DNA of 33,539 nucleotides from Actinomycetales bacterium (GTDB lineage Bacteria; Actinomycetota; Actinomycetes; Actinomycetales; Kineosporiaceae), in NCBI GenBank assembly GCA_012719445.1, contig JAAYAH010000153.1, positions 1 through 33,539 on the forward strand. Reading direction: 5' to 3'. A program made the position numbers and the translations under genes. Of this stretch, positions 1-33,539 are shown in pieces. Each line of letters starts with the position of its first letter. Position 1 is the stretch's first letter. The notes below the pieces were generated by a model that worked only from the letters and a program-made list of their open reading frames with translations, did no database searches and was not told the origin of the DNA.

Positions 1-224
1 AGGTGGTCGGTCAGCTCACCCTCCAACGCCGACTCCAGCACCCGCTTGGTCAACGCCGTCAACAACCCCTCCGGCCCGGTCAGATCCAGACCCCGCTGCC
101 GGGCCCGAGCCACCAGATCATCGATCAACGGCACGTCCACCACCGACAGCGCCTCCGCTGCCGGAGTGTCCTCGGCCTCCACGACCTCGCCGTCCGTGAC
201 GTCTGCAGTGATCGTCTTGCTCAC
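1..224 (-). CDS. IS256-family transposase, N-terminal fragment
   Basis: The GTG start at 224-222 is preceded by a strong Shine-Dalgarno sequence (GGAGGAGG on the minus strand, 238-231). The first 74 residues are visible and the gene continues past base 1. After an acidic N-terminus (TADVTDGEVVEAEDTPAAEA) comes the family-typical stretch LIDDLVARARQRG, then GPEGLLTALTKRVLESALEG and ELTDHL. These match the N-terminal region of the IS256/Mutator transposases (Transposase_mut). The catalytic DDE residues lie outside the window, so activity cannot be judged. Confidence 0.85.
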   Translation of the reverse strand, partial: MSKTITADVTDGEVVEAEDTPAAEALSVVDVPLIDDLVARARQRGLDLTGPEGLLTALTKRVLESALEGELTDH

Positions 225-296
225 GTGGTGCCTCCTCCGCCCGGCCACCCGGCCAGGCTCTCACTGGGAGTTACACCGTTGTTTGTACAGACCCCA
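1..296 (-). mobile_element. IS256-family insertion sequence, 5' end only (runs off the left edge)
   Basis: The fragment contains the first 74 codons of an IS256-type transposase on the minus strand. Upstream of that gene is a terminal region at about 270-296 containing GTTTGTACAGACCC (281-294). In minus orientation it reads as the GTGGGGTCTGTACAAAC-type terminus that I associate with actinobacterial IS256 elements. The exact outer base and the target duplication cannot be fixed because the other end lies outside the window. Confidence 0.7.
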
Positions 297-503
297 CTTG
301 GGGCCCCGCGGAGGGCCTGGCACGCGTCTGCGGTGCTGTGACCTGCGGTGATACGGGACCGGTCACGGGCGTGTGCCTACGAACTGCGGAACCCGGGTAC
401 TTGACCGGAGCCGTGACCGGAGCGCCGGACCGGATCACCCTGGCCGGTGTCCGGCACGCCGTTCCGAAGCTCCGGCGAGGACGGACACCCCCGGATCCGC
501 GGA
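297..503. other. Gene-free spacer between the IS256 end and the ABC permease
   Basis: No credible gene is visible in this 207-base spacer. The open frames here lack family signatures and overlap one another. It includes a short imperfect repeat of the kind GACCGGAGC (about 404-424) and lies downstream of the minus-strand ABC permease, so it would carry that operon's terminator. I see no clear hairpin with a T-tract. Confidence 0.4.
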
Positions 504-1256
504 TCACACCATCGTTGCGCGCCCCCAGTCACGAGAGAGGCGCCAGCAGGCGAACACCGCGGCTGAGCCGCCGACCAGCAGCAGGACGAGGGCCGGTGCC
601 AGGGTTTCGGGTACGTCACCACGGAGCGCGGCCTGCAGCATTCGCATCGCCCAGTAGCCGGGTGATGCCGGGGCCACTGCCTGGAGCCAGTGCGGGAAGG
701 TCGTGGTCGGGACGAAGGCGCCGCCGAGGGTGGTGAGAACCAACGCGCCGATGTCGGTGATCGCGCTGAGTTCGCCGTGGCTGCGGACGACAGCAGCGAG
801 GGCTGCGCCAACGGCGAGCAGGGTCGCGCCCCAGACCGCGATGGCGACGACGGGCAGCCAGTATGTGTCGCTGGGGCGCATCCCGAGGATCGTGATGCCG
901 TAGACCAGCAGGATCGACTGCTGCAGAACCAGGACGGCATAGACCGGGAGCATCTTGCCGAGCAGCAGTTCCGTGATCGTCACTGGGGTGGAACGCAGCC
1001 GGTCCCAGGTGTGCCAGCTGCGCTCGGTGAGCGTCGCGGTGCCCACGATGGACAGGGCGAGTACCGAGAAGATCACCAGCATGCCGGTGGCGATCTGAAT
1101 GGTTCCGTCCGGGAACGCGCGTCGGTAGACCGGCTGCAGCGCCAGCATGACCACCATCGGCATCACGAGGTAGCTGAGGAAGGGGCCGGGGTCGCGCAGT
1201 CGCAGGATCGTGTTGTGCCGGGTCAGGGCAGCGATCCGCCGCAGGGAGTCGGTCAC
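504..1256 (-). CDS. ABC-2 type transporter permease (DrrB-like efflux)
   Basis: This is the 250-residue membrane subunit of a two-gene ABC exporter. The GTG start at 1256-1254 lies 2 bases after the TGA of the ATPase gene, so the two are surely co-translated. About six hydrophobic segments are seen (roughly residues 27-45, 60-78, 105-128, 138-160, 172-195 and 222-240). The cytoplasmic segment after helix 2 (TERSWHTWDRLRSTPVTITELLLGK) is typical of ABC-2 permeases such as DrrB and NodJ. The family exports drugs, lipids or polysaccharides. The adjacent TetR gene favours a drug or small-molecule exporter, which is inference. Length is normal and no lesion is visible. Confidence 0.88.
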   Translation of the reverse strand: MTDSLRRIAALTRHNTILRLRDPGPFLSYLVMPMVVMLALQPVYRRAFPDGTIQIATGMLVIFSVLALSIVGTATLTERSWHTWDRLRSTPVTITELLLGKMLPVYAVLVLQQSILLVYGITILGMRPSDTYWLPVVAIAVWGATLLAVGAALAAVVRSHGELSAITDIGALVLTTLGGAFVPTTTFPHWLQAVAPASPGYWAMRMLQAALRGDVPETLAPALVLLLVGGSAAVFACWRLSRDWGRATMV

Positions 1257-1258
1257 GG

Positions 1259-2083
1259 TCAGCCTGCCAGCGAGTGGTAGAGATCATCCAGGGACGGTTT
1301 GTGGATGTCGATCTCGTGTATCTCCCCGCGGGCGTTCGCGAGGAGGGACAACAACGTCCGGGCAGGATCGGTGGTCCGCATCCGGACCTCTTCGGCGCCG
1401 TCAGTGCGCAGGCACACCGTGCCGGGCAGGCCGTCGAGCAGATGTTCGCTCGTGCCCCGTGCGATGATCCGCCCGCGCTGCGCCACAGCGACGGTCGCCC
1501 CCAGATCGGCGAGCTCTGGCAGGTAGTGAGTGGTGTAGAGGATCGCCGTACCGGCGTCAGCGCGCCGGCGTAGGGCGGTGAGCAGTGACTGCCGGGTCTG
1601 TGGATCGGCGCCGGCCGTTGGCTCGTCCATCAGTAGCAGTCTGGGCCGGTGCAGCAGTGCTGTCGCGGCCTGCACTCGCCGCTGCTGGCCACCGGAGAGG
1701 AGCCCGACCCGCTGATCCAGGAAGTCAGCCAACCTCAGGGCGTCGACGACCTCGTCGGTGGCGGTAGCGAGCGTACGTCGGCGCAGGCCGGCCAGATGAC
1801 CGAAGAGGCGCAGATGCTCGCGGGCAGTGGCGCTCAGGTAGAGCGCGATCTGCTGTGGAGCCACCCCGACATCGCTGCGGGCGGCCCGTGGCGGCCGGCC
1901 ACCGATGGTCACCTTGCCGCTGTCGGGCCGCACCAGGCCGCAGAGTACGTCGACGAAGGTCGACTTCCCTGCGCCGTTGTGACCGACCAGGCCGACGATC
2001 TCGCCCGCCGCCACGTCGAGGGTGAATCGGTCCAGCGCGCGCAGCGCGCCGAAGCTCTTGACCACGTTGTCTGCATGCAGCAC
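1259..2083 (-). CDS. ABC transporter ATP-binding protein (DrrA-like efflux)
   Basis: This 274-residue nucleotide-binding subunit powers the neighbouring ABC-2 permease. It has Walker A GHNGAGKS (34-41), Q-loop (VAPQQ, 74-78), signature LSGGQQ (129-134), Walker B LLLMDEP (149-155) and an H-loop TTHY. The frame is open much further upstream (to 2416), but that region is the tetR gene on the other strand. I chose the GTG at 2083-2081 because GGAGGG sits 6 bases upstream and homology begins right after it (HADNVVKSFGALRALDRF). It diverges from the TetR gene and presumably is repressed through the repeats at 2095-2132. Confidence 0.9.
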   Translation of the reverse strand: MLHADNVVKSFGALRALDRFTLDVAAGEIVGLVGHNGAGKSTFVDVLCGLVRPDSGKVTIGGRPPRAARSDVGVAPQQIALYLSATAREHLRLFGHLAGLRRRTLATATDEVVDALRLADFLDQRVGLLSGGQQRRVQAATALLHRPRLLLMDEPTAGADPQTRQSLLTALRRRADAGTAILYTTHYLPELADLGATVAVAQRGRIIARGTSEHLLDGLPGTVCLRTDGAEEVRMRTTDPARTLLSLLANARGEIHEIDIHKPSLDDLYHSLAG

Positions 2084-2094
2084 GACAACCCTCC

Positions 2095-2132
2095 GGTATA
2101 CGTCGTAGACTGGTGGTATACACAGTAGACTG
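2095..2132. promoter_or_regulatory. Tandem TetR-type operator in the divergent promoter
   Basis: Two copies of GGTATACnnnGTAGACTG lie at 2095-2112 and 2115-2132, offset by exactly 20 bp (about two helical turns). Each copy is itself an imperfect palindrome (GTATAC-3-GTAGAC). Within copy 2, TAGACT at 2126-2131 is a good -10 box placed 6 bases before the tetR GTG start at 2138. TATACC on the minus strand (2101-2096) could serve as -10 for the ABC pair. One protein could therefore cover both promoters. That TetR binds here is inference from position and symmetry. Confidence 0.65.
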
Positions 2133-2137
2133 ACGCA

Positions 2138-2776
2138 GTGCGAAAGCTCAAGGACTCCCGCCGACCGGAAATCCTCGACGCGGCGCTGGCTGTCGCGGCC
2201 GAACGCGGGCTCGACGGTGTCTCGATGCGTGCCGTGGCCCAGCACCTGGACCTGACGCCGATGGCGCTCTATGGCTACTTCCGCAGCAAGGACGAACTGC
2301 TGGACGCCGTACTCGGTCGTCTCCTCGCGGAGATCCCGCCGCCACCAGCCGACCTCGGCTGGCGGGAAGTGGTCGAGCATCTGGCGAACGGCCTGCGTGC
2401 CGTTGCCGTCCGTCATCCGTCCGCGCTGCCGCTCCTGTTCACCCGGCCTGCGGTGAGTCCAGCCGGCGTACGGATCGTCGACATGGTCTACCAGGCGTTG
2501 CTCACCGCCGGTGTGCCCAAGGCCGAGGTACCCAGACTCGAGCGAATGCTAAGCACGTTCGTGATCGGACACGTCAGCTCTGAGACGAACGGCCGATTCG
2601 GTACCGGATCACTCGACTCCCTGGCCCGACGGGCGCAGCTACCGCCGGAGCAGCTGCCCGGTCTCCAGGCCCTCGCGGATCAACTGGGGGCCCCCGTGGA
2701 CTGGACTCAGGAGTTCCGGATCGACCTGCGCGATCTGTGCGACCTGGTGGAGCACCTCGTCAGCAGCGCGGCATGA
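2138..2776 (+). CDS. TetR/AcrR-family transcriptional regulator
   Basis: This 212-residue repressor has a helix-turn-helix at about residues 9-55 (ILDAALAVAAERGLDG, then TPMALYGYFRSKDELLDAVL), the standard TetR_N signature. A C-terminal ligand domain resembles the TetR/TetR_C group. The GTG start at 2138 has no Shine-Dalgarno sequence. A TAGACT -10 box ends 6 bases upstream, so the mRNA is probably leaderless. It diverges from the ABC-2 exporter genes and probably represses them and itself from the shared 54-bp spacer. The effector is likely an exported compound but cannot be read from the sequence. Confidence 0.9.
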   Translation: MRKLKDSRRPEILDAALAVAAERGLDGVSMRAVAQHLDLTPMALYGYFRSKDELLDAVLGRLLAEIPPPPADLGWREVVEHLANGLRAVAVRHPSALPLLFTRPAVSPAGVRIVDMVYQALLTAGVPKAEVPRLERMLSTFVIGHVSSETNGRFGTGSLDSLARRAQLPPEQLPGLQALADQLGAPVDWTQEFRIDLRDLCDLVEHLVSSAA

Positions 2777-2814
2777 CCTGGCGGTGCTGCGCCGTCACGT
2801 GTGGGCCGGCGACG

Positions 2815-2901
2815 CGCCGCAGTCGGAAGGGCCCGACCTGGCGGGAGTTCCTGCGCGCCCAGGCTGCAGGAACGCTGGCGATCGACCGCCTCTATCGGTG
2901 A
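2815..2901 (+). pseudogene. Integrase-core transposase remnant
   Basis: In one frame the sequence reads RRSRKGPTWREFLRAQAAGT followed by LAID, RLYR and a TGA at 2899-2901. The stretch TWREFLRAQA..LA.D is the hallmark start of the rve (integrase catalytic) domain of a very common actinobacterial transposase family. There it normally continues with FFHVDTVLLRRLYV. Here only about 28 codons remain, and the join to RLYR suggests an internal deletion after the first catalytic Asp region. It is a decayed scrap, not a functional gene. Confidence 0.65.
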
Positions 2902-2971
2902 GCGTGCCGGGGCGGGCGACAGCCGTGGTCACCGACCGTGTCCGCCAGACGGATGAGGGGAGATACAGCCA

Positions 2972-3045
2972 CGGGCACGGCCAGCCTCCAGACGATCGCA
3001 GTGGACTTCAAGCACCCACCACGATCAACCAGCTGGCCGTGCCCG
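2972..3045. repeat. Perfect 14-bp inverted repeat with 46-base loop
   Basis: CGGGCACGGCCAGC at 2972-2985 is repeated in inverse as GCTGGCCGTGCCCG at 3032-3045. It lies between two transposase remnants, so it may be a relic of IS termini, a folded recombination site or a chance survivor of rearrangement. No coding role is seen. Confidence 0.5.
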
Positions 3046-3119
3046 CCCGGCTTCTACACCCCAACCGCCCTGTCGTGTCGGCAACACGCCCCTTGCCCCA
3101 CTTTGAATAGGCCCTGCGG

Positions 3120-3239
3120 CCGGTCCAAGCCCGTGGCCCGAATCGTGTCCGTCAGCAGCGTCCCGCCGGCATTGGAGACCACACCCCGACCTGCGCCGTC
3201 GACCCGAACCCGGGGATAGAACCCGCTACGCTGACTCAC
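3120..3239 (-). pseudogene. IS1380-family transposase, N-terminal remnant
   Basis: From the GTG at 3239 the frame reads SQRSGFYPRVRVDGAGRG, then VVSNAGGTLL and TDTIRATGLDR. This closely matches the start of IS1380-type transposases (YPRV.VDG.GRGVVS.AGG..L..T.RA.GLD). Homology stops after about 40 residues, and the frame ends soon after at a different, unrelated sequence (about 3119 downward). The family protein is normally over 400 residues, so this is a truncated copy. The upstream part (to about 3362, with TGGCGCTTTCATCGCGCC on the minus strand) looks like the IS leader and terminal repeat. Confidence 0.75.
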
Positions 3240-3792
3240 CTGGATGGTGCTCCTCAGCTCGGTACCGATATGACCCTCGACAAGTCACATCGTCCCAGCT
3301 CAGGAGCACTTTCCTTTGCCATTTCAAGCCATCGTGACCAAGGCGCGATGAAAGCGCCAGGCTAACCCCGCCCCCCTCGACGGACAAGATCATGTGCGTT
3401 GCCTGTTCGGACACGAAGAAGGGCATCCAGGGAGAGGCCAGGCGGAGTTGGATGCCCCTGCGGTCGGAGTACCCGGACAGGTGCAGGGGAAGCGCCGGGA
3501 TGAACCGCATCGAGGATGAGAGGGGAGAGCTCGAGCGGTGTCGAGGAGGTAGCGACCCACGCCTGAAGGCCGCCGCATTGTCCTGGAGACTGCTGACCGG
3601 TCGGGGTCGACGCTGGTGACACAGGACAAGTGGGTGAGAAGGAGCGTCGGCGAAGTGTCACCTGCCTTCGGCAGTTCGCTCTTGCGCCGTATCCGGGCGA
3701 GGTGGCACCGTCCCTGCGTCGTGATCCGTACGACGTCGTGTGCCGTGCCCCGCGCGACGCCGTGTGTCAGGCCCGTCAGAGGGAGACTCCGC

Positions 3793-4656
3793 ATGTTGAT
3801 GACCGGTCATCGTCTGCTGGAGGTCGCGAGCGAGCACGGGTTCGCCGTGCCGGCGTTCAACATCAGCGACTGGGCGATGTGCCAGGGCATCGTCGAGATC
3901 AGTGAGCGGCTGCGGGCACCGGTCATCATCGCGATCCACCCCGACGAGCTGAGCCACGTCGGCACCGACCTGCTGCCCGCGATCATCGCCCGAGCCCACC
4001 GCTCCGAAGTGCCGGTGGCGATCCACCTGGACCACGGGACCAGCTACGAGCAGATCCTGCTTGCCCTGCGGGCCGGGTTCACCTCCGTCATGATCGACGG
4101 ATCGGCACTCCCGATCGAGGAGAACATCGCCGCGACCCGAAAGGCCGTCCGCGCCGCGCACGCCGTGGGGGTGTCGGTGGAGGCCGAGCTCGGCACCATC
4201 GGGCGCACCGACGTCGAGCCCGAGGCGGGGGCGGACCCGATCGTGTACACCGACCCCGACGACGCCGCGCGGTTCGTCGACCGGACCGGGGTCGACAGCC
4301 TGGCCGTGGCCATCGGCACCCGCCACGGCATCTATCCGTCCTGGCTGAATCCCGAGCTCCGGCTCGACCTGTTGGCGGATCTCCGCGCGAGGGTCGCCGT
4401 CCCGCTGGTGCTGCACGGTGGGTCGGCCAACCCCGACACCGAGATCGCGCGGGCCGTCACCCTCGGCATCTGCAAGGTCAACATCTCCAGCGACATCAAG
4501 GTCGCCTATCACGAACGGATGCGGCAGGTCCTCGGCGACGCCGGGCTACGGGAGCCCAACGTGATCCAGCCCCCGTGCGTCGAGGCGATGCAGGAGACGG
4601 CCGCACACAAGATCCAGTTGTTCGGTGCCGACGACAAGGCCTCGCTCTACTGCTGA
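3793..4656 (+). CDS. Class II ketose-bisphosphate aldolase (FbaA/GatY/KbaY family)
   Basis: This 287-residue zinc-dependent aldolase would cleave a ketose (bis)phosphate, such as fructose- or tagatose-1,6-bisphosphate, to DHAP and an aldehyde. Zn ligands are seen as H81 (HLDHG, with catalytic D80), H178 (GTRHGIY) and H208 (LVLHGGS). The EAELGTIG motif is at 130-137 and the phosphate-binding VNISSDIK segment follows. Length fits the GatY/KbaY/Fba class II group. I chose ATG 3793 because AGAGGGAGA lies just upstream and homology starts there, although the frame is open back to 3616. No kinase or sugar gene is adjacent, so the substrate is uncertain. A hairpin follows at 4679-4695. Confidence 0.88.
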   Translation: MLMTGHRLLEVASEHGFAVPAFNISDWAMCQGIVEISERLRAPVIIAIHPDELSHVGTDLLPAIIARAHRSEVPVAIHLDHGTSYEQILLALRAGFTSVMIDGSALPIEENIAATRKAVRAAHAVGVSVEAELGTIGRTDVEPEAGADPIVYTDPDDAARFVDRTGVDSLAVAIGTRHGIYPSWLNPELRLDLLADLRARVAVPLVLHGGSANPDTEIARAVTLGICKVNISSDIKVAYHERMRQVLGDAGLREPNVIQPPCVEAMQETAAHKIQLFGADDKASLYC

Positions 4657-4678
4657 CTGACCCCGCTCTACTGATCGG

Positions 4679-4695
4679 AGGCGGACGAGCCGCCT
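4679..4695. terminator. Small hairpin between convergent genes
   Basis: AGGCGG (4679-4684) pairs with CCGCCT (4690-4695) around a 5-base loop, 23 bases after the aldolase stop and between convergent genes. There is no T-tract, which is common in high-GC actinobacteria. Confidence 0.4.
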
Positions 4696-4748
4696 GACGG
4701 CGCAGTCATCCCCGACGTCGCTGATCGAAGCCCGGCTACGGCGGCGGC

Positions 4749-5618
4749 TCAGCCACGGGGCCCGGTCGCGTCCGGGGTATGCAGGAACTCCAGGACGGGC
4801 AGGGTCTGGGCCGGCAGCGCGTGCCCGGCACCGGGCACCAGTCGGACGGTCGCGTCGGAGACGATGCGCTCCAGCCGACGGCGGATGGCACCGGAGTCGA
4901 CCATCCGGTCGCGCCCGCCGACGATCGCCAGAACCGGTCTGTCCAGCCGTCCCAACGTCGCGTCGTCGAACACCGGTGCGCCCAGTCGTGGCCGGAGATG
5001 CCGGCTGACGAGGACCATGAAGTCCAGGTACTCCTGGTCGTTCAGCATGGACGTCGACAGGTCGCCCAGCATCAGCCGCAGACCGGCGAGACGTCCCCTT
5101 CGACCGAACTGCATGAGCGGCAGGGCAGCCACCGCGGCGCCCGCCTTGAGGCGAGCGAACCCGACCGGGCACAGCAGCGCCAACCGGTCGACCCGGTGCG
5201 GGCGACGGGTCGCGTAGTCCACGGCGAGGAAGCCGCCCAGCGAGATGCCGACGAACGACGTCCGCTCGACGCCGAGCGCGTCCAGCACGTCGTCCAGCCA
5301 CAGCGCGTGCGCCTCGGACGCCAGGTCGGGTCGGGACGGCGCGCTGAGCCCGGCGTCACCGATCACGTCGACCGCGTACACCCGGAAGTGCTGTGACCAG
5401 GCCGGGACGTCCGCCGTCCACATGGCCGTGTTCGACGAGGCTCCGTGCAGGAGCAGCAACGGCGGGGCGTCCTCGGGACCGCAGGCCACCACGAACGTCT
5501 CGCCCTCCCGGGTGGGCACGTGCCGCTGCTCGTTGGGGACCGGCCACCGGTCGAGGAACCGGCGGTAGCTCCGTTCGATCGTGCGGGCGCCGTCCGGCGA
5601 CGTGTAGATGTCGTTCAC
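4749..5618 (-). CDS. Alpha/beta-hydrolase fold protein
   Basis: This is a 289-residue cytoplasmic alpha/beta hydrolase with no signal peptide. The oxyanion loop is LLLLHGASSN (54-63), the nucleophile elbow is GISLGG with S126, the acid is probably the Asp in GGRDRMV, and the base is H266 (GAGHALP). The frame is open to 5807, but I chose the GTG at 5618-5616, which has GGGAGG just upstream. The family includes esterases, haloperoxidase-like enzymes, C-C hydrolases and lactonases. The sequence does not decide which. It converges on the aldolase and diverges from the small lipoprotein gene at 5882. Confidence 0.85.
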   Translation of the reverse strand: MNDIYTSPDGARTIERSYRRFLDRWPVPNEQRHVPTREGETFVVACGPEDAPPLLLLHGASSNTAMWTADVPAWSQHFRVYAVDVIGDAGLSAPSRPDLASEAHALWLDDVLDALGVERTSFVGISLGGFLAVDYATRRPHRVDRLALLCPVGFARLKAGAAVAALPLMQFGRRGRLAGLRLMLGDLSTSMLNDQEYLDFMVLVSRHLRPRLGAPVFDDATLGRLDRPVLAIVGGRDRMVDSGAIRRRLERIVSDATVRLVPGAGHALPAQTLPVLEFLHTPDATGPRG

Positions 5619-5881
5619 GAGGTTCCTCCCGCCGGCCCATCGGCGACGATGACCGCCGCCCTGCCGGTCTCTGTGCCCGATCATCATGGCACCGGTCGGA
5701 CACGACGCGGACCCGGCGTGGACCCGGCGTGGACGGTCCGGGGCGTGCGGTCGCACCATCTCCGGACGGACATGACAGGCCTGGACAGACGTGATCGGGC
5801 GCTGCACGATCGATCCGTGCTGGCGAGAGTGGCGACGATCAGGCGGTCCGGCGACGTCCGGCGGGGAGCCGGTGGCGGTGG

Positions 5882-6352
5882 GTGGCTCGGGTCGCTGTCC
5901 TGTCGGTCGTCGTGCTCGTGGGTGCTGCGGGCTGCACTCCGGCGGACAAGAAGGTGGCGGCGGTGCGCTCCGTGAACGGGCACCCCACCCTGCTCATCGC
6001 GCCCTGCGCCGAGGCGGACATCGACTCGATCAGCGTCTACCCGATCGGCTCGTCGGAGCGTCGCTGGTGGACGATCGACAGGGAGAGCGGGTCGACCCCG
6101 GAGGCCGTCACCCTGCTGGAGGTGCCCCCGGGGTGGACGGCCCGTACGGAGGATCTCACCCGGCTGGAACCCGGAGCGTCCTACGGGGTCTCCGCCTTCG
6201 GCAGCCCGCGTCACGCCGCCTCGGTGCAGTTCACCCAGGAGGCCCTGGCCGGGTTGCGACCGGACCAGGTGCTGGTGGGTGAGCCGCCCTCGGGATGGAG
6301 GGTGGTCTCGGAGCGTGCGTTCCGGGCCGAGGCCCGCAAGGACTGCAGTTGA
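5882..6352 (+). CDS. Small secreted lipoprotein of unknown function
   Basis: The product is 156 residues. The N-terminus (MARVAVLSVVVLVGAAGC) is a lipoprotein signal peptide with lipobox VGAAGC, so C18 would be lipidated and the protein anchored outside the membrane. The mature part is soluble, with Cys at IAPCAEAD and KDCS that might form a disulfide. It contains DIDSISVYPIG and VPPGWTARTEDLTRLEPGA. I recognise no characterised domain. The GTG start is set by the signal peptide, and the Shine-Dalgarno (GGGGAG, 5863-5868) is rather distant. It is followed by the 23-bp repeat array. Confidence 0.7.
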   Translation: MARVAVLSVVVLVGAAGCTPADKKVAAVRSVNGHPTLLIAPCAEADIDSISVYPIGSSERRWWTIDRESGSTPEAVTLLEVPPGWTARTEDLTRLEPGASYGVSAFGSPRHAASVQFTQEALAGLRPDQVLVGEPPSGWRVVSERAFRAEARKDCS

Positions 6353-6412
6353 ACCACCCTGTCGGCAGGTGGGCGACCCGGCGACCGGGTCCCAGTCCTG
6401 GGGGGTGCCTCC

Positions 6413-6504
6413 CCGTGTCCCGCGGGGTTGATCCTCCGTGTCCTGCGGGGCTGATCCTCCGTGTCCTGCGGGGCTGATCCTTCGTGTCCTGCGGGGCTGA
6501 TCCT
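6413..6504. repeat. 23-bp tandem repeat, four copies
   Basis: Four head-to-tail 23-base units lie at 6413-6435, 6436-6458, 6459-6481 and 6482-6504. The core is GTGTCCTGCGGGGCTGATCC, and a partial fifth copy (TCGTGTGTCG) follows. Copies differ by only one to three bases. The array sits 60 bases after the lipoprotein stop and upstream of the glucan ABC promoter region. It could act as a transcription end or an insulator, or be a neutral minisatellite. Confidence 0.85.
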
Positions 6505-6580
6505 TCGTGTGTCGACCGCTGCCCCTCACCCGGGCGACAGGGCATGCCTCCGATCCCGGCCCGGATGTGGTCAGCAGCAT

Positions 6581-6590
6581 AGAGCGCTCT
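6581..6590. promoter_or_regulatory. LacI-type operator candidate (distal)
   Basis: AGAGCGCTCT is a perfect 10-bp palindrome with the AGCGCT core seen at the other three sites of this locus. It lies 220 bp upstream of the binding-protein start, so it could be an auxiliary operator for DNA looping. Confidence 0.5.
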
Positions 6591-6755
6591 CACGGCATCG
6601 GCACCTGTTGGTGACGAACTGAGGACGCGAGGTCCCGGGGTTCCGTGCAGTCCGGTTGAGATCTCTTCACTACCAGCAATTATGGCGTTCTGTGCACGAG
6701 TTCCGGGCATCCCCTTGACGACCGTCCGTCCGGTGGGGGAGCCTGTCGCACCTGA

Positions 6756-6767
6756 GAGAGCGCTCTC
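6756..6767. promoter_or_regulatory. LacI-type operator upstream of the sugar ABC operon
   Basis: GAGAGCGCTCTC is a perfect 12-bp palindrome 42 bp upstream of the substrate-binding protein ATG. The AGCGCT core is that of CebR-like LacI operators (consensus around GGGAGCGCTCCC), and the LacI gene lies at the end of the same cluster. That this LacI protein binds here is inference. Confidence 0.75.
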
Positions 6768-6809
6768 GGAAGATCATTTCGGTGACGCGGGTGGCAAGTG
6801 GAGGCAGTC

Positions 6810-8087
6810 ATGTTGGGAACACGGGCGGGTCGAACGGCTGCCCTGGCCTGGATCACGGCGACCGCCGTGCTGATGACCGGGTGCGGATCGTCGTCGGATG
6901 AGGAGGGCGACTCGGCTGGGCCGGTCACCCTCACCGTCGGGGTCTTCGGTGACTCGTTCACGCCCGAGCTGTATCGGGCGTACGAGGCGGCGCACCCCGG
7001 CGTCAAGATCAAGGAGGTGCGGGCCGACTACGGGACGCACCACAACAACCTCCAGGCGCACCTGACCAGTGGGGCGGGTGCCGCTGACGTGGAGCTGGTG
7101 GAGATCGGCCAGATCTCGGGCTACCTCGGCCAGTCGGACAAGTTCGTGAACTTCAAGGACACCGGGGTCGACGTCGCCCAGTGGACCGAGGCCAAGGTGG
7201 CCCAGGCGTCCACCTCGGACGGCTCACGCCTCATCGGCCTGCCGACCGACACCGGCGGATTGGCGATCTGCTACCGCACCGACCTGTTCGAGAAGGCCGG
7301 GCTGCCCACCAAGCCCGACGAGGTGTCGGCGCTCTTCCCGACCTGGGAGAAGTACGTGGAGGCCGGCCGGACCTTCCTCGCCGCCGCCCCGAAGGGCACG
7401 GTCTGGTTCGACGCCGCGGGCAACCTGTTCAACGGGATCCTCGGCAACGAGGCGCAGACGTACTACGACAGCTCCGGCAACGTCGTCGCCGGGCAGAACC
7501 CCGCGGTGAAGAAGGCGTGGGACCTGGCCGTCGAGGCCGTGAAGGCCGGGGAGTCGGCCAAGCTCAGCGCCTTCTCCGCGGAGTGGAACACCGGATTCCA
7601 GCGGGGCCAGTTCGCCACCGTCACCTGCCCGGCCTGGATGCTCGGCTACATCCGGACGAACGCTCCGAAGACCGAGGGCAAGTGGGACATCGCCACCGTG
7701 CCCGGTGGCTCCGGCAACTGGGGCGGCTCCTTCGCGACCGTGCCGACCCAGGGGAAGCACCAGAAGCAGGCCGTCGAGCTGGCGACCTGGCTCACCGCCT
7801 CGGAGCAGGCCATCACCATCTACAAGACCCTCGGGAACTTCCCCAGCGCGGTCCGTACCTGGACCTCTCCCGAGGTTGCTGACGCCAAGGACGCCTTCTT
7901 CAGTGACGCGCCTGTCGGCACGATCTTCCCCGCATCCCTGGAGAAGGCGCCGGTCCAGGTGTACGGGCCGCAGTGGGGGATCATCAACACCGCCTTCGGG
8001 AACGCCCTCACCACCGTGGAGAAGGGCACCGACCCGGAGAAGGCGTGGTCCAAGGCGCTGAAGGACGTCGCTGCGGCAGCGGGCTGA
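6810..8087 (+). CDS. Sugar ABC transporter substrate-binding lipoprotein (CUT1)
   Basis: This 425-residue extracytoplasmic solute-binding protein (SBP_bac_1/MalE type) has lipobox LMTGC with C25 as the lipidated residue. ATG 6810 is chosen over a GTG at 6798 because GGAGG at 6800-6804 is correctly spaced for it. The mature protein opens with VTLTVGVFGDSF and has the typical GLPTDTGGLAICYRTDLFEKAGLP stretch near residues 145-170. It heads an operon with two permeases (8355 and 9353). The neighbouring beta-1,3-glucanase and phosphorylase suggest beta-gluco-oligosaccharides as ligands. A strong hairpin follows the gene, which usually raises binding-protein expression over that of the permeases. 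Confidence 0.92.
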   Translation: MLGTRAGRTAALAWITATAVLMTGCGSSSDEEGDSAGPVTLTVGVFGDSFTPELYRAYEAAHPGVKIKEVRADYGTHHNNLQAHLTSGAGAADVELVEIGQISGYLGQSDKFVNFKDTGVDVAQWTEAKVAQASTSDGSRLIGLPTDTGGLAICYRTDLFEKAGLPTKPDEVSALFPTWEKYVEAGRTFLAAAPKGTVWFDAAGNLFNGILGNEAQTYYDSSGNVVAGQNPAVKKAWDLAVEAVKAGESAKLSAFSAEWNTGFQRGQFATVTCPAWMLGYIRTNAPKTEGKWDIATVPGGSGNWGGSFATVPTQGKHQKQAVELATWLTASEQAITIYKTLGNFPSAVRTWTSPEVADAKDAFFSDAPVGTIFPASLEKAPVQVYGPQWGIINTAFGNALTTVEKGTDPEKAWSKALKDVAAAAG

Positions 8088-8126
8088 CCCGTCGCCGTCC
8101 GGGCCGGACACCGGGCGACGGTCACT

Positions 8127-8169
8127 GGTCGGGCCGGGTGAGTTCCCAGCAGCTCACCCGGCCCGGACC
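8127..8169 (+). terminator. Strong intercistronic hairpin after the binding protein gene
   Basis: A 12-bp perfect stem (GGGCCGGGTGAG 8131-8142 with CTCACCCGGCCC 8153-8164) extends a few more pairs with a bulge and has a 10-base loop. It lies 40 bases after the stop of the substrate-binding protein. It probably acts as a partial terminator or as an mRNA-stabilising 3' structure within the operon. Confidence 0.65.
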
Positions 8170-8251
8170 GGCGCTCGGCCCCAGCCCGTTCCAGCCACCA
8201 GCCCGGCCCGGGTCCCTGCCCGACCCGTTTCCCCTGCCCGTCCTCTCCCTG

Positions 8252-8313
8252 CCCGCCCACTTCTGCCCACCCACTTCTGCCCACCCCTCGTCTGCCCACC
8301 CGCTTCTGCCCGT
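8252..8313. repeat. C-rich 14-15-bp tandem repeat with G-quadruplex potential on the minus strand
   Basis: Units of the form CCACTTCTGCCCAC lie at 8257-8270 and 8271-8284, with diverged copies at 8285-8299 and 8300-8313. On the minus strand this gives six G-runs of three or more between 8287 and 8252, with loops of 1 or 7 bases, a canonical G-quadruplex pattern. It sits in the 267-base spacer between the binding-protein and first permease genes. Confidence 0.7.
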
Positions 8314-8354
8314 CCGCGCGGCCCGCCTGCTCCGCGCCGTTCCCGGAGGTAGCC

Positions 8355-9335
8355 GTGACCCCCTCGGCGCCAGCCCCACCGAGCGTCCGTCCGGGCGGTG
8401 TGCCCGGCCGGAGGGCCCCGGCCCTCCGTGGCGGACGAGCACCTCGACAGGGGTCGGTCCTCACCCCGTACGCGCTGGTCTCCCCGTTCTTCCTCTGCTT
8501 CGCGGTGTTCAGCCTGTTCCCGCTGGCCTTCACCGGCTACGTCTCGCTGACCGGGTGGAACACCCGTCGTGAGGGGTCGGAGGCGACGTTCGTCGGGCTG
8601 GAGAACTACCGGCACCTGGTGGCCGATCCGGACGCGTGGAACGCGCTGCGCAACACGATCGGGATCGGCATGCTCTCCGCGGTCCCGCAACTGCTGCTCG
8701 CCCTGTGGATCGCCCACCTCCTCAACGGCAGGCTGCGCGGTCGGCTGTTCGTGCGGATGGGGGTGCTCGTCCCCTACATCACCTCGGTGGCCTCGGTCGC
8801 CATCATCTTCAACGGGCTCTTCGCCCGCGACTTCGGCCCGGTGAACTGGCTGCTGGGACTCGCCGGCTGTGACCCGGTGGACTGGCACAGCGGGCTGCTG
8901 CCCTCCTGGACCGCGGTCTCGGTGATGGTGATCTGGCGCTGGACCGGGTACAACGCCCTGATCTACCTGGCTGCCATGCAGGCGATCCCGCCGGAGCTCT
9001 ACGAGGCCGCCGCCATCGACGGCGCCGGGGGGTGGCGCCAGTTCCTGCACATCACCATCCCCAGCCTGCGGCCCACGATCATCTTCACCGTCATCGTCTC
9101 GACGATCGGGTCGATGCAGCTGTTCGGCGAGCCATACCTGTTCGACCTCACCCGCAACGCCAACGGGGGCGCGGCCAGGGAGTACCAGACCTTCGTCCTC
9201 TACATCTACCAGCAGTTCTGGTTCAACGGCCGGTACGGCTACGCCTCGGCGCTGGCCTGGGCACTCTTCCTGATCATCGTGGTCATCGTGCTCGTCAACC
9301 TGGTCCTCGCGCGCCGGGTGCGCGGCGAGGACTGA
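8355..9335 (+). CDS. Sugar ABC transporter permease 1 (CUT1, MalF/LacF-like)
   Basis: This 326-residue inner-membrane permease has a GTG start at 8355 with GGAGG at 8345-8349. A roughly 30-residue basic, Pro/Arg-rich N-terminus precedes the first membrane helix (YALVSPFFLCFAVFSLFPLA). Six helices are expected. The EAA loop that docks to the ATPase is seen as YEAAAIDGAGGWRQFLHITI near residues 215-236. The FGEPYLF segment is typical of MalF-type proteins. It pairs with the permease at 9353. No ATPase gene is in the cluster, so a shared MsiK-like ATPase elsewhere is expected. Confidence 0.92.
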   Translation: MTPSAPAPPSVRPGGVPGRRAPALRGGRAPRQGSVLTPYALVSPFFLCFAVFSLFPLAFTGYVSLTGWNTRREGSEATFVGLENYRHLVADPDAWNALRNTIGIGMLSAVPQLLLALWIAHLLNGRLRGRLFVRMGVLVPYITSVASVAIIFNGLFARDFGPVNWLLGLAGCDPVDWHSGLLPSWTAVSVMVIWRWTGYNALIYLAAMQAIPPELYEAAAIDGAGGWRQFLHITIPSLRPTIIFTVIVSTIGSMQLFGEPYLFDLTRNANGGAAREYQTFVLYIYQQFWFNGRYGYASALAWALFLIIVVIVLVNLVLARRVRGED

Positions 9336-9352
9336 TCGGAGGCGGATCACCC

Positions 9353-10342
9353 GTGTCCCGTCCACCCGCTCACGGGGAGCTCGACGTCCCCTTCGGCGTC
9401 GGTCCCCGCCCCGGCCGGTCCGGGACCGGCGCAGACCGGTCTCCCGAGGGACACGCGTCGCCCCGGGAGCCGTCCGCCCTCCGGCGGTTCTCCCGCTCCG
9501 GGCGCGGCCCGTCCCGGCGGGTGCGTGGCGGCCCGGGGCTCGCGACCCGGCTGCTGCTCGGCCTCGTGATCGTGATGTCGGCGTTCCCGCTGTACTGGTC
9601 CGTCGTGGTCGCCTCCCACGACCAGGCGGCGATCTCCCACTACCCGCCGGTGGTGCTCCCCGGTCCGCACCTGTGGGAGCACGTGCGCACCGCCTTCGAA
9701 CAGGCCAACTTCGCCAAGGCGCTGTGGAACTCGGCCGTGGTCTGCGGGGTGATCACGCTGGCGGTGTTGCTCACCTCGACCCTGGCCGGGTTCGCCTTCG
9801 CCCGGCTGCGTTTCCGCGGCCGGGACGCGATGCTCGGGTTCGTGGTGGCCACCATGCTGGTGCCGACCCAACTGGGGGTCATCCCGCTGTACATCATGGT
9901 GACCCGGTGGTTCGGCTGGGCCAACGACCTGAGGGCGGTCATCCTGCCCGCCGTGGTGAGCGCCTTCGGGGTCTTCTTCATGCGGCAGTACCTCGTCACG
10001 GCCCTGCCCATGGAGCTGCTGGAGGCCGCGCGCATCGACGGCGCGTCCACCCTGCGCATCTACCGCAGCGTCGTGCTCCCGGTCGCCCGTCCTGCGGCCG
10101 CCGTCCTCGGTCTGCTGACCTTCATCACCGCCTGGAACGACCTGTTCTGGCCGCTCATCGTCCTCAACTCGGAGAACCCCACCGTCCAGGTGGCCATCTC
10201 CAGCCTCGCCGCGGGGGTGACCGTCGACTACTCGCTCACCCTCACCGGGGCCGTCATCGGCACGGGACCGATGCTGATCGTGTTTCTGCTGCTCGGGCGC
10301 CAGATCATCGGCGGTATCATGCAGGGCGCGGTGAAGGCCTGA
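9353..10342 (+). CDS. Sugar ABC transporter permease 2 (CUT1, MalG/LacG-like)
   Basis: This 329-residue permease has its GTG start at 9353, 17 bases after the stop of permease 1, with GGAGG at 9338-9342. A long, charged N-terminal extension of about 65 residues precedes the first helix (LLLGLVIVMSAFPLYWSVVV). The extension is longer than usual for MalG homologues. If it proves untranslated, an internal start would be expected. The EAA loop is LLEAARIDGASTLRIYRSVV. The C-terminus ends in GRQIIGGIMQGAVKA, the family-typical GxxxGAVK ending. It completes the heterodimeric channel. Confidence 0.92.
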   Translation: MSRPPAHGELDVPFGVGPRPGRSGTGADRSPEGHASPREPSALRRFSRSGRGPSRRVRGGPGLATRLLLGLVIVMSAFPLYWSVVVASHDQAAISHYPPVVLPGPHLWEHVRTAFEQANFAKALWNSAVVCGVITLAVLLTSTLAGFAFARLRFRGRDAMLGFVVATMLVPTQLGVIPLYIMVTRWFGWANDLRAVILPAVVSAFGVFFMRQYLVTALPMELLEAARIDGASTLRIYRSVVLPVARPAAAVLGLLTFITAWNDLFWPLIVLNSENPTVQVAISSLAAGVTVDYSLTLTGAVIGTGPMLIVFLLLGRQIIGGIMQGAVKA

Positions 10343-10410
10343 ACGCGGCGGACCGCAGCGGTCGAGGTCTGCCGGACCGGGTGGAATGTGGTCCTGCAGT
10401 GCCGGGTGGG

Positions 10411-10426
10411 GCCCGCGACCGCGGGC
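10411..10426 (+). terminator. Small hairpin between permease 2 and lacI
   Basis: GCCCGC (10411-10416) pairs with GCGGGC (10421-10426) around GACC, 69 bases after the permease stop and 60 bases before the LacI start. It may reduce read-through into the regulator gene. Confidence 0.35.
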
Positions 10427-10476
10427 GTCCGGTTCGCACCTCGGCAGGCATCCGCTCCCAGCCGATGAGGAGGACT

Positions 10477-10484
10477 GAGCGCTC
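10477..10484. promoter_or_regulatory. LacI-type half operator at the lacI start (autoregulation)
   Basis: The GAGCGCTC palindrome lies between the Shine-Dalgarno GAGGAGG (10467-10473) and the LacI ATG at 10487. It shares the AGCGCT core of the other sites but is only 8 bp. Binding there would block transcription elongation or translation, fitting autorepression (inference). Confidence 0.45.
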
Positions 10485-10486
10485 CG

Positions 10487-11569
10487 ATGACGGCGCGGCG
10501 AGGTCGGCAGGGGGGCCAGGGGGCCTCCACGGACGAGAAGGCCCGGCGGACCGGTCGCCGGCTGCCCACCCTGGAGACCGTGGCAGCGGTCTCGGGCTTC
10601 TCCCGGGCGACCGTCTCCCGAGTGATCAACCAGTCGCCGACGGTGGCACCGGAGATCCGCGAGGCCGTCGAGGCGGTCATCGAGCAGCTCGGCTACGTGC
10701 CGAACCGGGCCGCCCGCTCCCTGGTGACCCGGCGCACCGGGTCGATCGCCCTTGTCGTGCGCGAGCCGGTGGAGTTCGGGGTCACCGACTCGTACCTGTC
10801 CGGTGTCATCGTCGCCGCGAGCCAGTCCCTCGCCGGGACCGGGGTGCAGCTCGCGGTGATGATGGCGGCCAACGACACGGACCACGCCAAGCTCGGCAGC
10901 TACGTGCGTAGCGGGCACGTGGACGGCGTCCTGCTGTTCTCGGTGCACGACGACGACCCGTTGCCCAGCCAGCTCGTCCGCGCCGGGGTGCCCGTCGTCC
11001 TCGGTGGCCGTCCTGCCGTGCCGCTGGCCGGCGGCAGCTACGTCGACACCGACAACCGCGGCGGTGCCGAGGCTGCGGCCGGGCACCTGCTCGGCCTCGG
11101 CCGCCGTCACCTCGCGATGATCTCCGGGCCGCCGGACATGACGGCGGCCGTCGACCGGCTGGACGGGTTCCGGAACGCCCTGCGCCGGGCGGGCCAGGCT
11201 CCTCCCACCGTCGCCTACGGCGACTTCACCCGCGCCGGGGGGGGGACCGCCATGCGGGAGATCCTCGACCGGCTCCCCGAGGTCGACGCCGTCTTCGCCG
11301 CCAACGACCTGATGGCCCTGGACGCCCTGCGTGCCCTGCGCGAGGCCGGCCGCCGGGTCCCGGACGACGTGGCCGTGGTCGGGTTCGACGACATCGACCT
11401 CGGCCGGTTCGCGGAGCCGCAGCTGACCACGGTGCACCAGCCGATCGCCGAGCAGGCCACGCTGATGGTGCGGATGGTCCTCGAACAGATCGAGGGCCAG
11501 CCGCCGCGGGAGCCCACCGTCCTCCCGGTCCACCTCGTGGTCCGCGGCTCGACCACCTCGACCGGGTAG
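10487..11569 (+). CDS. LacI-family transcriptional regulator of the glucan locus
   Basis: This 360-residue repressor has an N-terminal LacI helix-turn-helix at about residues 26-75 (TLETVAAVSGFSRATVSRVI, with hinge GYVPNRAARSL). A periplasmic-binding-like sugar domain follows, with typical FAANDLMALDALRALREAG and DVAVVGFDDIDL motifs. A basic, Gly-rich extension of about 25 residues precedes the DNA-binding domain. The gene follows the importer and converges on the phosphorylase gene. Palindromes with AGCGCT cores upstream of the importer, the glucanase and lacI itself are the probable targets. The inducer is likely a beta-glucan-derived oligosaccharide (inference). Confidence 0.92.
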   Translation: MTARRGRQGGQGASTDEKARRTGRRLPTLETVAAVSGFSRATVSRVINQSPTVAPEIREAVEAVIEQLGYVPNRAARSLVTRRTGSIALVVREPVEFGVTDSYLSGVIVAASQSLAGTGVQLAVMMAANDTDHAKLGSYVRSGHVDGVLLFSVHDDDPLPSQLVRAGVPVVLGGRPAVPLAGGSYVDTDNRGGAEAAAGHLLGLGRRHLAMISGPPDMTAAVDRLDGFRNALRRAGQAPPTVAYGDFTRAGGGTAMREILDRLPEVDAVFAANDLMALDALRALREAGRRVPDDVAVVGFDDIDLGRFAEPQLTTVHQPIAEQATLMVRMVLEQIEGQPPREPTVLPVHLVVRGSTTSTG

Positions 11570-11587
11570 ACCCCCTCGACCGCACCG

Positions 11588-11612
11588 GGACGGCGACCGC
11601 GCGGAACCGTCC
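11588..11612. terminator. Hairpin between convergent lacI and phosphorylase genes
   Basis: GGACGG (11588-11593) pairs with CCGTCC (11607-11612) around a 13-base loop, in the 81-base gap between convergent genes. It is a weak bidirectional terminator candidate without a T-tract. Confidence 0.35.
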
Positions 11613-11650
11613 GCAGCCCCCTGTCCTCGTGGCGGTCACCCGCAGGGACG

Positions 11651-14600
11651 TCAGCTCCCCGGTCCTCTTCCCGCCGCGTCGTGGCCATGACCGGGCACCA
11701 GCACCTCGATCAGCCGGACGCGTCCGTCGCGGCGGAAGACGGCGGCGCTCAGGTCCGGGTCGAGCACCCCGCCGGGGAACGCGAGCCGGCTGCCGTCGCC
11801 CTGGTGCACCGTCACCAGGGGGCCGTCCCCGGTCGGCACCGTCGCCCCGGGACCGCCGCCGTTCCGGTAGAGCACGGGGACCTGGCAGAACGTGAAGGCC
11901 AGCGCGTCGGCCGGGACGGGCAGGCTGCACCGGTGCCCGGCGACGTCGGGGTAGTCCAGCCGGGTCGGTGCGGCGGCCCACTCGTCCTCGGCCAGCAGCG
12001 GCGGCACGAAGACGATCCGGCCGTCGCGGACCAGCAGCCCGAGCTCGCCGAACCTGGCCAGGATCGACTCCTTGACCTGGCCGGTCATCCCCGGCTGCCG
12101 CGCCCCGCCGCCGGCGGGGGTGTGCGAGTGCGGGTCGGTGGGGAACGCCCCGAACTCGGCGCAGGACCTGGTGAAGCCCAACCCGGCACGGACGTCGCGG
12201 TACCGCTGCGCGAGGCCGGTGGCGACGTGCTCCGGCGCCCCCTCGTCGACCGCCCGCTGGTAGGTCTCCAGGACGGTGAGCTGCAGCTTGGCCACCATGT
12301 GCCAGTAGACGCTGCCGAGGCCCTCGTAGCCGAAGAAGGACCCGGACCGACCGGTGAACTCCCGGTGCCGGAACACCTGCTCGTAGATCTCCAGGAGCGT
12401 CTCGCCGTCCCGCCGGACGGCCCGGGCGAGGGCGGGGTCGGCGCCGAGCCGGGTCAGCGCCAGCCGGACCTCGCCGGCGTTGGCCATCCCGCCGGCGAAG
12501 TGGTGGTCCCCGGTGACGTCGCGCACGACGACGCTGCGGTCACCGCGCTCGACCAGCAGCCCGATCAGCGGGCACCGGGCGACGGTCTCCGGCGGCAGGA
12601 CGTTCCGCTCGACGAAGCCGGGCAGCGACCGGTCGGGGTAGAGCTGGTAGGTGCCGCGGTCCGGCCGGTAGAGGCTGCTCGCGCGCAGTGCCCGCAGCAC
12701 CTCCAGTGACTCCTCGGTGCTCAGCAGGCCGCTGGCCAGGACGGCGACCTGGCCCTCCAGCATCAGCGGCAGGTGGCGGACCGAGGCGCTCTCGGGCTTG
12801 AGGTCGAGCAGGTTGTAGGAGTGGAACAGGCCGTCCGGGCGACGGTTGGCCCGCAACGCGTCCTCCACCACCGCCAGGGCCGTGTCGAGCAGGGCGGTGA
12901 CCCGGGCCGCGGGGACTGTGGCGGACCGGCCGCCCGGCCCGGCGTAGACCCGGTCCCGGAAGTCGCTGCCGAGCCCGCCGAGGCGGTCCATGACCCGGCG
13001 GCGGTCGTCGTCGTCGCGGACGTCGCCGAGCGAGGACAGGACGTCGAGCACGCCGTCCAGCAGGTCCGCGACCTCCTCGCCGAGCGTGATCCCCTCGGCG
13101 GGGACGGCCAGCAGGTCGGGCAGGGCCACCAGGTAGCTGCGCAGCTGGGCCAGGGTGACCACCGAGACCCCCTGCCCGACCAGCGCGTTGTTCGCGTCGT
13201 TCCACTCCGGGCGCTGGGTGTTCATCCAGATCCCGGCGCCGGGGACCAGGTTCACCAACTTGGCCAGCAGCAGGGTCAGCAGCTTCTCCACCCCGGTCAC
13301 CCGGATCAGCTCGCCGTCGGCGTCGGAAAGCAGCCTGCCGTCGGCGCCCTCGCGCATCACCCGCCGGTCGGACGCCTCCGCCCGTGCCGCGTCGTAGTCG
13401 ATGGTCGACCGGGGGTCGGCGACGATCTGCTCGTGGCTCCGGATCCGGTACGGGACGTCGGCGTGGGTGAACACCCGGCGGTGCAGCAGACCGGTCACCC
13501 GGCCTGGGTGGAAGCGCTGCGCCAGCCGCAGCAGGGCGAGCAGGTAGACGATCTGGTGGTCGCTCCAGTACCCGATGTTCGACCACGGTTCGTCCGGTGC
13601 CGGGCGTTCCCACGCGATCCCGCTCCGGGAGATCCGGTACGGGTTGTAGCCGTCGACCGTCGTCGCCGACAGGAACGTGGCGACCATGGACTCCAGGTAC
13701 TCGGGGAAGGACCAGCCGAGGGCCTCCCAGTTCTGGAAGACGTCCCGCCAGTTGCCCTGGAAATCCGGCTGCGGCACCCCGCCGTCCCGGTACGGCGCGA
13801 TCTCGAAGGTGTTCCACGGCCTGCTGGGGTCGCCGTGCCGGCGTCCCCAGGACAGCGGGAGGTACTCGGTGAGCAGCCGGTGCAGGTCCGGGTCCTCGAC
13901 CAGGGCCGCCCGCCGGTACAGCTCGACGGCGTGCAGTCTCGGGGGCAGGTCGGCCAGCCGGCGCGCGCAGCGGCGGGCGGTCCGGGGGCTGCGTTGCTCG
14001 ACGAAGGCCCGCATGTCCGCCCCGCGCACCGTGTAGCCCTCCGCGAACGTCCCGCCTCGCATGGCGTTGAACAGCACGTTCGCGAGGTGGTGGGCCGCGG
14101 TGGCCTCGTGGCCGCAGGCCTGGGCGCCGTCCGCCCTGCCGACCAGGTCGACCAGCGCGTCCCGCCCGGCCGTCAGGTCGGCGGTCAGGTCGCGCGCCAC
14201 CTCGTCCGGGGCCCGCAGCCGTTCCCTCAGGTCGACCACCGCGGCGGCGTCCAGCCCGGTGTCGGCGACGATCCGCCAGCTGCGTTCCTCCGCGCCGTCG
14301 AGCACCAGCTCCCGGCCCACCAGGTAGGCGCCCCGGCGACCACGGGTCTCCCGCTGCCCGTGCAGCTCGCCCGTCGTCCGGTGACCGTCCACCGCGTCGG
14401 CGGAGAGCAGCACCTGGGCACCCGGCGCGTCCAGCCGCCAGCACACGGTGGCGAGCAGCGCCTCCCGGGGCTCGGCGCGGTCGGTGAGCTCCGAGCCCAT
14501 CCAGTACGTCGCCAGCCCGGTGCCCGGGTCCAGCCTCGCGCGCTTGTAGGCGTCGATCAGCACGCTGTACTCCTGCTGCGCCCGGACCCCGACCCCCGCG

Positions 14601-15127
14601 GGCAGCAGGTTCAGCAGCCCGTCGAGGACGGAGAGCTCGTGCCGACCGCCGTCGAGAGCCGCCAACCGGGACTCCCGGACGACGCCGAACGTGCCGCTGG
14701 TCCGCCAGACCTCCCGGAACCGCAGCCCGAGGTCCTCCCGGACCTCCTCCAGGATCACCGTGCTGCTCAGGGCGTCCTTGTAGGCGGCCCGGGAGACTCG
14801 CGGATCGGTGCGTCCGGCGGGGGAGAGCGGCTCCCACCGGACCCGGCGGCCGTCCGACCGCCGGGTCCGGACCACGGTGACGCCTCCGGTGACGCCGGCG
14901 GTGTCCGCGAGCTTGTCCTCGGTGACGTAGGGGAACAGGGCCTGGTCCGGCCGGCCGCGCCCCGCGGTCAGTCCCCCGGAGCTGGAGAGGAACAGCCACA
15001 TGTCGTGCACCCCCACCACCGGGACGAGGAACGGCGGCAGGCGGTGGTAGCCGCTGATCCGGTGGTACCGGACGCCGTCGATCCCGACGTGGTCGTCGTG
15101 GACGCCGGGGGGTGGGGCGACATGCAT
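11651..15127 (-). CDS. Large glycoside phosphorylase, beta-1,3-glucan phosphorylase-like (GH94/GH149/GH161 relative)
   Basis: The 1158-residue protein has no signal peptide, so it should be cytoplasmic. The centre carries the GH94-type (alpha/alpha)6 signature. It has GNWRDVFQNWEALGWSFP (about 458-475), GYWSDHQIVYLLAL (519-532) and RPEWNDANNALVG (639-651), where D644 is the expected general acid. The length of about 1150 is far above cellobiose phosphorylases (about 800) and fits GH149/GH161 beta-1,3-oligoglucan phosphorylases. These release glucose-1-phosphate from laminarioligosaccharides with inversion. The gene begins 47 bases after the GH16 glucanase, in one operon, near a CUT1 importer. 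The choice between GH149 and GH161 is inference. The ATG at 15127 has only a weak Shine-Dalgarno (GAGAGG). Confidence 0.75.
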   Translation of the reverse strand: MHVAPPPGVHDDHVGIDGVRYHRISGYHRLPPFLVPVVGVHDMWLFLSSSGGLTAGRGRPDQALFPYVTEDKLADTAGVTGGVTVVRTRRSDGRRVRWEPLSPAGRTDPRVSRAAYKDALSSTVILEEVREDLGLRFREVWRTSGTFGVVRESRLAALDGGRHELSVLDGLLNLLPAGVGVRAQQEYSVLIDAYKRARLDPGTGLATYWMGSELTDRAEPREALLATVCWRLDAPGAQVLLSADAVDGHRTTGELHGQRETRGRRGAYLVGRELVLDGAEERSWRIVADTGLDAAAVVDLRERLRAPDEVARDLTADLTAGRDALVDLVGRADGAQACGHEATAAHHLANVLFNAMRGGTFAEGYTVRGADMRAFVEQRSPRTARRCARRLADLPPRLHAVELYRRAALVEDPDLHRLLTEYLPLSWGRRHGDPSRPWNTFEIAPYRDGGVPQPDFQGNWRDVFQNWEALGWSFPEYLESMVATFLSATTVDGYNPYRISRSGIAWERPAPDEPWSNIGYWSDHQIVYLLALLRLAQRFHPGRVTGLLHRRVFTHADVPYRIRSHEQIVADPRSTIDYDAARAEASDRRVMREGADGRLLSDADGELIRVTGVEKLLTLLLAKLVNLVPGAGIWMNTQRPEWNDANNALVGQGVSVVTLAQLRSYLVALPDLLAVPAEGITLGEEVADLLDGVLDVLSSLGDVRDDDDRRRVMDRLGGLGSDFRDRVYAGPGGRSATVPAARVTALLDTALAVVEDALRANRRPDGLFHSYNLLDLKPESASVRHLPLMLEGQVAVLASGLLSTEESLEVLRALRASSLYRPDRGTYQLYPDRSLPGFVERNVLPPETVARCPLIGLLVERGDRSVVVRDVTGDHHFAGGMANAGEVRLALTRLGADPALARAVRRDGETLLEIYEQVFRHREFTGRSGSFFGYEGLGSVYWHMVAKLQLTVLETYQRAVDEGAPEHVATGLAQRYRDVRAGLGFTRSCAEFGAFPTDPHSHTPAGGGARQPGMTGQVKESILARFGELGLLVRDGRIVFVPPLLAEDEWAAAPTRLDYPDVAGHRCSLPVPADALAFTFCQVPVLYRNGGGPGATVPTGDGPLVTVHQGDGSRLAFPGGVLDPDLSAAVFRRDGRVRLIEVLVPGHGHDAAGRGPGS

Positions 15128-15174
15128 GGAGGAGCCTCTCGGGACGCCGGGGGAGGTCAGGCCGGACAGCGCGG

Positions 15175-16611
15175 TCAGTGACCGAAGGTGAACCAGTTGA
15201 CGTTGACGAAGTCGGCCGGTTGGCCGCTGGTGAAGGTCAGGTAGACGGTGTGGGTGCCGGTGACGCCCGCGATGTTGGCCGGGACGGTGCGCCAGCTCTG
15301 CCAGCCGCCGGTGTTCGCGATCGCGAAGCTGCCGACCGGGGGCGAGGTCGGGCTGTCGAGCCGCACCTCCACCAGCCCGCTGGCCCCGCCCCCGGCCCCG
15401 GAGGCGACCCGGGCGACGAACTGCCGGGCCGGGGTCGGGCCGAAGTCGACCCTGTCGTAGCGGGTCCAGTCCCCGGTGGCGATCCAGCCGATGTTCTGCC
15501 CGCCGCCGGAGTCCTGGGTGGTCTCGGTCCCGACGCCGTTCTGGGCGTCGAAGGTCTCCGCTTGGATGGCCGCGTAGGCGTTCCGGGAGCCGGCGGGCGG
15601 CGTCGTGGTCGTCGTGGTTCTGGTCGTGGTGGTGGTCGTGGTCGTCGTGGTTCTGGTGGTCGTCGTGGGGACGGCGCCGTTCCTGCTGTACACCGCGACG
15701 TAGTCGACGAGCATCGGGCGACCGGAGACCGTGGCCGCGGTCGGGGTGGCGTACCCGGCCACGCCGTTGGGGAAGCCCCCGCCCATCGCGACGTTGAGCA
15801 GCAGGAAGTACCCCTGGTGGCCGGTCATGTTGGTCCAGTGCGGCTCACCGAGCTGGTTCTGGTCGACCGTGTGGAAGAGCTGGCCGTCGACGTACCAGCG
15901 CAGTTGCTGCGGGCTCACCCCGGCGTCCCACTCGAAGCGGTAGGTGTGGAACGCCGACTGGCAGGAGGACGAGGGGCAGGCCCTGCTGCCGCCCAGCCCG
16001 TTGGTCTCGTTGCACGGACCGCCCGGGTTGACGCCGCAGTGCAGCACTCCCCAGACCTGGTTGACCCCGTTGACGTTCTCCATCACGTCGAACTCGCCGA
16101 TCATCGGCCAGTTCTGGTAGTTGCCCCGGTAGGGCGCGCCCAGCGCCCAGAACGCCGGCCAGTACCCGAGGGCCTCGCTGCCGGTGACGTTCGGCATCTG
16201 GATCCTGCCCTCGATCCGCAGCACCCCGCCGCTCGGCGGCCGGAAGTCGCTGCGTCGGCTCTCGATGCGCGCCGAGGTCCAGTTCCCCGCGGCGTCCCGG
16301 ACCGGGGTGATCCGGAGATTGCCACCGCCGTCCCTGGCGAGGTTGGCGGTGCTGTTCGTGTAGGTCTGGATCTCGCCGGTGCCCCAGTTCGCCGGGCCGC
16401 CCGGGTAGGCGGTGCCGGTGTCGATGATCCAGTCGGTGGACGACGGAAGGCTGTTCGCCGGGCCGGTGAAGTCGTCGCTCCACACCAGGTTCCAGCCGGT
16501 CGGGGTCGCGGGGACGGCAGCGGTCGCCGGGTGCACGGCGACGACGGTGACGGCGACGGTTGCCGCCGTCCCGAGGATGAGCAGATGACGGACGGGTCGG
16601 TGGGATCGCAT
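15175..16611 (-). CDS. Secreted GH16 endo-beta-1,3-glucanase with CBM6
   Basis: This 478-residue secreted enzyme starts at ATG 16611, preceded by AGAGAGG. The signal peptide is about residues 1-32 (ends HPATAA). The GH16 domain spans about 37-311, with catalytic motif GEFDVMENV: E173 nucleophile, D175, E178 acid/base. The extra residue in ExDxxE is the beta-bulge form of laminarinases. A Thr-rich linker (about 315-338, nearly all Thr) leads to a C-terminal CBM6-like module (346-478, IQAETFDAQNGVG and TGDWTRYDRVDFG). It should cut beta-1,3- or mixed beta-glucan outside the cell. It heads an operon with the phosphorylase and has a long AGCGCT-centred palindrome upstream. Confidence 0.9.
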   Translation of the reverse strand: MRSHRPVRHLLILGTAATVAVTVVAVHPATAAVPATPTGWNLVWSDDFTGPANSLPSSTDWIIDTGTAYPGGPANWGTGEIQTYTNSTANLARDGGGNLRITPVRDAAGNWTSARIESRRSDFRPPSGGVLRIEGRIQMPNVTGSEALGYWPAFWALGAPYRGNYQNWPMIGEFDVMENVNGVNQVWGVLHCGVNPGGPCNETNGLGGSRACPSSSCQSAFHTYRFEWDAGVSPQQLRWYVDGQLFHTVDQNQLGEPHWTNMTGHQGYFLLLNVAMGGGFPNGVAGYATPTAATVSGRPMLVDYVAVYSRNGAVPTTTTRTTTTTTTTTTRTTTTTTPPAGSRNAYAAIQAETFDAQNGVGTETTQDSGGGQNIGWIATGDWTRYDRVDFGPTPARQFVARVASGAGGGASGLVEVRLDSPTSPPVGSFAIANTGGWQSWRTVPANIAGVTGTHTVYLTFTSGQPADFVNVNWFTFGH

Positions 16612-16733
16612 GGCATGGCCTCTCTGCGAGACGGTTGCGCCGCGGCGGTGCGCGGCCCCGACCCCCCCGAGCGGAGCCGTGAGAGAGAGCGATCCATACC
16701 GATAAGTCCGAGGCCAGAGCCTTGAGTATCGAT

Positions 16734-16755
16734 GATGAGAGAGCGCTCTCTCATC
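16734..16755. promoter_or_regulatory. Perfect 22-bp palindromic LacI-type operator upstream of the GH16 operon
   Basis: The palindrome is perfect over 11+11 bases, centred between 16744 and 16745, with inner sequence GAGAGAGCGCTCTCTC (16737-16752). It shares the GAGAGCGCTCTC core with 6756-6767 upstream of the importer. This is the strongest evidence that the glucanase-phosphorylase operon and the importer operon form one LacI regulon. Confidence 0.8.
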
Positions 16756-16879
16756 CCGAGTGTGCCTGTAGGGGTCGCATCGGGTCAATACCTTCCGGTC
16801 GGCTCCGGTGGCTGCGTCACCGGCTCCGGTGCGCCCGGTCGCGGTGGGTCCGTCGGAGGCTGGCGCCGGGCACAGGAAC

Positions 16880-16911
16880 GGCCCGGGAGAGCGGCACTGC
16901 TCTCCCGGGCC
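16880..16911. terminator. Strong hairpin terminator downstream of the CBM2-polyesterase gene
   Basis: GGCCCGGGAGAGC (16880-16892) pairs perfectly with GCTCTCCCGGGCC (16899-16911) around a GGCACT loop. It lies about 130 bases past the polyesterase stop and before the GH16 promoter. There is no T-tract, as usual in this GC range. Confidence 0.7.
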
Positions 16912-17041
16912 GGACCCGCGGCGTGGCGGCTCGGCTCACCACCCGGCGGAGCCGGGCGTCCCGGACTGCCGACCGCTCCGGGCGTTCTCGTGGACGGCGA
17001 CCACGATGACCCGGTGCCGAGGTGGGGACTCGCGGGATCCG

Positions 17042-18304
17042 TCAGTTCGCGGTGCAGGAGGTCACCGTGAGGCCCGAGGGAGATCCGGAGCCCTGGAAGC
17101 CGAAGGAGGTCGTCTGACCGGACGCCAGGATGCCGTTGTAGGTCTCGTTGCGGACCTGCACGGTTCCGGTGCTCCCGCTGCGCACGCCGTTCCAGCTCCC
17201 GGTGATCGTGGTGCCGGCGGGCAGGGCCAGGGTCACCTGCCAGCCGCTGAGGGCCAGGTCCGCCCGCACCGTGACGGTGCCGACGAAGCCGCCCTGCCAG
17301 GCGTTCGACGTCGCGTAGGAGGCGGAGCACGCTCCGCCTCCTGAGCCGCCCGACGACGTGGTCGTGGTCCGCGTGGTGGACGTCCCCGTGGTGGCGGTCG
17401 TCGTGGACGTCGGGGTCGGTCCGCTGGCCAGCGGGCAGGTGCTGGAGTAGCGGGAGACGCTTCCGGAGACGCTCGGACCGGGGCAGAGGAACTGCTCGTA
17501 GCGGGTGTCGCCGTCGACGAAGCGCTTCAGCCAGGACACAAACATCATGGCCACGTCGGCATTGGCTGACTGGGGGAAGAAGTGGCTGGCTCCGGCGAGC
17601 TCGAGGTAGGCCTTGTCCGGGGTGGTCGGGAGGCTGGTGTAGAAGGGGACGGCGTGACTGGAGACCGCGGCGATCGTGTCGCTCTGGCCACCGATGATCA
17701 GGGTGGGGACCCGGTTACCCGACCAGTTCTTCGTCGTGTTCCACGGGGCGAGGGGGACGGCGGCCCTGAGACCGGGCCGGTCCTTGGCGGCCTCGAGGGT
17801 TCCGCCGCCGCCCATCGAGTGTCCCGCGACGGCCAACCGTGAGGCGTCGATCCGGCTGCGCACCGAACTGGTCCTGGTCAGGTGGTCGAGGGCGGCGAGC
17901 AGTTCGTCGCCGCGCTGCGCGGGCTGGTCGGAGGTGGTGACGGTGTCGATGATGAAGACGACGAACCCGTGCGAGGCGACCCGGGGGCCGAACCACGCCA
18001 GGCTCTCCTTGGTTGCCGTGTAGCCCGGGCACATCGCGACGGCGCCGAACGTCCCGTCGGAGGTGGAGGTCGGGTAGTACACGGTGCCGCCGCCGAAACC
18101 GCTGACGGCGGAGCGGGCAACGGTCGTGCTCGTGGTGGCGTACGGGCCGCTGCCGGCCCGGACGCTGCTCAGGGTGGGGTTCGGGCCTCGTTGGTAGGGG
18201 TTGTCGGCCGCCTGGACGGCGGGTGTCACCGCCATCCCGAGGCTCACGGCCGCTGTCGCGGCCACGGTCAGCGTGACGAGGCGGTTCGCTCTGCGTGGAT
18301 GCAC
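17042..18304 (-). CDS. Secreted polyester hydrolase (TfCut/PETase-like) fused to CBM2
   Basis: The 420-residue secreted protein has a signal peptide at 1-32 (ends PAVQA). The catalytic domain (about 35-293) opens with DNPYQRGPNPTLSSVRAGSG, the hallmark of Thermobifida-type cutinases and PET hydrolases. The triad is S163 (GHSMGG), D209 (GGQSDTIA) and H241 (GASHFF). The oxyanion tyrosine is Y95 in PGYT, and W188 fits the aromatic-clamp position. C274 and C290 match the conserved terminal disulfide. A Thr/Ser linker (about 297-325) leads to a CBM2-like module to the end, with three Trp (AWQGGF, SGWQV, GSWNG). The GTG at 18304 has AAGGAG 9 bases upstream. Polyester substrates such as cutin are expected. 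PET activity is untested inference. Confidence 0.9.
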   Translation of the reverse strand: MHPRRANRLVTLTVAATAAVSLGMAVTPAVQAADNPYQRGPNPTLSSVRAGSGPYATTSTTVARSAVSGFGGGTVYYPTSTSDGTFGAVAMCPGYTATKESLAWFGPRVASHGFVVFIIDTVTTSDQPAQRGDELLAALDHLTRTSSVRSRIDASRLAVAGHSMGGGGTLEAAKDRPGLRAAVPLAPWNTTKNWSGNRVPTLIIGGQSDTIAAVSSHAVPFYTSLPTTPDKAYLELAGASHFFPQSANADVAMMFVSWLKRFVDGDTRYEQFLCPGPSVSGSVSRYSSTCPLASGPTPTSTTTATTGTSTTRTTTTSSGGSGGGACSASYATSNAWQGGFVGTVTVRADLALSGWQVTLALPAGTTITGSWNGVRSGSTGTVQVRNETYNGILASGQTTSFGFQGSGSPSGLTVTSCTAN

Positions 18305-18824
18305 GTCGACACACTCCTTGCGGGGGACGGACTGCGGTCGTGGCCCGGCGCTCCGGGACGCGCCGGGGGTCGGGGTCCCGTGGGGTCGCCCGACGGGCAG
18401 GTCGCCGGGACTCCCCACGCCGACACGGGTGACCCGATGATGACGGGAATGCCGGCTCGGGGGATCCGTGGAATCACCGGTGGTCACGGTTCCGTGCGGT
18501 CCTGCACCACCGGTCGGGAACCCGGGCAGGTGGGTGTCCGCATTCCTCACCCGTCATCCCGGGTGCATGTCGGATATCACCGGAAATGCTCGTGAGGCGT
18601 TTCCTTCCACGACGCGACGCCGCCGAACGGTGACGGGTGCGAAATCACCTGCCCGACACCGGTGGTTTCCCCGATGGCTGCGGACGACATCTCCGCTTGT
18701 ATCGACGGCACCCGGTCCCGTGAACACCTTCGGCGTCGGTGCGCACCGGGCCGAGGGCCGGGACGGAATCCGTCGAACACGAGCGAACTCGCGTTCCTCC
18801 GGTATCGCTGGGAAGGAAGAACAC
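18305..18824. other. Divergent intergenic region between two polyesterase genes
   Basis: This 520-base gap separates the minus-strand CBM2-polyesterase and the plus-strand cutinase. It holds one copy of a 50-bp element (18433-18482) that recurs at 23011-23060. No gene or hairpin of note is supported, and no clear sigma-70 promoter pair was found. The open frame running into the cutinase gene from 18468 is read-through, since the cutinase signal peptide starts at 18825. Confidence 0.5.
18433..18482. repeat. 50-bp dispersed element, copy 1
   Basis: This is 44/50 identical to 23011-23060 in the same orientation. It includes GGGGGATCCGTGGAATCACC (18459-18478) and ends in CACCGGTG. It lies 129 bp upstream of the CBM2-polyesterase start. 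Conservation of position upstream of minus-strand exported-protein genes suggests a shared cis element (inference). Confidence 0.7.
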
Positions 18825-19487
18825 ATGTCTCGGACACTCACCCGCCTGCGGGCGCTCGGTGCGGTCGGTCTCGGGGTCGTCGCCCTGGTGGCGGGCACCC
18901 TCACCGTCGCTCCGACGGCCTCCGGCGCCTCGTGCAGCACCGTCGAGGTGATCTTCGCCAGGGGGAGCGGGGAGCTGCCTGGCCTCGGAATCGTTGGGCA
19001 GCCGTTCGTGACCGCCATCAGGTCCGGCCTGGCCGGACAGTCCGTCAGTTCGTACGCCGTGAACTACGCTGCCGCCCTGGACCAGTCCAGTGCGGGGGCC
19101 GGGGCGACGGACATGACCAACCGCGTCCGCAGCGTCGCGGCGCAGTGCCCGAACACGAGTTTCGTCCTCGGCGGCTATTCGCAGGGTGCGAGCGTGACGG
19201 ACATCTCCATCGGGATCCGCACCATGCTGGGGACCGGCCAGACGATTCCCGCCAACCTCTCGTCGAGGGTGAAGGCGGTCGTCGTGTTCGGGAACCCGCT
19301 GCGGCTCTACGGCCAGACCATCAGAACCGCGAGCCCGACCTACGGCTCCAGGGCGATGGACATCTGCAACTCCGGCGACCCCGTGTGCGGTGCCGGCTAC
19401 AACATGATGGCCCACCTGATGTACCAGTCCAACGGTTCCACCACGCGCGGTGCCCAGTTCGCCGTGAGCAGGGTACGCGCGGGCTGA
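18825..19487 (+). CDS. Secreted cutinase (CE5 family)
   Basis: The 220-residue secreted esterase has a signal peptide at about 1-35 (ends PTASGA). The mature start SCSTVEVIFARGSGE is the CE5 cutinase/Culp signature. The nucleophile is S119 in GGYSQGA, the acid is D185 in GDPVCG, and the base is H197 (MAHLMY). Cys pairs (C37/C108 and C181/C188) match the fold. ATG 18825 has GGAAGGAAG just upstream. It should hydrolyse cutin-like polyesters or short-chain esters outside the cell. It diverges from a second, structurally unrelated polyester hydrolase. A hairpin terminator follows at 19530-19571. Confidence 0.92.
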   Translation: MSRTLTRLRALGAVGLGVVALVAGTLTVAPTASGASCSTVEVIFARGSGELPGLGIVGQPFVTAIRSGLAGQSVSSYAVNYAAALDQSSAGAGATDMTNRVRSVAAQCPNTSFVLGGYSQGASVTDISIGIRTMLGTGQTIPANLSSRVKAVVVFGNPLRLYGQTIRTASPTYGSRAMDICNSGDPVCGAGYNMMAHLMYQSNGSTTRGAQFAVSRVRAG

Positions 19488-19529
19488 TCTCCGCATCGTC
19501 GGCGTTCTCCTCCGGCATTCGTCCTGACC

Positions 19530-19571
19530 GACGGGGGACTCGAGGGAAAGGCATTCCTCGGATCCCCCGTC
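19530..19571. terminator. Hairpin terminator between cutinase and LAL regulator
   Basis: The arms 19530-19545 and 19556-19571 pair over 16 positions with 2 mismatches (GACGGGGGA with TCCCCCGTC at the base), around a loop of about 10 bases. It sits between convergent genes and could serve both. Confidence 0.7.
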
Positions 19572-19582
19572 GACGTCCGCTG

Positions 19583-22522
19583 CTACGGGGGATCCGACGC
19601 GTACCCGGCCAGTTCGACCCGCGACCTGATGCCCAGCCGGGTGAAGATCCGGCCGAGGTGGTACTCGACCGTGCGGACGCTCAGGAAGAGCCGGCCGGCG
19701 ATCTCCTGGTTGGTCGCCCCGGACACGGCGAGCTGGGCGATCTGGTGCTGCTGCGGGGTGAGCGCCCGGTCGAGGGGCGTCGGATCGACGGGCGTCGACG
19801 GTGCGGGGACGCGTTCGCCCGCGGCCCGGAGGTCGGTCCGCGCCTGGTCGGCCCAGCCGCCGGCGCCCATCCGCTCGAAGGTCTCCAGGGCGGCCTGCAG
19901 GAGCGGGCGGGCCGCGCGGGGCTGCCGCCGGCGGCGGAGCCGCTGTCCGTGGAGGAGGTCGGTGCGGGCGCACTCGAGGTCGGAGTCGGCGAGCAGGTGC
20001 AGCCGGTGGGCCTCCTGGAAGCGTTCGTCGGCCTCGGCGTCGTCCTCGGTCACCAGCGCCCGTGACCGGCAGGCGAGGGCCGTCCACCCCGGGTTGCCGG
20101 TGCTGCGGGTCCAGGTCTCGAACCGGGCGAGCGGGCCGAACACGTCGTCGGTCTCCCCGGCCTTGGCCGCGGCCTCGACCAGGTAGCAGAACAGGGCCGT
20201 CTTCACGATCTGGTGGCCAGGGGGTGCGAGCGGGCCGGCCAGCCGGTCCAGCCGGTGGAACGCCCGGACGACGTTGCCGTCGATCAGGTCGACGACGGAC
20301 AGTGCCCAGTCCGCGATCATGGACGTCGGGCTCGGTGCCGTCTCCCGGTGCCGGACGTGCTCCCGCAGCTCCCGGAGGTGGGCCAGGGCGGTGTCCCGGT
20401 CACCGGCGACGGCGGCCAGCACCGCCAGCATGGCCAGGTGTTCCCGGATGAGGTCCTCCTGCCCGTTGGCCCGGGCGAGCTCCCGCGCGTCCAGGACCAG
20501 GGCTGTCGCCTCGGGGTACCTGCCGAGTGCGAAGTCGGCGAGCGCGCCGAGCCAGACCGCCTGGGGGACGACCGCCTTCTCGCCGCGTTCCCGGGCGAGG
20601 GCCACCGCCCTGGCCGCCATCCGGCGGGCGGCGACGTCGTCACCGACGAGGATCCCGGCGTAGCAGGCGCGCAGCAGGTCGTCGGTGCTCTCCGTGTCCT
20701 CGGCGAGGGCGAGAACCCGGCGCAGGGAGGTCACCCCGTGGACGAGGTCCCCCTCGTGGACGGCGGCCATCCCGTTGAGCTGCTCGAAGGCGAGCTCCTC
20801 GTCCGGTGACTCCTCCGGCCGGCGCAGGGTCTCCGCTCTCCGTGCCAGCTCGGGCAGCAGGTCCTCGTGCCCGAGCCGGTAGACCGCGCTGCCCATCCGC
20901 AGCAGGGTCGTCAGCGCCAGCTCACGGTCGGTCCTGCCGAGCTCCCGGGAGATGGCGAGCAGCCGGTCGAAGGCCGGGTCCCGGGAGCCGGTGGTGAGGT
21001 CGATCTCGCTGCGGAGCACCCGCGCCGCCGTCCGGATCCGGGCCGGTGTCGCCTGGGTGCCCACCTCCTCCAGCAGGAGCCGGGCCCGGTGCAGGCGCCC
21101 GCCCAGCCAGGCCCGCTGCGCGGCGAGGAGGCGGTACTCGTCCGCGGTGGCGGGTTCGGTGGTCAGGCGGGCGGCGCGCTCCAGCGCCAGGGCCGCCCTG
21201 AGGTGGTCGCCGGCGTCCTCGTCCGCGGCCTCGGCGAGCTGCGCGGCCAGGTGCGGGTCGGGCCCGGGTACCGACAGCGCCCGGTGCAGGAGGGAACGCG
21301 GCGAGGGCGGTGAGGTGGACAGACACCGGGCGAGGACGGCGTGCGTCGCCCGGCGGTCGGCCACCGTCGCCGCGTGGTAGACGACCGTGCGCAGGAGGGG
21401 TGGCCGGAGCCGGACGCCGTCCGGCCGGACCTCGACGATCCCCGCCTCCTCCGCCGGCCGGAGGTCGGCCAGGTCCAGCCCGGCGGCCTCGGCAGCCCGG
21501 GCGAGTTCGTCCTCGGACAGCCGCTCGTCGGCGGCGACGATCAGCAGCAGTCGCCGGGTGGTCGCAGCGAGCGGCTCGACCAGGCGGAGATGGGTCCGGC
21601 ATGACCGGCTGTGCCTCGGGAGAGTGGCGGGCAGAGACGCCGTTCCCCGGCCGGGCGCGGGAAGGGACCGCGCCAGGTCGAGGAGGCCCTGGGGGTTGCC
21701 GCAGCCGAGGTCCGCCAGGGCGCCGGCGAGGTCCCCCGGCACGTCGTGGGCCTGCAGGAGCTCCAGGCTGCTGCGCTGGTCCAGTTCGGTGAGCCGCTGG
21801 CGGGGGATGCCGCCCAGCCTGTCGGGCGGCGGTCTGTCGCGGTCCGGCTCGGTCGCGGGGGAGTGGTCGTCCGGCAGCCGCCCGGTGGGGACGTCGTCCT
21901 CCGCGAACAGGACGGCCAGCCGATCGTGGTCGCAGCGTCGGGCCACGAAGGCCAGGGCGTCCAGTGAGGGCCCGTCCAGCCACGAGGCGTCGTCGACGAG
22001 ACAGAGCACGGGACCCGTGGCGGCCAGCCCGCGCAGGACCGCGAGCAGGTCGAGCGGAGGCGACGCGGGGGTCGTGCCGGTCGCCATGGCGCGGGCCAAC
22101 CGGGCACCCTCCTCCGGGGTGCTCCTGACGATCTCCTCCCGCACCGGGTCCAGCAGCCGGTGGAGCCCGGCGAGCGCCAGCGTCCGTTCCACCGCCACCC
22201 CGGCGGTCGACAGCACCCGCCACCCGGCCGCCGCCGTCGCTGCCCGGCGCAGCAGGGCGGTCCGGCCCGTTCCGGGGCTGCCGTGCACGACCAGCCCGCC
22301 CCCGGTGCCGTTCGCCGCGCCGGTGAGCAGCGCCGTCACGGCGGCGAGCGCGTGCTCACGCCCCAGCAGCCGGTTCGCCCGGGACGGCTCTGTGCTGCTG
22401 GCCTCTGTGTCGCTGGGCTCTGGACGGGTGCGTTCGGCGTCGGTGGGTTCGGAGCTACTGCCGGCGGAGGGCGTGCCGGGAGGAGCGGTGAACCCCCGCG
22501 TCGGGGGGTGCGGCTCCGGCAT
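19583..22522 (-). CDS. LAL-type LuxR-family regulator (AAA/STAND ATPase + HTH)
   Basis: The 979-residue regulator opens with a P-loop region at about 53-300, with a Walker-A-like GSPGTGRT (81-88) and Walker-B-like VLCLVDDASWLD. A long alpha-helical, TPR-like sensor region follows. The C-terminal LuxR helix-turn-helix is at about 908-970 (LTPQQHQIAQLAVSGATNQE, SVRTVEYHLGRIFTRLGIRS). The canonical Walker A lysine is Arg (R87), which is unusual and may weaken ATP hydrolysis. The first 45 residues are Pro/Ser/Thr/Glu-rich and could be non-native if a later start is used. It lies between the polyesterase pair and the small lipoprotein. Targets are unknown. Confidence 0.88.
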   Translation of the reverse strand: MPEPHPPTRGFTAPPGTPSAGSSSEPTDAERTRPEPSDTEASSTEPSRANRLLGREHALAAVTALLTGAANGTGGGLVVHGSPGTGRTALLRRAATAAAGWRVLSTAGVAVERTLALAGLHRLLDPVREEIVRSTPEEGARLARAMATGTTPASPPLDLLAVLRGLAATGPVLCLVDDASWLDGPSLDALAFVARRCDHDRLAVLFAEDDVPTGRLPDDHSPATEPDRDRPPPDRLGGIPRQRLTELDQRSSLELLQAHDVPGDLAGALADLGCGNPQGLLDLARSLPAPGRGTASLPATLPRHSRSCRTHLRLVEPLAATTRRLLLIVAADERLSEDELARAAEAAGLDLADLRPAEEAGIVEVRPDGVRLRPPLLRTVVYHAATVADRRATHAVLARCLSTSPPSPRSLLHRALSVPGPDPHLAAQLAEAADEDAGDHLRAALALERAARLTTEPATADEYRLLAAQRAWLGGRLHRARLLLEEVGTQATPARIRTAARVLRSEIDLTTGSRDPAFDRLLAISRELGRTDRELALTTLLRMGSAVYRLGHEDLLPELARRAETLRRPEESPDEELAFEQLNGMAAVHEGDLVHGVTSLRRVLALAEDTESTDDLLRACYAGILVGDDVAARRMAARAVALARERGEKAVVPQAVWLGALADFALGRYPEATALVLDARELARANGQEDLIREHLAMLAVLAAVAGDRDTALAHLRELREHVRHRETAPSPTSMIADWALSVVDLIDGNVVRAFHRLDRLAGPLAPPGHQIVKTALFCYLVEAAAKAGETDDVFGPLARFETWTRSTGNPGWTALACRSRALVTEDDAEADERFQEAHRLHLLADSDLECARTDLLHGQRLRRRRQPRAARPLLQAALETFERMGAGGWADQARTDLRAAGERVPAPSTPVDPTPLDRALTPQQHQIAQLAVSGATNQEIAGRLFLSVRTVEYHLGRIFTRLGIRSRVELAGYASDPP

Positions 22523-22563
22523 GCCGTGCAGTGTGATCCAGGAGAGGGCGCGGGGGAAGGGGT

Positions 22564-22584
22564 GACCGGCGCCGCCGGCCGGTC
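22564..22584. terminator. Possible hairpin after the small lipoprotein gene
   Basis: GACCGG pairs with CCGGTC around a 9-base loop, in the 145-base gap between the small lipoprotein stop (22668) and the LAL start (22522). It is weak and GC-rich, and alternative foldings exist. Confidence 0.25.
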
Positions 22585-22609
22585 GCCGCTGGGGGTCGGC
22601 GGGAGAACT

Positions 22610-22623
22610 GGTGATTCCACGGA
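22610..22623. promoter_or_regulatory. GGTGATTCCACGGA motif upstream of the LAL gene
   Basis: The same 14 bases occur at 22917-22930 and, in inverse, at 18465-18478. A related GGTAATTCCACCC is at 33455-33467. This copy is 88 bp upstream of the LAL regulator start. It may be a regulator site. Which protein binds is unknown. Confidence 0.35.
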
Positions 22624-22667
22624 AGGGGTTGGTGATCCGGGAGCGGCGGGGACGGCGGAGGCCGGGC

Positions 22668-22934
22668 TCAGAAGCGGACGTCGCCGAGCCTGTCGTCGGG
22701 ATGACTCCCGCAGTGACCGATCAGGGTGGCCGTGGTGGTGAGGATCGCGACCTCACCGGGAGCTCCCTTCGTCCCCACCACCTGCACGAGGTAGTCCTGG
22801 GCCAGCGTCTTCTGGTCGGCAGCGGACCTCTCCAGGTAGTCGGCGCAGGAGACGTCCAGGCCGTCGTCGCCGCACCCGCCGAGCAGGAGCGTCGTGAGGA
22901 CGACGGCGACGACGGAGGTGATTCCACGGATCAT
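22668..22934 (-). CDS. Very small lipoprotein of unknown function
   Basis: The product is 88 residues. The signal peptide MIRGITSVVAVVLTTLLLGG is followed by C21 in lipobox LLGGC, so the mature lipoprotein has only about 68 residues. It contains two Cys (SCADYLERS and IGHCGSHPDD) that could form one disulfide. The spacing C.DYL...DQ...C...PD.RL is faintly like the HdeA/HdeB acid-stress chaperone fold, but this is only a pattern resemblance. The ATG at 22934 has a modest Shine-Dalgarno (GAAGCGGGA). The first codons are complementary to an upstream element (see findings). It may be cotranscribed with the LAL gene 145 bases downstream. Confidence 0.7.
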   Translation of the reverse strand: MIRGITSVVAVVLTTLLLGGCGDDGLDVSCADYLERSAADQKTLAQDYLVQVVGTKGAPGEVAILTTTATLIGHCGSHPDDRLGDVRF

Positions 22935-23010
22935 CGTGTTCCCGCTTCTCGTCGGGTGGGCTGACGTGACGGGGACGGGCGTGGGGGCCCGGGCCCCGGA
23001 GGTGATCGCT

Positions 23011-23060
23011 CCCGATGCTGACGGGAATCCCCGCCCGGGGGATCCGTGTAACCACCGGTG
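23011..23060. repeat. 50-bp dispersed element, copy 2
   Basis: This is 44/50 identical to 18433-18482. It lies 77-126 bp upstream of the small lipoprotein start, and also upstream of the iron operon promoter on the other strand. It ends in GATCCGTGTAACCACC and the CACCGGTG palindrome. Confidence 0.7.
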
Positions 23061-23138
23061 TCGGCCCCCGGGACGGCCGGAGCCCGTCGGCCCGGCGTCC
23101 CGGGCACTGCCGACGGCTCGCTCCGGGACCCCACCGAC

Positions 23139-23171
23139 TTGACGTCCAGTAGAAAGGTAAGGCTAACCTAA
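23139..23171 (+). promoter_or_regulatory. Iron-regulated promoter with IdeR/DmdR1 (DtxR-family) box
   Basis: AAAGGTAAGGCTAACCTAA at 23153-23171 matches the IdeR/DtxR iron-box consensus TTAGGTTAGGCTAACCTAA at 16 of 19 positions. TTGACG at 23139-23144 is a good -35 hexamer, and the box covers the place where the -10 box would lie (CTAACC near 23163-23168). Iron-loaded IdeR would block this promoter, so the operon at 23232-29840 should be switched on under iron starvation. The box match is directly seen and repression is inferred from the family. Confidence 0.85.
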
Positions 23172-23231
23172 CTACGGTGGGGAGGTGTTCCTGGTGCCTC
23201 CAGTGTCCTCGACGGGGAAGGTCGTCACCGG

Positions 23232-25991
23232 ATGGGCGTGGGTTTCGTCGACGGTCTCGGGCGGTTCGGTGACCGTCCCGCGCTCGTCGTCCCGGATCCC
23301 GACGGCGGCGCCGACCCCGATCGCACCCGCACCGTCGGCTACCGCGAGCTGGCGGAGCTCGTGGCGGCAGGGGCCCGCCGGCTCGGGTCCACCCGCCGGC
23401 TCGTCCTCGTCGAACCGGCGGCCACGCTCGACGGCGTCGTGACCTACCTCGCCGCCCTCGCCGGCGGTCACGCCGTCCTCCTCTCTCCCGACGGCGCCAC
23501 CGCGGCCAGGGAGCGGCTCCTCGCCCGTTACGACCCGGACGTCGTCGCCCGGCGCACGACGCAGGGTACGAGCCGGCCGTGGACGGTCGAGGAGCGTCGC
23601 GTCGGGTCGGCCCACACGCTCCACCCCGAGCTCGCGCTCCTCCTGGGGACCTCCGGCTCGGCCGGCTCGTCGAAGCTCGTCCGGCTCTCGGCGGAGAACC
23701 TCTCGGCGAACGCCGAGGCCGTCGCGGAGTCCCTCGGGCTCACCGCGGCGGACCGGGCGGTGACGACGCTGCCGCTCGCGTACTGCTACGGCCTGTCCGT
23801 CCTGCACAGCCACCTCGCACGGGGCGCCTCGGTCGTCCTCTCCGAGCGGTCCGTCGTCGACGAGGGGTTCTGGCGGACCGTCGAGCAGTTCCGGGTCACC
23901 ACCCTCGCCGGGGTGCCGCACACCTTCGACCTCCTCGACCGCGCCGGGTTCGCCGACCAGTCGTGCCCGGCCCTGCGCCTGGTCACCCAGGCCGGGGGCA
24001 GGATGGCCCCGGACCGGGTCGCCGCCGTCGCCGCGCTCGGTGCCCGGCGGGGGTGGGACCTCGTCGTCATGTACGGCCAGACCGAGGCGACCGCCCGGAT
24101 GACCTGTGCCGCCCCCGGCCTGGCGACGCACCGGCCGGACACCGTCGGCCGCCCGGTGCCCGGCGGCCGGGTCCGCATCCTGACCGGCAGACCAGGGGAC
24201 CCCGACGTCGAGGCTCCTCCCGGCGAGGTCGGCGAGATCGTCTACACGGGCCCCAACGTCATGCTCGGCTACGCGCACGGTCCCGCCGACCTCGTCCTCG
24301 GCCGGACGACGACCCGGCTGCGGACCGGCGACCTCGGCCGGGTGGACGGCGACGGTCTCCTCACCGTGACCGGGCGGCTCAGCGCGGTCATCAAGGTCGT
24401 CGGCGTCCGGATCGACCTGGAGCAGGTCGACGCCTCGCTCGCCGACCTCGGGCTCACCGGGCTCGCGGCCGGCAGGGACGACCGGCTCGACGTCGCCGTC
24501 GAGTGCTGCGCGCACCCGGCCATGGTCCGCGGCGTCCTCGCCGCCGAGTTCTCGCTCCCGCCGGCCGCGGTGCGCGTCGTCGCGGTCGAGGAGCTGCCGA
24601 GGACACCCAACGGCAAACCCGACCGTGCCGCCGTCCCCGCCCTGGTCGAGGCCGGGACGGTCGGTGCGGCCTGCTGCGCGGCGGTGGGCTGCGCCGGTGC
24701 CTGCGGGCCGGCCGGGACGCCCCGCCCCGGCCCGCAGGCATGCGGGACGTCCGGCGGGACCGACCTCTGCACCCGGCTCGTCGCCCTCTACGCCGGGCTG
24801 CTCGACCGCCCCGACGCGGAGACGACCTCGACGTTCACCTCCCTCGGCGGTGACTCCCTGAGCTACGTCGCGGTCTCGGTGCGGCTCGAGGACGAGCTCG
24901 GGACGCTCCCCGACGGGTGGCCGACGATGACGATCGCCGAGCTCGCCGCCGCCGGCACCCTGCGGACGCCGTTGGCCCGGGTCGAGACCAGCGTCGTCCT
25001 GCGCTGCCTGGCGATCGTCGCCGTCGTCGGGACGCACGCCGGCCTGTTCACCCTCCGCGGAGGCGCGCACCTCCTGCTCGCCGTCGCCGGGTTCAACGCC
25101 GCCCGGCTCACCTTCGCGGTCACCGGCACCGCGGAGCGGCTCGGCGCGCACGCCCGTCGCGTCGGCCGGACCCTCGGCCGCGTCGCCGTCCCGGCCGTGG
25201 CCTACGTCGGCGTGCTCGCCGCGCTCGGTCTCTACCCGTGGACGACGGCGCTGCTCGTCAACGGACCGCTCGGCCCGGACCGGTGGGGCGCGGCCTGGCA
25301 CTACTGGTTCGTCGAGGCCCTGGTCTGGATCCTCGCCGCGACCGGGCTGCTCCTCGCCGTGCCCGCGGTCCGCCGCGTCCGGGCGGAACACCCGTTCGGC
25401 GTCGCGCTCGCGCTCGTCGCCGTCGGACTGCTGCCCCGCTTCGACCTCGTCCACCTCTCGACCGGACCCGAGCGCGGCACGCCGCAGCACGTCTTCTGGG
25501 TCTTCGCCCTGGGCTGGGCTCTCGCCGAGGCCCGAACGACCCGGCAGCGGCTCGTCGTGACCGTCGTCGCGGTCGTCGCCGTCCCCGGCTACTTCGACGC
25601 CCCGCTGCGGGACGCCGTCCTGCTCACCGGGATCCTCGCGCTGGCATGGCTGCCGGTCCTCCCGCTGCCCCGGGTGGTCACCCCCGTAGTGGGGGTCGTG
25701 GCCAGCAGCTCCCTCTACACCTACCTCACCCAGTGGCAGGTCTTCCCCGCCCTGCGTGAGGTCCCCGGCCTCGCGCTCGCGGCCTCGCTGTTGGTGGGTG
25801 CCCTCGCCTGGACCCTCGCCGAGCGGGTCCGCCTGGCTTCGTCCCGGCTGCGGCGACCAGCCGTCGCCGTACCCGGTCACCCGTTCGCCGCGGCCGGTCG
25901 GTCAGCCGCGGCGGGCCCGTCAGTCGCGGCGGGCCCGCCCGCCGCCCTCCCGGACCGAGACCCCGTTCCCCCGACAAGGAGATCCGCGTGA
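23232..25991 (+). CDS. Three-part fusion: adenylation domain, carrier domain, membrane acyltransferase-3
   Basis: The 919-residue protein begins with an ANL adenylation domain (about 1-475) with LLLGTSGSAGSSKLVRLS (A3), MYGQTEATA (A5), RLRTGDLG (A7), GRLSAVIKVVGVRIDLEQV (A8) and TPNGKPDR (A10, K462). A Cys-rich linker (C481, C482, C486, C490, C504, C513) leads to a carrier domain (about 513-580) with LGGDSL, where S542 takes the phosphopantetheine arm. About ten membrane segments (585-870) resemble acyltransferase family 3: RCLAIVAVVGTHAGLF and GGAHLLLAVAGF. There is no condensation or thioesterase domain. It should activate a carboxylic or amino acid, load it on the carrier and transfer it at the membrane. 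Substrate and acceptor are unknown. It follows an IdeR box and overlaps the iron-binding protein gene by 4 bases. Confidence 0.88.
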   Translation: MGVGFVDGLGRFGDRPALVVPDPDGGADPDRTRTVGYRELAELVAAGARRLGSTRRLVLVEPAATLDGVVTYLAALAGGHAVLLSPDGATAARERLLARYDPDVVARRTTQGTSRPWTVEERRVGSAHTLHPELALLLGTSGSAGSSKLVRLSAENLSANAEAVAESLGLTAADRAVTTLPLAYCYGLSVLHSHLARGASVVLSERSVVDEGFWRTVEQFRVTTLAGVPHTFDLLDRAGFADQSCPALRLVTQAGGRMAPDRVAAVAALGARRGWDLVVMYGQTEATARMTCAAPGLATHRPDTVGRPVPGGRVRILTGRPGDPDVEAPPGEVGEIVYTGPNVMLGYAHGPADLVLGRTTTRLRTGDLGRVDGDGLLTVTGRLSAVIKVVGVRIDLEQVDASLADLGLTGLAAGRDDRLDVAVECCAHPAMVRGVLAAEFSLPPAAVRVVAVEELPRTPNGKPDRAAVPALVEAGTVGAACCAAVGCAGACGPAGTPRPGPQACGTSGGTDLCTRLVALYAGLLDRPDAETTSTFTSLGGDSLSYVAVSVRLEDELGTLPDGWPTMTIAELAAAGTLRTPLARVETSVVLRCLAIVAVVGTHAGLFTLRGGAHLLLAVAGFNAARLTFAVTGTAERLGAHARRVGRTLGRVAVPAVAYVGVLAALGLYPWTTALLVNGPLGPDRWGAAWHYWFVEALVWILAATGLLLAVPAVRRVRAEHPFGVALALVAVGLLPRFDLVHLSTGPERGTPQHVFWVFALGWALAEARTTRQRLVVTVVAVVAVPGYFDAPLRDAVLLTGILALAWLPVLPLPRVVTPVVGVVASSSLYTYLTQWQVFPALREVPGLALAASLLVGALAWTLAERVRLASSRLRRPAVAVPGHPFAAAGRSAAAGPSVAAGPPAALPDRDPVPPTRRSA

Positions 25992-27016
25992 CCCGCAGGA
26001 CCCCAGCCCTCGTCGCCACCGCCACGGCGGCCGTACTGCTCACCTCGGCCTGCGGGGGCGGCGTGGCGGGGGATGCGCCGCTCGACCCGGACACGCTCAC
26101 CGTCTACAGCTCCCAGCACGAGAACCTGACCAAGGCCTGGGTGGACGCCTTCACCGCGGAGACCGGGATCGAGGTCCAGGTGCGGTACGGCAAGGACGCC
26201 TCGATGGGCAACCAGATCGTCACCGAGGGCGACAGGTCACCCGCCGACGTCTTCCTCACCGAGAACAGCCCGGCGATGACGCTGGTGCAGAACGCCGGCC
26301 TGTTCGCACCGCTCGACGCGGCGACCCTCGCGCAGGTCCCGAAGGGGTTCCGGCCGACGAACGGGCGTTGGACCGGGGCCGCGGCCAGGGCGACCGCGCT
26401 GGTCTACAACCCGTCGCTGCTGCCGGAGTCCCAGCTCCCGAAGAGCCTGATGGACCTCGCCGAGCCCGCCTGGAAGGGCCGCTGGGGAGCCGGAGCGGCC
26501 GGTGCCGACTTCCAGGCCATCGTCGGCGCCGTCCTGGCCACCCAGGGGGAGGAGCGGACGACGGCGTGGCTGGCCGGCCTCAAGGACAACGCGCGGATCT
26601 ACGCCAACAACATCGCCACGATGAAGGCGGTCAACGCCGGGGAGGTCCCGGCCGGGGTGATCTACCACTACTACTGGTACCGCGACCGGGCGAAGACCGG
26701 GGAGGGCAGCGCCAACACCCGGCTGCACTTCTTCCGCGGCAGCGACCCGGGGGCGTTCGTCAGCGTCTCCGGAGCCGGCGTCCTCGCGGCGAGCGAGCAC
26801 GCGGCCGACGCCCAACGGTTCGTCGCCTTCGTCACCGGCCCCACGGGCCAGCGGGTCCTCGCCGAGAGCGACACCATGGAGTACCCGGTCGGCGGCGGCG
26901 TCGCGGCGGCTCCGGCCCTCACCCCGCTCGACGAGCTCGAACCGCCCTCGATCGACCCCGCGGAGCTCAACGGCCCGACGGTCGTCCGGCTGATGACGGA
27001 CGCGGGGGTCCTGTAG
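25988..27016 (+). CDS. Ferric-iron ABC transporter substrate-binding lipoprotein (FbpA/FutA/AfuA-like)
   Basis: This 342-residue lipoprotein has lipobox LTSAC with C22. The mature start LTVYSSQHEN carries the His (H44) that binds iron in FbpA-type proteins. The distal Tyr cluster GVIYHYYWYRD (Y226, Y228, Y229, Y231) matches the Fe-ligand tyrosines. The YGKDASMGNQIVTEG segment is also typical. The GTG at 25988 overlaps the fusion gene stop by GTGA, and AAGGAGA (25976-25982) lies inside that gene, so translation is coupled. Such proteins bind bare Fe(III) or small chelates rather than large siderophores. It works with the permease (27019) and ATPase (28626). Confidence 0.92.
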   Translation: MTRRTPALVATATAAVLLTSACGGGVAGDAPLDPDTLTVYSSQHENLTKAWVDAFTAETGIEVQVRYGKDASMGNQIVTEGDRSPADVFLTENSPAMTLVQNAGLFAPLDAATLAQVPKGFRPTNGRWTGAAARATALVYNPSLLPESQLPKSLMDLAEPAWKGRWGAGAAGADFQAIVGAVLATQGEERTTAWLAGLKDNARIYANNIATMKAVNAGEVPAGVIYHYYWYRDRAKTGEGSANTRLHFFRGSDPGAFVSVSGAGVLAASEHAADAQRFVAFVTGPTGQRVLAESDTMEYPVGGGVAAAPALTPLDELEPPSIDPAELNGPTVVRLMTDAGVL

Positions 27017-27018
27017 GG

Positions 27019-28629
27019 ATGCGGGCGACCGCGCAGGCACCGGCCGGCAGGGAGACCCACCGCCCCGCCGCACCCGGCCACGGCCTCGGGCCCGTCGCCG
27101 GAGCCGGCGTCCCGCGCTGGGTCGTCGTCGCGGCCCTCGGCGTCGCAGCCCTCACGCTGCTGCCGGTCGTGGTGGTCACCGCCCGGGCGGTGACCACCGA
27201 CCCGGGCGCCGCCGCCGACATCCTGCTGCGTCCCCGGCTCGCCGAGCTCCTCGGCAACACCCTCACGCTCGTCGTGCTCTCCGGGACCGCGTGCCTCGGC
27301 CTCGGGATCGCCGCCGGCTGGCTCGTCGAGCGGACGACGCTGCCGCTGCGGGGGCTGTGGCGGCTGCTCCTGGTCGCCCCGCTCGCCGTCCCCGCGTTCG
27401 TCAACGCCTACGCCTGGGTGTCGCTGCGTCCGGGGACCGACGGGCTCGTCGCCGCCGTCGGCGTGACGACGCTGTCCTACTTCCCGTTCGTCTACCTCCC
27501 CGTCGCGGCGGCCCTGCGCGGGCTCGACCCCGCCCTGGAGGACTCGGCCAGGGCCCTCGGCCTCGGCCCGGTCGCGGTCTTCGGCCGCGTCGTCCTGCCC
27601 CAACTCCGCCCGGCGGCCCTCGGCGGCCTGCTCCTGGTGAGCCTGCACCTGCTCGCCGAGTTCGGAGCCCTGGAGCTGGTCCGTTTCCCGACGTTCACCG
27701 TCGCGATCCTCCAGCAGTACGACACGTCCTTCGCCGGGGCGACGGCGGAGCTCCTCGCCCTCGTCCTCCTCGTCGTCACCGCGGGGATCCTTCTCACCGA
27801 GCACCTCGCCCGCGGCCGGGCCCGCTACGCCCGACTCGGTCCGGGCAGCCGGCGCCGGGCGGGGGTCGTCCCCCTCGGCCGGTGGACGGTGCCGGCGCTC
27901 GCCGGCCTCGGCGCCCTCGTCGTCGCCGCGCTCGGCGTCCCCCTCGGCAGCCTGGCCCGGTGGCTGGGCGCGGCCCCGGACGCGTTCTCCGAGACCGCGT
28001 CGGACGCCGGGGCACTCGTCCCCGCGACGCTGACGACCCTCGGGCTCGCCGCGGCGGCCGCCGCCGTCACCCTGGTCGCAGCCTTCCCGGTGGCGTGGCT
28101 GGTGACCCGCAGGCAGGACCGGCTCGCCGCGGCCGTCGAACGGGCCACCTATCTGGCGAGCTCCCTGCCCGGCGTCGTCGTCGCACTGGCCCTGGTGACC
28201 CTGACCGTCCGCGCCGTCCCCGTGCTCTACCAGTCGACGACGCTCCTCGTCGTCGCGTACACCGTCCTCTTCCTGCCGCGTGCCGTGGTGTCGCTGCGGG
28301 CGGCTCTCGCGCAGGCCCCGCCCGAGCTCGTGGACGCCGCGAGGGCGCTCGGCGTCGGGTACGGGGGAGCCCTCCGGAGGGTGCTCGTCCCGCTGGCGCT
28401 GCCGGGTGCCCTCGCGGGCACCGCGCTCGTCGTCGTCGCCACGGCGACCGAGCTGACCGCGACGCTGCTGCTCGCCCCCACCGGCACCAGGACCCTCGCG
28501 ACGGGGTTCTGGGCGGCCAGCGACTCCCTCGACTACGCGGCCGCGGCCCCCTACGCCGTCGTGATGGTCCTGCTCTCCGTCCCGCTCACCTGGCTGCTCC
28601 TGCGCCGCCCGACCGAGGAGGCCGGATGA
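27019..28629 (+). CDS. Ferric-iron ABC transporter permease, two-domain (FbpB/AfuB-like)
   Basis: This 536-residue membrane protein has about 12 helices and two EAA-type loops (LEDSARALGLGPVAVFGRVV and LVDAARALGVGYGGALRRVL), so both halves of the channel are one chain as in FbpB. The ATG at 27019 lies 2 bases after the stop of the binding protein. The frame is open far upstream, but that part shadows the previous genes. It forms the inner-membrane pore for Fe(III), powered by the downstream ATPase, whose start overlaps this stop (ATGA). Confidence 0.92.
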   Translation: MRATAQAPAGRETHRPAAPGHGLGPVAGAGVPRWVVVAALGVAALTLLPVVVVTARAVTTDPGAAADILLRPRLAELLGNTLTLVVLSGTACLGLGIAAGWLVERTTLPLRGLWRLLLVAPLAVPAFVNAYAWVSLRPGTDGLVAAVGVTTLSYFPFVYLPVAAALRGLDPALEDSARALGLGPVAVFGRVVLPQLRPAALGGLLLVSLHLLAEFGALELVRFPTFTVAILQQYDTSFAGATAELLALVLLVVTAGILLTEHLARGRARYARLGPGSRRRAGVVPLGRWTVPALAGLGALVVAALGVPLGSLARWLGAAPDAFSETASDAGALVPATLTTLGLAAAAAAVTLVAAFPVAWLVTRRQDRLAAAVERATYLASSLPGVVVALALVTLTVRAVPVLYQSTTLLVVAYTVLFLPRAVVSLRAALAQAPPELVDAARALGVGYGGALRRVLVPLALPGALAGTALVVVATATELTATLLLAPTGTRTLATGFWAASDSLDYAAAAPYAVVMVLLSVPLTWLLLRRPTEEAG

Positions 28630-29840
28630 CCCGGCAGGTCCTGACCGTGCCGCCGACCGGCACATCGCCCCGGGTGCCCGCGGCACCTCCCGACCGGACG
28701 ACCGCGCTGCGGGTCGACGGTCTGGTCGGCGGCGTCGGCGGCACCCGGGTGCTCCATGGCCTCGACCTGGACGTCGCGACCGGGTCGACCACCGCGGTCC
28801 TCGGGCCGTCCGGCTGCGGCAAGACGACCCTGCTGCGCGCCGTCGCGGGGTTCGTGGTCCCCGAGGCGGGCACGGTGACGATCCACGGCGAGCTGGTCGC
28901 CTCCGGGGACCGGCGACGCGGGTGGTTGCCGCCCGAGCGCCGGGCCGTCGGCTACGTCGCCCAGGAGGGCGCTCTGTTCCCGCACCTGTCCGTCGCGGAC
29001 AACATCACCTTCGGGCTGAGCCGGGCCGTGCGCCGCAGCCGCCGGGCGGCCCGCGCCCACGTCGGGGAGCTGCTCGACCTGGTGAGCCTCGACGGCGACC
29101 TCGCCGACCGCAGGCCGCAGCAGCTCTCCGGCGGCCAGCAGCAGCGGGTCGCCTTGGCCAGGGCGCTCGCCCGGCGGCCACGACTGGTCCTGCTCGACGA
29201 GCCGTTCTCGGCCCTCGACGCCGGCCTGCGCGCGACGACCAGGGCTGCTGTCAGGGAGGCGCTGCTCGCGGTCGGTGTCACCGTCGTCCTGGTCACCCAC
29301 GACCAGGACGAGGCGCTGTCCTTCGCCGACCGGGTCGCGCTCATGCGGGACGGGAGGATCATCCAGGTCGACACCCCCGCCGCCGCCTACGAGCGACCGG
29401 TCGACCGGGGTGCTGCCGAGTACCTCGGGGAGTCCGTCGTCCTGCCGGGCCTGGTCGCGGGCGGGGTGGCCGGCTGTGCGCTCGGCGGGATCGCCGTCCA
29501 GGACCGGGTGCCCGACGGCCCGGCGGAGATCGTCCTCAGACCGGAACAGCTGCGCCTGACCGTGGACCGGCCCCCGACGCCGGACGGCCCCGGATCTCCT
29601 GCGGGCACCGGATCTCCCGCGGGCACGGGGTCACCCGCGGGCACCGGGGCGCCCCTCCCGCGCGGCGTCGTGGAGCGGGTGACGTACTTCGGCCACGACA
29701 CGCTGACCGACGTCCGCCTGACCGGCGGCCAGGTCGTGCGGGCCCGGATGTTCGGCACCGACGTGCCGGGGGGCGGTGACGTGGTGCGGGTCGCGGTGCA
29801 CGGTGCCGCGCGTGCCTACCCCGCGTCCGGACCGTCCTGA
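28626..29840 (+). CDS. Ferric-iron ABC transporter ATP-binding protein (FbpC/PotA-like, TOBE)
   Basis: The 404-residue ATPase starts at ATG 28626, overlapping the permease stop by ATGA. Walker A is GPSGCGKTT (near 61-69), the signature is LSGGQQQRVALARAL, Walker B is LVLLDEPFSALD and the H-loop is VLVTHDQDEAL. A C-terminal TOBE-like regulatory domain (about 285-404) contains an inserted Pro/Gly/Ser/Thr repeat, SPAGTG three times (coded at 29591-29644). The insert is not seen in typical FbpC/PotA proteins and probably lies in a surface loop. It is the last gene of the iron operon. Confidence 0.92.
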   Translation: MTRQVLTVPPTGTSPRVPAAPPDRTTALRVDGLVGGVGGTRVLHGLDLDVATGSTTAVLGPSGCGKTTLLRAVAGFVVPEAGTVTIHGELVASGDRRRGWLPPERRAVGYVAQEGALFPHLSVADNITFGLSRAVRRSRRAARAHVGELLDLVSLDGDLADRRPQQLSGGQQQRVALARALARRPRLVLLDEPFSALDAGLRATTRAAVREALLAVGVTVVLVTHDQDEALSFADRVALMRDGRIIQVDTPAAAYERPVDRGAAEYLGESVVLPGLVAGGVAGCALGGIAVQDRVPDGPAEIVLRPEQLRLTVDRPPTPDGPGSPAGTGSPAGTGSPAGTGAPLPRGVVERVTYFGHDTLTDVRLTGGQVVRARMFGTDVPGGGDVVRVAVHGAARAYPASGPS

Positions 29841-29848
29841 GACCGGGG

Positions 29849-29864
29849 GCCGGCGGATGCCGGT
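29849..29864 (+). terminator. Weak hairpin after the iron operon
   Basis: GCCGGC (29849-29854) pairs with GCCGGT (29859-29864) around GGAT, 9 bases after the ATPase stop. The stem has five good pairs plus one G-U and no T-tract. Confidence 0.35.
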
Positions 29865-29879
29865 TCGGCGACGGGCTGA

Positions 29880-29973
29880 CATACTCCGGGGCATGTTCGT
29901 GTCGTCGGCCCCGCTGTGCGCTCCGGTGTGTCCGTGGGTCGCAGGCGTGGGCTGTCGGCGTCCTGCGGCCTGA
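29880..29973 (+). CDS. Cys-containing 26-residue leader peptide candidate, leaderless start
   Basis: CATACT at 29880-29885 is a plausible -10 box and ATG 29893 lies 7 bases after it, so this short ORF (29893-29973, 26 codons and TGA) may be translated from a leaderless mRNA. The peptide has three Cys (SAPLCAPVCPWVAG and GVGCRRPAA) plus four Pro. It stops 101 bases before the LmbE/MshB-like deacetylase ATG, with a hairpin (30036-30055) between. It resembles a cysteine- or amino-acid-sensing attenuator leader. Without expression data it may be spurious. The listed span includes the -10 box. Confidence 0.4.
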
Positions 29974-30035
29974 CCCAGCGTCCGAATCGCGTCGCCGACC
30001 CAGCGCCCGAGCGCGCGTCGCCGACGCGGCAACCC

Positions 30036-30055
30036 GGTCACCTCCTCGGGTGACC
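30036..30055 (+). promoter_or_regulatory. Hairpin just upstream of the deacetylase ribosome site
   Basis: GGTCACC (30036-30042) pairs perfectly with GGTGACC (30049-30055) around a 6-base loop. It ends 9 bases before the AGGAA Shine-Dalgarno (30065-30069), so it may be an attenuation element linked to the leader ORF, or a minor hairpin. Confidence 0.4.
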
Positions 30056-30074
30056 CGTGCCGGCAGGAATCCCC

Positions 30075-30848
30075 ATGAGCCATCCCTCGTCCTTGATCGT
30101 CCTTCATGCCCATCCGGACGATGAGTCGATCTTCACCGGTGCGACCATCCGGCGAGCCGCCGACGCCGGGGTCCGCGTCGTCGTGATCTCCGCAACGAGT
30201 GGTGAGGCCGGTGAGCCCCAGGTGTCGCTCGCCGCGGGGGAGACCCTGCGCCAGCGCCGGGTCACCGAGTTGGAACGGGCCTGCGAGGTGCTCGGGGCCG
30301 CCCGGCTGGTCCTCCTCGGATACCTGGACTCCGGTGCCCACCTCGGTCCGTACCCGGCGGGGAGTCTCGGGGCCGCCAGGGTGTCCGAGGTGGCCGGGAG
30401 GGTGGAACGGGTGGTCCGGGAGGAGAACGCCTCGGCGCTGGTGTACTACGACCGGCGCGGGATCTACGGCCATGTCGACCACGTGCAGGTGCACCGGGTG
30501 GGGCAGTTGGTCGCGAGGTGGACCGGGATCACCGGATACCAGGCCACCGTCGACCGGCAGCAGCTCCGGCGCGGGCCTTACCACGTGGTGCAGCACGCGG
30601 CCGGGGACGACCGGAGGATCGGGGTCTCCTCGCACCGGGTGTCCTGCACCGTGGAGGCCTCGACGACGGAGCTGCTGGCCAAGATGGCGGCGATGTCCGC
30701 CCACGCCAGCCAGATCGGCCCGCGGTGGCTGGACCCGAGCCGGTTCGCCACCGGGTACGGCCGGGAGTGGTTCGTCCGGCAGGGCGGCCCCGGTCTCGTG
30801 GACGCGCTGTCGACCGCCCGCCCCGTCCCGGCAGGCCGACCGGGGTGA
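30075..30848 (+). CDS. LmbE/PIG-L family zinc deacetylase (MshB/Mca-like)
   Basis: This 257-residue cytoplasmic hydrolase has the family signature HAHPDDES with H13 and D16 as zinc ligands (D15 is the catalytic-base position). A later ligand region is IYGHVDHVQVH (H133, H136, H140), and SATSGEAGEP is also characteristic. Members include MshB, which deacetylates GlcNAc-Ins in mycothiol synthesis, the Mca mycothiol amidase and antibiotic-tailoring enzymes. I cannot separate these roles from sequence alone. ATG 30075 (AGGAA 5 bases upstream) is chosen over GTG 30057. No other mycothiol gene is nearby. The Cys-bearing leader ORF upstream makes a thiol link attractive, but this is inference. Confidence 0.85.
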   Translation: MSHPSSLIVLHAHPDDESIFTGATIRRAADAGVRVVVISATSGEAGEPQVSLAAGETLRQRRVTELERACEVLGAARLVLLGYLDSGAHLGPYPAGSLGAARVSEVAGRVERVVREENASALVYYDRRGIYGHVDHVQVHRVGQLVARWTGITGYQATVDRQQLRRGPYHVVQHAAGDDRRIGVSSHRVSCTVEASTTELLAKMAAMSAHASQIGPRWLDPSRFATGYGREWFVRQGGPGLVDALSTARPVPAGRPG

Positions 30849-30967
30849 CCTCGCTCCGCCGGTGAGCGCGCCGGCGGCGGGCGCACCGGCGGCGGGCGAC
30901 GACCCGGGGGCGCCTCGGAGCCTGCGTCCACCATGCCGGGAAAGGCCTGATATGCGGGCAGCGGCAC

Positions 30968-30981
30968 TAGACTGGCAGTCT
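30968..30981 (+). promoter_or_regulatory. -10 box with overlapping palindrome at the STAND-LuxR start
   Basis: TAGACT (30968-30973) is a -10 box ending 9 bases before the ATG. AGACT-GGC-AGTCT (30969-30981) is a perfect 5+5 palindrome that ends 1 base before the ATG. It is a likely autoregulatory site on a leaderless or near-leaderless mRNA (inference). Confidence 0.5.
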
Positions 30982-30982
30982 G

Positions 30983-33397
30983 ATGAGCCGTCCGAGGTCT
31001 CGTCGCCCGGGGGAGGGCCTTCCCCGCACCGCGACGACGTTCGTTGGCCGGCGCCGGGAACTGGTGGAGGTGCGGCGCCTGCTGGCCGAGTCTCGGCTGG
31101 TGACCCTCACCGGACCGGGTGGGGTAGGCAAGACGCGGCTCGCCCTGGAGGTGGCCCACCAGGTCCAGCGGGCGTTCCCGGACGGCGTGTGGTTCGTCGA
31201 CCTCGAGACGGTCACCGACGAGAGCCGGGTGCCGCAGGCGGTCGGAGCGGTCCTCGGCGTGCTGGAACGGTCCGCCCGTCCGCTTCCCGACCAGATCGTC
31301 GACCACCTGAGCGGGCGCCGGGCCCTCGTCGTCCTGGACAACTGCGAGCACGTGCTGGCCGGGGTGGCCCGGCTGACCGACGACCTGCTGCGGCGGGCGG
31401 ACGACGTGCGTCTCCTCGCCACCAGCCGGCACGTGCTGGGCGTGCAGGGCGAACACCTGAGGGTGGTGTCGCCGTTGCCGGTGCCCTGTCCGGCTGCAGC
31501 CGGTGGAGCGGTGTCGACCGGCCGCTACGACGCCGTCCGGCTGCTCGTCGACCGGGCCGTCGCGATCGAGCCGAGATTCATGATCACTGATGCGAACGCC
31601 GCCGACGTGGCGACGCTCTGCGCGCAGCTCGACGGCCTGCCGCTGGCGATCGAGCTGGCGGCGACCCGGCTGCGCACGCTGACCCCCGAGCAGGTGGTGC
31701 AGCGGCTGGCGGGCCGGTTCGGGGTGCTGACCAGGATCGGTGCGGCCGTGCAGCCCCGGCAGCGCTCGCTGCAGTCCCTCGTCGACTGGAGCTACTCGCT
31801 GTGCTCGGTGCGGGAGCGGGCGCTGTGGGCCCGGCTCTCCGTCTTCGCCGGGTCGTTCGACCTGGCGGCGGTCGAGAGCGTGTGCGCGGACTCCGAGCTC
31901 CCGGCCGAGGCGGTGTACGACCTCGTCGACCGGCTGGTCGCCCAGTCCGTCGTCGTGGTGGAGCCTGACGGCGACCGGGTCCGGTTCCGGCTACTGGAAA
32001 CGATCCGGCAGTACGGACGCGAACGGCTGGCCGAGCAGGACCTGGAACGGGTCGTACGACGCAGGCACCTCGACCACTACCTGACGGTGGCGGAGCGGGT
32101 GGCGCTGCGCTGGTGCGGGCCGACCCAGGCCGCCGACCTGGCCCTGCTGCGGACCGAGTTCGGCAACCTCCGGGCGGCGTACGAGTGCGCACTGGACCTG
32201 GAGGACCACGACACGGCCGCTCGACTGGTCACCGGCCTGCGGTCGCTCTGGTACACCAGCGTGTACCTCGGCCAGGGGCGGTCCTGGCTGGACGAGGTGC
32301 TGCTCCTGCCGGGGTCGGAGGACGCGTTGCGTGCCCGGGTGCTGTCGGTGGCCGTGTGGGTCTGCCTGCTGCTGGGTGATGCGCAGGTTGCGATCGACCG
32401 GCTGGCGGAGTGCGTGCGGATCGCGGAGCGGGGCGGCGGGCGGCGTGCCCTGACGTTCGCGACCTACGCGCAGGGCATGCAGGCGCTGTTCTGCGGTGAG
32501 CTGGACCTTGCGGTCGAGCGGTTCGACACCGCGGTGAGGTTGTTCGACCGCGACGGGGACGTCGAAGGGCTCCTGTGGGTCCGGTTCCCGCTCGCGCTGG
32601 CCCTGTCGCACCTGGGCGTGCACGACCGCGCGACGGTGATCTGCCACCGCTCGCTGCGGCTGAGCTCCGAGCTCGGAGAGCAGCTGTGCCGCTCGTACAC
32701 CCTGTGGGTGCTGGGGCTCGACACCTGGCGCCGCGGTGATCCGGCGGGTGCCACCCGCCTGCTCGGCGAGGGCCTGACGATCCAGCGCTCGTTCGACGAT
32801 CCGATCGGTGCGGCCCTGATGATCGAGGTGCTGGCCTGGATCGCGGCCTCGCAGGACCTGATCCCGCTCGCGGCCGCCCGGCTGGAGGTCGCCCGGTCGT
32901 TGTGGACGGACATCGGTACCGCCATAGAGGCGTTCGGGCTGCCGCTGAGGGCGCCGCACGACGCCTGCGAGGCCCGGGTGCTGGCGGCAGGGGGTTCCGC
33001 GGCAGCAGGCCCCGCCAGGCTCATCGGCCGCGTGGTACGGGTGTCCGACCTCATCGCGGACGTCCTCGACGGGGTCCCCGACCCGGCGCGGCGGGACGCC
33101 ACCCCGGCCTCCGGGGTCCGGCGTGGGGCCCGTGGCGGGGAGAGTCGGACGGACCCGGCCGGGTCCGGCGGGACACGGAGCGGCTCCGGCGGGCCGGGAC
33201 TGCCCACGTGCTCCCTCACCGCCCGCGAGCTGGCCGTCGCGGAGCTCGTCGCCGGAGGGCTGACCAACCGGGCCATCGCTGCCCGACTGGTCGTGTCGCC
33301 GCGCACGGTCGACGGTCACCTCGAGCGCATCCTGGCCAAGCTGGGATTCACGTCCCGGGCGCAGGTGGCGGCCTGGTTCACCGAGCACGGCCGTTGA
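30983..33397 (+). CDS. STAND ATPase-LuxR transcriptional regulator
   Basis: The 804-residue regulator has an NB-ARC/AAA P-loop with intact Walker A GPGGVGKT (44-51), Walker B ALVVLDNC (114-121) and sensor LLATSRHVLG. A winged-helix-like segment and a TPR-like sensor region (about 350-680) follow. A low-complexity Gly/Arg/Ser linker (about 690-735) precedes the C-terminal LuxR helix-turn-helix (LTARELAVAELVAGGLTNRA, SPRTVDGHLERILAKLGFTS). The ATG at 30983 has no Shine-Dalgarno but a -10 box just upstream. Such proteins respond to an unknown ligand through ATP-driven oligomerisation. The nearest possible targets are the downstream gene at 33529 and the LmbE gene. Confidence 0.9.
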   Translation: MSRPRSRRPGEGLPRTATTFVGRRRELVEVRRLLAESRLVTLTGPGGVGKTRLALEVAHQVQRAFPDGVWFVDLETVTDESRVPQAVGAVLGVLERSARPLPDQIVDHLSGRRALVVLDNCEHVLAGVARLTDDLLRRADDVRLLATSRHVLGVQGEHLRVVSPLPVPCPAAAGGAVSTGRYDAVRLLVDRAVAIEPRFMITDANAADVATLCAQLDGLPLAIELAATRLRTLTPEQVVQRLAGRFGVLTRIGAAVQPRQRSLQSLVDWSYSLCSVRERALWARLSVFAGSFDLAAVESVCADSELPAEAVYDLVDRLVAQSVVVVEPDGDRVRFRLLETIRQYGRERLAEQDLERVVRRRHLDHYLTVAERVALRWCGPTQAADLALLRTEFGNLRAAYECALDLEDHDTAARLVTGLRSLWYTSVYLGQGRSWLDEVLLLPGSEDALRARVLSVAVWVCLLLGDAQVAIDRLAECVRIAERGGGRRALTFATYAQGMQALFCGELDLAVERFDTAVRLFDRDGDVEGLLWVRFPLALALSHLGVHDRATVICHRSLRLSSELGEQLCRSYTLWVLGLDTWRRGDPAGATRLLGEGLTIQRSFDDPIGAALMIEVLAWIAASQDLIPLAAARLEVARSLWTDIGTAIEAFGLPLRAPHDACEARVLAAGGSAAAGPARLIGRVVRVSDLIADVLDGVPDPARRDATPASGVRRGARGGESRTDPAGSGGTRSGSGGPGLPTCSLTARELAVAELVAGGLTNRAIAARLVVSPRTVDGHLERILAKLGFTSRAQVAAWFTEHGR

Positions 33398-33454
33398 GAC
33401 CACCCGCTGTCCGGCCGAACCCTCCTCTCGACGGCGGCCTGGGGTGACCAATGG

Positions 33455-33467
33455 GGTAATTCCACCC
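33455..33467 (+). promoter_or_regulatory. GGTAATTCCACCC motif upstream of the next gene
   Basis: It lies 62 bp before the ATG at 33529, downstream of the STAND-LuxR regulator. It resembles the GGTGATTCCACGG motif at 22610, 22917 and 18465 (inverse), with matches at 11 of 13 positions. It may be the site of a LuxR-type regulator. Confidence 0.35.
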
Positions 33468-33528
33468 TGTCTCCCGTCCGCCGGGCCGCTGACGATGGTC
33501 ACGGATCCCGACGACGAGGAGGAACGAG

Positions 33529-33539
33529 ATGGCCACGGG
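33529..33539 (+). CDS. Start of an unidentified gene (right-edge fragment)
   Basis: GAGGAGGAA at 33516-33524 is a strong Shine-Dalgarno sequence ending 4 bases before ATG 33529. Only the codons for Met-Ala-Thr and part of a fourth are present, so no function can be given. It is transcribed in the same direction as the STAND-LuxR gene, 131 bases downstream of it. Confidence 0.6.

Follow-up and report, generated by a model that had tools for sequence, protein, structure and literature searches.

Several groups have fused carbohydrate-binding modules (CBMs) to PET hydrolases by hand; does nature offer such a fusion on the TfCut2 catalytic type, and if so, where did the module come from and what might the enzyme do? 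We addressed this question at a divergent gene pair in a 33,539-nucleotide stretch of DNA (hereafter, the window) from a Kineosporiaceae genome (Actinomycetales bacterium, assembly GCA_012719445.1, contig JAAYAH010000153.1). A sequence-only reading had described one gene as a PET-hydrolase-like enzyme carrying a CBM2 and the other as a CE5 cutinase, and had proposed that the two together attack plant cutin on the cellulose-rich plant wall; the outer positions that it gave for the pair, 17042 and 19487, mark where the two stop codons end. Our analyses confirm that the minus-strand gene encodes a TfCut2-type PET-hydrolase-like domain, a linker and a CBM2 (Table 1), a natural solution to what has elsewhere been built by design.

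Architecture and catalytic type of the fusion protein

From the N to the C terminus, Pfam matches and the translation place a PETase domain (PF12740, E = 8.9 × 10−115, 383 bits against a cut-off of 28), a 29-residue Thr-rich linker and a CBM2 (CBM_2, PF00553, E = 1 × 10−17, 64.7 bits against a cut-off of 24), both Pfam matches being far above chance and bearing out the earlier assignments of the alpha/beta hydrolase subfamily, the linker and the C-terminal module. The individual residues claimed for the catalytic domain (S163, D209, H241, W188, C274, C290 and PGYT at residues 93–96) are all present in the numbering of the 420-residue protein, and the Ser-Asp-His triad, PGYT, Trp and C-terminal Cys pair presumably have the roles that they have in the TfCut2-type family. 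The CBM2 at the C terminus departs from the single-domain layout that is usual for, but does not define, this type. With the NCBIfam model for BdeA (NF051441, bis(hydroxyethyl) terephthalate hydrolase), the protein scored 463.8 bits, under the equivalog cut-off of 520, and was therefore not assigned to BdeA. The genome holds one strong gene of this family, a second PF12740 match (positions 37–145) being barely at the cut-off (28.1 bits).

Table 1 Features of the locus, with positions in the window
Feature	Position	Strand	Details
PETase–CBM2 fusion gene	17042..18304	-	420 aa plus stop; GTG start at 18304, AAGGAG upstream; coding to 17045, stop 17042–17044
Probable signal peptide	18209..18304	-	Residues 1–32, VQA end before ADNPYQ; by eye from translation
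PETase catalytic domain (PF12740)	17432..18214	-	S163, D209, H241, W188, PGYT, C274/C290
Thr/Ser/Gly linker	17336..17422	-	Residues 295–323
CBM2 domain	17045..17335	-	Residues 324–420; aromatics W336, W371, Y389
Divergent intergenic region	18305..18824		520 bases; no CebR-type box, no sigma-70-like site
CE5 cutinase-family esterase	18825..19487	+	220 aa plus stop (coding to 19484); ATG start at 18825, GGAAGGA upstream; S119, D185, H197
Large LuxR-family regulator gene	19583–22522	-	Past CE5 gene, converging on it
14-bp perfect inverted repeat, 6-base loop	16879..16912		Between PETase stop and GH16 gene; may be a terminator, though it has no T run
GH16 endo-beta-1,3-glucanase with Thr-rich linker and CBM6	15175..16611	-	Neighbour, outside fusion
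GH149 1,3-beta-glucan phosphorylase	11654–15127	-	1158 aa; NCBIfam 1312 bits against a cut-off of 1150

Structural comparison agreed with the cutinase fold proposed from the sequence. An AlphaFold model with a mean pLDDT of 62 (good over most of model residues 1–150 and middling to 240) retrieved by Foldseek PET hydrolases, cutinases, a lipase and related alpha/beta hydrolases (50 listed matches, 57–67% identity). Among these, PET40 (8a2c, Amycolatopsis), 7yko (a Thermomonospora curvata hydrolase), 1jfr (a Streptomyces exfoliatus lipase) and the Thermobifida cutinases 4cg1, 5zoa and 5lui match the fold of the catalytic domain at 59–67% identity over the aligned part; these chains of 260–282 residues comprise approximately one catalytic domain, whereas the window protein adds a linker and a CBM2. 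Beyond model residue 242, CBM2 included, the model is poor (pLDDT about 27–39 in the CBM2 blocks) and residues are present in the window row only, so we make no structural claim for the CBM2. By sequence, the nearest solved chains were PET40, 8ety and kin (deposited as polyethylene terephthalate hydrolase and titled ancestral PETases) and 7ykq (a hydrolase titled as from Thermomonospora curvata), and the best 80 of 494 relatives among GTDB loci were actinobacterial (Actinoplanes, Amycolatopsis, Streptomyces and others; 61–69% identity).

Distribution of modules among PETase domains

The window protein was placed in a tree of 188 distinct PETase domains (FastTree, LG, SH-like local supports; TfCut2 itself is no tip), which were obtained from 202 PETase-matching reading frames by dropping 14 exact duplicates and none for length. 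The domains came from searches of the window's family, order and phylum, from the best 80 of the 494 relatives, and from the family of a further genome (G595) and a fusion query of the G595 order; for the order, phylum, G595-family and fusion-query searches, they mainly cover the matches that had a locus. Proteins were called modular if they had a C-terminal extension of at least 60 residues, with the addition of one protein (L044) that was the sole match when N-terminal parts of at least 60 residues (142 of the 188) were screened for CBM2, CBM13 and GH10 only (phmmer, E 0.01). Because the search of the G595 order used a fusion query, it favours modular proteins, and the counts given here show the distribution of modularity over the tree, not its frequency.

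Within the window's order, some PETase match was found in 66 of 396 genomes, many of them weak, and none of the 31 other family and order loci that were read out had a C-terminal module. L044, from the same family (49% identity), has its PETase domain behind a GH10 xylanase and a middle domain. In genome G002 of this family, the GH10–PETase is encoded by an 819-residue frame (L215:3914–6370, + strand), the middle domain of which is CBM2-like by eye and gave no Pfam match even at E 10. The search across the phylum, with matches in 9 of 396 genomes at E 1 × 10−20, led to G595, which has both PETase–CBM2 and PETase–CBM13 genes. In the family of G595, PETase was found in 223 of 300 genomes, the long frames fetched from it showing no further C-terminal module; the fusion query of its order matched 68 of 249 genomes and returned, among 30 loci (seven of them checked by Pfam), L216–L219 (PETase–CBM2) and a PETase–CBM13 series. 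The ten PETase–CBM13 (ricin-type) proteins (L164, L220–L222, L224–L228 and L231), with tails either checked by Pfam (L164, L220, L221, L226 and L231) or, in the other five, named by tail likeness, are probably of the kind reported in PMC12455559.

Altogether, 16 of the 188 proteins were modular: the window protein, ten with CBM13, four with CBM2 and one behind a GH10 xylanase. All the others fall together in a single clade (local support 0.999), in which no bare member was sampled, and all 15 have a one-residue insertion that gives a 15-residue PGY-to-WxG motif, in contrast to the 14-residue form of the window protein (14 residues in 168 of the 188 domains, 15 in 15, pattern unmatched in five). 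At the W188 column, the modular clade has Tyr (8), Gly (4) or Phe (3), whereas the window protein has Trp, as do 171 of the 172 bare domains (Tyr in the other). The window protein thus lies outside this clade, lacks its insertion and keeps the Trp; it groups with bare actinobacterial PETases, branching close to the base of a 170-member group. Because no other protein among the 173 that fall outside the modular clade is modular, its fusion is best read from the tree as a separate event. The PETase–CBM2 proteins L216–L219 and the GH10–PETase L044/L215 share PF12740 with a CBM2 or a xylanase in one protein, but differ in their identity to it (48–55%), their insertion, the absence of a W188 equivalent, their clade and their Pro-rich linkers. 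The sequence-only statement that TfCut2-type enzymes normally lack a binding module agrees with this picture: on the window's side of the tree, 172 of 173 domains lack a C-terminal module, and these have no CBM2, CBM13 or GH10 match in the screened N-terminal part either.

How new the fusion is depends on what it is compared with. As in the window protein, a natural carbohydrate-binding module sits on the PET hydrolases of PMC12455559 (ACS Catal 2025), which are described there as falling on a single tree branch and for which cutin or suberin near carbohydrates was proposed; their module is a CBM13, whereas that of the window protein is a CBM2, outside the modular clade found here, and 'CBM2' is absent from the main text of that report. 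In the PET hydrolase study of Erickson et al. 2022 (PMC9772341), enzyme 407 has a natural CBM35, and accessory domains are described for groups 2–4, whereas groups 5–7, including by its number the T. fusca cutinase 703 (group 7), share a highly conserved core. Engineered cutinase–CBM fusions (PMC6536475 and PMC9917269) embody the same idea, but are man-made and were built for PET adsorption. A TfCut2-type enzyme with a natural CBM2 was not reported among the matches listed, which cover few subscription papers and are weak evidence of absence. The natural module is real on the TfCut2 type, but PET-hydrolase domains in general have been known to carry such modules, and the fusion is an uncommon natural variant of a known architectural idea rather than a new kind.

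The CBM2 and its likely source

The nearest solved relatives of the CBM2 are 6f7e (named cellulose binding protein) and 1exg. All three aligned aromatics of the binding strip are present (W336, W371 and Y389), at positions that we take to be on the surface; at the third, 1exg has Trp, the four other PETase-linked CBM2s all have Tyr, and 28 distinct CBM2 places sampled from the window's own genome have Tyr (21) or Trp (7). This genome (5.42 Mb in 283 contigs) has 92 CBM2 matches, including the window's and some contig-end fragments, which looks very high for an actinobacterium; three Streptomyces strains are reported to have five, two and four (PMC12388512).

Likeness to these local copies is the main evidence on origin. 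Among the sampled copies of its own genome, the best match to the window CBM2 has 59% identity, against 44–49% for the four other PETase-linked CBM2s, although the own-genome set was picked by likeness to the window and the comparison therefore leans that way. In a CBM2 tree, it groups with own-genome copies (support 0.907 with a copy at L021), and the clades that contain it, with up to 24 members, include none of the four other PETase-linked CBM2s. We checked ten own-genome hosts, selected from the nearest ones, and each is either a plant-wall enzyme or of an esterase type: a polysaccharide deacetylase, two GDSL esterases (of which one has CE2_N), an RGL11 rhamnogalacturonan lyase, two PHB-esterase-like proteins, one GH26 and three GH5; Thr/Arg-type linkers like that of the window protein were found on these hosts. 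The likeliest origin suggested by these comparisons is that a local CBM2 was shuffled onto a TfCut2-type domain.

Neighbouring genes and the role of the enzyme

The CE5 gene is present and divergent as claimed, with the named S119, D185 and H197 and with its start 520 bases from that of the fusion gene (PF01083, E = 3.1 × 10−46, 157.9 bits against a cut-off of 25.9). Its solved relatives (best E = 7.8 × 10−19) are mostly cutinases and include the acetylxylan esterase 1bs9. Elsewhere in the genome there is a further CE5-type match of 48 bits, along with two fragments at contig ends. Among the 187 other distinct PETase loci, examined in flanks of up to 5 kb in 80 and mostly 1.5 kb in the rest, a CE5 gene lies near two (L078, approximately 3.9 kb; L086, approximately 2.3 kb). 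A repeat scan found no obvious operator common to the PETase and CE5 genes. Control of the locus by CebR was rejected, with no box in the window at up to three mismatches from what we take to be the CebR pattern; sigma-70-like promoters and T-tailed terminators were not found between 15000 and 19700, a null result that is uninformative because the DNA is so GC-rich.

On the other side of the fusion gene lies a beta-1,3-glucan locus, comprising the GH16 and GH149 genes (the latter protein without a Pfam match), followed by a LacI regulator (10487–11566), a permease and a solute-binding protein. The GH16 gene follows the PETase gene in the same orientation, but 430 bases and a 14-bp hairpin separate the two, making an operon unlikely. 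A 22-bp perfect palindrome (16734–16755) lies ahead of the GH16 gene; GAGAGCGCTCTC occurs exactly at 16739–16750, before this gene, and at 6756–6767, before the gene for the solute-binding protein. With two mismatches allowed, this 12-bp core was counted seven times in the window, not above chance (reached by 11 of 100 shuffles), and the palindrome and its core are a possible operator of the LacI regulator. The beta-1,3-glucan locus adjoins the PETase and CE5 genes and is not clearly part of the same unit.

Together, these features suggest, with good though incomplete confidence, a probably secreted serine esterase of the TfCut2 type (type I) that gained a C-terminal CBM2 from the pool of its own genome, the likeliest role being ester hydrolysis while bound to the plant cell wall. 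The signal peptide would export the enzyme, the W336/W371/Y389 strip of the CBM2 would bind crystalline cellulose, and the 29-residue linker would let the catalytic domain sweep ester polymers that coat or decorate it, with cutin, suberin and esters on hemicellulose as candidates. Ser163 would attack the ester carbonyl, Asp209/His241 would serve as the relay, and the oxyanion hole would be formed by the PGYT Tyr together with the residue that follows Ser163, roles that we assume from the enzyme family. The GH10 xylanase on a PETase relative of the same family is a separate link to the plant cell wall; by contrast, the beta-1,3-glucan neighbours, which suit a fungal wall or callose no less than cellulose, count against this reading, as do the poor model of the CBM2 and the report that certain CBM2 modules have xylan or chitin as their ligand (PMC12388512).

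Two alternatives concern the substrate. It is possible, if on the unlikely side, that the enzyme is mainly a hemicellulose or lignin–carbohydrate esterase, anchored by its CBM2 at ester-substituted xylan and with polyester as a side activity: half of the ten own-genome CBM2 hosts are deacetylase or esterase types (the deacetylase, the two GDSL and the two PHB-esterase-like proteins), and a relative carries its PETase behind a xylanase. Against this, the catalytic domain has the identity to PET hydrolases and cutinases given above for the 50 listed structures, and it keeps W188, which is missing from every one of the 15 other modular PETases, among them the GH10-linked protein. The dedicated divergent cutin-degrading pair of the sequence-only reading is doubtful to a slightly greater degree. 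Adjacency, divergence, good ribosome sites on both genes and the mostly cutinase relatives of the CE5 protein make it a reasonable guess, but one without specific support: the CE5 family also holds acetylxylan esterases, no obvious operator common to both genes emerged from the repeat scan and, because the pairing recurs at just the two loci noted above and the remaining neighbours make up a beta-1,3-glucan locus, the pair is unproven. Compared with this pair, ester hydrolysis bound to the plant wall is the better founded proposal.

The remaining alternatives, which concern the fusion itself, are both very improbable. An assembly chimera formed in the repetitive Thr-rich linker might be suspected in a draft of 283 contigs in which several CBM2 matches reach contig ends, but the reading frame is uninterrupted, none of the 28 sampled places exceeds 59% identity to the CBM2, and the longest exact DNA match between window positions 17045–17500 and 33 own-genome loci (some overlapping, covering part of the genome) is 22 bases. 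Adaptation of the CBM2 to plastics would draw on reports that CBM2 modules can bind PET and that W68Y in the CenA CBM, fused to a cutinase, raises binding capacity (PMC6536475). The third aromatic of the window module is a Tyr, and no tie of the organism to plastic was found in the present analysis. Y389, we assume, corresponds to CenA W68, but Tyr is the usual residue at that site in the genome's own modules, with Trp in the rest, and plastic adaptation was rejected on this ground.

These observations are compatible with a wider view, which we advance tentatively and at somewhat less than even confidence, in which esterases of the PETase fold are accessory enzymes of plant-wall breakdown, and modules that bind or cut the wall have become joined to them on two or more occasions: at least once within the modular clade (CBM13, CBM2 and GH10; Trp absent) and once, independently, in the TfCut2-type window enzyme, which keeps the Trp. 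Plant polymers have been described as natural PETase substrates, with lignocellulose input selecting for putative PETases (PMC13234336), and here the CBM2, together with the GH10 xylanase on a relative, points to the plant cell wall as the substrate context. As a natural fusion with an evolved linker, the window enzyme can be tested as a ready-made construct. If this wider view is true, the native substrate of TfCut2-type PET hydrolases would be an ester polymer touching cellulose, which natural fusions such as this one would allow to be tested directly.
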